From positions 1 to 38,719 of IMG/VR virus record IMGVR_UViG_3300027413_000017: a DNA stretch of 38,719 nt, one strand, 5' to 3'. The notes under the pieces are model-generated. The model made no database searches. It had not been told where the DNA came from and was given only the letters and a program-made list of their open reading frames with translations. Source of the stretch: a virus. Positions 1 to 38,719 of the stretch are shown piece by piece. The first letter of the stretch is position 1, and the number at the start of each line of letters is the position of its first letter. Position numbers and translations under genes: made by a program.

Positions 1-401
1 GGCACTGTGATTTTGTAAAACCCAATTCCCACAGTAAAATTCCAGTCAATTACAGAGTTGGGAAGTGGACTTAAAATAATGATAGCGGGCATTTCAAGTT
101 TGACATTAAAACCCTCTACCCCATCAATTGCCGGCTCCCACACTCCTACTTCGCCCTCGCCCCCATCCACCATTGCGTTTTGTGGCAGGCTAACCGTTAC
201 AGCCGCATCGCCATTTCGCCACGCAAATGTTTGCCAAGACCCCACGCCTTGGCTAGAGGTTTCAAAGCTAATTTGCACGTAATCTTCTGCCGTTGATCCA
301 GACGGAAGCGGCGTGCCATCGGCTCGACGGGTGTAACTTCTCAGAATGTTAGTTTGATTGCCGCTGACAACTTCCAATCGAACTGGATTTATGTTGCTCA
401 T
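1..401 (-). CDS. Unknown protein, cut by the window edge
   Basis: An open frame of 133 codons runs from the ATG at 401 to the left edge without a stop, so the C-terminus lies outside. It begins MSNINPVRLEVVSG. The ATG shares one base with the stop of the preceding gene (TAATG), and GAGGG sits just upstream, so translation is coupled. The chain is rich in alternating hydrophobic/polar residues with many G, V and T and no Cys, which suggests a beta-sandwich fold. Its place after the terminase and a KTSC-like gene suggests a head or neck structural role, but I recognise no family. Confidence 0.75.
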   Translation of the reverse strand, partial: MSNINPVRLEVVSGNQTNILRSYTRRADGTPLPSGSTAEDYVQISFETSSQGVGSWQTFAWRNGDAAVTVSLPQNAMVDGGEGEVGVWEPAIDGVEGFNVKLEMPAIIILSPLPNSVIDWNFTVGIGFYKITV

Positions 402-1519
402 TACTTCCCTCTGTTAGGCCGTGATTTTTTTCCGCGATTTGGCCGCAACGTCCGGCCGTGTCCTCTTAAATCTTGTGGAAGCGAGCTGCCGACGTAACGG
501 CGCCTGCCACTGCCAGGCTCCACAACGTTACGCGATCGAAAGCCTTGCTTTGTTGCTCTTCTGTGTACATAAACTGCTGGATCGCCGTCAGGTCCATCAA
601 TAACTGCTCCAGCTACCAGCGAATATCGATGCTGCGTCCCAAACACTGTATGGCGAACTCGCAACCGATCCCATACCGCTCCTCCAGCACTTGCGGAGGT
701 GATCATGGATTTAAACTTTCCAATCGGGACATCGTAATACGCGTAAAGCGAACCGGCCGAGTCAGTCTTGCCCATGACCGTGCTTCCCAACGTTCCTGCC
801 ACCGTAGGTATGCCGCCCTCTGAGTAATACCCACTAACTGAATCAGGATTTATTGCCGGCGCCTTGTAGCACACATACAAAACGCTAATTGAATAATCAT
901 ATTGAAACGAAAACACATTACTTGAGGATGGCGTGAAGTATTTTTTGCTTAGCCGACCGCTATCATCCTCGCCTCGCCTAATTGCTCTGCGACGACTTTC
1001 TTGAAAGTCGGAATGCCGATGTTGCCGTCTTCGATCCCGATCCGAACGCACTTCATCGTCGTCATCATCTGGCCGAACAATGTAGCCTTTTTCTCGCCAC
1101 GCTCGCTTTGCACCCTGCTCCATTTTCTTTGGATTTGACTGATTTTCGACGTAATCACGAATTAAATCTGCGGTTGTCTCGATGTCCTCATTTGACATTC
1201 CTGCCTTTTTTGTGCCTAGCAAGCTTTTAAATACGTTTTTTGCTTTAACAAATCCGCCAAATGCCGCGGTCAATGCTGCCTTTGTATTCGCGTTCGAACG
1301 TCTGGCTGTGTTGCGGTTGTCGTTCCGCCAATTGGCGACTTGGCTTTGATTTGTTGCATCTCTGTAGTTACGTATGCGACGATCCAAAGCTGTGCGGCTC
1401 ATTTGCCCTTTCTCGTGAGCAGCAAGGCCGGCCTCTAAATCCATCGCAACACGCCTTGTGGCTGGATTGCGCATGGCTTCGGCAAGATTAAAACTGTCGC
1501 TTGGCATATTGCTTTTCAC
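401..1519 (-). CDS. KTSC-domain-like structural-operon protein
   Basis: 372 aa. Residues 1-190 are charged and Arg/Asp-rich with a run of five Asp near 151-155, probably partly disordered. Residues about 198-303 resemble a KTSC domain: SSNVFSFQYDY, then LYVCYK, then LYAYYDVPIGKFKSMITSASAGG, but about 35 residues are inserted between the second and third strands. The tail is very basic and ends in two copies of RPNRGK. KTSC domains are small and often found in phage proteins; their role is not well known. The start is uncertain: GTG at 1519 or ATG at 1507 (MPSDSFN); neither has a good Shine-Dalgarno. The stop is joined to the next gene as TAATG. Confidence 0.65.
   Translation of the reverse strand: MKSNMPSDSFNLAEAMRNPATRRVAMDLEAGLAAHEKGQMSRTALDRRIRNYRDATNQSQVANWRNDNRNTARRSNANTKAALTAAFGGFVKAKNVFKSLLGTKKAGMSNEDIETTADLIRDYVENQSNPKKMEQGAKRAWREKGYIVRPDDDDDEVRSDRDRRRQHRHSDFQESRRRAIRRGEDDSGRLSKKYFTPSSSNVFSFQYDYSISVLYVCYKAPAINPDSVSGYYSEGGIPTVAGTLGSTVMGKTDSAGSLYAYYDVPIGKFKSMITSASAGGAVWDRLRVRHTVFGTQHRYSLVAGAVIDGPDGDPAVYVHRRATKQGFRSRNVVEPGSGRRRYVGSSLPQDLRGHGRTLRPNRGKKSRPNRGK
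1325..1338. repeat. Near-copy of iterated palindrome (13 of 14 bases)
   Basis: CCGCCAATTGGCGA, one base from the perfect 14-mer found elsewhere; the inner 12-bp palindrome CGCCAATTGGCG is intact. It lies in the KTSC-like gene, where it encodes VANWRN, a different reading frame from other copies. Confidence 0.7.
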
Positions 1520-1611
1520 ACAAAAAGAATTGGATCACCGAATCGTACCCCTGCACGCTCGTTTTTGCCATAAAAAACTACAGGGTCAGGTAAAAATGAG
1601 GTATTTGAATA

Positions 1612-2013
1612 CTATTTGTCAAATTGCCACATATCCTCGCCGGTTTCCTCATCGCCGTACATTGAAACAAAGCGCGGAGTTTGCGCGCCCATGTGTGCTC
1701 CAATAATGTTAAATTCAAAGTATTCACGAACGTCCTCTGCCGGCATTCCGTCCTTTTCTAGCTTTTGCCATATTAGTTCGCTGCAATAAATCACGACCGG
1801 AGGCAGAATGTTTGATTCGTGAATGCCCACAATGGCCTCATCTAAGTTGCTCAGAATGATCATCGTGTAGTACATGCCGCCACCCTTCTGGCCGCGTTCA
1901 ATGACATATTCGTATGTAGCCAACGTAAATTGCAATCTGCTGGCGTCCTCTTTCGTAATTAATCCCATCGGAGTGTCAATTACGGTCTTCGGTGACTCTA
2001 AAAACTCAACCAT
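1612..2013 (-). CDS. Unknown 133-aa protein
   Basis: Starts MVEFLESPKTVIDTP, with AAGGA seven bases upstream of the ATG. Soluble, acidic at the C-terminus, with a GGGMYYTMI segment in the middle. No recognised domain. It sits in the packaging operon between the terminase and the KTSC-like gene, with a 92-bp gap downstream in which I see no further gene. A morphogenesis or accessory role is inferred only from position. Confidence 0.7.
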   Translation of the reverse strand: MVEFLESPKTVIDTPMGLITKEDASRLQFTLATYEYVIERGQKGGGMYYTMIILSNLDEAIVGIHESNILPPVVIYCSELIWQKLEKDGMPAEDVREYFEFNIIGAHMGAQTPRFVSMYGDEETGEDMWQFDK

Positions 2014-2023
2014 TTTGTGTTCC

Positions 2024-2254
2024 TTATAATGGATTTTGAACTGCTTCGGTTGGCAGTGACGCTAGTAATTCCATGTCCCAATACCCAATTGGTATTTCAA
2101 GTTTATCGGGATCGCACTCAGCAAACAGCCATCCTCGTGTAAAATGCGAACAGCAAAGGACTTCTAAGTAATACCCCTTTACCGGCAACCCAAATCCGTT
2201 GAATTCGCCCTCTGCAATTACCACTTGGACAATATACAGGCTGTCAAACAACAT
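2024..2254 (-). CDS. Unknown 76-aa protein overlapping terL
   Basis: The start is fixed at 2254 (MLFDSLY) by a very strong AGGAGG six bases upstream, rather than at an in-frame ATG eight codons earlier. It overlaps the last 11 bases of the large terminase gene, so it is probably translationally coupled. Composition is mixed, with a hydrophobic N-terminal strand and a CC pair near the middle; no transmembrane helix is convincing. No family recognised. Confidence 0.7.
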   Translation of the reverse strand: MLFDSLYIVQVVIAEGEFNGFGLPVKGYYLEVLCCSHFTRGWLFAECDPDKLEIPIGYWDMELLASLPTEAVQNPL

Positions 2255-3764
2255 GCGAACCTCCTCTTGCACTATCATCTAACCCCCGTTTCAACCGCTC
2301 GGGCGAATTGGCTGGTTTGTTTTTTGCCGCATTGCCCAGCTCACTTAGTTGTTGCAGCCGGCTGTCCTCCGCCATTTGCAAGATTCTAGCGGCATGACTT
2401 TGCAATTGATTGACCTTTTGCAATTCCGGAGAAACCCTGCTGCTCGATCGCTGGGCAAGTTTATTGAATGCTCCTGACGCGGCATCAACTTGGTCGTCGT
2501 GCCTGCTTTCTGGAAATGACGACAATTCGCCAAGAAAGCGTTCGTTCCATTTGCCCCTAACCAAATAAATGTTTTCATTTTCCGCCATTGCGGATAGTGG
2601 CTGGGCGCGGACAACTTTGGCTTGATTGGGCAGCATAACGCCTTGAACCTTTCGCTTTCCCGATCCGGCTACTTTGTCTCTGTAAACGGGGTACCCCGCT
2701 AGCCATGTAACGTTTTGATCCATCTGCTCTTTTCCACCACTGCCTGGCTCTTGCTCGACGTAAATTACGACCTCATTGTTGTATTTTTCGGCATCCACGG
2801 CAGCTGTGCGTTTCATGATGTCACGACGCTCCTTTGCTGACCACTGCCCCCGAACAATCGATTCAATGATAAATCTTCCGGACGCGTCTCTGCACATCAA
2901 CAAGCCGACTGAAAAGTCTCCACTGCCTGGCGTGCTCGCCTGATCCCAGTACCGCACCCGAGTTCCAAGTCTTGGCACCTGAATGGCGTCAATGAATTGG
3001 AAATCTGATCGATTAAACATAAGCCCTGAAAGATCGATAAAGTTTCCCTCGATCTCCTGCTGGGCAAACTCCTCGGAATACTCGGCACGCAATCGGTCGG
3101 CGTACCCATCGGGCAAAAACGGGTTTTCATAGCTTGCTGCGCGAATGATCTCTGTGTTGTCGCGCGTCATGTAGGTTTGTCCGGAAATTTGCACTAGCCT
3201 CGCCGGATCGATCTGCAATTGCTCGTACTCATCCACCAGCTGGTAAAAAAGACTGAACGTCCAATGGTGGATACCGCGGGGTGTCATTGTCAAAAACACC
3301 TGATTTGCAGCGTTTTTTATCCTCAACGTAGCAATGCCGATGTCAAAAACGTCTCGGCTCATGATCGAAGCTTCGTCAAGCCACAATCCAGCCTTATTTG
3401 GACCCCTGAGCTTTTCCGGCGCCTCGCCGGATCGCATAATCAGGTTGGCCTCGCCCCCATCCTGCGTTTTAAACCAAACCCGAGCATACGGACTGCGGAC
3501 GTACCTGATCAATTTCTTGTAATGTCGGCATATTTCAATGAACGTTGGCAGCGTCGTGTCCAAAATAATGCCGGAATCTGGGCTGACACTCATCCAAGGC
3601 TCGCCATTTTTGGCCTGAGTGAGGATTTTCACGGCTCCAGAGAAGGTTTTTCCCACTCCACGGCCGCCTAAAAGGGCACTAATGTTGGCAGAACTGCTTA
3701 CAAAGTCCGCCTGCTTCTGATGAAGCAGCAAAGAACGCACCTTTTTTGTCGTTTTTGAGTGCAT
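2244..3764 (-). CDS. terL: Phage terminase large subunit (ATPase/nuclease)
   Basis: 506 aa, normal length for the family. It is the packaging motor that pumps DNA into the prohead and cuts it. ATPase motifs: Walker A GGRGVGKT at 33-40, Walker B LWLDEAS at 127-133 and coupling motif LTMTPRG at 158-164. Nuclease motifs: RYWDQAST with Asp274, the YVEQEPGSGGK strand around Glu337, and HDDQVDA at 422-428 supplying the later acidic residues. The start has GGAG five bases upstream and lies immediately after the stop of the preceding glycosyltransferase. The C-terminal 60 residues are a basic, low-complexity tail. Confidence 0.95.
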   Translation of the reverse strand: MHSKTTKKVRSLLLHQKQADFVSSSANISALLGGRGVGKTFSGAVKILTQAKNGEPWMSVSPDSGIILDTTLPTFIEICRHYKKLIRYVRSPYARVWFKTQDGGEANLIMRSGEAPEKLRGPNKAGLWLDEASIMSRDVFDIGIATLRIKNAANQVFLTMTPRGIHHWTFSLFYQLVDEYEQLQIDPARLVQISGQTYMTRDNTEIIRAASYENPFLPDGYADRLRAEYSEEFAQQEIEGNFIDLSGLMFNRSDFQFIDAIQVPRLGTRVRYWDQASTPGSGDFSVGLLMCRDASGRFIIESIVRGQWSAKERRDIMKRTAAVDAEKYNNEVVIYVEQEPGSGGKEQMDQNVTWLAGYPVYRDKVAGSGKRKVQGVMLPNQAKVVRAQPLSAMAENENIYLVRGKWNERFLGELSSFPESRHDDQVDAASGAFNKLAQRSSSRVSPELQKVNQLQSHAARILQMAEDSRLQQLSELGNAAKNKPANSPERLKRGLDDSARGGSHVV

Positions 3765-4760
3765 TTACACTCCAGATTCAGTCAAATTTGGTATTTTTTC
3801 GGCCAATTTTTGGGCTAAAACAGGCATTTCTAGAGCCTCAGCCAGCGATTTTAGCCTACAAAAGTACGTATGATGCTGCAAAACCCATTGTTTTTGGGCA
3901 ATTTGGACAGCTAAACGGTTCATTTCGTGCTCTAAAAGGTTAAAACACAGCTCTGCAACGGCAATTCCATCGCTTCCGATCGGCACACTGGGCATCATTT
4001 GCCCTAAAAACGGCACTTTGTCATGCACAGCGGCCACTCCAGCTAGCGGAAGCTTAAAAACACGCTCTGGAACGTCAATTCCAAGCAGTTGCGTGTGCGG
4101 TTCGCTAGGACAAAAGCCGACTCGGCCCGAATTAAGGTAGGTATTGCCCTGACCAAATGGAATAGTCTTGCTTCGGCCCCACCCAGCTGCCGATAACTTT
4201 ACATCTGGGTCAATTGATGTAAGCCGACTAAGAATTGCGTTGATCGCCGGCCGTTTGTAGGGCCAATCGCCTCCCAGAAACACAACATCGTTTCTGCGAC
4301 CTTTCTGCTGGTCATAATATGCGACCGAATCGCCCGCTGGCATAAAACTTTGCCACTTTCTGTCCCATTTGCTCCACAAATCTGCGTGAATATCCCATCC
4401 GTAGCCCCAAATCACCTCCGGATTGACAATGGCAGCCATTTTTCGGTCAAGATTTGTCGGATCAAGGCTCGGCCGGCCCTCAATTCCCTTCAAATCGTCA
4501 AGTTTATCGACAAACGGCTGGGCATGCAGTGCATATCGACAGCCAGGCAACCGCCGAAAAGACGACATATCCTCGCCGAACAGCTGCAATCTTGAATGCG
4601 ACAGCGAACCGATGTAAAGCTCGATCCCGTCCGACTCTTTTAGATCAATATGCTGCGTGGTAACAACCGTTACGCCCGCAGCCTCTAGTGCATTGATAAT
4701 GCCATAAAGAATAAACTTAAAGGCACCCCCCATAATTGGTTTTTGAACTGCTACTTTCAT
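3765..4760 (-). CDS. GT-B type glycosyltransferase inside the terminase operon
   Basis: 331 aa from the ATG at 4760 (MKVAVQKPIMGGAFK). AAGGA lies five bases upstream of this ATG; an adjacent ATG at 4763 and a longer open frame to 4811 have worse spacing. The C-terminal half carries features of Glyco_trans_1_2/CgeB-like enzymes: FLGGDWPYKR near the interdomain hinge, an N-x-YLNSGRVGF strand, and IDVPERVFKLPLAG, the nucleotide-sugar-binding R-x-F-[EK] region. It probably moves a sugar from an NDP-sugar to an unknown acceptor in the cytoplasm. It lies between the small and large terminase genes, which is unusual; acceptors could be virion protein, DNA or host glycan. Confidence 0.75.
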   Translation of the reverse strand: MKVAVQKPIMGGAFKFILYGIINALEAAGVTVVTTQHIDLKESDGIELYIGSLSHSRLQLFGEDMSSFRRLPGCRYALHAQPFVDKLDDLKGIEGRPSLDPTNLDRKMAAIVNPEVIWGYGWDIHADLWSKWDRKWQSFMPAGDSVAYYDQQKGRRNDVVFLGGDWPYKRPAINAILSRLTSIDPDVKLSAAGWGRSKTIPFGQGNTYLNSGRVGFCPSEPHTQLLGIDVPERVFKLPLAGVAAVHDKVPFLGQMMPSVPIGSDGIAVAELCFNLLEHEMNRLAVQIAQKQWVLQHHTYFCRLKSLAEALEMPVLAQKLAEKIPNLTESGV

Positions 4761-4784
4761 CATGTTCCTTAAAAAAACGAGCCA

Positions 4785-4820
4785 CATATTACAGTAGAAA
4801 AGTGACGGCATATTACAGTA
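4785..4820 (-). repeat. Two 12-bp direct repeats upstream of the glycosyltransferase
   Basis: TACTGTAATATG (minus-strand reading) occurs at 4796-4785 and 4820-4809, 24 bp apart, in the leader between terS and the glycosyltransferase. Each contains a -10-like TAATAT. They could be tandem promoters or a binding site for a regulator; no good -35 is visible. Confidence 0.4.
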
Positions 4821-4869
4821 CCCATGCCGACGTTTCAGGCGAGTTGCGATACATATGGAAGAGGCTGCG

Positions 4870-5469
4870 CTACCCCTCCCCGTCCCCCTTTACAGCGTTT
4901 ATAGCCAAAAATGATTGAGCGTCCTGCATTTGATCAATGTCATCCGAACTTGTTGCAACCACGGCAATGATTGGAACGTCATCCACAGCACCGTCATCAG
5001 TGTTAATCTTGTCAAGGCCGAGAAGTTTGCTCCGCTCGCGAATTACGCTCAAAATTACGTTAAGAAATTGAGCATTTCCCCGATTCCTACTCTTCTTCAC
5101 GGTCCAATTAAAGGTCGCACTGACTGCACCGCCCTTACCCAAAGCCTTTTTTACAGCCTTTCGGCCAGCTGAAGTCATATCCTTGAAATCAAGAACCTCC
5201 TGATTCTCCTCGCACTGGCTACTTTCCCATGCCGACCAAGCCTGCTGCTCCAGCATGTCCAATCTCGCCAATTGGCGGGAAACATGCTCACTCCACTCAA
5301 CTTCCCCAGCTTCACGCCAAGCAGCCTGTATGAATTGCACATCCTCTTTGACGTTTGACAGAGGCGCGCCGATTATTTTTGCAATTGAGGACAACGGATT
5401 GCCCTGAATGTAAAGCCGGCGCACCAAATCTCTACGCTTGTAAATGTCCAAAACCGTATTTGCACCCAC
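4870..5469 (-). CDS. terS: Terminase small subunit (probable)
   Basis: 199 aa starting at a GTG (VGANTVLDIYKRR) that has AAGGAGG four bases upstream; a longer open frame to 5532 would read through the palindrome described at 5484-5512 and lacks such a site. Residues about 13-48 form a helix-turn-helix (DLVRRLYIQGNPLSSIAKII...), as in small terminases that recognise pac/cos DNA. The middle is helical and charged, suited to oligomerisation; the C-terminus is acidic. Position two genes before terL supports the call. The alternative is a transcription regulator. Confidence 0.7.
   Translation of the reverse strand: MGANTVLDIYKRRDLVRRLYIQGNPLSSIAKIIGAPLSNVKEDVQFIQAAWREAGEVEWSEHVSRQLARLDMLEQQAWSAWESSQCEENQEVLDFKDMTSAGRKAVKKALGKGGAVSATFNWTVKKSRNRGNAQFLNVILSVIRERSKLLGLDKINTDDGAVDDVPIIAVVATSSDDIDQMQDAQSFLAINAVKGDGEG
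5265..5278. repeat. Near-copy of iterated palindrome (13 of 14 bases)
   Basis: TCGCCAATTGGCGG inside terS, encoding RQLA. The inner 12 bp are perfect. Confidence 0.7.
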
Positions 5470-5483
5470 AATCCCTCCTTTGT

Positions 5484-5512
5484 GACACGTTAGGTCAATG
5501 ACCAAACGTGTC
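5484..5512. promoter_or_regulatory. 29-bp inverted repeat upstream of terS (operator candidate)
   Basis: Left arm GACACGTTAGGTCA (5484-5497) and right arm TGACCAAACGTGTC (5499-5512) are reverse complements with one mismatch around a single central base. It fills the 59-bp gap between the thermonuclease stop and the terS ribosome binding site. The right-arm 14-mer GACCAAACGTGTCA recurs at 16217-16230. It could be an operator, a packaging-recognition site (pac/cos-like, beside terS) or an RNA hairpin. Confidence 0.55.
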
Positions 5513-5528
5513 AAAGTGACTCCCTTGG

Positions 5529-5969
5529 TCATCGGCCGTGTTGCATAAGCTTGTCATCGGCCGAAACGCCGATATAAACCGGAGCACCGCTCTTTAAAAG
5601 AAACTTTGAAAGCGATTCCTTGCTTAAAACATAACCGTCGGCGTCTAAAAACACACGAAAAACATCACCTAAAAGCCGACCAAAACTGTCGTGACGCTCA
5701 CGATCGCCAGTATTGACCTCCAAACGCTGAGTTTCCTCCTCTACAGCGTAATGCACAAACGCATAAGTAAGCTTTTTGAAACGACTGCCCTCCTTGGCCG
5801 TAGCCTTGCGGCGGACCTCTGGGCAATTAACGCCCAAAAGACGCACGCGACGCTCCACAAACACGCCAAGGCCAACCGAAATTTGCAAATCTAACGTGTC
5901 GCCGTCAAGAACGCCTAGCTCATGCCGACTTAACGCACTCGGCAAAACCGGATAGCAACGATTTTTCAT
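5529..5969 (-). CDS. Staphylococcal-nuclease-like (thermonuclease) protein
   Basis: 146 aa. Matches the SNase fold: VLDGDTLDLQI at 20-30 (the family's first metal-binding Asp segment), RVRLLGVNCPE at 41-51, and DSFGR at 94-98 (family Arg of the D-x-Y-G-R-x-L motif). In the G-[IV]-D-x-P-E motif the Asp is replaced by Asn48, while Glu51 is kept, so activity may be changed. These enzymes cut DNA or RNA in a Ca-dependent way. No signal peptide is evident, so it probably acts in the cytoplasm, perhaps on host DNA. The ribosome binding site is weak. Confidence 0.8.
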   Translation of the reverse strand: MKNRCYPVLPSALSRHELGVLDGDTLDLQISVGLGVFVERRVRLLGVNCPEVRRKATAKEGSRFKKLTYAFVHYAVEEETQRLEVNTGDRERHDSFGRLLGDVFRVFLDADGYVLSKESLSKFLLKSGAPVYIGVSADDKLMQHGR

Positions 5970-6067
5970 TTGAAACCCAATTTAAACGCCGAAATTTACA
6001 AAAAATATATGGGAAAGCCGAATTAAACCTGCCTGGGAGAAATCCATTTTTACCAGGCAAGCAGTTT

Positions 6068-6081
6068 CCGCCATCTGGCGG
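6068..6081. repeat. Iterated palindrome, centre variant
   Basis: CCGCCATCTGGCGG: both 6-bp arms match the iterated palindrome, with TC instead of AT at the centre. It has the same flanks as other copies (TTT before, GATC after). It lies in the 113-bp gap between 5970 and 6082, which also holds a 7-bp-stem hairpin (TGCCTGG/CCAGGCA around 6028-6058) and no gene I can support. Confidence 0.6.
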
Positions 6082-6082
6082 A

Positions 6083-6292
6083 TCATTCGGCAGCCTCTTC
6101 CTGCTCCTGTAAAGCCTTTTCCGTGGCATCACACCACTCCTCCGCCTCGTGGAGCAAGTGTACGTTGCTTTGACGCATCATCATGCCGATCTGGTCAGAG
6201 CTGTACTTGGCAAACAAGCGAGGGTAAAGGCTCTGGTTGCCTATAACACGCATCAAAAGGGCATCGCGGTCGGTAATTCGTCTACTGCTCAT
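6083..6292 (-). CDS. Unknown 69-aa protein
   Basis: MSSRRITDRDALLMRVIG..., predicted mostly helical and ending in a Glu/Gln-rich coiled-coil-like tail. It overlaps the end of the 456-aa upstream gene by 11 bases, indicating coupled translation. No family recognised. An overlapping 70-aa frame at 5920-6132 is judged a shadow. Confidence 0.65.
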   Translation of the reverse strand: MSSRRITDRDALLMRVIGNQSLYPRLFAKYSSDQIGMMMRQSNVHLLHEAEEWCDATEKALQEQEEAAE

Positions 6293-7652
6293 TTAAAGCC
6301 TCCTGTGGACTGTGACGGACGGCTGACAGCATCTCCTCAATTAAAGCCGACTTGCTACGCCGACTTATGCCGACCTGCGGGACAAGAGGCATTGTGACTG
6401 CCGCTTCAAGAATCTCCTTCTTAGAGCATTTTACCAAAGCCTTTTCAAGAGAAACCAAATCAGTTCCGAAAAATTGGATGTGATTCAGAGCAGTTCCCCC
6501 GCCACCCGCCGCCGGCTCGCTGCTGATTTTTGGGTCGGCCGATCCCCCCGATGGTGGGGGTACCTCGCTCGGGGGGGTACCCTGCTGGTGGGGGGTGGGG
6601 GTTCGTGCTGCGTCCGCGATCGCTCCGACAATCTCGACCGATGCGCTTGGCCATCGATCCAAAAGCCTGCCCGCAATTTCCGCAGCTGACATCTCGGGCG
6701 ATTCCGCCGCGATCGCGATAACATCGCCGGCAAGCGTGCCCGTCAGGGATTGAACCGCCGGTCTACCCCGATCGATAGCAGTGTGGGCGTCGATCGGTGA
6801 CGCGCCGGCCTCGACTCGATCGCTGGGTGATGCCGGCCGAGCCAGCTGCTGTCGTATGATCGTAACCTCTTCCACGGTTAGCTGTTTCATTCGAGCCACT
6901 TGCTCAACCGTCATACCGTCCATGGCAAGTAATTCGTGGATCGGTTCCGGTGCGATCGCCGGCACCACGGGAGCAGCTGCGGCCGCCGATCGGCTCCGAG
7001 GATCGGCAGCAAAGAACCGCGGATCGAGATCGACGGCCCGCCGGCTTTCCCATTCGCGAGCGTCACCAGCTGCGTGGCGCGCAACCTCAGGGCTGACCCA
7101 CGTTGTCGGGTTGTAGTGCTTGCCTGGCGCCGCGATCTCTTCGAGTACCTTGTCGATGTCGGCCGACCCGTCAGGACGCACCCAGCCATATATTGACGCG
7201 ATTTGATTGTGAGAGATATTTTGTTCACGCGTCAGCACGTCGATCGATTCCGCTAAACGATAGGTTCGCGGCTTTGTCGCTTCCATGACTCGACGCCAAG
7301 AGTCCCAGCAGCTCGCCGCGTCGGGCCGCGATCGATAGGTATACTGCCCCGAGGAGCTTCCAGCCACGGCAGCTGCCCATTCCACCCAGACGCGTGCGAA
7401 ATCATCGACAGCCAGACAAAGCCGGTAAGCAGCTGGATCAACCTGCTCTTCGCCGACCAACTCAACTAGCGAATTAATACGGTTCACCAGCTCAGAGGAA
7501 ACGTAACGAACGCCGGTTTCATCGAATAAATCCGGATCAATCACCGCATCAGCTGGCGCCCCATCGATCGCGGCCGGCAAGACAGCCGCCCACGCGATCC
7601 GCACCGCCTCCACATCATCGACCGCCAGCAACACAGAAGCCAATTCAAGCAT
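6282..7652 (-). CDS. Large helical protein with DNA-binding-like segments, first gene of the leftward operon
   Basis: 456 aa, good AAGGGG seven bases before the ATG. Residues 1-190 are helical and acidic. NISHNQIASIYGWV (about 145-158) looks like a helix-turn-helix, and a second HTH-like stretch is MTVEQVARMKQLTVEEVTII (about 246-265). A low-complexity Pro/Gly/Ser linker (about 355-390) precedes a C-terminal SKKEILEAAVT...GISRRSKSALIEEML (about 408-441), reminiscent of SAP/HeH nucleic-acid-binding helices. Base composition is clearly more GC-rich than the structural genes. Role unknown; a regulator or DNA-packaging helper is possible from position. It is divergently oriented to the plus-strand cluster. 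Confidence 0.7.
   Translation of the reverse strand: MLELASVLLAVDDVEAVRIAWAAVLPAAIDGAPADAVIDPDLFDETGVRYVSSELVNRINSLVELVGEEQVDPAAYRLCLAVDDFARVWVEWAAAVAGSSSGQYTYRSRPDAASCWDSWRRVMEATKPRTYRLAESIDVLTREQNISHNQIASIYGWVRPDGSADIDKVLEEIAAPGKHYNPTTWVSPEVARHAAGDAREWESRRAVDLDPRFFAADPRSRSAAAAAPVVPAIAPEPIHELLAMDGMTVEQVARMKQLTVEEVTIIRQQLARPASPSDRVEAGASPIDAHTAIDRGRPAVQSLTGTLAGDVIAIAAESPEMSAAEIAGRLLDRWPSASVEIVGAIADAARTPTPHQQGTPPSEVPPPSGGSADPKISSEPAAGGGGTALNHIQFFGTDLVSLEKALVKCSKKEILEAAVTMPLVPQVGISRRSKSALIEEMLSAVRHSPQEALNEQ
6556..6601 (+). other. G-run cluster (possible long-loop G-quadruplex)
   Basis: Four G tracts of 5, 7, 6 and 5 bases at 6556-6560, 6571-6577, 6590-6595 and 6597-6601. On the coding (minus) strand these are C runs encoding the Pro-rich linker of the 456-aa protein. 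Two copies of GGGGGTACC occur here. Loops of 10 and 12 bases make a quadruplex possible but not canonical. Confidence 0.4.
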
Positions 7653-7689
7653 ATCAAACCCCTTAATTCATTGAGTAAACCCGCAGCGT

Positions 7690-7703
7690 CCGCCAATTGG
7701 CGG
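7690..7703. repeat. Iterated palindrome, perfect intergenic copy
   Basis: CCGCCAATTGGCGG in the divergent region between the leftward 456-aa gene and the first rightward gene. Confidence 0.75.
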
Positions 7704-7790
7704 AGCACGTCCAGACCCCAGAGCCGGCGTTGATGGATCAGGTCGGCTAGTTACTTCCGAAAATCCCGCGTTATTCGGTGTTTTTTTCGC

Positions 7791-7819
7791 TTGCCTTGGT
7801 TCGGCCGAGTCGATACATT
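7791..7819 (+). promoter_or_regulatory. Putative sigma70-type promoter for the rightward cluster
   Basis: TTGCCT (7791-7796), 17-bp spacer, TACATT (7814-7819), in the 220-bp divergent region 7653-7872, about 54 bases before the first plus-strand ATG. The match is moderate. The same region holds one iterated palindrome and a short GGTACATACC inverted repeat (about 7830). Confidence 0.35.
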
Positions 7820-7872
7820 GAGGGTGTTGGTACATACCGACTAAACAATAACCCCAGTTGAAAGGCTAAACG

Positions 7873-8217
7873 ATGATTCAAGTTGAAGTACACGAAACCG
7901 GATGCGACGCCCGAGGTGCAGATTTTGCCGAGTTTAATGAGGACGTGCCGCACGTATGCGTTGAGATTCCTAACGGTTGGAGCACGATTAGCGCCAGGCT
8001 ACCTAGCGGCCAGTGCGTGACTTTTGCATTTGTGCCGTATGAGGAGAACGGGGAACCGCAGTGCGTGGACGTCAAATATCACGGCGGTGAGCAGTTCGAA
8101 CCGTCGCGGCCGGACTGGCACCGGCAGAGCGTGATTGTGTTTGCTGGCGGTGGGACTGATTACCACACCGACACATCGAACCAAATCGCGACGTTTACAA
8201 CCGTTATGTTCAAGTGA
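7873..8217 (+). CDS. Unknown 114-aa protein, first gene of the rightward cluster
   Basis: MIQVEVHETGCDARG..., preceded by GAAAGGCTAAACG, the leader shared by several genes of this cluster. Predicted beta-rich (repeated V-x-V, C-V-x-I strands), acidic, soluble. No domain recognised. First after a divergent promoter region and followed by its own terminator, so it is probably an early, highly expressed monocistronic gene. Confidence 0.7.
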   Translation: MIQVEVHETGCDARGADFAEFNEDVPHVCVEIPNGWSTISARLPSGQCVTFAFVPYEENGEPQCVDVKYHGGEQFEPSRPDWHRQSVIVFAGGGTDYHTDTSNQIATFTTVMFK

Positions 8218-8232
8218 TCCGCTGACGATCCG

Positions 8233-8261
8233 CGGCCGGCATTGTGTCGGCCGTTTTTTTT
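8233..8261 (+). terminator. Rho-independent terminator
   Basis: CGGCCG (8233-8238) pairs with CGGCCG (8248-8253) around a 9-base loop, extended by one more pair past a mismatch, and is followed by eight T. It lies 15 bases after the stop of the first rightward gene. Confidence 0.75.
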
Positions 8262-8285
8262 GCCCCAATTTAGGAACCCCAAACC

Positions 8286-9071
8286 ATGCCTATCAATCAC
8301 CACAACGGCCGCACAGACTGGACACGCTACCGCCCCCTGATCGCCGCGATCGCCGCCAAAATTAGCTATTGCGACCGCACAGAAGCTTGGACGTGCTCCG
8401 TCTACGAGTGGCACCATACCGACGGAAAACAGCAAGTGAGAGCACCCGAGCCGCTTAATTGCACCGGATACACTGGCGACCGCCTCGAAAAAGCTGTCTG
8501 GTGCTTCGCCCAGGCGCTGGGCATTAATCCGGCTTCGTTTCGGCGTGACTTTGTCGACTTCTCAGCTGTTTTTAAAATCGACTTGCACCGACTTTACGAA
8601 TTGAAGCTTGCCGGCGGAAATTTTTGGTTTCGGCAGGTTCACGCCGGCGAAGACGAAGAATTTCACCCGTTCGGCTGGAATCGCCAAGTTTACCGCGGCT
8701 CGGCGCCGTCGGCTCGATCGGCCGCAGCGGAAGCCGCCGCTATGGAAGGTAAGCGGATCGACTGCCCCGTCGATTTTGTTTCAATTGGTGGCGGCCGGTA
8801 TTTTGCCAAACCGCTGGAGACGTACGCGGATTGTCCGTGCGGGCACCGCTTCACAATCGGACTAGGCCGCGACCCGCTCACGCAAAAACTAGGCTACAAA
8901 GTCCACACCGATTGCGAGGAGTGCGGCCGGTCGGCGGCCCATTGCAACAGTCGCACTGGCGAAATTTACAGTTGGATGACGCCGGCCGCGATCGATCACG
9001 CCCGCGACATCATGGAGCAGATGCAAGCTGACGCCGATGAAAACGCGTTCGGCCGAGATGCTGGTTGGTAG
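8286..9071 (+). CDS. Unknown 261-aa protein with a C-terminal zinc-ribbon-like Cys cluster
   Basis: Start MPINHHNGRTDW with AGGA upstream. The N-terminal half has YRPLIAAIAAKISYCDRT and LEKAVWCFAQALGI helices. Near residues 183-220 it has CPCGHRF...HTDCEECGRSAAHC, a paired-Cys cluster typical of a zinc ribbon, suggesting nucleic acid or protein binding. No enzyme motif seen. Likely transcribed alone or with the next gene, since a strong hairpin follows. Confidence 0.7.
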   Translation: MPINHHNGRTDWTRYRPLIAAIAAKISYCDRTEAWTCSVYEWHHTDGKQQVRAPEPLNCTGYTGDRLEKAVWCFAQALGINPASFRRDFVDFSAVFKIDLHRLYELKLAGGNFWFRQVHAGEDEEFHPFGWNRQVYRGSAPSARSAAAEAAAMEGKRIDCPVDFVSIGGGRYFAKPLETYADCPCGHRFTIGLGRDPLTQKLGYKVHTDCEECGRSAAHCNSRTGEIYSWMTPAAIDHARDIMEQMQADADENAFGRDAGW

Positions 9072-9147
9072 CTTTCCAGGCGTGCCCCGCGGCCGCAGCT
9101 GCTACGATCGGGAGCAGCTGCGAGCGCGTGACATTCTCAAACCTTAG
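9058..9147 (+). CDS. Possible 29-aa micro-ORF carrying a GRSCY motif
   Basis: ATG at 9058 opens a 29-codon frame overlapping the previous gene's end (MLVGSFPGVPRGRSCYDRE...). It contains the 20-bp repeat also present at 11455-11474, where the same frame also gives GRSCY. The ribosome binding site is weak and a 10-bp hairpin occupies its middle, so it may equally be a non-coding leader or the remnant of a partial duplication. Confidence 0.25.
   Translation: MLVGSFPGVPRGRSCYDREQLRARDILKP
9087..9106 (+). repeat. 20-bp repeat, copy 1
   Basis: CCGCGGCCGCAGCTGCTACG, exact match to 11455-11474. Built of overlapping short palindromes (CCGCGG, CGGCCG, GCAGCTGC) that are frequent in this part of the genome. 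Confidence 0.6.
9094..9122 (+). terminator. Perfect 10-bp GC-rich hairpin, terminator-like without T tract
   Basis: CGCAGCTGCT (9094-9103) and AGCAGCTGCG (9113-9122) are perfectly complementary around a 9-base loop. No U run follows, so it may protect or process mRNA rather than end transcription. Confidence 0.45.
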
Positions 9148-9159
9148 AAAGGCTAAACC

Positions 9160-9606
9160 ATGAAACCCCAAAACCTAACCATTAAGATCGACAATTTTGC
9201 AAATTACGCAATGATCAACGCGCCCGAAGTGGCGGCCGCTGAGATTCTCGAACAAATCGCCGAAGCTTTGCGAAACGGAACCCGCGACCTCTGCGAGCGA
9301 TCGGAAGCCGCGTTAAAGGATTACAACGGAAACCGAGTCGGCCGTCTGACAATCAACGAGCCGCAGCCGCAGCCGATCGGTGAACTACTGGCGGCCGTCT
9401 GCAACCTGATCCTTGACGAGGACGCCACCACCCGCGGAATAACCGAAGCCGAGATTCTATCCGAAACGCTGAGATTGATTCATTTTGGCCAGTGCTGGCA
9501 GTCGATGAAAGATAAGGCGGAAGAAATGGCGGGTATCGACCGGCCGGCCGCCCAGCTTCTTGAGAGAATGTTTTCAATCGAAAAGGAAATTTCAGGCGAT
9601 GAATAA
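9160..9606 (+). CDS. Unknown 148-aa protein
   Basis: MKPQNLTIKIDNFANYAMINAP..., leader GAAAGGCTAAACC before the ATG. Helical, acidic; the NRVGRLTI segment near 58-65 follows a long helix. Its last bases overlap the start of a lipoprotein gene. The LTIKIDN...AEILEQIAEALRNG organisation is typical of small phage early proteins of unknown role. Confidence 0.7.
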   Translation: MKPQNLTIKIDNFANYAMINAPEVAAAEILEQIAEALRNGTRDLCERSEAALKDYNGNRVGRLTINEPQPQPIGELLAAVCNLILDEDATTRGITEAEILSETLRLIHFGQCWQSMKDKAEEMAGIDRPAAQLLERMFSIEKEISGDE

Positions 9607-9799
9607 AACAAAAGAACCAAACCAATTAATTATCCACGCGTTACTGTTCGCGATCGCGGCCGCTATGCTCTGCGGCTGCCGATCGCCGGCGACCGCACAC
9701 ATTGAGACCAGCTGCGCCGACGTGATGCACGCCAGGCCGGCCGTCCAAGTTGCCGCCAGAGTCGAATTTCAGTTCGGGGGTGAAGATGGCAGCCGTTAG
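9599..9799 (+). CDS. Small predicted lipoprotein (66 aa)
   Basis: The ATG at 9599 overlaps the previous stop; an in-frame ATG at 9560 lies inside the previous gene and is disfavoured. Residues about 11-22 are hydrophobic and end in LCGC, a plausible lipobox with the modified Cys at the +1 position. The mature part is short (about 43 aa) and not Pro-rich. It is probably anchored in a membrane. A lysis role such as an outer spanin is conceivable, because a single-helix membrane micro-protein follows, but the sequence does not prove it. Confidence 0.6.
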   Translation: MNKTKEPNQLIIHALLFAIAAAMLCGCRSPATAHIETSCADVMHARPAVQVAARVEFQFGGEDGSR

Positions 9800-9878
9800 C
9801 GTTTGCTTTGTTTATTTGGTGCTGTCGCTTTCAGCGTTTGCAATTTTGGCGGATATGATTAAAACATTGCGGAGGTAA
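9786..9878 (+). CDS. 30-aa single-helix membrane protein
   Basis: MAAVSVCFVYLVLSLSAFAI... then a basic KTLRR end, one transmembrane helix. GGGGGTG lies just upstream of the ATG; it overlaps the lipoprotein gene by 14 bases, and a terminator follows. Could partner the lipoprotein. Confidence 0.5.
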   Translation: MAAVSVCFVYLVLSLSAFAILADMIKTLRR

Positions 9879-9887
9879 ATCGACGCC

Positions 9888-9930
9888 ACCAGCCCAGCGG
9901 TTCCGGCCGCTGGTCTGGCTGGTTTTTATT
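9888..9930 (+). terminator. Rho-independent terminator
   Basis: Outer stem ACCAGCC (9888-9894)/GGCTGGT (9917-9923) and inner stem CAGCGG (9895-9900)/CCGCTG (9907-9912) with a 4-base bulge, followed by a T-rich run. Confidence 0.7.
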
Positions 9931-9953
9931 TATCCAACCATGAAAGGCAAAAA

Positions 9954-10325
9954 ATGGTTACAGTTAAAAAGACGGCTGCAAATTTAAATTTGTTCGGACT
10001 ACCGGCCGGCCGAGATATTTGGGAAGCGGCGCCGATCAAGTCGCCGAAATGGCTTGAAATTCTTTTTAGATGGCGCCCGTTCGGGAATCACGTTGTATCG
10101 TTTCAATGGCGAAGTTTCACCCACGAAGCTAGCCACACCATTGAGCTGTGGCATTGTCCCAGCCTATCACACACGGCCGAGCACTGCGTCAAATGTTTTG
10201 GCCTCAATCGCGCTCACCTAATCCAAATACCCGACAGAAGCCACGACCCAAACAATTGGGATTTTGTCTACCGCGATCGGCTAATTGCCCCAATCGAGTT
10301 TTCATTGCACGGGGTGAAATCATGA
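9954..10325 (+). CDS. Unknown 123-aa protein
   Basis: MVTVKKTAANLNLFG..., leader GAAAGGCAAAAA. The middle reads as beta strands with several Trp and His (FQWRSFTHEASHTIELWHCPSL), and there are two Cys near 72-80. The stop overlaps the next ATG as ATGA, so it is coupled to the Gp88-like gene. No family recognised. Confidence 0.65.
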   Translation: MVTVKKTAANLNLFGLPAGRDIWEAAPIKSPKWLEILFRWRPFGNHVVSFQWRSFTHEASHTIELWHCPSLSHTAEHCVKCFGLNRAHLIQIPDRSHDPNNWDFVYRDRLIAPIEFSLHGVKS

Positions 10326-11062
10326 GCACGACAGCACCCCATGGACTCGACGGCTTAGGCTGTGGCATTGAGCAAAGCGTAAGTATCTCTTTTACTCCGT
10401 CCGCTGGTGATGATTGCCACGACGGTTGTCGGATGCGAAAACGCATCAACGGCAAAAAACCGGCTTGCTACGCGTTGAACCATGAAAAACGTTTCAAGCA
10501 TTTAGCCGCTGAATTGTTGAAACGCCGAGCTAACCCAACGATCTACATAAACAAGGCCGCGATTGCTATCAATTATCTGCGAAATTATTTTGTGAGAATC
10601 AGTAAATTCGGGACGGTGTTAAACCGATCGGACGCATTGACGACCCGCGGATATTTGCCGGCTTTAAGGCTATTTCTTGAACGCGTCGCAGCTGGCGACA
10701 ACCGTTTACAATGGTTCATTGAATCGCGGTCGAAGGTTAAGTTCTATCGTGAATTATTAACCGCCTGGAAACTGCCTTTCATCATTCGGGAATCAGTGCA
10801 ATCAGTCGCGGCGCTCAATCGTCGGCCGATCGGCGAACACCTTGCGATTGTCTGCGGCGACAACGGCGACGGGTTGAGCATTCAGCAGCGGATCGACAAC
10901 GCCCACGCGCTCGCAGCTGCCCAAAGAGCCAAGGGGCGAACCTCGATCGTATGCGGGAAGGTTCGCGGCGCTGACGATCCCCGCGATCCACGCAAGTGTG
11001 GCGAGTGCAATGCTTGCGTTGAGAAATTAGTTCAGCTGATCATCTTACCGAAACATCGGTAA
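10322..11062 (+). CDS. Gp88-like cysteine-rich phage protein
   Basis: 246 aa starting MSTTAPHGLDG; the ATGA overlap with the previous gene and GGGGTG upstream fix this start, although the frame is open to 10148. The N-terminal part has SISFTPSAGDDCHDGCRMRK...KPACYALN, resembling the paired Cys plus C-[YF]-A signature of mycobacteriophage gene-88-like proteins. The middle has FVRISKFGTVLNRSDA and RLQWFIESRSKVKFYREL, also in the family style, and the C-terminus has C-x(9-10)-KCGECNAC. Such proteins may bind metal or an iron-sulfur centre; function is unknown. Confidence 0.5.
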   Translation: MSTTAPHGLDGLGCGIEQSVSISFTPSAGDDCHDGCRMRKRINGKKPACYALNHEKRFKHLAAELLKRRANPTIYINKAAIAINYLRNYFVRISKFGTVLNRSDALTTRGYLPALRLFLERVAAGDNRLQWFIESRSKVKFYRELLTAWKLPFIIRESVQSVAALNRRPIGEHLAIVCGDNGDGLSIQQRIDNAHALAAAQRAKGRTSIVCGKVRGADDPRDPRKCGECNACVEKLVQLIILPKHR

Positions 11063-11068
11063 ATGATC

Positions 11069-11111
11069 GGCACCGGCCGCGATGCTCTGGGGTGCATCGC
11101 GTCCGGCTGCC
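11069..11111 (+). terminator. Long GC-rich hairpin, terminator-like
   Basis: CGCGATGC (11078-11085) pairs with GCATCGCG (11094-11101) round an 8-base loop, and CCGG/CCGG and GGCA/TGCC extend the stem with small bulges. Only an AT-rich stretch, no T run, follows. Confidence 0.5.
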
Positions 11112-11145
11112 ATTATTTACCAACGCAAACAAGAAAGGCTAAGCA

Positions 11146-11349
11146 ATGAGGAACAAACGAAAAGAAACCGATTGGCAACGCGCCCAGCGGTTAGAGCTGT
11201 TTTTCGAGAAGGTTGAGCAGCAGGCCAGCCGCGCCGGCGGCTGTACAGAGGACGATTTAAATAATTCTGTCGATTTTGCCTTGTTGCAAAACGGCGACCT
11301 AAAACAAGATTTTAAAAACTATTCCGGAGTTAAACGCTATGAATTCTAA
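11146..11349 (+). CDS. Unknown 67-aa protein
   Basis: MRNKRKETDWQRAQRLELFFEKVEQQ..., leader GAAAGGCTAAGCA. Basic N-terminus and amphipathic helix. It overlaps the next gene by 11 bases. No family recognised. Confidence 0.65.
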   Translation: MRNKRKETDWQRAQRLELFFEKVEQQASRAGGCTEDDLNNSVDFALLQNGDLKQDFKNYSGVKRYEF

Positions 11350-11842
11350 CACTAAAAAAATGACAATCTTAACCGGCGAAACAGATATTGACCGAGCCAA
11401 GATAATGACGTTACGGGCGGGCATTTCGCTAGAGATCGAAGGATTTAAAAAGGGCCGCGGCCGCAGCTGCTACGCAATTGCAAAAACTCATTATGGTTTA
11501 AAAGGTTCAAGGAAGTCCGTAGCTCAGCAATTACTTGCAATGGTTTACCCGTTTTTTCGTTACACAAAAACATTCTACGGGTGCCAATTGGCGGTTGGTA
11601 TTGAAGTAGCCGCCTCGGTAATTTTTACCGTTGACAACTCAACGAACGAAATAGAGATCGAAAGCGCTAAGCTAATGACGTTAACCACTGCTTGCATAAT
11701 GGAAGGATCGGACACGACAAACGAAAGCGAAATAAGTAACCCAGTGCGGGAATTAATCAACGAATTATTGCTTCAATGGTTTGAAAACAATAAAGCTATT
11801 TTGGATTTTTCGAACGATCATCAACGCGAAAGGTTGGTTTAA
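11339..11842 (+). CDS. Unknown 167-aa protein with GRGRSCYAIAK motif
   Basis: GGAG eight bases before the ATG. Residues 20-70 read IMTLRAGISLEIEGFKK then GRGRSCYAIAKTHYGLKGSRKS, a basic Gly/Arg loop between helices that looks like a compact nucleic-acid-binding unit. The rest alternates strand and helix, and no enzyme motif is visible. The gene contains the second copy of the 20-bp repeat (also at 9087) and a degenerate iterated palindrome at 11583. Confidence 0.65.
   Translation: MNSNTKKMTILTGETDIDRAKIMTLRAGISLEIEGFKKGRGRSCYAIAKTHYGLKGSRKSVAQQLLAMVYPFFRYTKTFYGCQLAVGIEVAASVIFTVDNSTNEIEIESAKLMTLTTACIMEGSDTTNESEISNPVRELINELLLQWFENNKAILDFSNDHQRERLV
11455..11474 (+). repeat. 20-bp repeat, copy 2
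   Basis: Exact copy of 9087-9106, here in coding frame as GRGRSCY. Confidence 0.6.
11583..11595. repeat. Degenerate iterated palindrome
   Basis: GCCAATTGGCGG: the right arm is complete and the left arm is cut to GCCA. Encodes CQLAV. Confidence 0.45.
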
Positions 11843-11843
11843 T

Positions 11844-12077
11844 ATGTTTTATATGGTGTGGTTTTCTGGCGATTGCCCAGATTCATTCTCTTGGTTTGAA
11901 GTACACCCGAAAAAACGGCTTGCTATGGCCGCAGCTGAGCGGCTTGTTAAAGACGGCGATGCTTTTAAAGATCATTCGGTAAAGTACGTAGGCACTGATC
12001 CTAACTGGCAATTTCACCATTCAGCGGCTAACACGATCGCCGTTGTACAAACAGACTGGTATTACTATGGCGCGTAA
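11844..12077 (+). CDS. Unknown 77-aa protein
   Basis: The start MFYMVWFSGDCP is chosen because AAAGG lies about 11 bases upstream and the ATG directly follows the previous stop; the frame is open further up inside that gene. Aromatic-rich and small; residues 16-40 FEVHPKKRLAMAAAERLVKDGD look helical. It overlaps the next start by 11 bases. Confidence 0.6.
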   Translation: MFYMVWFSGDCPDSFSWFEVHPKKRLAMAAAERLVKDGDAFKDHSVKYVGTDPNWQFHHSAANTIAVVQTDWYYYGA

Positions 12078-12540
12078 AATTAATTACTTACTTTACCATT
12101 CACAATTGTTTCACCAGACGGCCGAAACAAAATGGTTTGTTGATTATGTTTGCCAGGAGGTAAGTAATCCGGCGCCAGCTGGCTACCTAAGCCACCTCGG
12201 CGAGGAAGCCAAAACGCCAATGCAGGCACTTCTAACCAATTTGCAAGCTCGTTATCCTTCGATCGGATTAACGTTTGGCTATCACGGAAACGTTGGAAAG
12301 GGATACGGAACGTATGACGATCTGCACTGGCATTTCTTTACGAACGTGTGGGATCAAAGCCCCAAAGCATTATATGCGAATTGCCATTCTTACTCGGTAG
12401 GATTGACAGAGCAAAAAATCAATTGGGAAACCAGCGGCGACCTCAGCGTGCTTTCGTTGCGACTTAGCCGGTGGATCGAAGACAAAGTGCTTGCCGATGT
12501 AGGCAAGCCAAGCAGGCGAATTAACGAAAGGTGCTGGTAA
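12067..12540 (+). CDS. Unknown 157-aa protein
   Basis: MARKINYLLYHSQLFHQTAE..., start inside the end of the previous gene; no strong ribosome binding site, so coupled translation is likely. Contains GLTFGYHGNVGKGYGTYDDLHWHFFTN, a His/Gly-rich stretch, but no family is recognised. Its stop TAA is part of TAATG for the next gene. Confidence 0.65.
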   Translation: MARKINYLLYHSQLFHQTAETKWFVDYVCQEVSNPAPAGYLSHLGEEAKTPMQALLTNLQARYPSIGLTFGYHGNVGKGYGTYDDLHWHFFTNVWDQSPKALYANCHSYSVGLTEQKINWETSGDLSVLSLRLSRWIEDKVLADVGKPSRRINERCW

Positions 12541-12803
12541 TGAGTAAATTAAACATTGACCGCGATATGCTAGACGTGCGAACGCTCGGCGAGGCGATCG
12601 GTTGCGGTGATCGAGATGCGTTAAATATTGCGGAGGACTTAATTGAAATGGCTTACACTTTGGAAGCCATTCTTGAGTGGGCAAAAAAACCAGCAATTGG
12701 AGCAAACCGAAGAAGGTTCGGCAGCCACCCAGACAGCATCAACCAGCTTCTGCTTGACGCTAGTTCGGTCGTGAATCGTTATAAGGAGCCTAGCAATGGG
12801 TAG
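12540..12803 (+). CDS. Unknown 87-aa protein
   Basis: Starts MSKLNIDRDMLDVRTLGEAIGCGDRDALN by TAATG coupling, with AAAGG upstream. Helical, with a possible HTH-like GEAIGCGDRDALNIAEDLIEM segment. Overlaps the next, interrupted gene by 8 bases. Confidence 0.65.
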   Translation: MSKLNIDRDMLDVRTLGEAIGCGDRDALNIAEDLIEMAYTLEAILEWAKKPAIGANRRRFGSHPDSINQLLLDASSVVNRYKEPSNG

Positions 12804-13134
12804 ACGTTACACAATGCACGACCTTCCAACCACCGATCGCAAGTGGAAAGTTTACTGAGCAGTTGAGGTTCGGATCGGTACGATCTGCCCAGAAGGATTT
12901 TTGCCCGCCTATTCGGTGGACACTGAGAAAGAGGCCAAGCAGCTGCTTGCAATGCTGCCCCTGGCCTACGATGGAAAAGTTTATGCAGAGGAATTGTCAA
13001 ACCCAGACGGGACGCCTTTAACCGGCGAAGCTCGCATTGATGCGTTTGTACGGTTTGCAAAACGATTAGAGTTTATTCACAACAAAATTACCCTTATGGA
13101 GATTGAACGATGCTTGTTCTCGGACGCGGAGTAA
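12796..13134 (+). pseudogene. Interrupted gene: strong start but in-frame TGA at codon 21
   Basis: AAGGAG six bases before the ATG at 12796 starts MGRRYTMHDLPTTDRKWKVY, then TGA at 12856-12858. The same frame then stays open for 91 codons (AVEVRIGTICPEGFLPAYSV... to CLFSDAE) with no ATG or good start before a weak TTG at 12901. A TGG (Trp) codon at 12856 would make an uninterrupted 112-aa protein. The options are a recent nonsense mutation, a sequencing error, or stop readthrough. The downstream part still looks protein-like and overlaps csrA by 25 bases. Confidence 0.6.
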
Positions 13135-13295
13135 AGGACTCAATTATTTTAACAACACCAAACAACGAGATTATTACAATCTCAGTTGAGCGGATAACTG
13201 GCAAAACGATTCGGCTTGGGATCGAAGCGCCTAACTGCATTGACGTGCAACGAGGCGAGCTGCTTCTTGACATAGCAAAGGAGCCAAAACGATGA
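13110..13295 (+). CDS. csrA: CsrA/RsmA-family RNA-binding regulator
   Basis: 61 aa, the same length as bacterial CsrA. Aligns over its whole length: MLVLGRGVKDSIIL at the N-terminus (family MLxLxRxxGExxxI), EIITISVERITGKTIRLGIEAP (family VTVxVLxVxGxxVRIGIxAP), then VQRGEL (family VHREEI, with the key RNA-binding Arg kept at 48). A 3-residue insertion sits after strand 1 and Arg7 is Gly. CsrA dimers bind GGA motifs in mRNA leaders, blocking or stabilising translation. A phage copy could redirect host or phage mRNA use. GGAG eight bases upstream; ATGA overlap with the next gene. Confidence 0.82.
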   Translation: MLVLGRGVKDSIILTTPNNEIITISVERITGKTIRLGIEAPNCIDVQRGELLLDIAKEPKR

Positions 13296-13579
13296 ATATG
13301 GACGATTGCATTGAGTGCGGTCATAAGACCTCATTTGGCTCTATGAAGTTTGTCAATCGAATATCCGCTGACGATGGTTTTTTGTGCGCCGAATGCGCCG
13401 CTTTAACTTGCGACAGATGTGATAACAAAATACCAATCGACGAAGATTTAACGCCGGCAGATGTTTACGGCGACGACAACCCTGGCCTGTTTAGTGATGA
13501 CGCATATCGTGTCTGCGAAGGCTGTTTAACTAAGTTGGAAAGTAACATGAAAGGAGAGCTTGACAATGCCCCGAAGTGA
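13292..13579 (+). CDS. Small protein with four CxxC pairs (zinc-binding candidate)
   Basis: 95 aa. Cys pairs at 6/9, 32/35, 40/43 and 75/78 suggest two zinc ribbons/treble clefts. AAAGGAG eight bases upstream of the first ATG; ATGA overlap with csrA. Translational coupling to csrA suggests joint expression. No specific family recognised; nucleic-acid or protein binding is likely. Confidence 0.7.
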   Translation: MNMDDCIECGHKTSFGSMKFVNRISADDGFLCAECAALTCDRCDNKIPIDEDLTPADVYGDDNPGLFSDDAYRVCEGCLTKLESNMKGELDNAPK

Positions 13580-13850
13580 AAGCGCATACAACGCCGACGC
13601 ACATTTGTATAACATTTGCAAAGAGTGCGGTTTTGTTGATGAAAAAACGCCGCGAGGTGGTGACGTCGATCAATCAAACCTAACGTTCTTTAAGACCGAA
13701 TCGGAGTGCATTAAATGCGGTTCCGATGAAATTCTTAAAGGCTGGAGTCCTCAGCTAAAACTTGTTGTCAAAACAGTTGACGGCAAATTCCATGATTTAG
13801 AAGGAACTCCCAATCGAACGTCATGGACAGTGGACAATTTTTCTCGATAA
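13566..13850 (+). CDS. Small zinc-ribbon-like protein
   Basis: 94 aa from the ATG at 13566 (MPRSESAYNADAH), GGAG nine bases upstream; an upstream TTG at 13560 is ignored. Cys pairs ICKECG (18/21) and CIKCGS (48/51) form a zinc-ribbon pattern; the C-terminus is beta-like. It overlaps the previous gene by 14 bases. Confidence 0.65.
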   Translation: MPRSESAYNADAHLYNICKECGFVDEKTPRGGDVDQSNLTFFKTESECIKCGSDEILKGWSPQLKLVVKTVDGKFHDLEGTPNRTSWTVDNFSR

Positions 13851-13868
13851 CCAAAGAAAGGCAAACCA

Positions 13869-14030
13869 ATGACCTATTCGTTACTAATTAATTCAATCTG
13901 GACGTGCATGTATGCCGGCGACTGCCATGAAGCCAGACAGCACGCCAAAGCAGCTGGCGCCACGGAAATCCGTCTTTACAGCAACGGCAGGTACATCGGC
14001 CCAGTTTCACAAGAAGGTGAAAGGGACTAA
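13869..14030 (+). CDS. 53-aa unknown protein
   Basis: Starts MTYSLLINSIWTCMYAGDC after the leader GAAAGGCAAACCA, the recurrent ribosome-binding leader of this cluster. Reads as helix followed by a strand-turn pair (IRLYSNGRYIGP). No family recognised. Confidence 0.55.
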   Translation: MTYSLLINSIWTCMYAGDCHEARQHAKAAGATEIRLYSNGRYIGPVSQEGERD

Positions 14031-14033
14031 GCA

Positions 14034-14189
14034 ATGCGAGTGATGTTAACTTACAACCAAAAAGACATTCTTGTAATTCCATTGCATCGCTGCGAAACAA
14101 TGGTTTATGAGATTCAGAAACAGGTAGACAAACGTGCAAGAGAGCAAGGCAAGCCCTACGGTAAACTGGTAAGTACCCGAAGACTGTAG
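14034..14189 (+). CDS. 51-aa unknown protein
   Basis: MRVMLTYNQKDILVIPLHRCETM..., AAAGGG eight bases upstream, three bases after the previous stop. Ends with a basic KQVDKRAREQGKPYGK segment. No family recognised. Confidence 0.5.
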   Translation: MRVMLTYNQKDILVIPLHRCETMVYEIQKQVDKRAREQGKPYGKLVSTRRL

Positions 14190-14218
14190 AAACACTTAGG
14201 AAGGGTAACTAAACGCGA

Positions 14219-14268
14219 GGTGCCGACTGATCGTTGAGTCGGCACCAAGCGTGTATTTACTTTTTTTT
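14219..14268 (+). terminator. Strong hairpin plus distal T tract
   Basis: GGTGCCGACT (14219-14228) and AGTCGGCACC (14237-14246) form a perfect 10-bp stem with an 8-base loop. Eight T follow, but about 14 bases later (14261-14268), so termination may be partial. In the 93-bp gap before the next gene. Confidence 0.5.
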
Positions 14269-14282
14269 GAAAGGCTTAGGAA

Positions 14283-14753
14283 ATGAAAACTAAAGACGCT
14301 TATTTAATAAACGAAACCGACTGGGAAAATGAAAGCACATTGCACAGTTTGCTGCATTACTTTAGCGGTCGGCCGCCATTTGCCACTGCCGCTAAAGCAG
14401 CTCAGCAATGTTGCAATTCAATTCACGATAGCGTGAGACAGCATCAAGAGGAAAAAGCCACTGAGGTTGCTGCTCCGCAAGTCATTGATGTGATTGTTGG
14501 AATGCGGAGCAAAAACCCTTTAACGCGACCGGCGTCGATCATGGGTTATTGCTGGTGGCTTGTCGTATCGCACAAAGCACCCGTTGAAACAATTCAGGTT
14601 GAAACCTTTACCATTATTGGCGACTCATGCACGCGGGTGGCTCATTGTCATCCAGTGATCGATGCTGGCGCCGATCTTGCAAAAGCATTAAATGTCCCCA
14701 AAGGGACGTTGGTTTGCGGCGTCCGCTGGTGGGGAGAGAGGGTTTGGGCATGA
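14283..14753 (+). CDS. Unknown 156-aa protein
   Basis: MKTKDAYLINETDWENEST..., AAAGGCTTAGG upstream. The middle has a helical HQEEKATEVAAP region, then VIDVIVGMRSKNP and MGYCWWLVVSHKAPVETIQVETFTII strands. Two Cys occur near 112-121 (SCTRVAHCHPV). ATGA overlap with the next gene. No family recognised. Confidence 0.65.
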   Translation: MKTKDAYLINETDWENESTLHSLLHYFSGRPPFATAAKAAQQCCNSIHDSVRQHQEEKATEVAAPQVIDVIVGMRSKNPLTRPASIMGYCWWLVVSHKAPVETIQVETFTIIGDSCTRVAHCHPVIDAGADLAKALNVPKGTLVCGVRWWGERVWA

Positions 14754-15115
14754 ACATTCACGTAATTTCAAACAATCCATTCCATGTTTCAATTTACCTT
14801 AAAGAACGATATTACGGCGGCCCCGAGGAAGGCGGCTGGTACGGCACTGACCTAACCTTGGAAAGCAGTGTGCAAGTTAAAAGCAAACGATTGGCTGACG
14901 AGCTGGCTGCAAAGCTCCGCTCTACAGCTGACCAAAAAACTAAGTTTGCAAAGACCGCTTGGAGCAAAATGTGTCAACGCGAGCTTGACGCAGCCGAAGC
15001 CTCCCTTATTGATCCGCTTGATTTACCCGAACCGAACCTTCCAGACGAATACTGCGTGTTTGTCGAAAGGGTCAAAGGATTCCACGCCACGCGAGGATCG
15101 CGGCATTACGAATAG
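14750..15115 (+). CDS. Unknown 121-aa protein
   Basis: Start MNIHVISNNPFHVSIYL by ATGA coupling, GAGAGG upstream; the frame is open earlier but inside the previous gene. Beta-strand start, then a basic helix (SKRLADELAAKLRSTADQKTK) and a Pro/Asp-rich stretch. Soluble. No family recognised. Confidence 0.6.
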   Translation: MNIHVISNNPFHVSIYLKERYYGGPEEGGWYGTDLTLESSVQVKSKRLADELAAKLRSTADQKTKFAKTAWSKMCQRELDAAEASLIDPLDLPEPNLPDEYCVFVERVKGFHATRGSRHYE

Positions 15116-15122
15116 AGTTACC

Positions 15123-15320
15123 ATGTATCGATTTTTATACTTCACCGCTGTCTTGATCTGGATTTATGAGACTCCGCCAAGGCAGCGGCCTGGCCGGCCT
15201 GTACTCGTGTTTTTTGCGTGGGCAGTCTGGATATTCTTGCTTGCCATGTCGGCAGGCATACTAGCGTTAGAGCTGGTAATTTACGTTGTTAGTTTTTTAC
15301 TTAAAACCCTAATTAAATAA
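15123..15320 (+). CDS. Two-helix membrane protein (65 aa)
   Basis: Two hydrophobic segments: residues 3-15 (RFLYFTAVLIWIY) and a longer one about 27-58, separated by a basic PPRQRPGRP loop; the end is KTLIK. Topology and size would suit a holin, but no endolysin is adjacent, so that remains open. Weak AGAG upstream; it starts seven bases after the previous stop. Confidence 0.6.
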   Translation: MYRFLYFTAVLIWIYETPPRQRPGRPVLVFFAWAVWIFLLAMSAGILALELVIYVVSFLLKTLIK

Positions 15321-15330
15321 AGGCACCACA

Positions 15331-15834
15331 ATGCAATTTCCAATTAACCCAAATTTAGCTAACCCTCCCAGAACTGATCAATGGTCATTACTTGAAAGGC
15401 TTGTAAAGCTTGAGGAGAAGGTTGGCCGGCTGGAAAAAACCGATGATGACGTTCTTCCCGAAATCAGCGAGCAGGCCGATGGATCGGACAAATACACGCA
15501 AAGCCTAATTGAATGCGCCGAACGCTATAAAGTTTGCACTCGAACGTACGCTGGCAGAATGTGCGTTTACGACTCAGGCCGGCACCAATGGGCAGCTCAC
15601 GCGTACCGTAAAGGCGGCTTGTACGTGATCAGCTATTTCGAAAACTTTCACCATTTAAACCCGCATCTAAGTAATGACAACGCGATTGACTATTACGGCG
15701 TTCGAGCGCAGTATGATGCTATTCAGAGCGCCGGCATGTGCTTGCAAAATGAAATTGACCACACTTTACAAAGCTGCCTAGTTTTTAACAGCGGCGACGT
15801 ATTGCCGTTGCTCAATCCGTCACTTCCATTTTAA
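15331..15834 (+). CDS. Unknown 167-aa protein
   Basis: MQFPINPNLANPP... with AAAGGC upstream. A short coiled coil at about 22-36 (ERLVKLEEKVGRLEK) is followed by a mixed region with five Cys. No family recognised. Confidence 0.65.
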   Translation: MQFPINPNLANPPRTDQWSLLERLVKLEEKVGRLEKTDDDVLPEISEQADGSDKYTQSLIECAERYKVCTRTYAGRMCVYDSGRHQWAAHAYRKGGLYVISYFENFHHLNPHLSNDNAIDYYGVRAQYDAIQSAGMCLQNEIDHTLQSCLVFNSGDVLPLLNPSLPF

Positions 15835-15845
15835 GGAGCTGCAAA

Positions 15846-16208
15846 ATGGCAAAGAAAAACTTAAAAACGATTGTGGCCGAAGAAAAACAGAAACGGGAAG
15901 CTAAGCACTGGAGAAAGCAGTCTCGGCCTTGCTTAACGTCTCAACCTGAGTCGTGGATCGCGGCGTTTAAGGCACAGGCAAAAAAAGAAGGATTGAGCAT
16001 GTCTGCCTGGGTTGGTTATCAATGCTATCTCGGTTTGCCGGCTGAGGTCAGGGCAAGGTTGCCTAAGCGAGCCGGCATGGGCAAAGTTGCTAAAAAGCTT
16101 AGCCTTAAACGTTACAAAACGCCAACTGAACGGCTAAACGGGCGAATGCAGCAAAATGCCGTTAAGCTTAAAAAGACGTTTAAGCGTGCAGATATTACTA
16201 AATTTTGA
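15846..16208 (+). CDS. Basic ribbon-helix-helix-like protein
   Basis: 120 aa, AAGGAG upstream of the ATG. Residues about 30-62 (CLTSQPESWIAAFKAQAKKEGLSMSAWVGYQC) resemble a ribbon-helix-helix unit with the G-[LM]-S-x-S-x-W turn typical of Arc/MetJ-like repressors. The flanks are very rich in Lys/Arg, suited to DNA or RNA binding. Last gene before a strong terminator, with a 14-bp motif shared with the terS operator candidate immediately after its stop, so it may be the regulator that binds it (inference). Confidence 0.6.
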   Translation: MAKKNLKTIVAEEKQKREAKHWRKQSRPCLTSQPESWIAAFKAQAKKEGLSMSAWVGYQCYLGLPAEVRARLPKRAGMGKVAKKLSLKRYKTPTERLNGRMQQNAVKLKKTFKRADITKF

Positions 16209-16216
16209 TATTTTTG

Positions 16217-16230
16217 GACCAAACGTGTCA
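16217..16230. promoter_or_regulatory. 14-bp copy of terS operator half-site
   Basis: GACCAAACGTGTCA, identical to 5500-5513. An inverted CACGTTTG lies at 16272-16279, so CAAACGTG/CACGTTTG bracket the terminator. Confidence 0.4.
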
Positions 16231-16231
16231 C

Positions 16232-16267
16232 AAAGCCCAGCAAGCAATAGTTTGCTGGGCTTTTTTT
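16232..16267 (+). terminator. Strong rho-independent terminator of the rightward cluster
   Basis: AAAGCCCAGCAA (16232-16243) pairs perfectly with TTGCTGGGCTTT (16252-16263) around an 8-base loop, followed by four more T. Confidence 0.9.
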
Positions 16268-16281
16268 ACGTCACGTTTGTG

Positions 16282-16310
16282 TTAGCAAATTTGTTAAATC
16301 GTGTTAAATT
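16282..16310 (+). promoter_or_regulatory. Putative promoter of the 124-aa gene
   Basis: TTAGCA (16282-16287), 17-bp spacer, TAAATT (16305-16310), in an AT-rich stretch after the terminator and about 35 bases before the ATG. Three TGTTA direct repeats overlap it. Confidence 0.3.
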
Positions 16311-16344
16311 ACGCTATCACACATCAATCATTTAGGAAATTGCA

Positions 16345-16719
16345 ATGTCATTTACCATAACTACGCTATCTCAGGTTCGCGAAGGCAGCTCGATTCTTTC
16401 CTCAACAAATCAATATATTGTCGAAGCAAACTACAAATTAGCTGAAACCATCGCTGCTAATGAAGTTGACAAAGAGATTCAATTTAGCATTGAACTCGCC
16501 AAACTTAAAGTGTTTTCAATACAGAACACTGTAGACATGACGTTGAAAACCAACAGCAGTTCAACGCCACAGGAAACCTTTGTTTTGCCGAGCGACCGAA
16601 TTCTTATCTGGCAAGAAGACGATGCCGCAATCTTTGCCGGAGATATTACTACATTCTTTATCTCAAACGCCACAGGCGACCAAGGCGTGTTTAACTGTAT
16701 TGCCGGCCTAGACAACTAA
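16345..16719 (+). CDS. Unknown 124-aa protein under its own promoter
   Basis: MSFTITTLSQVREGSS..., TTTAGGA eight bases upstream. A helical N-terminal half with repeated Asn/Glu/Ala is followed by beta strands (KVFSIQNTVDMTLKT..., ILIWQEDDAAIFAGDITTFFIS). Single Cys near the end. No family recognised. It sits alone between a strong terminator and a 427-bp non-coding stretch, so it is likely expressed separately, possibly abundantly. Confidence 0.65.
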   Translation: MSFTITTLSQVREGSSILSSTNQYIVEANYKLAETIAANEVDKEIQFSIELAKLKVFSIQNTVDMTLKTNSSSTPQETFVLPSDRILIWQEDDAAIFAGDITTFFISNATGDQGVFNCIAGLDN

Positions 16720-16881
16720 ATTTTGCAAACGGCTGAGCTGGAGCGCACCAACCCCGCTTGCACGGGGATTTTGCAACGCGGATCGCCATCGCTTACCAGC
16801 TGGTCATTTACGCATCCCAGCTCTCACCTGCGCCCAGTCGAGGTCGTTCGTTGACACCTTGCCTCATTCGGGATTGTCTTT

Positions 16882-16895
16882 CCGCCAATTGGCGG
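16882..16895. repeat. Iterated palindrome, perfect intergenic copy
   Basis: CCGCCAATTGGCGG with flanks TTT and ATCGG in the non-coding stretch before the radical SAM gene; the extended form TTTCCGCCAATTGGCGGATC is shared with 24817. Confidence 0.75.
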
Positions 16896-17066
16896 ATCGG
16901 AAATGAGATTAAGCCCTCAGCGGCTGCCAGATGCCCCGCAGGACAGTAATGCTCTAGCGACAAAGATCAAATTTGCACAGCGACCAACCGCGAAAGGCAT
17001 ACTCGGTGCTTTAACCATCCCTGATCAAGCCACGCACTGTGTGCGTGAGGTCGCGTGTTTAGCAAA

Positions 17067-17095
17067 TTGAATTGGAGTGCCCTTCGATCTATGTT
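17067..17095 (+). promoter_or_regulatory. Putative promoter of the radical SAM gene
   Basis: TTGAAT (17067-17072), 17-bp spacer, TATGTT (17090-17095), about 52 bases before the chosen start. Confidence 0.35.
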
Positions 17096-17146
17096 TTCGC
17101 ACGCTACACTGTTGTGGTCAAGCAACTTTCTTTAGGAACACAAGAA

Positions 17147-18244
17147 ATGTCTGAATATAGTCAAAACAAAATCTTTCATCACCCTAAAAACATTGATGCA
17201 CTTAAACGAGGCACGCAGCCTGTTCCAGTCCACCTTCAATTAATAATTAGTGATCTATGCAATCAAGATTGTTCGTTTTGCGCGTATCGAATGTCTGGTT
17301 ACATTAACAACGAATTATTTCATTTGACCGATGAAAAAACAGGCAAGGTAAACAACAATCCAAATAGAATGATTTCAAAGGAAAAATGTTTTGAAATTAT
17401 AGATGATTGCAAAACGTTGGGGATTAAAGCAGTTGAGATTACCGGAGGTGGCGAACCTCTACTGCATCCCGATCACCTTGAGATTTTTAATCGCGTTTTA
17501 GATAACGACCTAGATTTATCACTAATAAGCAACGCAACTAAAATTTCTCCAGAATTAATTCCCGTTTTGCTCAAATCAAAATGGGTGCGGTTTTCCTTTG
17601 ATGCGGCAAAACCTGAAACATATACATCTCTTCGAGGAGTAAGCCAGAAACAGTATAACACTGCCTGGAATAACGTAAAATCTTTAGTAAAAGCTAAAAA
17701 AGAAACGCTCTCTAATGTAACAATTGGCGTCAGCTTTGTTGTTACAAAAGAAAATTACACTGAAATTGAGGAATTTACTCAACAAGCAAAAAATGCTGGA
17801 GTTGACAATGCAAGAATAAGTGCGTTTTTTCAATCAGAACAGGAAACATATTTTGAGGATTTCTACGACTCTGCAAGTGCAGCTGCGGACAAAGCAGCAA
17901 AATTACAAACAAATTGCTTTACGGTTTTTAACAATTTTGGAAAGCGGTTCAGCGATTTAAAACAGTCTTCGCCTGACTACAGCTTATGTGGCTACCAACA
18001 TTTTACATGTTTTATTGGGGCCGACTTAAATCTTTATCGGTGTTGCAATACTTCGTATACAAAAAATGGGCTAGTAGGTTCACTTAAGTCAAAAAGTTTT
18101 AAAACGTTGTGGGAATCAAATGAAAAAAAACAAAACTACCAATCATTTGACGCTCGGTCTTGCAAATGGTGCATGTTTAACGCCAAAAACAAAAACATTT
18201 TGTATGCAATTAGCCCAAATCCTAAACATGTAAATTTTGTGTAA
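17147..18244 (+). CDS. Radical SAM enzyme with SPASM-like C-terminal cysteines
   Basis: 365 aa from the ATG at 17147 (MSEYSQNKIFHHP), TTTAGGA upstream; an earlier open stretch to 17072 overlaps the promoter candidate. CNQDCSFC (Cys38, 42, 45) is the CX3CX2C cluster that binds the SAM-reactive 4Fe-4S; GGGEP at 100-104 binds SAM. Later Cys 281, 288, 299, 300, 339 and 342 look like an auxiliary cluster domain (SPASM/twitch type), common in enzymes that modify peptides, sugars or proteins. Substrate unknown. A DxD glycosyltransferase follows nine bases later. AT-rich relative to the cluster to its left. Confidence 0.88.
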   Translation: MSEYSQNKIFHHPKNIDALKRGTQPVPVHLQLIISDLCNQDCSFCAYRMSGYINNELFHLTDEKTGKVNNNPNRMISKEKCFEIIDDCKTLGIKAVEITGGGEPLLHPDHLEIFNRVLDNDLDLSLISNATKISPELIPVLLKSKWVRFSFDAAKPETYTSLRGVSQKQYNTAWNNVKSLVKAKKETLSNVTIGVSFVVTKENYTEIEEFTQQAKNAGVDNARISAFFQSEQETYFEDFYDSASAAADKAAKLQTNCFTVFNNFGKRFSDLKQSSPDYSLCGYQHFTCFIGADLNLYRCCNTSYTKNGLVGSLKSKSFKTLWESNEKKQNYQSFDARSCKWCMFNAKNKNILYAISPNPKHVNFV

Positions 18245-18253
18245 GGTTGCAAA

Positions 18254-18859
18254 GTGAAAACAATACTTTATCGACCATCATTTCCACTTGTTGTTTCGGC
18301 GTACACAGTAGACAGCCATTTAGGTGACTATTACAAGCAAGCTTCACAAAAACTATCGCAGTCGTGCATAGATCATGACATACAGCACGTTATTTACCCG
18401 CTTCGAGCGTCAAAAAATTGGTTTGAAGGTTGCAGCCTAAAGCCAGCTGTAATTGCACACGCATTAAAAACGTTTCAACAACCAATATTGTGGTTAGATG
18501 CGGACGCAATCATTCTTAGCTATCCTGAAATGTTTGAAACTATTAGTTCTGGCATTGCATTACACGTAGCTGAGGGAGGTCACTGGCTAAGCGGGACATT
18601 GTATGTTTCTTTAAACGCTTTAGATTTTGTGCTGCACTGGCAATCTGCAACCGACCCAGCAATAGCAGATGAAATTACTCTTCTGCAAGTTTATAAACAA
18701 AGCAAAACTCAGCCACAATTTACCAAACTTCCAAAATCATATAATCAGACAATTTACCAAACAACTGACAGAACCGGCGTAAAAATTGGCCACTTTGTAA
18801 GGCACGACGTTGCAGAGCTTCAGGGACTTGAATCGGTACCAGTAGAACTACGGCCGTGA
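18254..18859 (+). CDS. GT-A fold glycosyltransferase with DxD motif
   Basis: 201 aa, GTG start with AAGG about seven bases upstream, nine bases after the radical SAM stop. ILWLDADAII (about residues 78-87) is the DxD metal/nucleotide-sugar motif of GT-A enzymes; the N-terminal SLKPAVIAHALKTFQQPILW and the later VAEGGHWLSGTLYV region match nucleotide-diphospho-sugar transferases of the GT77-like type. It is shorter than most members. The last 40 bases overlap, tail to tail, the end of the opposite-strand GT2 gene. It probably acts with the radical SAM enzyme or virion glycosylation genes. Confidence 0.7.
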   Translation: MKTILYRPSFPLVVSAYTVDSHLGDYYKQASQKLSQSCIDHDIQHVIYPLRASKNWFEGCSLKPAVIAHALKTFQQPILWLDADAIILSYPEMFETISSGIALHVAEGGHWLSGTLYVSLNALDFVLHWQSATDPAIADEITLLQVYKQSKTQPQFTKLPKSYNQTIYQTTDRTGVKIGHFVRHDVAELQGLESVPVELRP

Positions 18860-19590
18860 GTATCTATTAATTTAAAAATTGGTTGGTAAAGTTTCCAGCA
18901 TCTACCTCCAGAGTTTTCTACGAAGGTTAAATATTTCTGCTCGTTTGCCCTAAACCCTCCCTCCCAATCTCCAGTTCTCGGATGATCAATGTGAACTGCA
19001 ATCGCGTTATCGTTAAACGTCATTTGCATTCCAGACTGACACATTCTTGCGGCCAGATCGTCGTCCTCGTACCCAGGCAAATAGTAACTTTCATCAAACC
19101 CTTTAAGTTTTTCAAAGTCAGATTTGTGGACAGCTCCTAGAAAAAAATAGGGCCGAGTGTTTCTGATGCTTGTGTACTCGTCGGTTAATTTGCCATTGGC
19201 CATCTGATTAATAACTCTTGCAAACATTGCAGTGTTTTTAGTAAGTTGGCTAAATATCTCCAAGTTGTTTTTTTGATGAACTATTTCAGTTCCATTGAAA
19301 ACTAAAATTTCACCGCTTGCCAACAACGCACCCTTGTTCATTGAATAGGATGGGCCTAAGTATTTGCTTCGAGACGAACCGAGATGCGTATAAATACAGT
19401 TAAACTCCCTTGCAATAGCCCAATTAAGTGTTGCATGTTCGTTGGTTGAACCATCATCGACAACAATAATTTCATATTCCATCGAACTGGCAAACATTTT
19501 CTGTGGATCGCTAAACTTTCGTATGGAACTAATAGTTTTCCTTAAATCCACTGGTCGATTGTAGGTTGCAATTATTACCGAGATTTTCAT
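18820..19590 (-). CDS. Family 2 glycosyltransferase
   Basis: 256 aa. N-terminal MKISVIIATYNRPVDLRKTI and EIIVVDDGST are the GT2 nucleotide-sugar fold, with GEILVFNGTEIV in place of the usual DxD strand (Asn-Gly-Thr, an oddity). YLPGYEDDDLAARM near 195-208 is the galactosyltransferase-like C-terminal E-D-D motif. Likely a cytoplasmic transferase; acceptor unknown. The start overlaps the coiled-coil gene by ATGA. The 3' end overlaps the convergent glycosyltransferase by 40 bases. Confidence 0.88.
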   Translation of the reverse strand: MKISVIIATYNRPVDLRKTISSIRKFSDPQKMFASSMEYEIIVVDDGSTNEHATLNWAIAREFNCIYTHLGSSRSKYLGPSYSMNKGALLASGEILVFNGTEIVHQKNNLEIFSQLTKNTAMFARVINQMANGKLTDEYTSIRNTRPYFFLGAVHKSDFEKLKGFDESYYLPGYEDDDLAARMCQSGMQMTFNDNAIAVHIDHPRTGDWEGGFRANEQKYLTFVENSGGRCWKLYQPIFKLIDTHGRSSTGTDSSP

Positions 19591-19847
19591 TTTTGTGACT
19601 CTCTGAGACGATCAATAGCAGCTTTGGTTCGGTCTGTTAAATCAATGATTTTCTGTTCAAAGTTTGCACGATCGGCAGCCTGCGATTGCTCTAATCGCTT
19701 AACGGATTGCTTCAGCTTGTCGGACTCCATCTCTAACTGTCTGATCCTGATTGCCATCATCGCAGCACCCATTTTTCCAGCCATTGTTAGTATTTTTTCG
19801 GCCATTTCCGGATCGGCCTGGAGTTCTTCCGCGATGCTGTTAACCAT
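19587..19847 (-). CDS. Small coiled-coil protein
   Basis: 86 aa. Residues about 35-86 form a long charged coiled coil (RQLEMESDKLKQSVKRLEQS...). The leader AAAGGCAAAGACAT matches the recurrent ribosome-binding style. Overlaps the helicase gene by 8 bases upstream and GT2 by ATGA downstream. Role unknown; may help assemble the helicase or GT2. Confidence 0.65.
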   Translation of the reverse strand: MVNSIAEELQADPEMAEKILTMAGKMGAAMMAIRIRQLEMESDKLKQSVKRLEQSQAADRANFEQKIIDLTDRTKAAIDRLRESQK

Positions 19848-21411
19848 ATGTCTTTGCCTTTAAAAATGTAAATAAATGTTCTACTCGCCTGTTTTGGTCC
19901 AGTGATCCATACGCTGGCATTTTGTGCGTCTGGTTAGCAATCTGAAATTCTTTAGGAATTTTGAAATCCCTAATGTTGTTTGATTTTGCTATGCCGTAGG
20001 CAATCCCCATGGCCTGCTTTAACGTCCGGCCGGATCGAGCTGCCTTGTACAACGCAATGACCATGATGTCGTTGTTGCTGTAAGTTTTAGGAGGTGCCTT
20101 CTTTGGCACAAATGGCTTTAACTCAGTCCCGTCAAACTCAGCACCTTGCTCTCTAAGTTCGGCCGGCGTCATCACAGTTTGGCAGTTCAGGCATCTGCCA
20201 CCACGAAAAACTCGGCCGCAACTAGGGCATTCCACGGAAACGGGAGGCACATAATCTTTTTTGACGCTAGTTTTGTTGTCTAACGTCCAGTCTATCTCGT
20301 CCGTAAACGCTCCGTGCCGCCGGCAATTGGCTCCATGGTCAATTACTGTGCAAATCGCTTTATCGGGGCTTACGCGTGACCCACGGCCGATCATTTGCCG
20401 AAAACGCACCACACTGCCAACTGCCGTAGCCAGTTGAACAACGGAAATTTCAGGAATGTTGGTTCCACGCTCAACAACTCCGACATTACAGAGATAATCT
20501 ATGTCCCCTCGACCGAGCTGCCGAAACAGCAGTGCTCGCTCATCGTCTGGAGTGGTCCCGTCTACATGCTCAGCTTTGACCCCGCAGCTGCGAAACAAAT
20601 CTCTTGCTCTTACGCTTTGGTCAATGCGAGGAAAAAACCCCACAGTTGGCCGGCCCTTTGAGTATTGCTTCCAATCACGAATCAAATCGCCTTCAAGGTT
20701 TCTAAACGCATCAGCCACGCTTTCATCCGTAAATTCTCCGTGCGATGTTTTTTTAAGCCTATTTAGCTCGCCTTTTGTTCCGCAAAAATACTCAAACTGG
20801 CATAAAAAATTATTGTCGGTCAACCATTGAGTTGTTTCGCCAAGCACTATGTTGTTAAAAAGTTCCGACAGCCCATCTCCCTCGGGAGTTGCCGACAGCC
20901 CAATTAGAACGGCCGGCTTTAAACCAAGCTGCTTTCTTTTTACTGAATGGCTAGAAAACCATTTTTCTAGTTTTTTAAAATGACTGTGGCATTCATCAAA
21001 AATTACTAAATCAAACGTCGTGTCGCTTGTGTATTCCCCCTGCTGGCCTACGTACCATGAGAGCATCGTGTCAATTGAGCCAACACTCACCTTTTCTGAC
21101 CAGTCGCAGCGACTGCCGCTCATGATTATCCCATGCGGCAAAATCGGCCGCTCGGCAAAACTATCGCTTGCATTGTCCACTAGGCTTCTTCGGTGTACAC
21201 AGAATACTGCTCGACCAGACCTGCCACTGACTGGTCTACCCGCTGCCTCCAATGCCAACAAATACTTAGCCAGCACTGCTTTGCTCATCCGCGTCTTGCC
21301 AACCCCAGGGTTTGCACACAATATACTTGCGCCGTTTTTGGCCAGCGATTCCCGAAGTCGTGACAGCTGCTCGTCTTGGTGCGTGTACAGCGAGGGTACT
21401 TCTATTTCCAT
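19840..21411 (-). CDS. SF2 DEAH/DECH-box helicase with zinc ribbon
   Basis: 523 aa. Motifs: Walker A NPGVGKT at 34-40, DECH at 139-142, SATPE at 173-177, a GTNIPEISVVQ motif V region at 316-326, and QMIGRGSR motif VI at 339-346. A Cys4 zinc ribbon follows at 395-410 (C-x2-C-x8-C-x2-C), then a helical tail. This is the UvrB/type III-restriction-like branch of SF2, often used by phages in replication, recombination or transcription switching. AAAGGGG upstream of the start. It overlaps the ParB-like gene by 10 bases. Confidence 0.9.
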   Translation of the reverse strand: MEIEVPSLYTHQDEQLSRLRESLAKNGASILCANPGVGKTRMSKAVLAKYLLALEAAGRPVSGRSGRAVFCVHRRSLVDNASDSFAERPILPHGIIMSGSRCDWSEKVSVGSIDTMLSWYVGQQGEYTSDTTFDLVIFDECHSHFKKLEKWFSSHSVKRKQLGLKPAVLIGLSATPEGDGLSELFNNIVLGETTQWLTDNNFLCQFEYFCGTKGELNRLKKTSHGEFTDESVADAFRNLEGDLIRDWKQYSKGRPTVGFFPRIDQSVRARDLFRSCGVKAEHVDGTTPDDERALLFRQLGRGDIDYLCNVGVVERGTNIPEISVVQLATAVGSVVRFRQMIGRGSRVSPDKAICTVIDHGANCRRHGAFTDEIDWTLDNKTSVKKDYVPPVSVECPSCGRVFRGGRCLNCQTVMTPAELREQGAEFDGTELKPFVPKKAPPKTYSNNDIMVIALYKAARSGRTLKQAMGIAYGIAKSNNIRDFKIPKEFQIANQTHKMPAYGSLDQNRRVEHLFTFLKAKTYG

Positions 21412-22106
21412 TCTGTCCCCTTTGCTATAACAGTCTTAATTGCGTTCATCATTGCAATGTTTAAATTGTTTTTAGATGGCTTTTGGGACTGAAGCTCATC
21501 TATCAATCGCATTGTGGCATTTGCGTTTGCCAGCAACTTTTGCCGCGTTAATTTCCATTGCGGCTTTTGATCCTTTGTTTTTTCCGGCGAGCGGAGCAGC
21601 TCATTTTGCTCTCGCTTTGGTAATTCAGCGATCTTAACTGCCTTGGCCACCGACATTTCGCCGACCTTTACCTTGTCGATCAGCATAGCCGATCCCTTTT
21701 GAATGACTTTACTGGCCCTTGACGTGCTTCGCGCACTTGCATTTAGCTTGTCAGCAACCGCTTCTTGGTTCATGCCGGAGCACATAGCAATTCCAGCTGC
21801 GGCCATGGCACGTTGGCTTTGATCTAAATGTCTTCTCTCAAGATTTAAAACGCTAACAAAGGTCGCCGCGCTTTGCTTACTCCCCTTTATTGTTTTAAAC
21901 GGAATCTTTGATTTCAAAATCCCAAGTTCCGCAGCAGCTTTAAGCCTGTTTCGGCCATCTAAAATCTTGCCCTCGTACAAAACTACCGGCACTTTAATGC
22001 CATTCACCTCAATGCTTTTCTTCAGCTCTGAAAATTCAGATGCGCCCATCATTGGAAGCAAGTTCGCGAAAGCATGTATCTCATGACCAAACAATTCTTT
22101 TTTCAT
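21402..22106 (-). CDS. ParB/Srx-domain protein
   Basis: 234 aa. EFSELKKSIEVNGIKVPVVLYEGKILDGRNRLKAA (22-57) is the ParB/Spo0J-type domain with the DGRNR loop at 50-54, which in ParB-like proteins binds CTP or acts as a nuclease. QRAMAAAGIAMCSGMNQEAVADKLN-ASARSTSRASKV (about 98-138) is the helix-turn-helix. Basic C-terminus. In phages such proteins control transcription or DNA modification/protection; partition is not implied. AGGA upstream. Confidence 0.85.
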   Translation of the reverse strand: MKKELFGHEIHAFANLLPMMGASEFSELKKSIEVNGIKVPVVLYEGKILDGRNRLKAAAELGILKSKIPFKTIKGSKQSAATFVSVLNLERRHLDQSQRAMAAAGIAMCSGMNQEAVADKLNASARSTSRASKVIQKGSAMLIDKVKVGEMSVAKAVKIAELPKREQNELLRSPEKTKDQKPQWKLTRQKLLANANATMRLIDELQSQKPSKNNLNIAMMNAIKTVIAKGTEWK

Positions 22107-22115
22107 CTTCTGTTC

Positions 22116-22808
22116 CTAATTTAATGGCTCGGGTGTAATCGGCTCAAATCGCTTGTGCCGTAAACTTTTAATAAACTCTAAGTCGTAAAATTCATTGTCA
22201 TAATGCTGCTTTAGCCACAAAGCATTTTCAATTGAAATAGGTTTCATCGGCTCCCCTTCACTGTCTCTGATAGTGTGCCCATCAAAAACCATGTGGTGCA
22301 ACCTGCACAGCCGCAATATCGCTCGTCGATCGGCGCGGCGGCCAGCCCCACCAACTATATGGCTGTTTTCCAATGGGTTCCACCCAGAATGGAAATTGAT
22401 TACGCCGGCATCTAGTGGGCATTGATCGCAAATCCAGCAACAGGGAAAGTCTAAAACAAAATCGCTGTACATTTGCCTCTGCTCTTTGGTAAGTCGCTTT
22501 CCCATCTCTAGTTTCCCATCGCTTATATCTAAAACGTGTCGGCCTGGCTTGCCCCATCTCTCACTGTCCTCAACGTATTTCCATCGATTTAACATCATGT
22601 AAGATTCGTAAGCTGCGTCAGGATCGTACATAATGCCGAGGCATCGATGAAACATTGCGTCTAAATCATCATCTGCTTCAACATCATCCTCAATTCGCCT
22701 GTCACTTACCAACCAGTAAATCAATGAATGGTTGGCTTCAAACAAAAACTGTTCCTGAAACAATCGATTGCACATGCCAATTACCTGATACAATTCTTGT
22801 TCAATCAT
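22116..22808 (-). CDS. HNH-type endonuclease-like protein
   Basis: 230 aa. CWICDQC (124-130) and ENSHIVGG...RRADRRAILRLCRLHHMVFDGHTI (147-180) form the Cys2...His...Cys-x2-HH pattern of an HNH/His-Me nuclease with structural zinc. The N-terminal 100 residues are helical and acidic. Start codon overlaps the end of the preceding gene. It may act in recombination, or be a homing-type nuclease, though no intron is visible. Confidence 0.75.
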   Translation of the reverse strand: MIEQELYQVIGMCNRLFQEQFLFEANHSLIYWLVSDRRIEDDVEADDDLDAMFHRCLGIMYDPDAAYESYMMLNRWKYVEDSERWGKPGRHVLDISDGKLEMGKRLTKEQRQMYSDFVLDFPCCWICDQCPLDAGVINFHSGWNPLENSHIVGGAGRRADRRAILRLCRLHHMVFDGHTIRDSEGEPMKPISIENALWLKQHYDNEFYDLEFIKSLRHKRFEPITPEPLN

Positions 22809-23172
22809 TCCAGCCTCTCACGCCGGTGTCTATTTGCTGGATTTCAACAGGGCTTGGCCGGTAATCGCAACGCAAGCTGCTCATTAAAGATGCTGGCGAT
22901 GCTGCATCCCTAAACTTTTTACACTGCCTTGCAATCTCCTCTTCCGATGGATTGTAAACTGCATTGCGAGGATGAACATCGTCTCCATTTGGACGCTCGG
23001 GAAGTATCACGCCAATTTTTCGCAGTGCGTGGTACGTAGCGCGAATGCTTTTTGCAGTTCGGCCTAACCTGTCCGACATCTCTGCAATATCTTTAGAATC
23101 AACCCAGACATGCTTAAAATTTTCCCTAGCTTCAGCATGAATCATTTCTCTCGTCAAGTCATCATTTCTCAT
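22801..23172 (-). CDS. Winged-helix/HTH-like protein
   Basis: 123 aa. Residues about 24-58 (VDSKDIAEMSDRLGRTAKSIRATYHALRKIGVILP) form a helix-turn-helix with a wing. AAAGG upstream. Overlaps RusA gene and HNH gene at either end, so it is co-translated with the recombination module. Probably DNA binding; a replication-initiator-like or regulatory role cannot be separated. Confidence 0.65.
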   Translation of the reverse strand: MRNDDLTREMIHAEARENFKHVWVDSKDIAEMSDRLGRTAKSIRATYHALRKIGVILPERPNGDDVHPRNAVYNPSEEEIARQCKKFRDAASPASLMSSLRCDYRPSPVEIQQIDTGVRGWND

Positions 23173-23599
23173 CTTGCAAACCTTTGTCTTTCTTTTTAAT
23201 TTCCGCGTTTAGTTCGCGAAACGACATTCCTTTTGTAACTAAAATAAAACCTTGCCTGCTCCAAATTTTTTGACAAAAAAGGCTGCAAACAGCACTGTCC
23301 TCGTCCATTACAGCATCCAGCAATCCTTTTAATAAATTGTCTACGTCAGGACGTTGCCTATGAAAATCGAGCAGCAGCGAATTAGCCTTTTTTTTGCTCC
23401 AAGATTTTGGAACAGGAATTGCAAATGTAATTTGGACATCTGCATTTTTCAAAATAAAGGCAGCAAGGTCGTCCCTGACACTAGCCAAATCATCTTTAAA
23501 TTTCCAAAACTTTACGACAGCCGGCCGCTTTGCCCACCTGTCCCTCTTCGTCATGCGAGGCTTGCTAACTGGAGCAATTGGAAGAAAAAAACCATCCAT
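23162..23599 (-). CDS. rusA: RusA-family Holliday junction resolvase
   Basis: 145 aa from the ATG at 23599 (MDGFFLPIAPVSKPRMT), with GGGGG seven bases upstream; an in-frame TTG five codons earlier is disfavoured. PVSKPRMTKRDRW is the N-terminal family loop and HRQRPDVDNLLKGLLDAVMD (80-99) carries the catalytic Asp residues (85, 87 and 95/99). It forms a homodimer that cuts four-way junctions symmetrically. Sits between the ERF gene and an HTH gene, as usual in phage recombination modules. Confidence 0.88.
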   Translation of the reverse strand: MDGFFLPIAPVSKPRMTKRDRWAKRPAVVKFWKFKDDLASVRDDLAAFILKNADVQITFAIPVPKSWSKKKANSLLLDFHRQRPDVDNLLKGLLDAVMDEDSAVCSLFCQKIWSRQGFILVTKGMSFRELNAEIKKKDKGLQDEK

Positions 23600-23604
23600 T
23601 AACT

Positions 23605-23829
23605 TTACCCCCAATCAGGTAGATTCTTCCTTTTTACCCACCACTGTCGGCGGCCAATGCGATTGTAATGAGCGCCAGATATTTTCCACCTCCAAGCATT
23701 TGCCTTGCCTCGCTTGCCTGAATCGTATTCTGCCCGAATGACCATGGCTTGAAATTCGTCTAACTTTCGATTTGTATGGTAGTTTCCATCCGTTCGTTGG
23801 AAATGAATGCCACGCCGTTTTTCGCTCAT
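23605..23829 (-). CDS. Small basic DNA-binding-like protein
   Basis: 74 aa. Start MSEKRRGIHFQRTDGN fixed by the ATGA overlap with the ERF stop (an upstream GTG is worse). Residues 24-55 (LDEFQAMVIRAEYDSGKRGKANAWRWKISGAHYNRI) look like a phage HTH with a Trp-rich end. Positive charge suggests DNA binding within the recombination module. Confidence 0.6.
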   Translation of the reverse strand: MSEKRRGIHFQRTDGNYHTNRKLDEFQAMVIRAEYDSGKRGKANAWRWKISGAHYNRIGRRQWWVKRKNLPDWG

Positions 23830-24878
23830 GCCCACCCTGCTTTAATCAACTCACACCCCTGATCAAAACTAAGGTCTTCCAGCAAGCGGCCGTAGCGAGT
23901 CTTTATAATTTTTAGCAGGTCTTCGATCGCTGTGTCTTGAATTTCAATTAACCCATTAATCATCGAAACATCTGCTTCAGAAACCTTTCGATAATCAGCA
24001 CCAAACGTTCCGGAAATGGCTAGATCGGCGGTTGCCTGTCCTGGCCGTTCAACGTCGATCATCGCAAGGTGAACGTCTTTCCACTTGCTGTGCCATTTGT
24101 TTGCAGGCTTAAAATCGGCTAAACAATTGCAAACCGCAATTAATTGATCGTCGGTTATTACCTTTACGTCCTTTTTTGTGTAGTTGCCTAACCACTTCCA
24201 AAAAGACTGCTTGTTAAAGAAAAACCATTCCAGTTCAGAAATCATAGACTCCACACGGTCAATAGTCTCTTTTTCTATCTTCGGTTTTTTTGCTGGTGCT
24301 TTTTTTGCTGGTGCTTTTTTTGCCGGCGTCTTCTTAGCTGGCTTTTTTGCGGCAATTGGCGTGTCGCTAGGTCGATTCGCGCTTACCTGCTCTTGATAGT
24401 CTGGGTCGTCATTATCACCACAAGCTATCTGAAACAAGCTTCTTAAAAACTGTTTCAACGCGTAGCTTTGAGCAGAGCCGTAGCTTTGCGATCCTGACCA
24501 CATGACGCCAACGCTTCGCCTGACAGGGGGAAGCGACTGGCCGGAAGCGTGGCACACAATAAACTCAAACTCCATCATGACCCATGCGCGATTGTTTACG
24601 CTTACCGTTGAGCAAGAAACTTCCTGCTGCAACACTACAACCCCGTTCGATCCGCAAGCTTGCGAAGTAATTGCGAGAAAATCGTCAATGCTTGCAAAAC
24701 TATAGTTTGCGTGCGCATTCCTGCCCTCTTTTCCAATCTTGCCAATTGCCAACATGCACTTGCAAATGGCCGCCATGACCTTTTCTTTTCCTGAAAAGTC
24801 AACTGCAACATGTTTTCCGCCAATTGGCGGATCAACTGATGTCTCACCTGTTTCGACGACGGTGCTAATTTCACTCAT
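23826..24878 (-). CDS. erf: ERF-family single-strand annealing protein with H1-like linker
   Basis: 350 aa. The ERF domain spans about 33-162: EGRNAHANYSFASIDDFLAI (51-70) and SYGSAQSYALKQFLRSLFQIACGDND (132-157) are hallmark motifs. It anneals complementary single strands in phage recombination. Residues 176-200 are a Lys/Ala/Pro repeat (KKPAKK, KTPAKK, KAPAKK) resembling histone H1 tails, then a 150-aa C-terminal domain I do not recognise. AAAGGC upstream. The N-terminal tract PPIGG is encoded by a perfect iterated palindrome. First gene of the recombination operon, behind a promoter candidate. Confidence 0.9.
   Translation of the reverse strand: MSEISTVVETGETSVDPPIGGKHVAVDFSGKEKVMAAICKCMLAIGKIGKEGRNAHANYSFASIDDFLAITSQACGSNGVVVLQQEVSCSTVSVNNRAWVMMEFEFIVCHASGQSLPPVRRSVGVMWSGSQSYGSAQSYALKQFLRSLFQIACGDNDDPDYQEQVSANRPSDTPIAAKKPAKKTPAKKAPAKKAPAKKPKIEKETIDRVESMISELEWFFFNKQSFWKWLGNYTKKDVKVITDDQLIAVCNCLADFKPANKWHSKWKDVHLAMIDVERPGQATADLAISGTFGADYRKVSEADVSMINGLIEIQDTAIEDLLKIIKTRYGRLLEDLSFDQGCELIKAGWA
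24285..24345 (-). repeat. 15-bp tandem repeat encoding AKKAP linker
   Basis: Units of GCACCAGCAAAAAAA in the coding strand, with A7 runs; expands or contracts in whole codons. Some copies have diverged (GCCGGC, TCTTCT region). Confidence 0.6.
24817..24830. repeat. Iterated palindrome, perfect coding copy
   Basis: CCGCCAATTGGCGG in erf, read as P-P-I-G-G. Confidence 0.75.
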
Positions 24879-24916
24879 AAGAATTGCCTTTCTTGTTCAA
24901 ATTGCTAGAAGAATTT

Positions 24917-24945
24917 ACAGTATTGTATTTAATCAACAGTGTCAA
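24917..24945 (-). promoter_or_regulatory. Putative sigma70 promoter for the recombination operon
   Basis: TTGACA (24945-24940, minus strand), 17-bp spacer, TACTGT (24922-24917), about 40 bases before the erf ATG; the -35 is perfect, the -10 poor. It overlaps the 3' end of the fusion-glycosyltransferase gene. Confidence 0.4.
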
Positions 24946-27406
24946 CTAAACTATGCCAGAATTCTTTGTCAGTTGTTTTTTGTGCTAGCTGAGAAATGAT
25001 TTCCTGAAACGGCGCCGATCCTTCTATTGTTTGCGAAATTAATTGAAACAATATCCTTCGCTTTTCATTTCTATTTCTATTTAGAAATGGATGCAATGCA
25101 ATTGGAAACGCATTTGTTCCCGCCAGCTCTGCCTTGTAAAGATAATTACTTGAACCAGCCACAACATATTTTGAGCTATTGCAAGCGTCGTAAAAATCAC
25201 TGACATAGCATATTTTTCGACCGTTTAATGTTTTAATTTTACTGTCATCAGGAAAGTAGAACTCGCAGAGATCGTTTGGAAACATAGCCTCCACGAGGTC
25301 AGCGTAGGCTGTGACGTTTAATTTTAACCGATCTAAATCATCAAAATCGCAAACGGCAATTACTGAACCTTGTTCGGCGTATTCCTTTAAAACGCGATCC
25401 TTACCAATTAAACCATCGGCCAATTCCTGAAGACGTTCATTAAAATCCGCCTGGCAAACTGGGAGACAGGCACCGTGGTAAAACAAATCAACCATTAAAT
25501 TTGAAGCGTCCGTAAACAAGAACGAATCACTTGAAAAAATTCCGTTATCTACAATAAACAATGGAATTCGAAGTGCGTTTGCGCGTTTAAAAAACGCTCT
25601 TTCATTTGGCCCGACGGGGGTTGGCATTAGCAATGCCGGCATCCCTCGTTTTAGTTGAGCTACACTTCTTAACGCAACGTTTTTTAATACACCTTGCTCA
25701 TTGAAGGTTCTAAGAAATTTATGAATTGGCCTGACATTGCTCAGGCCGTAGGTAGCAACGGTCCTTGACGTTTCGCTTGGAGGAATGTGCGATCGCTCGC
25801 TATCAGGTCTGAGCCACTGCCGATATAGCCGCTTGTTCCCTAAGTTGCGGTTAGGGTTTCGGGGGTGCCAAAGATGCAACATAAGGCCATCAATGTAAAT
25901 TACATCTATGCCCTCGTTTCGAGCTTGCCCCATAAATTGCGTATCCTCCCAGCCCCATTCGGTGTATCGTTCGTCATGCCCACCTATCGAGTCATATTGC
26001 AATTTAGACAGTAACGTAAGTCCACCGTCTGAACGGTACGCTCGTTTTTTTTGATCAAACTTTTTGCCCTCATGGCCGTCCGCAAAAACACTTTCAGAAT
26101 TGTCTCGATTTAAATACATTGCCTCCGTAAATGGCTTTACGATGCTTTTTGGAGCTTTCCGCAGAGATTCTACCGCCTTTGCTAATGCCTCGTCCATAAC
26201 GACAGAATCAGCGTCCAGCAATACAAGAAAGGTGTCATCCGGCAAATCGGCTACAGCCTGATTAATAAGCCTGCTTTTGTTAAACACTTGGTCGGCCGGC
26301 TGCTCAGGAGTTCTGACAATTTCAAATTTTTCTGATGCCCACTTTTTTACGTATTCAAAACCTTTTCGCCGGCCGCCGCGATCCGAATACGGAATAATTG
26401 CAGCAAAGTTTTTTAAAGGATATTCCATTTGATATTCCTGAACGGGGTTAGGCTGCCAATTTAATAGTTCGCATTTTTTGCAAACTTTTTCCGGCTGGTA
26501 ACTGTTGTACTGGTTAATTGTGACTTTGGTATCGTATTTTGTGCAGTGATATACCTGCTCGATTAACCCTCGCGATCCGCAGGTGCCATGCTTGCGAACT
26601 TCATTAGTTGATTGCCTGTAATCTCCCATGCAGGGAAACCTTTGCGTTTCTGTTTTTATTTCATTTGTATTTTCCGAAGTTTCATGTATTAATTGTCGAA
26701 CTGCGGTTTCCGCATCATCATTCCAAGCTGAATTAGTAAAATTAAGAATCGACGCGCCATTACAACGCTGAGATATTTGGAAGTGCGACATCGGCCGCGT
26801 CATACGGACAAACCCTGCATTTGTCGTGCTTACAGGCTTCCAGTTCATACCTTCAAACGTGTTGCCATAAACGCTTTGCCACAACAGAGCGTTGTTGGCA
26901 ATGTCAAATTCATCCGAAATTTGCAAAACATGCTGCGAATCTAGCAACAATGGAGCATGTGTGTCAAAGTCCATTACGTGCCGATGGCCGCTGTCGTACA
27001 AATGCAGCATCGTTTTCTTTTTTTGAAGCAGCCAATTATTTGCCGGCTGGTAGTCAAGAAGATCGGAGAGCGATTTGTACTCTGCATACATTCCGGCTTG
27101 CAAAGTTTCGGCAGTAACTTCACCTATAAAAAAAACATCGTCATGTATCCAAACAAATTGCTCGTCTACTTGGTCTGACTGGATCGCGGAATGTACTTTA
27201 TGAAATGTGTCGTAAAACGCATGATGTTGCTTTGATGCTATTCTTGGGCAATGTACAAATGTAAAATCAAAGTTTATTTCGGTCGGCAAATCGCCAATTA
27301 CTATTAAATTTGCGTTTCCCTGAAAGTTTTTTTGAACACTGCGTAATGAAAGCTCAAGTTCCGCTCCGTGAGCTGCATCTTTAAAATATGGCCATACAAA
27401 ATCCAT
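24929..27406 (-). CDS. Stealth-like / glycosyltransferase fusion protein
   Basis: 825 aa from the ATG at 27406, one base inside the preceding stop (TAATG) with GGAG upstream; the frame is open further but inside the previous gene. Residues 1-230 resemble Stealth hexose-1-phosphate transferases: a SLRSVQKNF region at 20-28, WIHDDVFF at 86-93 and DTHAPLLLD at 148-156. Residues 255-315 hold five Cys (CX..CX..C...CKKC), a zinc-ribbon-like spacer. Residues 330-530 are a GT2/galactosyltransferase-C domain with LLDADS (397-401) and WGWEDTQF (484-491). Residues 540-825 are unrecognised. Directly coupled to the poly-serine tail gene, so the virion is a candidate acceptor. Confidence 0.8.
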   Translation of the reverse strand: MDFVWPYFKDAAHGAELELSLRSVQKNFQGNANLIVIGDLPTEINFDFTFVHCPRIASKQHHAFYDTFHKVHSAIQSDQVDEQFVWIHDDVFFIGEVTAETLQAGMYAEYKSLSDLLDYQPANNWLLQKKKTMLHLYDSGHRHVMDFDTHAPLLLDSQHVLQISDEFDIANNALLWQSVYGNTFEGMNWKPVSTTNAGFVRMTRPMSHFQISQRCNGASILNFTNSAWNDDAETAVRQLIHETSENTNEIKTETQRFPCMGDYRQSTNEVRKHGTCGSRGLIEQVYHCTKYDTKVTINQYNSYQPEKVCKKCELLNWQPNPVQEYQMEYPLKNFAAIIPYSDRGGRRKGFEYVKKWASEKFEIVRTPEQPADQVFNKSRLINQAVADLPDDTFLVLLDADSVVMDEALAKAVESLRKAPKSIVKPFTEAMYLNRDNSESVFADGHEGKKFDQKKRAYRSDGGLTLLSKLQYDSIGGHDERYTEWGWEDTQFMGQARNEGIDVIYIDGLMLHLWHPRNPNRNLGNKRLYRQWLRPDSERSHIPPSETSRTVATYGLSNVRPIHKFLRTFNEQGVLKNVALRSVAQLKRGMPALLMPTPVGPNERAFFKRANALRIPLFIVDNGIFSSDSFLFTDASNLMVDLFYHGACLPVCQADFNERLQELADGLIGKDRVLKEYAEQGSVIAVCDFDDLDRLKLNVTAYADLVEAMFPNDLCEFYFPDDSKIKTLNGRKICYVSDFYDACNSSKYVVAGSSNYLYKAELAGTNAFPIALHPFLNRNRNEKRRILFQLISQTIEGSAPFQEIISQLAQKTTDKEFWHSLVDTVD

Positions 27407-30051
27407 TACTGCTCCGGTAATTTGCCGCCTGTTATTGGATAAACCTTCCCATCTACCTCTCCCACGATAAGCTTTTGACCCTTTGCTGCAACGGTGCCAG
27501 GCCAATTATTATGCAATTGCTTTGTTTCCCCAGTTTTTTGAATTACACCGTTAATTTCTTTCCACAAATCAACGTATCCCGATTCGCCATTGACCATTCC
27601 ACTTCGCGTGGTTGCTAGGCGAAGGTTAGTAGAAACATTAGATAAGTTGTCACCATTTTGCACGCGGCCGACAGTGCAGGTGTTTGAAATTGAAAACTCG
27701 CCAATTATACATTTAAGAACGCCATTTTGATAAATCCCTAGTCCTGTCGTTTGGTGATCCCACTGTCCAGTTGTGCAATTATAGGTAAAGTGAGCATGAT
27801 CGGCTGTCAGGGGAGAAAGTCCAACTGTCATTACCTGAGTGTTCAACACCTTAATTAAATTACTTGACTGCGTTAAATCTTTCCAATCGTCACTGTTTGC
27901 AGGCCAATTTCCTATATTGTCTTTTTCGCAGGCAATTGAGCCACTTACCCTAACCTCAACTAGTTGATCTCCTGTTGTGATCTCTTCTATAGGGCCACAA
28001 CACTTAAACTCAAGTTGAATTGCAGCGTCGTTTTCAGCCAGTACCTCCGTACAAGGGCAAAACTGCGGGTTGCTTTGTTGGCCAAGGCAAACGTTTGCAC
28101 AATTTATTACATTTTCCGCCTCCACTACAATCCAAGTGTTATATCTCCCAATTCCTCCCACATCTTCCCAACCGTAATCTAAGCAATTTACACCTGTAGG
28201 CGGATTGCCACGATCGCGAAGGCAAATTTTATTGTTGACGCTTCCCTCAATTGTAAGTCCAGTTTTAAAACCTGGATTACTTGCGTGCAACGGATTGTAT
28301 TCAATTTGATATTCTTCGGCACATTCGCAAATTTCGGGTTCGGATTCTGAGCTTGAACTTGAGCTGCTGGATTCGTCACAACAAGAGATAACCTTTGCGA
28401 TGCAGTAAACGGGATACCATTCTGTTTCTAAAATTTCCCAACAATAACAGCATGGCCCAATTGCTTTTGCCTCCTCGGTTTGATACCGCTGAAGGTAAAT
28501 CATTTTTTTGTATTGCCAAATTTCGTTTGTGTCAGGGTGGCATCTGACCTCGCCAACTTCCCAGTAAAGGTTTTCGTCAGGACATGGATCGTCAGAGCTT
28601 GAACTGCTAGAGCTGCTTGAACTGCTAGAGCTGCTTGAGCTGCTAGAGCTGCTTGAACTTGAACTGCTTTCGCTTTCGCTTTCAAACGGTTCCCCCTGTG
28701 GGCGAACCTGTGAATTATGCCACCATGAATCGGAGGTAATAAATCGATTCTGCCATATGTGGCCGTCCGAGGTGTACGTTCCGTCGTCATTGTGAGTTAA
28801 CGATCCAAACTGGCCTACCAACCGATCAAATAAGGCGCTGCATTGCAGTGTCTGGATGTGGTCAAGCCAGCCGGTAGCCGACAGTCCTGCTCCTACAGAA
28901 AAGTCGTAGACTGCTGACCACCATTGAAACATCCGATCCGTTAGGAACTGGTGGTAGTCATATATTTCAGTTTCAGTAAGAGTTAGGTCTTTAATGTTAA
29001 GCGATGACAAAATTGTTGGATACCAACCATCAACCTCAAACGACTGGCTAATCGCGGCACCTGTCCATACGTGAGTTTCGGTTTTTCGCTCGTCGCCATC
29101 CCAATACACAAAATGCACGCCAGATGGGATTGGCGCCGCAGATCGTCCGCCCGAAACGCGGTTTAGTGAACAATCCGTGATTGATTGCAACCATTCGTCG
29201 CTGGCAATTTCTATGTCAAGCGTCGGCGGTTCGGACACACCGCAATATTTTTGAGGCAGAAAATAAAACCTGCACCCTGTGGATGCCATGCAAGCGTCAA
29301 TAACATTGGCAATGCTGTTTGCGCCATCAAATTGCACCTCATTAGGATAAAGAGCAACATCGGTCTCGCCGTTTGAAAAGATTTCATACGCATAGCCTGG
29401 GTCGTAATCCACGGACATGCCGGCCTCTTCAAAAAACTCAACTGCCTTGCCAAACAATTCTTTCCATGATTCGTATGGCTTGTCCCGCAACGGGTCAAAC
29501 AGAGTCGCCTGAGCGTAAAACCTACGGCAAACAAACGGAACTACGCAGATTGCATCGCCTACGCTAGAAGCCCCCTGAGAATCGCTGTCAATGATTGTGT
29601 GAGCCGACAGCATGTACATCTGAAACACGCCAACGTTGATAGACGAGGCAGGAAACGATTGCTGATCGGCCGTTGTTTGGTCGGTCTCGTGAATCTCGAT
29701 GTTAAACGACGCGCCGCCACCTGCCATTCCTGCCACAGCTGAATCATAATCTGACTTTTTCATCACAGCGTAGAAAAACGCATGTCGCGACGCGCCGTGA
29801 AGCGGCCATTGCATTTCGCAAAGTTTTGCTTGTGGCATCCTTGGCCAGTTTGGAGCAGATAGCACAGAGGCTTGCGTGTCGCTGGTGGTGTAATCTACCG
29901 TTGACCAAGAGGCTTCTGGATTGACAGGGTAGCTGTAATACGAGGTGCCCGTTGCTCTGCTAATCGCGTTTGCCATTTCGCGGGTTGGCATTATTCCGTC
30001 ATAAACATCTGCGCCATTGCTTATTTTGTAGCCAACAATGCGAATTGCCAT
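27406..30051 (-). CDS. Large cysteine-rich tail/receptor protein with poly-serine linkers
   Basis: 881 aa, in the tail module, so probably an exposed tail or fibre protein. Residues 1-460 form one domain with no recognised family. A stretch of Glu/Ser followed by 25 consecutive Ser, then DDPCPDE, links to a cysteine-rich section (CC-x-C, SCC, CC pairs). A second tract of eight Ser ends in ESEPE and a further Cys-rich/beta domain to the C-terminus. Disulfides or metal are likely in the Cys-rich parts. TAATG overlap with the glycosyltransferase fusion suggests the Ser tracts may carry sugar (inference). Weak GGA upstream. Confidence 0.75.
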   Translation of the reverse strand: MAIRIVGYKISNGADVYDGIMPTREMANAISRATGTSYYSYPVNPEASWSTVDYTTSDTQASVLSAPNWPRMPQAKLCEMQWPLHGASRHAFFYAVMKKSDYDSAVAGMAGGGASFNIEIHETDQTTADQQSFPASSINVGVFQMYMLSAHTIIDSDSQGASSVGDAICVVPFVCRRFYAQATLFDPLRDKPYESWKELFGKAVEFFEEAGMSVDYDPGYAYEIFSNGETDVALYPNEVQFDGANSIANVIDACMASTGCRFYFLPQKYCGVSEPPTLDIEIASDEWLQSITDCSLNRVSGGRSAAPIPSGVHFVYWDGDERKTETHVWTGAAISQSFEVDGWYPTILSSLNIKDLTLTETEIYDYHQFLTDRMFQWWSAVYDFSVGAGLSATGWLDHIQTLQCSALFDRLVGQFGSLTHNDDGTYTSDGHIWQNRFITSDSWWHNSQVRPQGEPFESESESSSSSSSSSSSSSSSSSSSSSSSSSDDPCPDENLYWEVGEVRCHPDTNEIWQYKKMIYLQRYQTEEAKAIGPCCYCWEILETEWYPVYCIAKVISCCDESSSSSSSSESEPEICECAEEYQIEYNPLHASNPGFKTGLTIEGSVNNKICLRDRGNPPTGVNCLDYGWEDVGGIGRYNTWIVVEAENVINCANVCLGQQSNPQFCPCTEVLAENDAAIQLEFKCCGPIEEITTGDQLVEVRVSGSIACEKDNIGNWPANSDDWKDLTQSSNLIKVLNTQVMTVGLSPLTADHAHFTYNCTTGQWDHQTTGLGIYQNGVLKCIIGEFSISNTCTVGRVQNGDNLSNVSTNLRLATTRSGMVNGESGYVDLWKEINGVIQKTGETKQLHNNWPGTVAAKGQKLIVGEVDGKVYPITGGKLPEQ
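28342..28377 (-). repeat. Second serine tract
   Basis: Encodes eight Ser then alternating Glu/Ser, in mixed AGC/TCA codons. Confidence 0.6.
28594..28668 (-). repeat. 18-bp tandem repeat encoding 25 serines
   Basis: On the plus strand the unit reads AGAGCTGCTTGAACTGCT, four copies with small losses and substitutions. Coding strand uses only TCT, AGC, TCA and AGT. The tract suits length change by slippage. Confidence 0.75.
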
Positions 30052-30052
30052 T

Positions 30053-30577
30053 TTAAAGTTTCCAAAAGAATGTCATTTTAAATTCTATGTAATGATACAG
30101 CAAAGGCCAGTCTTTATGGCGTTTAGGGCTTACATAGACCGTCGGATGCAACGTGTCAAACAAATATCTTCCCGTAACATCTTGCGGACGCCAAGGCCGG
30201 CGAAACGTTTCATTAACAGTATCAAACAGAAATGTAGCTAAAATGTCGTGCTTATATTTTAACATCGATCTGTTGCGGTTTTCAGCAACAATGTTGGTAA
30301 GTTTTTTTGTGTCGTCCAACATAAGCTTTTGCATGTGCGTAACGGTAACCGTTGTAGTTTCCGATAATGCGCATGCGTTTCCACCCCAATCCTGATCAAA
30401 CGATCCGTCGTCGGTTGTTAGCGAAAAGCAATGCTCTGTGGGAGGGGCGTCTTTTCCAAAAGGAATTGGTGCGTCGTCAATCCACGTATTATTAGTTGAC
30501 GCGTTTGGCACGCGATCGATCAACCGCTTTTGGAACGCTAAAAGGATTAAGGATTGCGAATCGTAGGTCGTTACCAT
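30053..30577 (-). CDS. Unknown tail-module protein (174 aa)
   Basis: MVTTYDSQSLILLAFQKRL..., SD AAGGAG in AAGGAGCTTTTATGG. Two Cys near 50 and 69; many Thr/Asp. Neighbours are tail proteins, and a terminator lies just upstream on the same strand, so it may be driven by readthrough or a hidden promoter. Could be tail completion or baseplate; not proven. Confidence 0.65.
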   Translation of the reverse strand: MVTTYDSQSLILLAFQKRLIDRVPNASTNNTWIDDAPIPFGKDAPPTEHCFSLTTDDGSFDQDWGGNACALSETTTVTVTHMQKLMLDDTKKLTNIVAENRNRSMLKYKHDILATFLFDTVNETFRRPWRPQDVTGRYLFDTLHPTVYVSPKRHKDWPLLYHYIEFKMTFFWKL

Positions 30578-30588
30578 AAAAGCTCCTT

Positions 30589-30630
30589 AAAAACCAAGGC
30601 TTCGGCGCGGAACAAACGCCAAAGCCCTGG
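30589..30630 (-). terminator. Leftward intrinsic terminator inside the structural operon
   Basis: In RNA sense, CCAGGGCTTTGGCG (30630-30617) pairs over 14 bases, counting two G-U pairs, with CGCCGAAGCCTTGG (30607-30594), followed by five U. It would partly separate the tail genes to its left from the head/tail-core genes to its right. Confidence 0.75.
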
Positions 30631-30662
30631 TCGGTACAGGCGGCAAGACCTGTAGAAATTAA

Positions 30663-31022
30663 TTAATCTTCGTCAACAAACAGGTCGTCTCCGTTTTCGT
30701 CCAACAGCATTGCATTTGGTTCTTCAGGCTCAAGCTCCTCGTCAGCCTCTTCCTCTTCTTCCTCTTCTTCAACAGTTGCAATTTCGTCCGCCAATTGGCG
30801 GTCTTCAAGGGCAACGGCAGCAAACGCTGGGTTTAATGCTCGGCCAATTACTGCCCAAGTTTCAGTGTACTCTACAAGTGTATCCTCCATAGCAACTAGC
30901 TCAGTGCCTGAAAGGTTTGCAGCCGTGATTACTGCCATGGCCTCTAGCCCTACCTCTAGCTCAGCCTTTAGCGTTGGATCAACATCTAAAAGAGCCGCTG
31001 TAATTCGTTGTGAAAGTGTCAT
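30663..31022 (-). CDS. Acidic unknown protein (119 aa)
   Basis: Helical N-terminal half; last 45 residues are extremely Glu/Asp-rich (EEEEEEEEADEELEPEEP). AGGA upstream. Contains a perfect iterated palindrome read as DRQLAD. Possibly an acidic tail-assembly helper. Confidence 0.65.
   Translation of the reverse strand: MTLSQRITAALLDVDPTLKAELEVGLEAMAVITAANLSGTELVAMEDTLVEYTETWAVIGRALNPAFAAVALEDRQLADEIATVEEEEEEEEADEELEPEEPNAMLLDENGDDLFVDED
30788..30801. repeat. Iterated palindrome, perfect coding copy
   Basis: CCGCCAATTGGCGG read as R-Q-L-A-D, a different frame from the copies in erf and the 350-aa gene. Confidence 0.75.
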
Positions 31023-31032
31023 AGTTTCCTCG

Positions 31033-33594
31033 TTATCCTAAAATTGTGGGAGTGCTAACCTCGGCTACAACTACCTCGTTTGCAGCTGGTGTTGTCATGT
31101 CGTATGGCCTTGAACCTGCAATAAGTTTTTCTTGTGCAGTTGGTGTCCTTGCAAGAGCGTACTTTGCATAAAGCTCAAGTGAATTTTCGTACGATTTTTG
31201 ATTGGTTGACAGTTGCGGTGATGCCGGGATTATTTGTTTTTCAACTAAAATTTCTCTAATTCCATTTGGATCAAACCGTTCCTGAGGAAGTTCAGGGATG
31301 GCTGGCATTGCCCCATTGCGAAACGCTTTTACGTAAACCGTTCTATATGTTATTGGCTGGTGCATTTTTACAAAACAAATATTTTCGCCATTGCCCTGCT
31401 CGCTGCTACTTTCACCGTTGCCAACCGTGCTTACTGACGACTGGGGGAATCCGCTTACCGGCACCCCCTGAATTCCCTCATGAGTGCAATACTTGCTTTC
31501 AACCTCGTAGTGGTTGTATTGAAATTGCTGATGCTCATTGGAAATTTCTGAACTTGAATTTGGACTGCTTGTACTGTAGGTAGTGTCTCTTGTGGGGTAC
31601 TTAGCATTTGTTTGACCACGAAAAACCGAAATAATTCCTTTGCCGTAATCAGGGGATAAAACAGAAACTCCGCGATCGTTTGATGTTGGATTTTTAGGTT
31701 CCTCGCCTGTCGGTGCCGAGTAATCGCGTTCTGTAAATGTAAAGTCATCGGTATTATTCCAATCGGTTACAGGTATAGCGTGATACGGAAGGTTTGGCTC
31801 CTGCAAATATGCAGCCATGTGAGCAGCCGGAGTGTTAGAGTCATACGCAAGGGGAGTCGGCCAGCGATCCCAGTTGTAGTTGCTTGCGTAGTCTGGGTTT
31901 GGACTTCCTCCATTTTCCTGCTCACCGCTTTGGGGGTTCGGATTTTGCTCTTGATCTTGCCGATCTTGATCTTCGTCGCCACCATCGGAACTGCGAGCAT
32001 TGGCGTTTTGTGCCGGCAGTTTACCTAGCATTCCAATAATAAACGCGCCGTATTGCTGCGTAATCATTGTTTGCGGATCGCCTTCTTTTCGCTTGTCCCT
32101 GTTTATGTCAGGCGTTCGCAACACGGTGGCGGACACGGTAATGACTGGCTCGTGAAGTTTGTCCTCCACTACAACACCCTTTGGAACAATCCATTTATCG
32201 GCGTTGTCATTGTTTTTGTTGTCAGGGTCGTCGTCGTTGTCTGCAAATTTAAACTTAAGCCGATACTCAATTGTTTTAATTGCGGCCTGAAATAATAAAA
32301 CTTTTGGGGTTCCGGATGCGCCACGAAGAGTAACTGTTACAGTAGCCACGCCTGTAAAACCAAACGCCTCAACTTCTTCCTTGTGAGTGCCAGCCCAGTC
32401 GATCGCCGGCCACGGAGGCGCGGCGTAACGCTGTTGATCAACAACCGTATAATCCATAGACAAACCGTCAGGGCTTTGAATGAATTTCATGCTGACGCGT
32501 TGATAGCCACGCGCTAGGGGGGGAATGCACAGGTGGCGTTTCATTGTGGCAAATGTGTCGGCGGATCGAACTATTAGTTTTCCTTGCGTCACTCTTTGCA
32601 TAAAAAACGCAGCGTCTCGGCTTTCGCTTACTGACCATCGGTTGCTTAAAATGCCAAGGTCTTCCACGCGAACTTCGGTTGATTCCTCGTCTTGATTTGT
32701 CTTGGTTGTATAGTTCGCAGCCCCTTTTGGGTAATAGTCTCGGCTTCGTTCAGGAAAATCCCTGTCGTCTGCCCCATACGGCTTATAAACACTGTCGACA
32801 ATGTAGCACTCAATAGTAAACCGAACGCGAAAATGCTTGTAACCAGTTATGTATGTTACATCGACCTGAGTTGGCTTAGGGCCGTTTTGAGTGTCAAACA
32901 AGTGCATCCAGCCGCCTACAACATCAACGTCCTGGTTGTTGCCTGCCCTAGCTGTATTTTCATTGGCTGGACGTTCCCAATAAGGCAGTACAGCACCGTC
33001 ATTTTGATACGACGTTCTTGGAGTTGCCTGATTCATGTCGTTTGAAAATTGGTATTTATATTGCGCAGCATCGGCATGACCAAGCACGCATAAATTTAGA
33101 CGGCCGGCAGTGTACATGTAAAGCGGCCGACCTCGCCGTGAAAGCAGACCCTTAATTATCGACTCAAGCTTGTATGGATGTTTAGTCTGATCTATGTAGC
33201 GATTATCGTTGTCTCTATTGTGTTGTAAATTTAAGCCAGCAAATCGCTCGTCTATGCCAAAACCTTGTTGATTATAAGCTGGGCCTACACTACTATTTTT
33301 GTCTGGAACGTAACTGCATTCCACTGTCAACTTAACTTTTCGGCCAAGTTGATCTGTTTTTGACGGATCGTACAAAACTTCGGAATTAAATTCCTTTACT
33401 TCACAATCGGCCAATATTATGTCGTTGTATACAACAGTTGTGCCCCGTCCGGTAAGAACCGCCGCGCTTGCATTACCAGCTCCTAAAGTCCTTTCAACAT
33501 TAGCCTGTGTTACTCTTCCGTTAAGCGGCCGATCAACTGTTTCCCAAGTGCCTTGAACGTTTTCATAATCCCACTTGCTGTTTACGTTGGTCAT
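31033..33594 (-). CDS. Large tail/baseplate protein (853 aa)
   Basis: TAATG coupling to the preceding gene with GGAGG upstream. Alternating beta-rich blocks (VKLTVECSYVPD, VDVTYITGYKHFRVRFTIECYI, VATVTVTLRGASGTPK) and a disordered Asp/Gln/Asn-rich middle (about 515-555). No enzyme motif. Position after the putative tape measure suits a distal tail or central baseplate protein. No exact family recognised. Confidence 0.65.
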   Translation of the reverse strand: MTNVNSKWDYENVQGTWETVDRPLNGRVTQANVERTLGAGNASAAVLTGRGTTVVYNDIILADCEVKEFNSEVLYDPSKTDQLGRKVKLTVECSYVPDKNSSVGPAYNQQGFGIDERFAGLNLQHNRDNDNRYIDQTKHPYKLESIIKGLLSRRGRPLYMYTAGRLNLCVLGHADAAQYKYQFSNDMNQATPRTSYQNDGAVLPYWERPANENTARAGNNQDVDVVGGWMHLFDTQNGPKPTQVDVTYITGYKHFRVRFTIECYIVDSVYKPYGADDRDFPERSRDYYPKGAANYTTKTNQDEESTEVRVEDLGILSNRWSVSESRDAAFFMQRVTQGKLIVRSADTFATMKRHLCIPPLARGYQRVSMKFIQSPDGLSMDYTVVDQQRYAAPPWPAIDWAGTHKEEVEAFGFTGVATVTVTLRGASGTPKVLLFQAAIKTIEYRLKFKFADNDDDPDNKNNDNADKWIVPKGVVVEDKLHEPVITVSATVLRTPDINRDKRKEGDPQTMITQQYGAFIIGMLGKLPAQNANARSSDGGDEDQDRQDQEQNPNPQSGEQENGGSPNPDYASNYNWDRWPTPLAYDSNTPAAHMAAYLQEPNLPYHAIPVTDWNNTDDFTFTERDYSAPTGEEPKNPTSNDRGVSVLSPDYGKGIISVFRGQTNAKYPTRDTTYSTSSPNSSSEISNEHQQFQYNHYEVESKYCTHEGIQGVPVSGFPQSSVSTVGNGESSSEQGNGENICFVKMHQPITYRTVYVKAFRNGAMPAIPELPQERFDPNGIREILVEKQIIPASPQLSTNQKSYENSLELYAKYALARTPTAQEKLIAGSRPYDMTTPAANEVVVAEVSTPTILG

Positions 33595-34646
33595 TAATAA
33601 CCTCCCGATGTTCTTGCCGGACCCTGTGGCGTTCCAACGTTACGCGAAAACTTCTTTGCAGCCTGCTGTGCCTTGTCGTCTTTTTTAGGGTGAGCCATGT
33701 TTCCTAAAAACGATTGCTGCAACAAATCTAATTGTGTCTGATGTTTTTGAGCTTCCTTAATTTCCTTGGCTATGTAATCTCCCATCATTTTCCCAAGCTG
33801 ACCGGAAAAATAACCACCGCCAGTCATTAGCCCAGCACCCTGCCCAATAATGCCGCCGTAATCTCCCATTAAATTAGTCGCACCTTCATACGCCGCGGCC
33901 TCGATGTCATAGGCCACTGAGGTAAGCTGATTCATGGTTTTTTGGTAAACTGCGCGAAAAGGCTCCTTTGCTTGCTCAAGCCGGTTCCTAGAAATTGTCA
34001 TGCTATATTCGGATTCCGAGGTGTACTGCGCCCTGCCAATCTTGCGCTGAATATTGCCGACTTTTATTTGAGCGTCGCCTACAGCTGTTAGGCCGCTGTA
34101 CTTCCCCAACTCCTGGGCTTTTACAAAATCATAATGGTTGTTTGTGAACTGCCGAATTCTTGAAATGTAACCGCCAATTGCCGGTATAAAACTAGCCATA
34201 AATTGACCAAACCGCGATATTACATCCCTGCTGTTCAGTCTTGTAATTTCAGGGTCAAAACCTTGGCTAGGACGAGAGGTGTTGTCTCCGCCAATTGGCG
34301 GAATTCCGCTAGTCGGCCTTGGCGTGCCCCCGTTTACGGTAGCAGCTACGCTGTTGGTTGTATTTGAATTATTTGCGTTTTGCAGTGTCGTACTGCTGTA
34401 GTTGTTAGTCGTAATCGTTTGCTGCGTGCTCAAAGGAACGCTGCCGGCGCGTCGGGCTGCACGGGCTGCACGGGCACCGTACCACTGAGCTTCCCCGTGC
34501 CTAGTTAACGATTGTCCGCCTCTTAAAACGCCAGCTCCGATTCGGCCGCCCGTCCGTCTAAGCGCAGCCGCGCCCATGCTGGCGATCGCTCGGCCGCCTA
34601 CGGCTCGAAGTGCCCCTAACGCTAGGCCAATTAATGGTACTGCCAT
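33594..34646 (-). CDS. Tape-measure candidate / internal tail protein (350 aa)
   Basis: GGAG 8 bases before the ATG. Gly/Ala-rich, hydrophobic N-terminus (LIGLALGALRAVGG..., IASMGAAALRR), a Thr/Asn-rich linker at 70-120, then long helices (KAQELGKYSG..., FRAVYQKTMNQLTSVAYDIEA) and a Gly-rich hydrophobic stretch (GGIIGQGAGLMTGGGYFSG) near 265-285. It directly follows the frameshifted chaperone genes, where tape-measure proteins usually sit, but is short; a tail of only some 50 nm would be expected if so. A membrane-interacting ejection protein is the alternative. Confidence 0.5.
   Translation of the reverse strand: MAVPLIGLALGALRAVGGRAIASMGAAALRRTGGRIGAGVLRGGQSLTRHGEAQWYGARAARAARRAGSVPLSTQQTITTNNYSSTTLQNANNSNTTNSVAATVNGGTPRPTSGIPPIGGDNTSRPSQGFDPEITRLNSRDVISRFGQFMASFIPAIGGYISRIRQFTNNHYDFVKAQELGKYSGLTAVGDAQIKVGNIQRKIGRAQYTSESEYSMTISRNRLEQAKEPFRAVYQKTMNQLTSVAYDIEAAAYEGATNLMGDYGGIIGQGAGLMTGGGYFSGQLGKMMGDYIAKEIKEAQKHQTQLDLLQQSFLGNMAHPKKDDKAQQAAKKFSRNVGTPQGPARTSGGY
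34288..34301. repeat. Iterated palindrome, perfect coding copy
   Basis: CCGCCAATTGGCGG read as P-P-I-G-G in the 350-aa gene. Confidence 0.75.
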
Positions 34647-34648
34647 TG

Positions 34649-35211
34649 TTATTTCTCCGCTTGCCTTAGGTACTGGGCTTCGTCTTCACTCATGGCAATT
34701 GATGAATAAATAATATCAGGAGTTTTGCCGGTTTGCATGTAATTTTGTGCAAAAATCGCGGCAAGCCGGCCAATTTCAACCCTGCGATACCACATTCGTG
34801 ACATTGAACATTGAAGCGCGCAATAGATTTCGTAATGCTCATTGTAAAGCTTAAGAAGATCAACTCCCGTCAATCCAATGGCGTCGATGAATTGCTGATG
34901 TTTTTTTTTAAATCATCGCAATATTCGCAAAACAGCTCATTAAGCGTAATGACCTCCTGCATTGTAAGGCCACGACCTGTTGTGTCGTCAAAATCAGGGC
35001 AATTAAATGCCTGCCTGAAGCAATCGACGCATATTTGATACGCCTGCACCGAAACTTCCTTGTCGGTAGATTGCGCCAGCTTTGGATGCTTTTCTGCATT
35101 GTAAACTGGATGTGTATCAATTTTGTTTAAAATTGCTAACGGATCGCCATAGCGAACCTTTACGCCGTCGTAATATTTAAAGATGTTTCTGTTTCGAGTG
35201 TTCCAAAACAT
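34649..35211 (-). CDS. Tail assembly chaperone, -1 frameshift fusion product
   Basis: If ribosomes slip by -1 on the run at 34900-34912, residues 1-104 of the 113-aa protein are joined to 83 residues of the overlapping frame (HQQFIDAIGLTGVDLLKLYNEH... to YLRQAEK), giving about 187 aa. The -1 frame is closed just upstream by TGA at 34915-34913 and the only start-like codon downstream is a TTG at 34873 without a good ribosome binding site, so the second frame has no obvious life of its own. Position between a tail-tube candidate and a tape-measure candidate matches the gpG/gpGT pair of lambda-like phages. Confidence 0.72.
34870..35211 (-). CDS. Tail assembly chaperone, unshifted product
   Basis: 113 aa, MFWNTRNRNIFKYYDGVKVRYGDPL..., AGGCGG upstream of the ATG. 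Three Cys in the middle (CVDCF, FNCPDF). Ends shortly after the slippery run with NISNSSTPLD. Adjacent to the tail-tube candidate. Expected to be the more abundant of the two chaperone forms. Confidence 0.65.
   Translation of the reverse strand: MFWNTRNRNIFKYYDGVKVRYGDPLAILNKIDTHPVYNAEKHPKLAQSTDKEVSVQAYQICVDCFRQAFNCPDFDDTTGRGLTMQEVITLNELFCEYCDDLKKNISNSSTPLD
34900..34912 (-). promoter_or_regulatory. -1 ribosomal frameshift (slippery) site
   Basis: Coding strand TTTAAAAAAAAAC, read TTA AAA AAA AAC in the zero frame. It contains overlapping heptamers of the X XXY YYZ type (T TTA AAA and A AAA AAC). Confidence 0.78.
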
Positions 35212-35253
35212 GCTTGCCGCCTGTTGAATAAAAACTTGTTCGCTTTGTTAAGC

Positions 35254-35889
35254 CTATGGGTTAGCTGCCGGAACAATTGTATTGTCCGGCGATGTCCTAT
35301 CTTCGATTCTTTCGCCAATATTTGGGATATTACAGGGTACACGATACGCGGTAAATGGAATACGCCACGCAGCCCACTTTGTACCTATTCCGCACGCAAT
35401 TGGCTCAGTGTTTATGCAACACCAAAAATTTCGCACGTCTTCTGCTCGTTCCGTATTAGCGCAAACCCGAATTGGGTTATTTTGAAACATGTTTTGGCCA
35501 ATTTTATATTGCGAATCTATGCCGTAAGTTGGCGCAGTAAGTGCCGTTCCCGTTCTCGGGTCTAACGCTCTGCCTCGCAGTAGATCAAGCACAGAGTCAT
35601 TCCAAGTTGTTAGCTCAATAACAAACTTTACGGTATGGCCAAGGTACTGCGTCTCCACAGGTGGACCTTGTTCGCCTCCGTGCCGATCGGAATGAATGTC
35701 GTTCATAAACGGCTGATTTTGAAATTCAGTCGTGTCAGTGCTTGTGCCAAGACGAAGGGCGTTTGCTGGAGTATTAATTTGATAATTTGTCCCATCAAAT
35801 GTCCAAGATGGCACCCAAATTACCCAGTCAATTAATCCGTAGGCACGCGGTGTAAAGCAGCCAGGCGAGTAATCGTCATTTGTAGTCAT
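35254..35889 (-). CDS. Major tail (tube) protein candidate
   Basis: 211 aa, coupled by TAATG to the connector gene. Beta-rich: WVIWVPSWTFDGTNYQINTP, LGHTVKFVIELTTWNDSVLDLLRG, WAAWRIPFTAYRVPCNI. The LxHTVKFVIELTTWN strand-turn followed by LLRG resembles tail-tube proteins; position before the chaperones agrees. It carries four Cys (two as CC near 160), unusual for this role. A neck protein is the alternative. Confidence 0.5.
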   Translation of the reverse strand: MTTNDDYSPGCFTPRAYGLIDWVIWVPSWTFDGTNYQINTPANALRLGTSTDTTEFQNQPFMNDIHSDRHGGEQGPPVETQYLGHTVKFVIELTTWNDSVLDLLRGRALDPRTGTALTAPTYGIDSQYKIGQNMFQNNPIRVCANTERAEDVRNFWCCINTEPIACGIGTKWAAWRIPFTAYRVPCNIPNIGERIEDRTSPDNTIVPAANP

Positions 35890-36431
35890 TACTGAAAGCC
35901 AGTCCTTCTATCTCGATTGCCAGTATCGCCCCTGTGAGGAAAGTATCGGCCAATCATGTTGTCGGATATTAAATTTCTAACGTTAAGCAAGCTGGCATTT
36001 TCACTGTTTCCATTGCCTTCGTCGCTAATCATGCCGGCTGCCACATTGGCATCAATTGAAAATACGTCGTACCCACTGCTTAGTTGCTTGAGGTGATCCT
36101 CAGCCTCCGCAGCAAGCTGTTGCAACAGGTCTGTAAATGTCCCTGGCCGACGCCTTAAAAGCCGTGTCATTGCAATCGTGCAAACAATGCTTTTAAGGTG
36201 TGCAAGTGAATTGTCGGTCAAATCGGTTTGCAAATTGACTAAGGTGTAGCGATTGCCATGACGCAAAGCCGCCTCAACGCGGCCAGAGGCGTCGTCTAGC
36301 GCCGATTTGACGTTTATGTGGTCAACAATGGCGGTTCGACTAAGCTCTTGGCCGTCGTCAGTGCATAGCTGCCCGATTGTTCTAATGTCAAATCGGGCAG
36401 CCAAATCAACTGGATCGGCGTACCTTGGCAT
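35889..36431 (-). CDS. Head-tail connector, Mu gp36-like (DUF1320 type)
   Basis: 180 aa. Starts MPRYADPVDLAARFDIRTIGQLCTDDGQ, the typical Y-A-x-x-x-D-L-x-x-R-F...I-x-Q-L-x-D opening, then SALDDASGRVEAALR helix and SIVCTIAMTRLLRRRP, which match gp36-like connectors. AAGG upstream. Such proteins join the portal to the tail completion proteins. A Gly/Asn-rich C-terminal third is extra. Confidence 0.75.
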   Translation of the reverse strand: MPRYADPVDLAARFDIRTIGQLCTDDGQELSRTAIVDHINVKSALDDASGRVEAALRHGNRYTLVNLQTDLTDNSLAHLKSIVCTIAMTRLLRRRPGTFTDLLQQLAAEAEDHLKQLSSGYDVFSIDANVAAGMISDEGNGNSENASLLNVRNLISDNMIGRYFPHRGDTGNRDRRTGFQ

Positions 36432-36439
36432 GCTTTACC

Positions 36440-37498
36440 TTAAACTACGTTGGTAAATTTAAAACCAGAAACTGGTGAAACCAGCTCCTCTGCGGTGTCA
36501 TCAACAACGTGACCTTCTGTTCGACGATTGTTTGTGTCGTCAAGAGTTTCTGTTGTCATGTCTTCGTAAAGGAAGCTCATGACAGTTGAGAAGTTAGGAC
36601 CGTTGTTGCTTTTGCTGACTAAACCGCCAGGCCGACTTAGCAAGTACACGGTGCCGTCAGCACAAACGTCCTGACGGACGACTGTAGCAGCATCGCGGCC
36701 GCTTGTGACCATCACGGTGTCTTCCACAACTACGTCAACGCCGTAAAGCTTAGCCGGAAGGCCGTAATCGTCGTAAGTCGTCTCTTCGCCGGTAAACTGA
36801 GCCATCGCAAATCGCGACTGGATGAATGCAGCAATCATTTCCTGTGACTCGCCAATTCTTTGGGCGGTTGCAGGATTCATGACGAGTTGCATGTCGTCCT
36901 TACGCTTGATCACAGCCAAAGTATCCTTGCGGATAATGTCGTGAGCGTAGTTAATCGAACGCTTAATGTCCGATCGGCCGGTAGTTGACTGATCCCAACG
37001 TCCGGTGTTGCCAGGAATTGTAACTACATCTTTGATGTGAGTTGCATCCCAATAGGCGTTAGTTTCCAACGCTTCATGAATGCGGCGAGTTCGGCCGGTC
37101 ATGGCCAATTGGGCTTGGTTTGCAAGCTCTACGTCCTGCAAGTCAAACCCAGCTTGGTCGCGACTTTTCCACCCCAAAAGGAAACCGTAATCATAACGTT
37201 GGGCACGGAAGTCAACCCAATTGAACTTTTCAGTTCCGTCATGATTTCGCGGCCGATCCGCTGAATCTGGCCAATGGTATTTGTTCAGGTTGCCATCTTT
37301 AAGGCGACCTGCCTGTTCAACGTTCAGACGCAGGTAATAACCAGTGTCTTTGTTGATTTCCTGATACTGAACGTACCTGTTCAATGGAAAGTCTTTTACG
37401 TTACGCGAAAATTGCGTAATCAAGTAATTGGATGCTTGGTGATCCTTCACGTATGTGTTGGATTGGCCAGGATACATCTGTGGGCCTGCGTCAGCCAT
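36440..37498 (-). CDS. Major capsid protein
   Basis: 352 aa, AGAGG upstream of the ATG. Residues 100-330 have features of a HK97-fold coat protein: TGRTRRIHEALETNAYW spine helix, DIKRSINYAHDIIRKDT, the MVMNPATAQRIGESQEM pattern (here QLVMNPATAQRI...), YGLPAKLYGVDVVVEDTVMV and a late DAATVVRQDVCADGTVYLL strand region. Lies between a decoration protein gene and a connector gene, as expected. No visible protease-dependent delta domain. Confidence 0.85.
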   Translation of the reverse strand: MADAGPQMYPGQSNTYVKDHQASNYLITQFSRNVKDFPLNRYVQYQEINKDTGYYLRLNVEQAGRLKDGNLNKYHWPDSADRPRNHDGTEKFNWVDFRAQRYDYGFLLGWKSRDQAGFDLQDVELANQAQLAMTGRTRRIHEALETNAYWDATHIKDVVTIPGNTGRWDQSTTGRSDIKRSINYAHDIIRKDTLAVIKRKDDMQLVMNPATAQRIGESQEMIAAFIQSRFAMAQFTGEETTYDDYGLPAKLYGVDVVVEDTVMVTSGRDAATVVRQDVCADGTVYLLSRPGGLVSKSNNGPNFSTVMSFLYEDMTTETLDDTNNRRTEGHVVDDTAEELVSPVSGFKFTNVV

Positions 37499-37577
37499 AG
37501 TATTAACCTCTGTTAGTTCGGCGATTTAAATTAAAACGAAAAGGACTGCTAATGCAGTGCCCACGAAATGTTGGCGA

Positions 37578-37976
37578 TTAAATAACGCCGTATTGTACTG
37601 TCACGCTAACACGTTCGCCGGCGGCGGCCGCGTCACTGTTTGCTATTGCAGAAAACACATCTCCTGCGGTTCCAGCAACAACCGCATGAGCGTTTGCATC
37701 CGGCTTTAGCTTAGCTCCGGCAGCAATTACTCCGCCAGCGATCACCTCGCAAGTTTTAGTGTTACCATAAATTTTGCAACTGGTGCCTTGCTTTGCGGCA
37801 ATCAGCGAGGTGTAGGTAACGCCTGGCAGAAGTGTGTCCTGCGTACCCTGAACACTTACTCCAATGTCAGCTCGATCGCCAGCTCCGCAAAGAGCCATGC
37901 CAAAGTCGTTTGCGCCTCGCTTGACAAAGGATGAAATTGTGATGTCGCTTTCCGCAACGAATGAAGCATCTTGCAT
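37578..37976 (-). CDS. DUF2190-type capsid decoration/stabilising protein
   Basis: 132 aa, AGAGGA upstream of the ATG. Ends GDVFSAIANSDAAAAGERVSVTVQYGVI, the family signature (G-D-x-x-x-x-[IV]-A-x-x-x-A-A-A-G-E-x-V-x-V). A small beta-barrel that caps the capsid surface before or after expansion. Two Cys near 80-90. Just upstream of the coat gene. Confidence 0.8.
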   Translation of the reverse strand: MQDASFVAESDITISSFVKRGANDFGMALCGAGDRADIGVSVQGTQDTLLPGVTYTSLIAAKQGTSCKIYGNTKTCEVIAGGVIAAGAKLKPDANAHAVVAGTAGDVFSAIANSDAAAAGERVSVTVQYGVI

Positions 37977-38043
37977 AACTGAAAATCCTCTTTAATTGTT
38001 TTTAAAATTAGGTCAAACGATCAAACAACTTGTTTGAACGCTA

Positions 38044-38706
38044 CTACTTTGCCAACGCCTCATCAGTGAGAGACTCCAGCTCCGACCAAGTGTGGAACTT
38101 ATTACTGTTTGCGGCGTTTAGCTGGATTTCATTGCACTTGGCAAACCATGCAGCGTTTCGCTCAACTGAGTGATCAGCGTTTCCGCGATAGGTAGATGTT
38201 TGATGCCCCGATGGAATTGAATTTCGAGTCACGCTAGTCTGCTCAAGTCGATGTCCAATGCCTTCCAAGTGCTCCAATTCTTGAGCAAACTTGTCGTGCG
38301 AAACGGAATCACCTAGCAAGCGAGACTTTTCTGCCTGCGGATCAAGGATCGCTGAATAACGCGAACAAACTTGGTCGATTTTTTGCGAGCGATCCATGTC
38401 AATTTTTTCTTGCTCATTTTGACGCATCTGCTGAGCAACGTTGCCCAATGTTTTCTGCATCAGCTTGTGACTTCTTAAAAGAGCATTGTGCTTGGTTTCA
38501 AGCGCTGAGTATCGACTTACCGAAACTCCCTTTCGCGGCCGGTTACTGTACATCTGTGGTTCTTCCTCATATTGGCTAGTGGACATGGGTGCCATGCCGG
38601 CACCGTACTGATCGGAGTCTGCTTGGTCGTCAAATTCAACATCTTCACTTGGAGGCGTTACAATTCCGCCACCGCTGGCCTCTCCAAACATGGCATTTTG
38701 ATCCAT
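38044..38706 (-). CDS. Scaffold-like coiled-coil protein (start may lie beyond the edge)
   Basis: 220 aa from the ATG at 38706, but that ATG has no Shine-Dalgarno and the frame stays open to the edge (GESEMDQNAMF), so the true start may be outside. Acidic N-terminus, then a coiled coil at about 65-115 (YSALETKHNALLRSHKLMQKTLG...NEQEKIDMDR), then a helical C-terminal end. Position before decoration and capsid genes suits a head scaffolding protein or the C-terminal part of a protease-scaffold fusion. Confidence 0.6.
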   Translation of the reverse strand: MDQNAMFGEASGGGIVTPPSEDVEFDDQADSDQYGAGMAPMSTSQYEEEPQMYSNRPRKGVSVSRYSALETKHNALLRSHKLMQKTLGNVAQQMRQNEQEKIDMDRSQKIDQVCSRYSAILDPQAEKSRLLGDSVSHDKFAQELEHLEGIGHRLEQTSVTRNSIPSGHQTSTYRGNADHSVERNAAWFAKCNEIQLNAANSNKFHTWSELESLTDEALAK

Positions 38707-38719
38707 TTCGGATTCGCCA

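Follow-up and report, generated by a model that had tools for sequence, protein, structure and literature searches.

A probable lambda G/GT-like tail assembly chaperone pair joined by -1 recoding in an orphan phage

Two overlapping reading frames in a virus record of 38,719 bases, the whole of which was analysed and is referred to here as the window, are best explained as two tail assembly chaperones of the lambda G/GT type that -1 recoding links to each other. We put the probability of this reading at about two in three, and prefer it because the coding potential of the second frame, its missing Shine-Dalgarno sequence, the slippery tract and the gene order all agree. A G/GT frameshift had been proposed in a first-pass annotation of the same DNA, and it stands as the best explanation, while the identities of the neighbouring genes, the novelty of the site and the role of the tract as sole entry point prove weaker than was stated there.

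The first of the two frames is a 113-aa ORF at 34870–35211 (minus strand), recognised by its codon usage and its Shine-Dalgarno sequence, and its zero-frame product is a putative G-like tail assembly chaperone. The tract TTTAAAAAAAAAC (TTT-A9-C; 34900–34912, minus strand) lies 11 codons ahead of the stop of this ORF and is read in the zero frame as TTA AAA AAA AAC. At this point the coding strand runs ...TGC GAT GAT TTA AAA AAA AAC ATC AGC..., and the ORF ends in GAT TTA AAA AAA AAC ATC AGC AAT TCA TCG ACG CCA TTG GAT TGA. Directly 5' of the tract, the -1 frame is closed by a TGA (34913–34915, minus strand), after which it stays open for 87 codons and a TAA (34649–34912, minus strand), or for 83 codons when counted from the CAT at 34900, with the TAA at 34651–34649. 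This open stretch is the proposed T-like extension, and the next ORF begins with an ATG at 34646, 2 nt past the TAA. The first-pass annotation had placed the tract at the end of the 113-aa frame, and the -1 frame behind this TGA and then open for 83 codons; we found the same tract, stop and length, and all of its coordinates are correct on the minus strand. The layout is that of lambda G/GT: two frames overlap, the second lies in -1, and its presumed entry point is close to where the first one stops.

The second frame is part of a gene, as its codon usage is gene-like on a score trained on the long genes of the window. Past the G stop, the -1 frame scores +0.163 per codon, which exceeds 80% of real-gene windows of the same size. 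Not one of the 1227 wrong-frame windows free of stops reaches this value, and the other five frames across the same DNA all score below 0. The 113-aa ORF is itself gene-like, at +0.122 per codon. Within the overlap, the -1 frame has 15 codons whose score is not gene-like; this value is the difference of two T scores and, over so short a stretch, carries little weight.

The start sites of the second frame are weak, as the first-pass annotation had claimed. Its sole early start is a TTG (34871–34873, minus strand) that overlaps the G stop as TTGA and lacks a Shine-Dalgarno sequence, the pairing energy with the anti-Shine-Dalgarno being +0.4 kcal/mol, as compared with -5.5 kcal/mol for G and -6.6 kcal/mol for the 350-aa gene that follows the pair. 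The following start, an ATG at 34804, is likewise without a Shine-Dalgarno sequence, and its use would lose more than one third of the extension. Thus, as in lambda G/GT, the second frame is protein-coding without a Shine-Dalgarno initiation site of its own, and the weakness of both starts therefore favours entry by slippage.

Alternatively, the second frame may encode a separate 74-aa protein that is made by re-initiation at TTG 34873. The overlap of this start with the stop of the 113-aa ORF is exact, the coding suffix that scores highest in the -1 frame begins close to it (near 34885), and the operon has other stop/start overlaps, at 35889 and 33594. However, any TGA stop creates an NTG in the -1 frame, such that an overlap of the TTGA type is expected by chance about three times in four and is not strong evidence. 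Overlapping genes here do have a Shine-Dalgarno sequence where TTG 34873 has none, an example being the gene after the 350-aa gene, with -11.2 kcal/mol at 33594, and re-initiation leaves the triple heptamer described below unexplained. We consider a re-initiated 74-aa protein quite improbable. The tract had also been claimed as the sole entry into the second frame; ribosomal slippage on it is the favoured entry, with re-initiation at TTGA and slippage by RNA polymerase as competitors.

The tract holds three overlapping heptamers of the X_XXY_YYZ type in the zero frame, T_TTA_AAA, A_AAA_AAA and A_AAA_AAC, and so places a slippery heptamer inside the overlap, as in lambda G/GT. In-frame heptamers of this type occupy 0.9% of positions within genes, and about 9% of 12-codon stretches have at least one; a triple overlap was seen at 1 of the 9740 in-frame positions checked, which is the tract. 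A nine-long A/T run alone is unremarkable, with 1 seen in the window and 3.1 expected under a first-order Markov model. In E. coli, A_AAA_AAG is far more shift-prone than A_AAA_AAC or A_AAA_AAA (PMC5009743). A low level of slippage would nevertheless fit, because the ratio in lambda is 30:1 (PMC5009743). Downstream of the tract, no stem-loop more stable than in shuffled sequence was found (z -0.1) under an energy model that does not predict pseudoknots, and the sequence directly upstream has no Shine-Dalgarno-like stimulator. Within 34888–34925 (minus strand), a hairpin at 34922–34891 is predicted around the tract, which lies in its loop (-7.1 kcal/mol, z -3.1; none of the shuffles was equally stable). 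We claim no role for it, because the stretch was picked post hoc after a larger fold had been seen, and because a ribosome reading the tract would hold the hairpin open.

In the mechanism that we infer, most ribosomes would finish the 113-aa G-like protein at its stop, while a minority would slip by -1 on the tract, at T_TTA_AAA, A_AAA_AAA or A_AAA_AAC. The slipped ribosomes would read about 83 further codons, and the resulting fusion of G and T would be about 187 aa long. If the roles are those known in lambda, G may coat the tape measure, and the T part may bring in the subunit of the tail tube. From the codons, ribosomal slippage after decoding of AAC would give the junction LKKN-HQQ, with the predicted tryptic peptide NHQQFIDAIGLTGVDLLK, while slippage at either of the two earlier heptamers, or an A added to the mRNA, would give LKKK-HQQ, with the predicted tryptic peptide HQQFIDAIGLTGVDLLK. 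The two peptides would therefore tell the mechanisms apart in part.

The added A refers to a further explanation, in which RNA polymerase slips on A9 and adds one A in some transcripts, so that normal translation yields the same G-T fusion. Transcriptional realignment has been associated with runs of more than seven A's, and Thermus thermophilus dnaX makes use of nine (PMC3711429); in Citrobacter rodentium tssM1, 11 A's give 20–25% transcriptional slippage (PMC4256274). The present tract resembles these two cases in that a run of 9–11 A's goes with two protein lengths per gene, which are predicted ones here, but the genes are unrelated. That the tract is the only nine-long A/T run of the window and that a ribosomal stimulator was not found at it are also consistent with polymerase slippage, which we nonetheless hold to be improbable: the tract has three proper zero-frame heptamers for tandem slippage, and the established tail chaperone cases of the lambda type are ribosomal (PMC5009743). 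The two kinds of slippage may also act together. It is unlikely that the fusion is made mainly by the polymerase rather than by the ribosome; were this so, transcription would set the chaperone ratio that tail assembly needs. The A9 tract makes the pair a fair test case for weighing ribosomal against transcriptional slippage within one gene.

A run of nine A's is also the likeliest spot for an indel error, and the sequence is a single assembled copy. With A10 in the true genome, the two frames would be one unbroken gene of about 187 codons, and the break would reflect a contig error or a recent mutation. Against this, the remaining window is densely coded and has no plainly broken gene, and the break sits at the very gene position at which a programmed -1 shift is found in other phages. 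We judge such an error or mutation to be very improbable.

Recoding as the link between the two frames, our preferred reading, is in keeping with the gene order. On the same strand, upstream of the pair, are a head protein (PHROG 673 match), an ORF of capsid size (352 aa) and a head-tail adaptor (35889–36431, minus strand; Phage_Mu_Gp36 PF07030, E 2.9e-06; PHROG 195, E 1.6e-11). Then come a 211-aa ORF (35254–35889, minus strand), the pair, and the 350-aa ORF (33594–34646, minus strand), which starts 2 nt past the -1 frame stop. The position of the pair past the adaptor fits G/GT. From the same order we propose the 211-aa product as a candidate tail tube protein and the 350-aa product as a candidate short tape measure protein. 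The first-pass annotation had named tail tube, pair and tape measure as a matching synteny; the order does fit, but the tube and the tape measure are candidates by position.

Family matches near the pair are limited to the upstream head-tail adaptor and head protein. For the products of the 211-aa ORF, the 113-aa ORF, the -1 frame and the 350-aa ORF, neither Pfam nor PHROGs nor NCBIfam gave an informative match. Comparison of G, T and the fusion with known chaperones gave no relevant match, which says little, because such proteins are known to be very divergent. Structure prediction gave an unusable model for G (pLDDT 40) and likewise for the 211-aa product, neither having relatives behind it. 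For the 211-aa product, the viral-contig scan yielded no relative and solved structures gave matches at chance level only; a tblastn search of the 350-aa product against phages returned nothing. A tape measure protein usually scales with tail length at 1.5 angstrom per residue, and a tape measure of 350 aa would correspond to a tail of about 50 nm, a short yet possible length.

In searches of viral contigs, genome contigs or phages, no relatives were recovered for G, T, the tube candidate, the capsid-sized protein, the 350-aa, 853-aa and 881-aa products or the adaptor, nor did searches with several proteins find a relative that covers the region of the chaperone pair. The single-protein searches of contig collections used exact 8-residue patterns, and distant or unlucky relatives are missed by these; thus, their outcome is not evidence of absence. 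For the terminase, 582 relatives were recovered, of which the best 80 were used. Among these best 80 of 582, the only close relative is on a 4.3-kb contig without tail genes (L002; terminase 95% identical), on which a nearby 372-aa gene is 79% identical. No clear chaperone pair emerged when the ORF pairs of the terminase loci were surveyed. Two contigs (L082 and L083) matched the DNA pattern for CDDLKKN, but are not relatives.

Long-tailed phages widely conserve frameshifting between G and T even though the sequences have little similarity (PMC5009743), and a paper on a survey tool gives a count of 2397 joined tail assembly chaperone genes for 3679 SEA-PHAGES genomes (PMC10885494). Like lambda gpG/gpGT, the present pair has a short ORF with a proposed -1 shift near its end, and an extension frame that lacks a good start and lies beside the presumed tape measure gene (PMC5009743). 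It differs from lambda in its tract, which is TTTAAAAAAAAAC rather than GGGAAAG, in the lack of detectable sequence similarity, and in its candidate tape measure of merely 350 aa. The A-rich site had been taken for a different version of the lambda one. It is not new: AAAAAAC has already been proposed for the tail chaperones of the Acinetobacter phages Loki and IME_AB3 (PMC5313236), of the Caulobacter phage phiCbK and its relatives (PMC3556154) and of the Paenibacillus phage Dragolir (PMC6003738). The present site shares with these proposals the A_AAA_AAC heptamer and the gene pair; unlike them, it has A_AAA_AAC as the last of three overlapping heptamers in A9. The case is well observed and probably real, which would make this orphan phage an ordinary instance of a known mechanism. 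As such, it would bring the G/GT arrangement to a lineage of orphan phages in which hardly any structural protein has a match in the libraries searched, and would show such a pair to be recognisable from layout alone; the joined product would then belong in the annotation of this genome.

Rfam and tRNA scans gave no hits. At the two ends of the window, the ORFs (3–401 and 38044–38718, minus strand) would join in frame if the record were circular; an end repeat of 13–200 bases was not found, and the sequence may represent a nearly complete, permuted genome. Downstream of the tail genes, a large product with a galactosyl transferase-like domain is encoded at 24929–27505 (minus strand; PHROG 1721, E 4e-20). 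The 881-aa product (27406–30051, minus strand), for which there is no phage match, has long serine runs followed by cysteine-rich stretches, a combination seen in Planctomycetes proteins.
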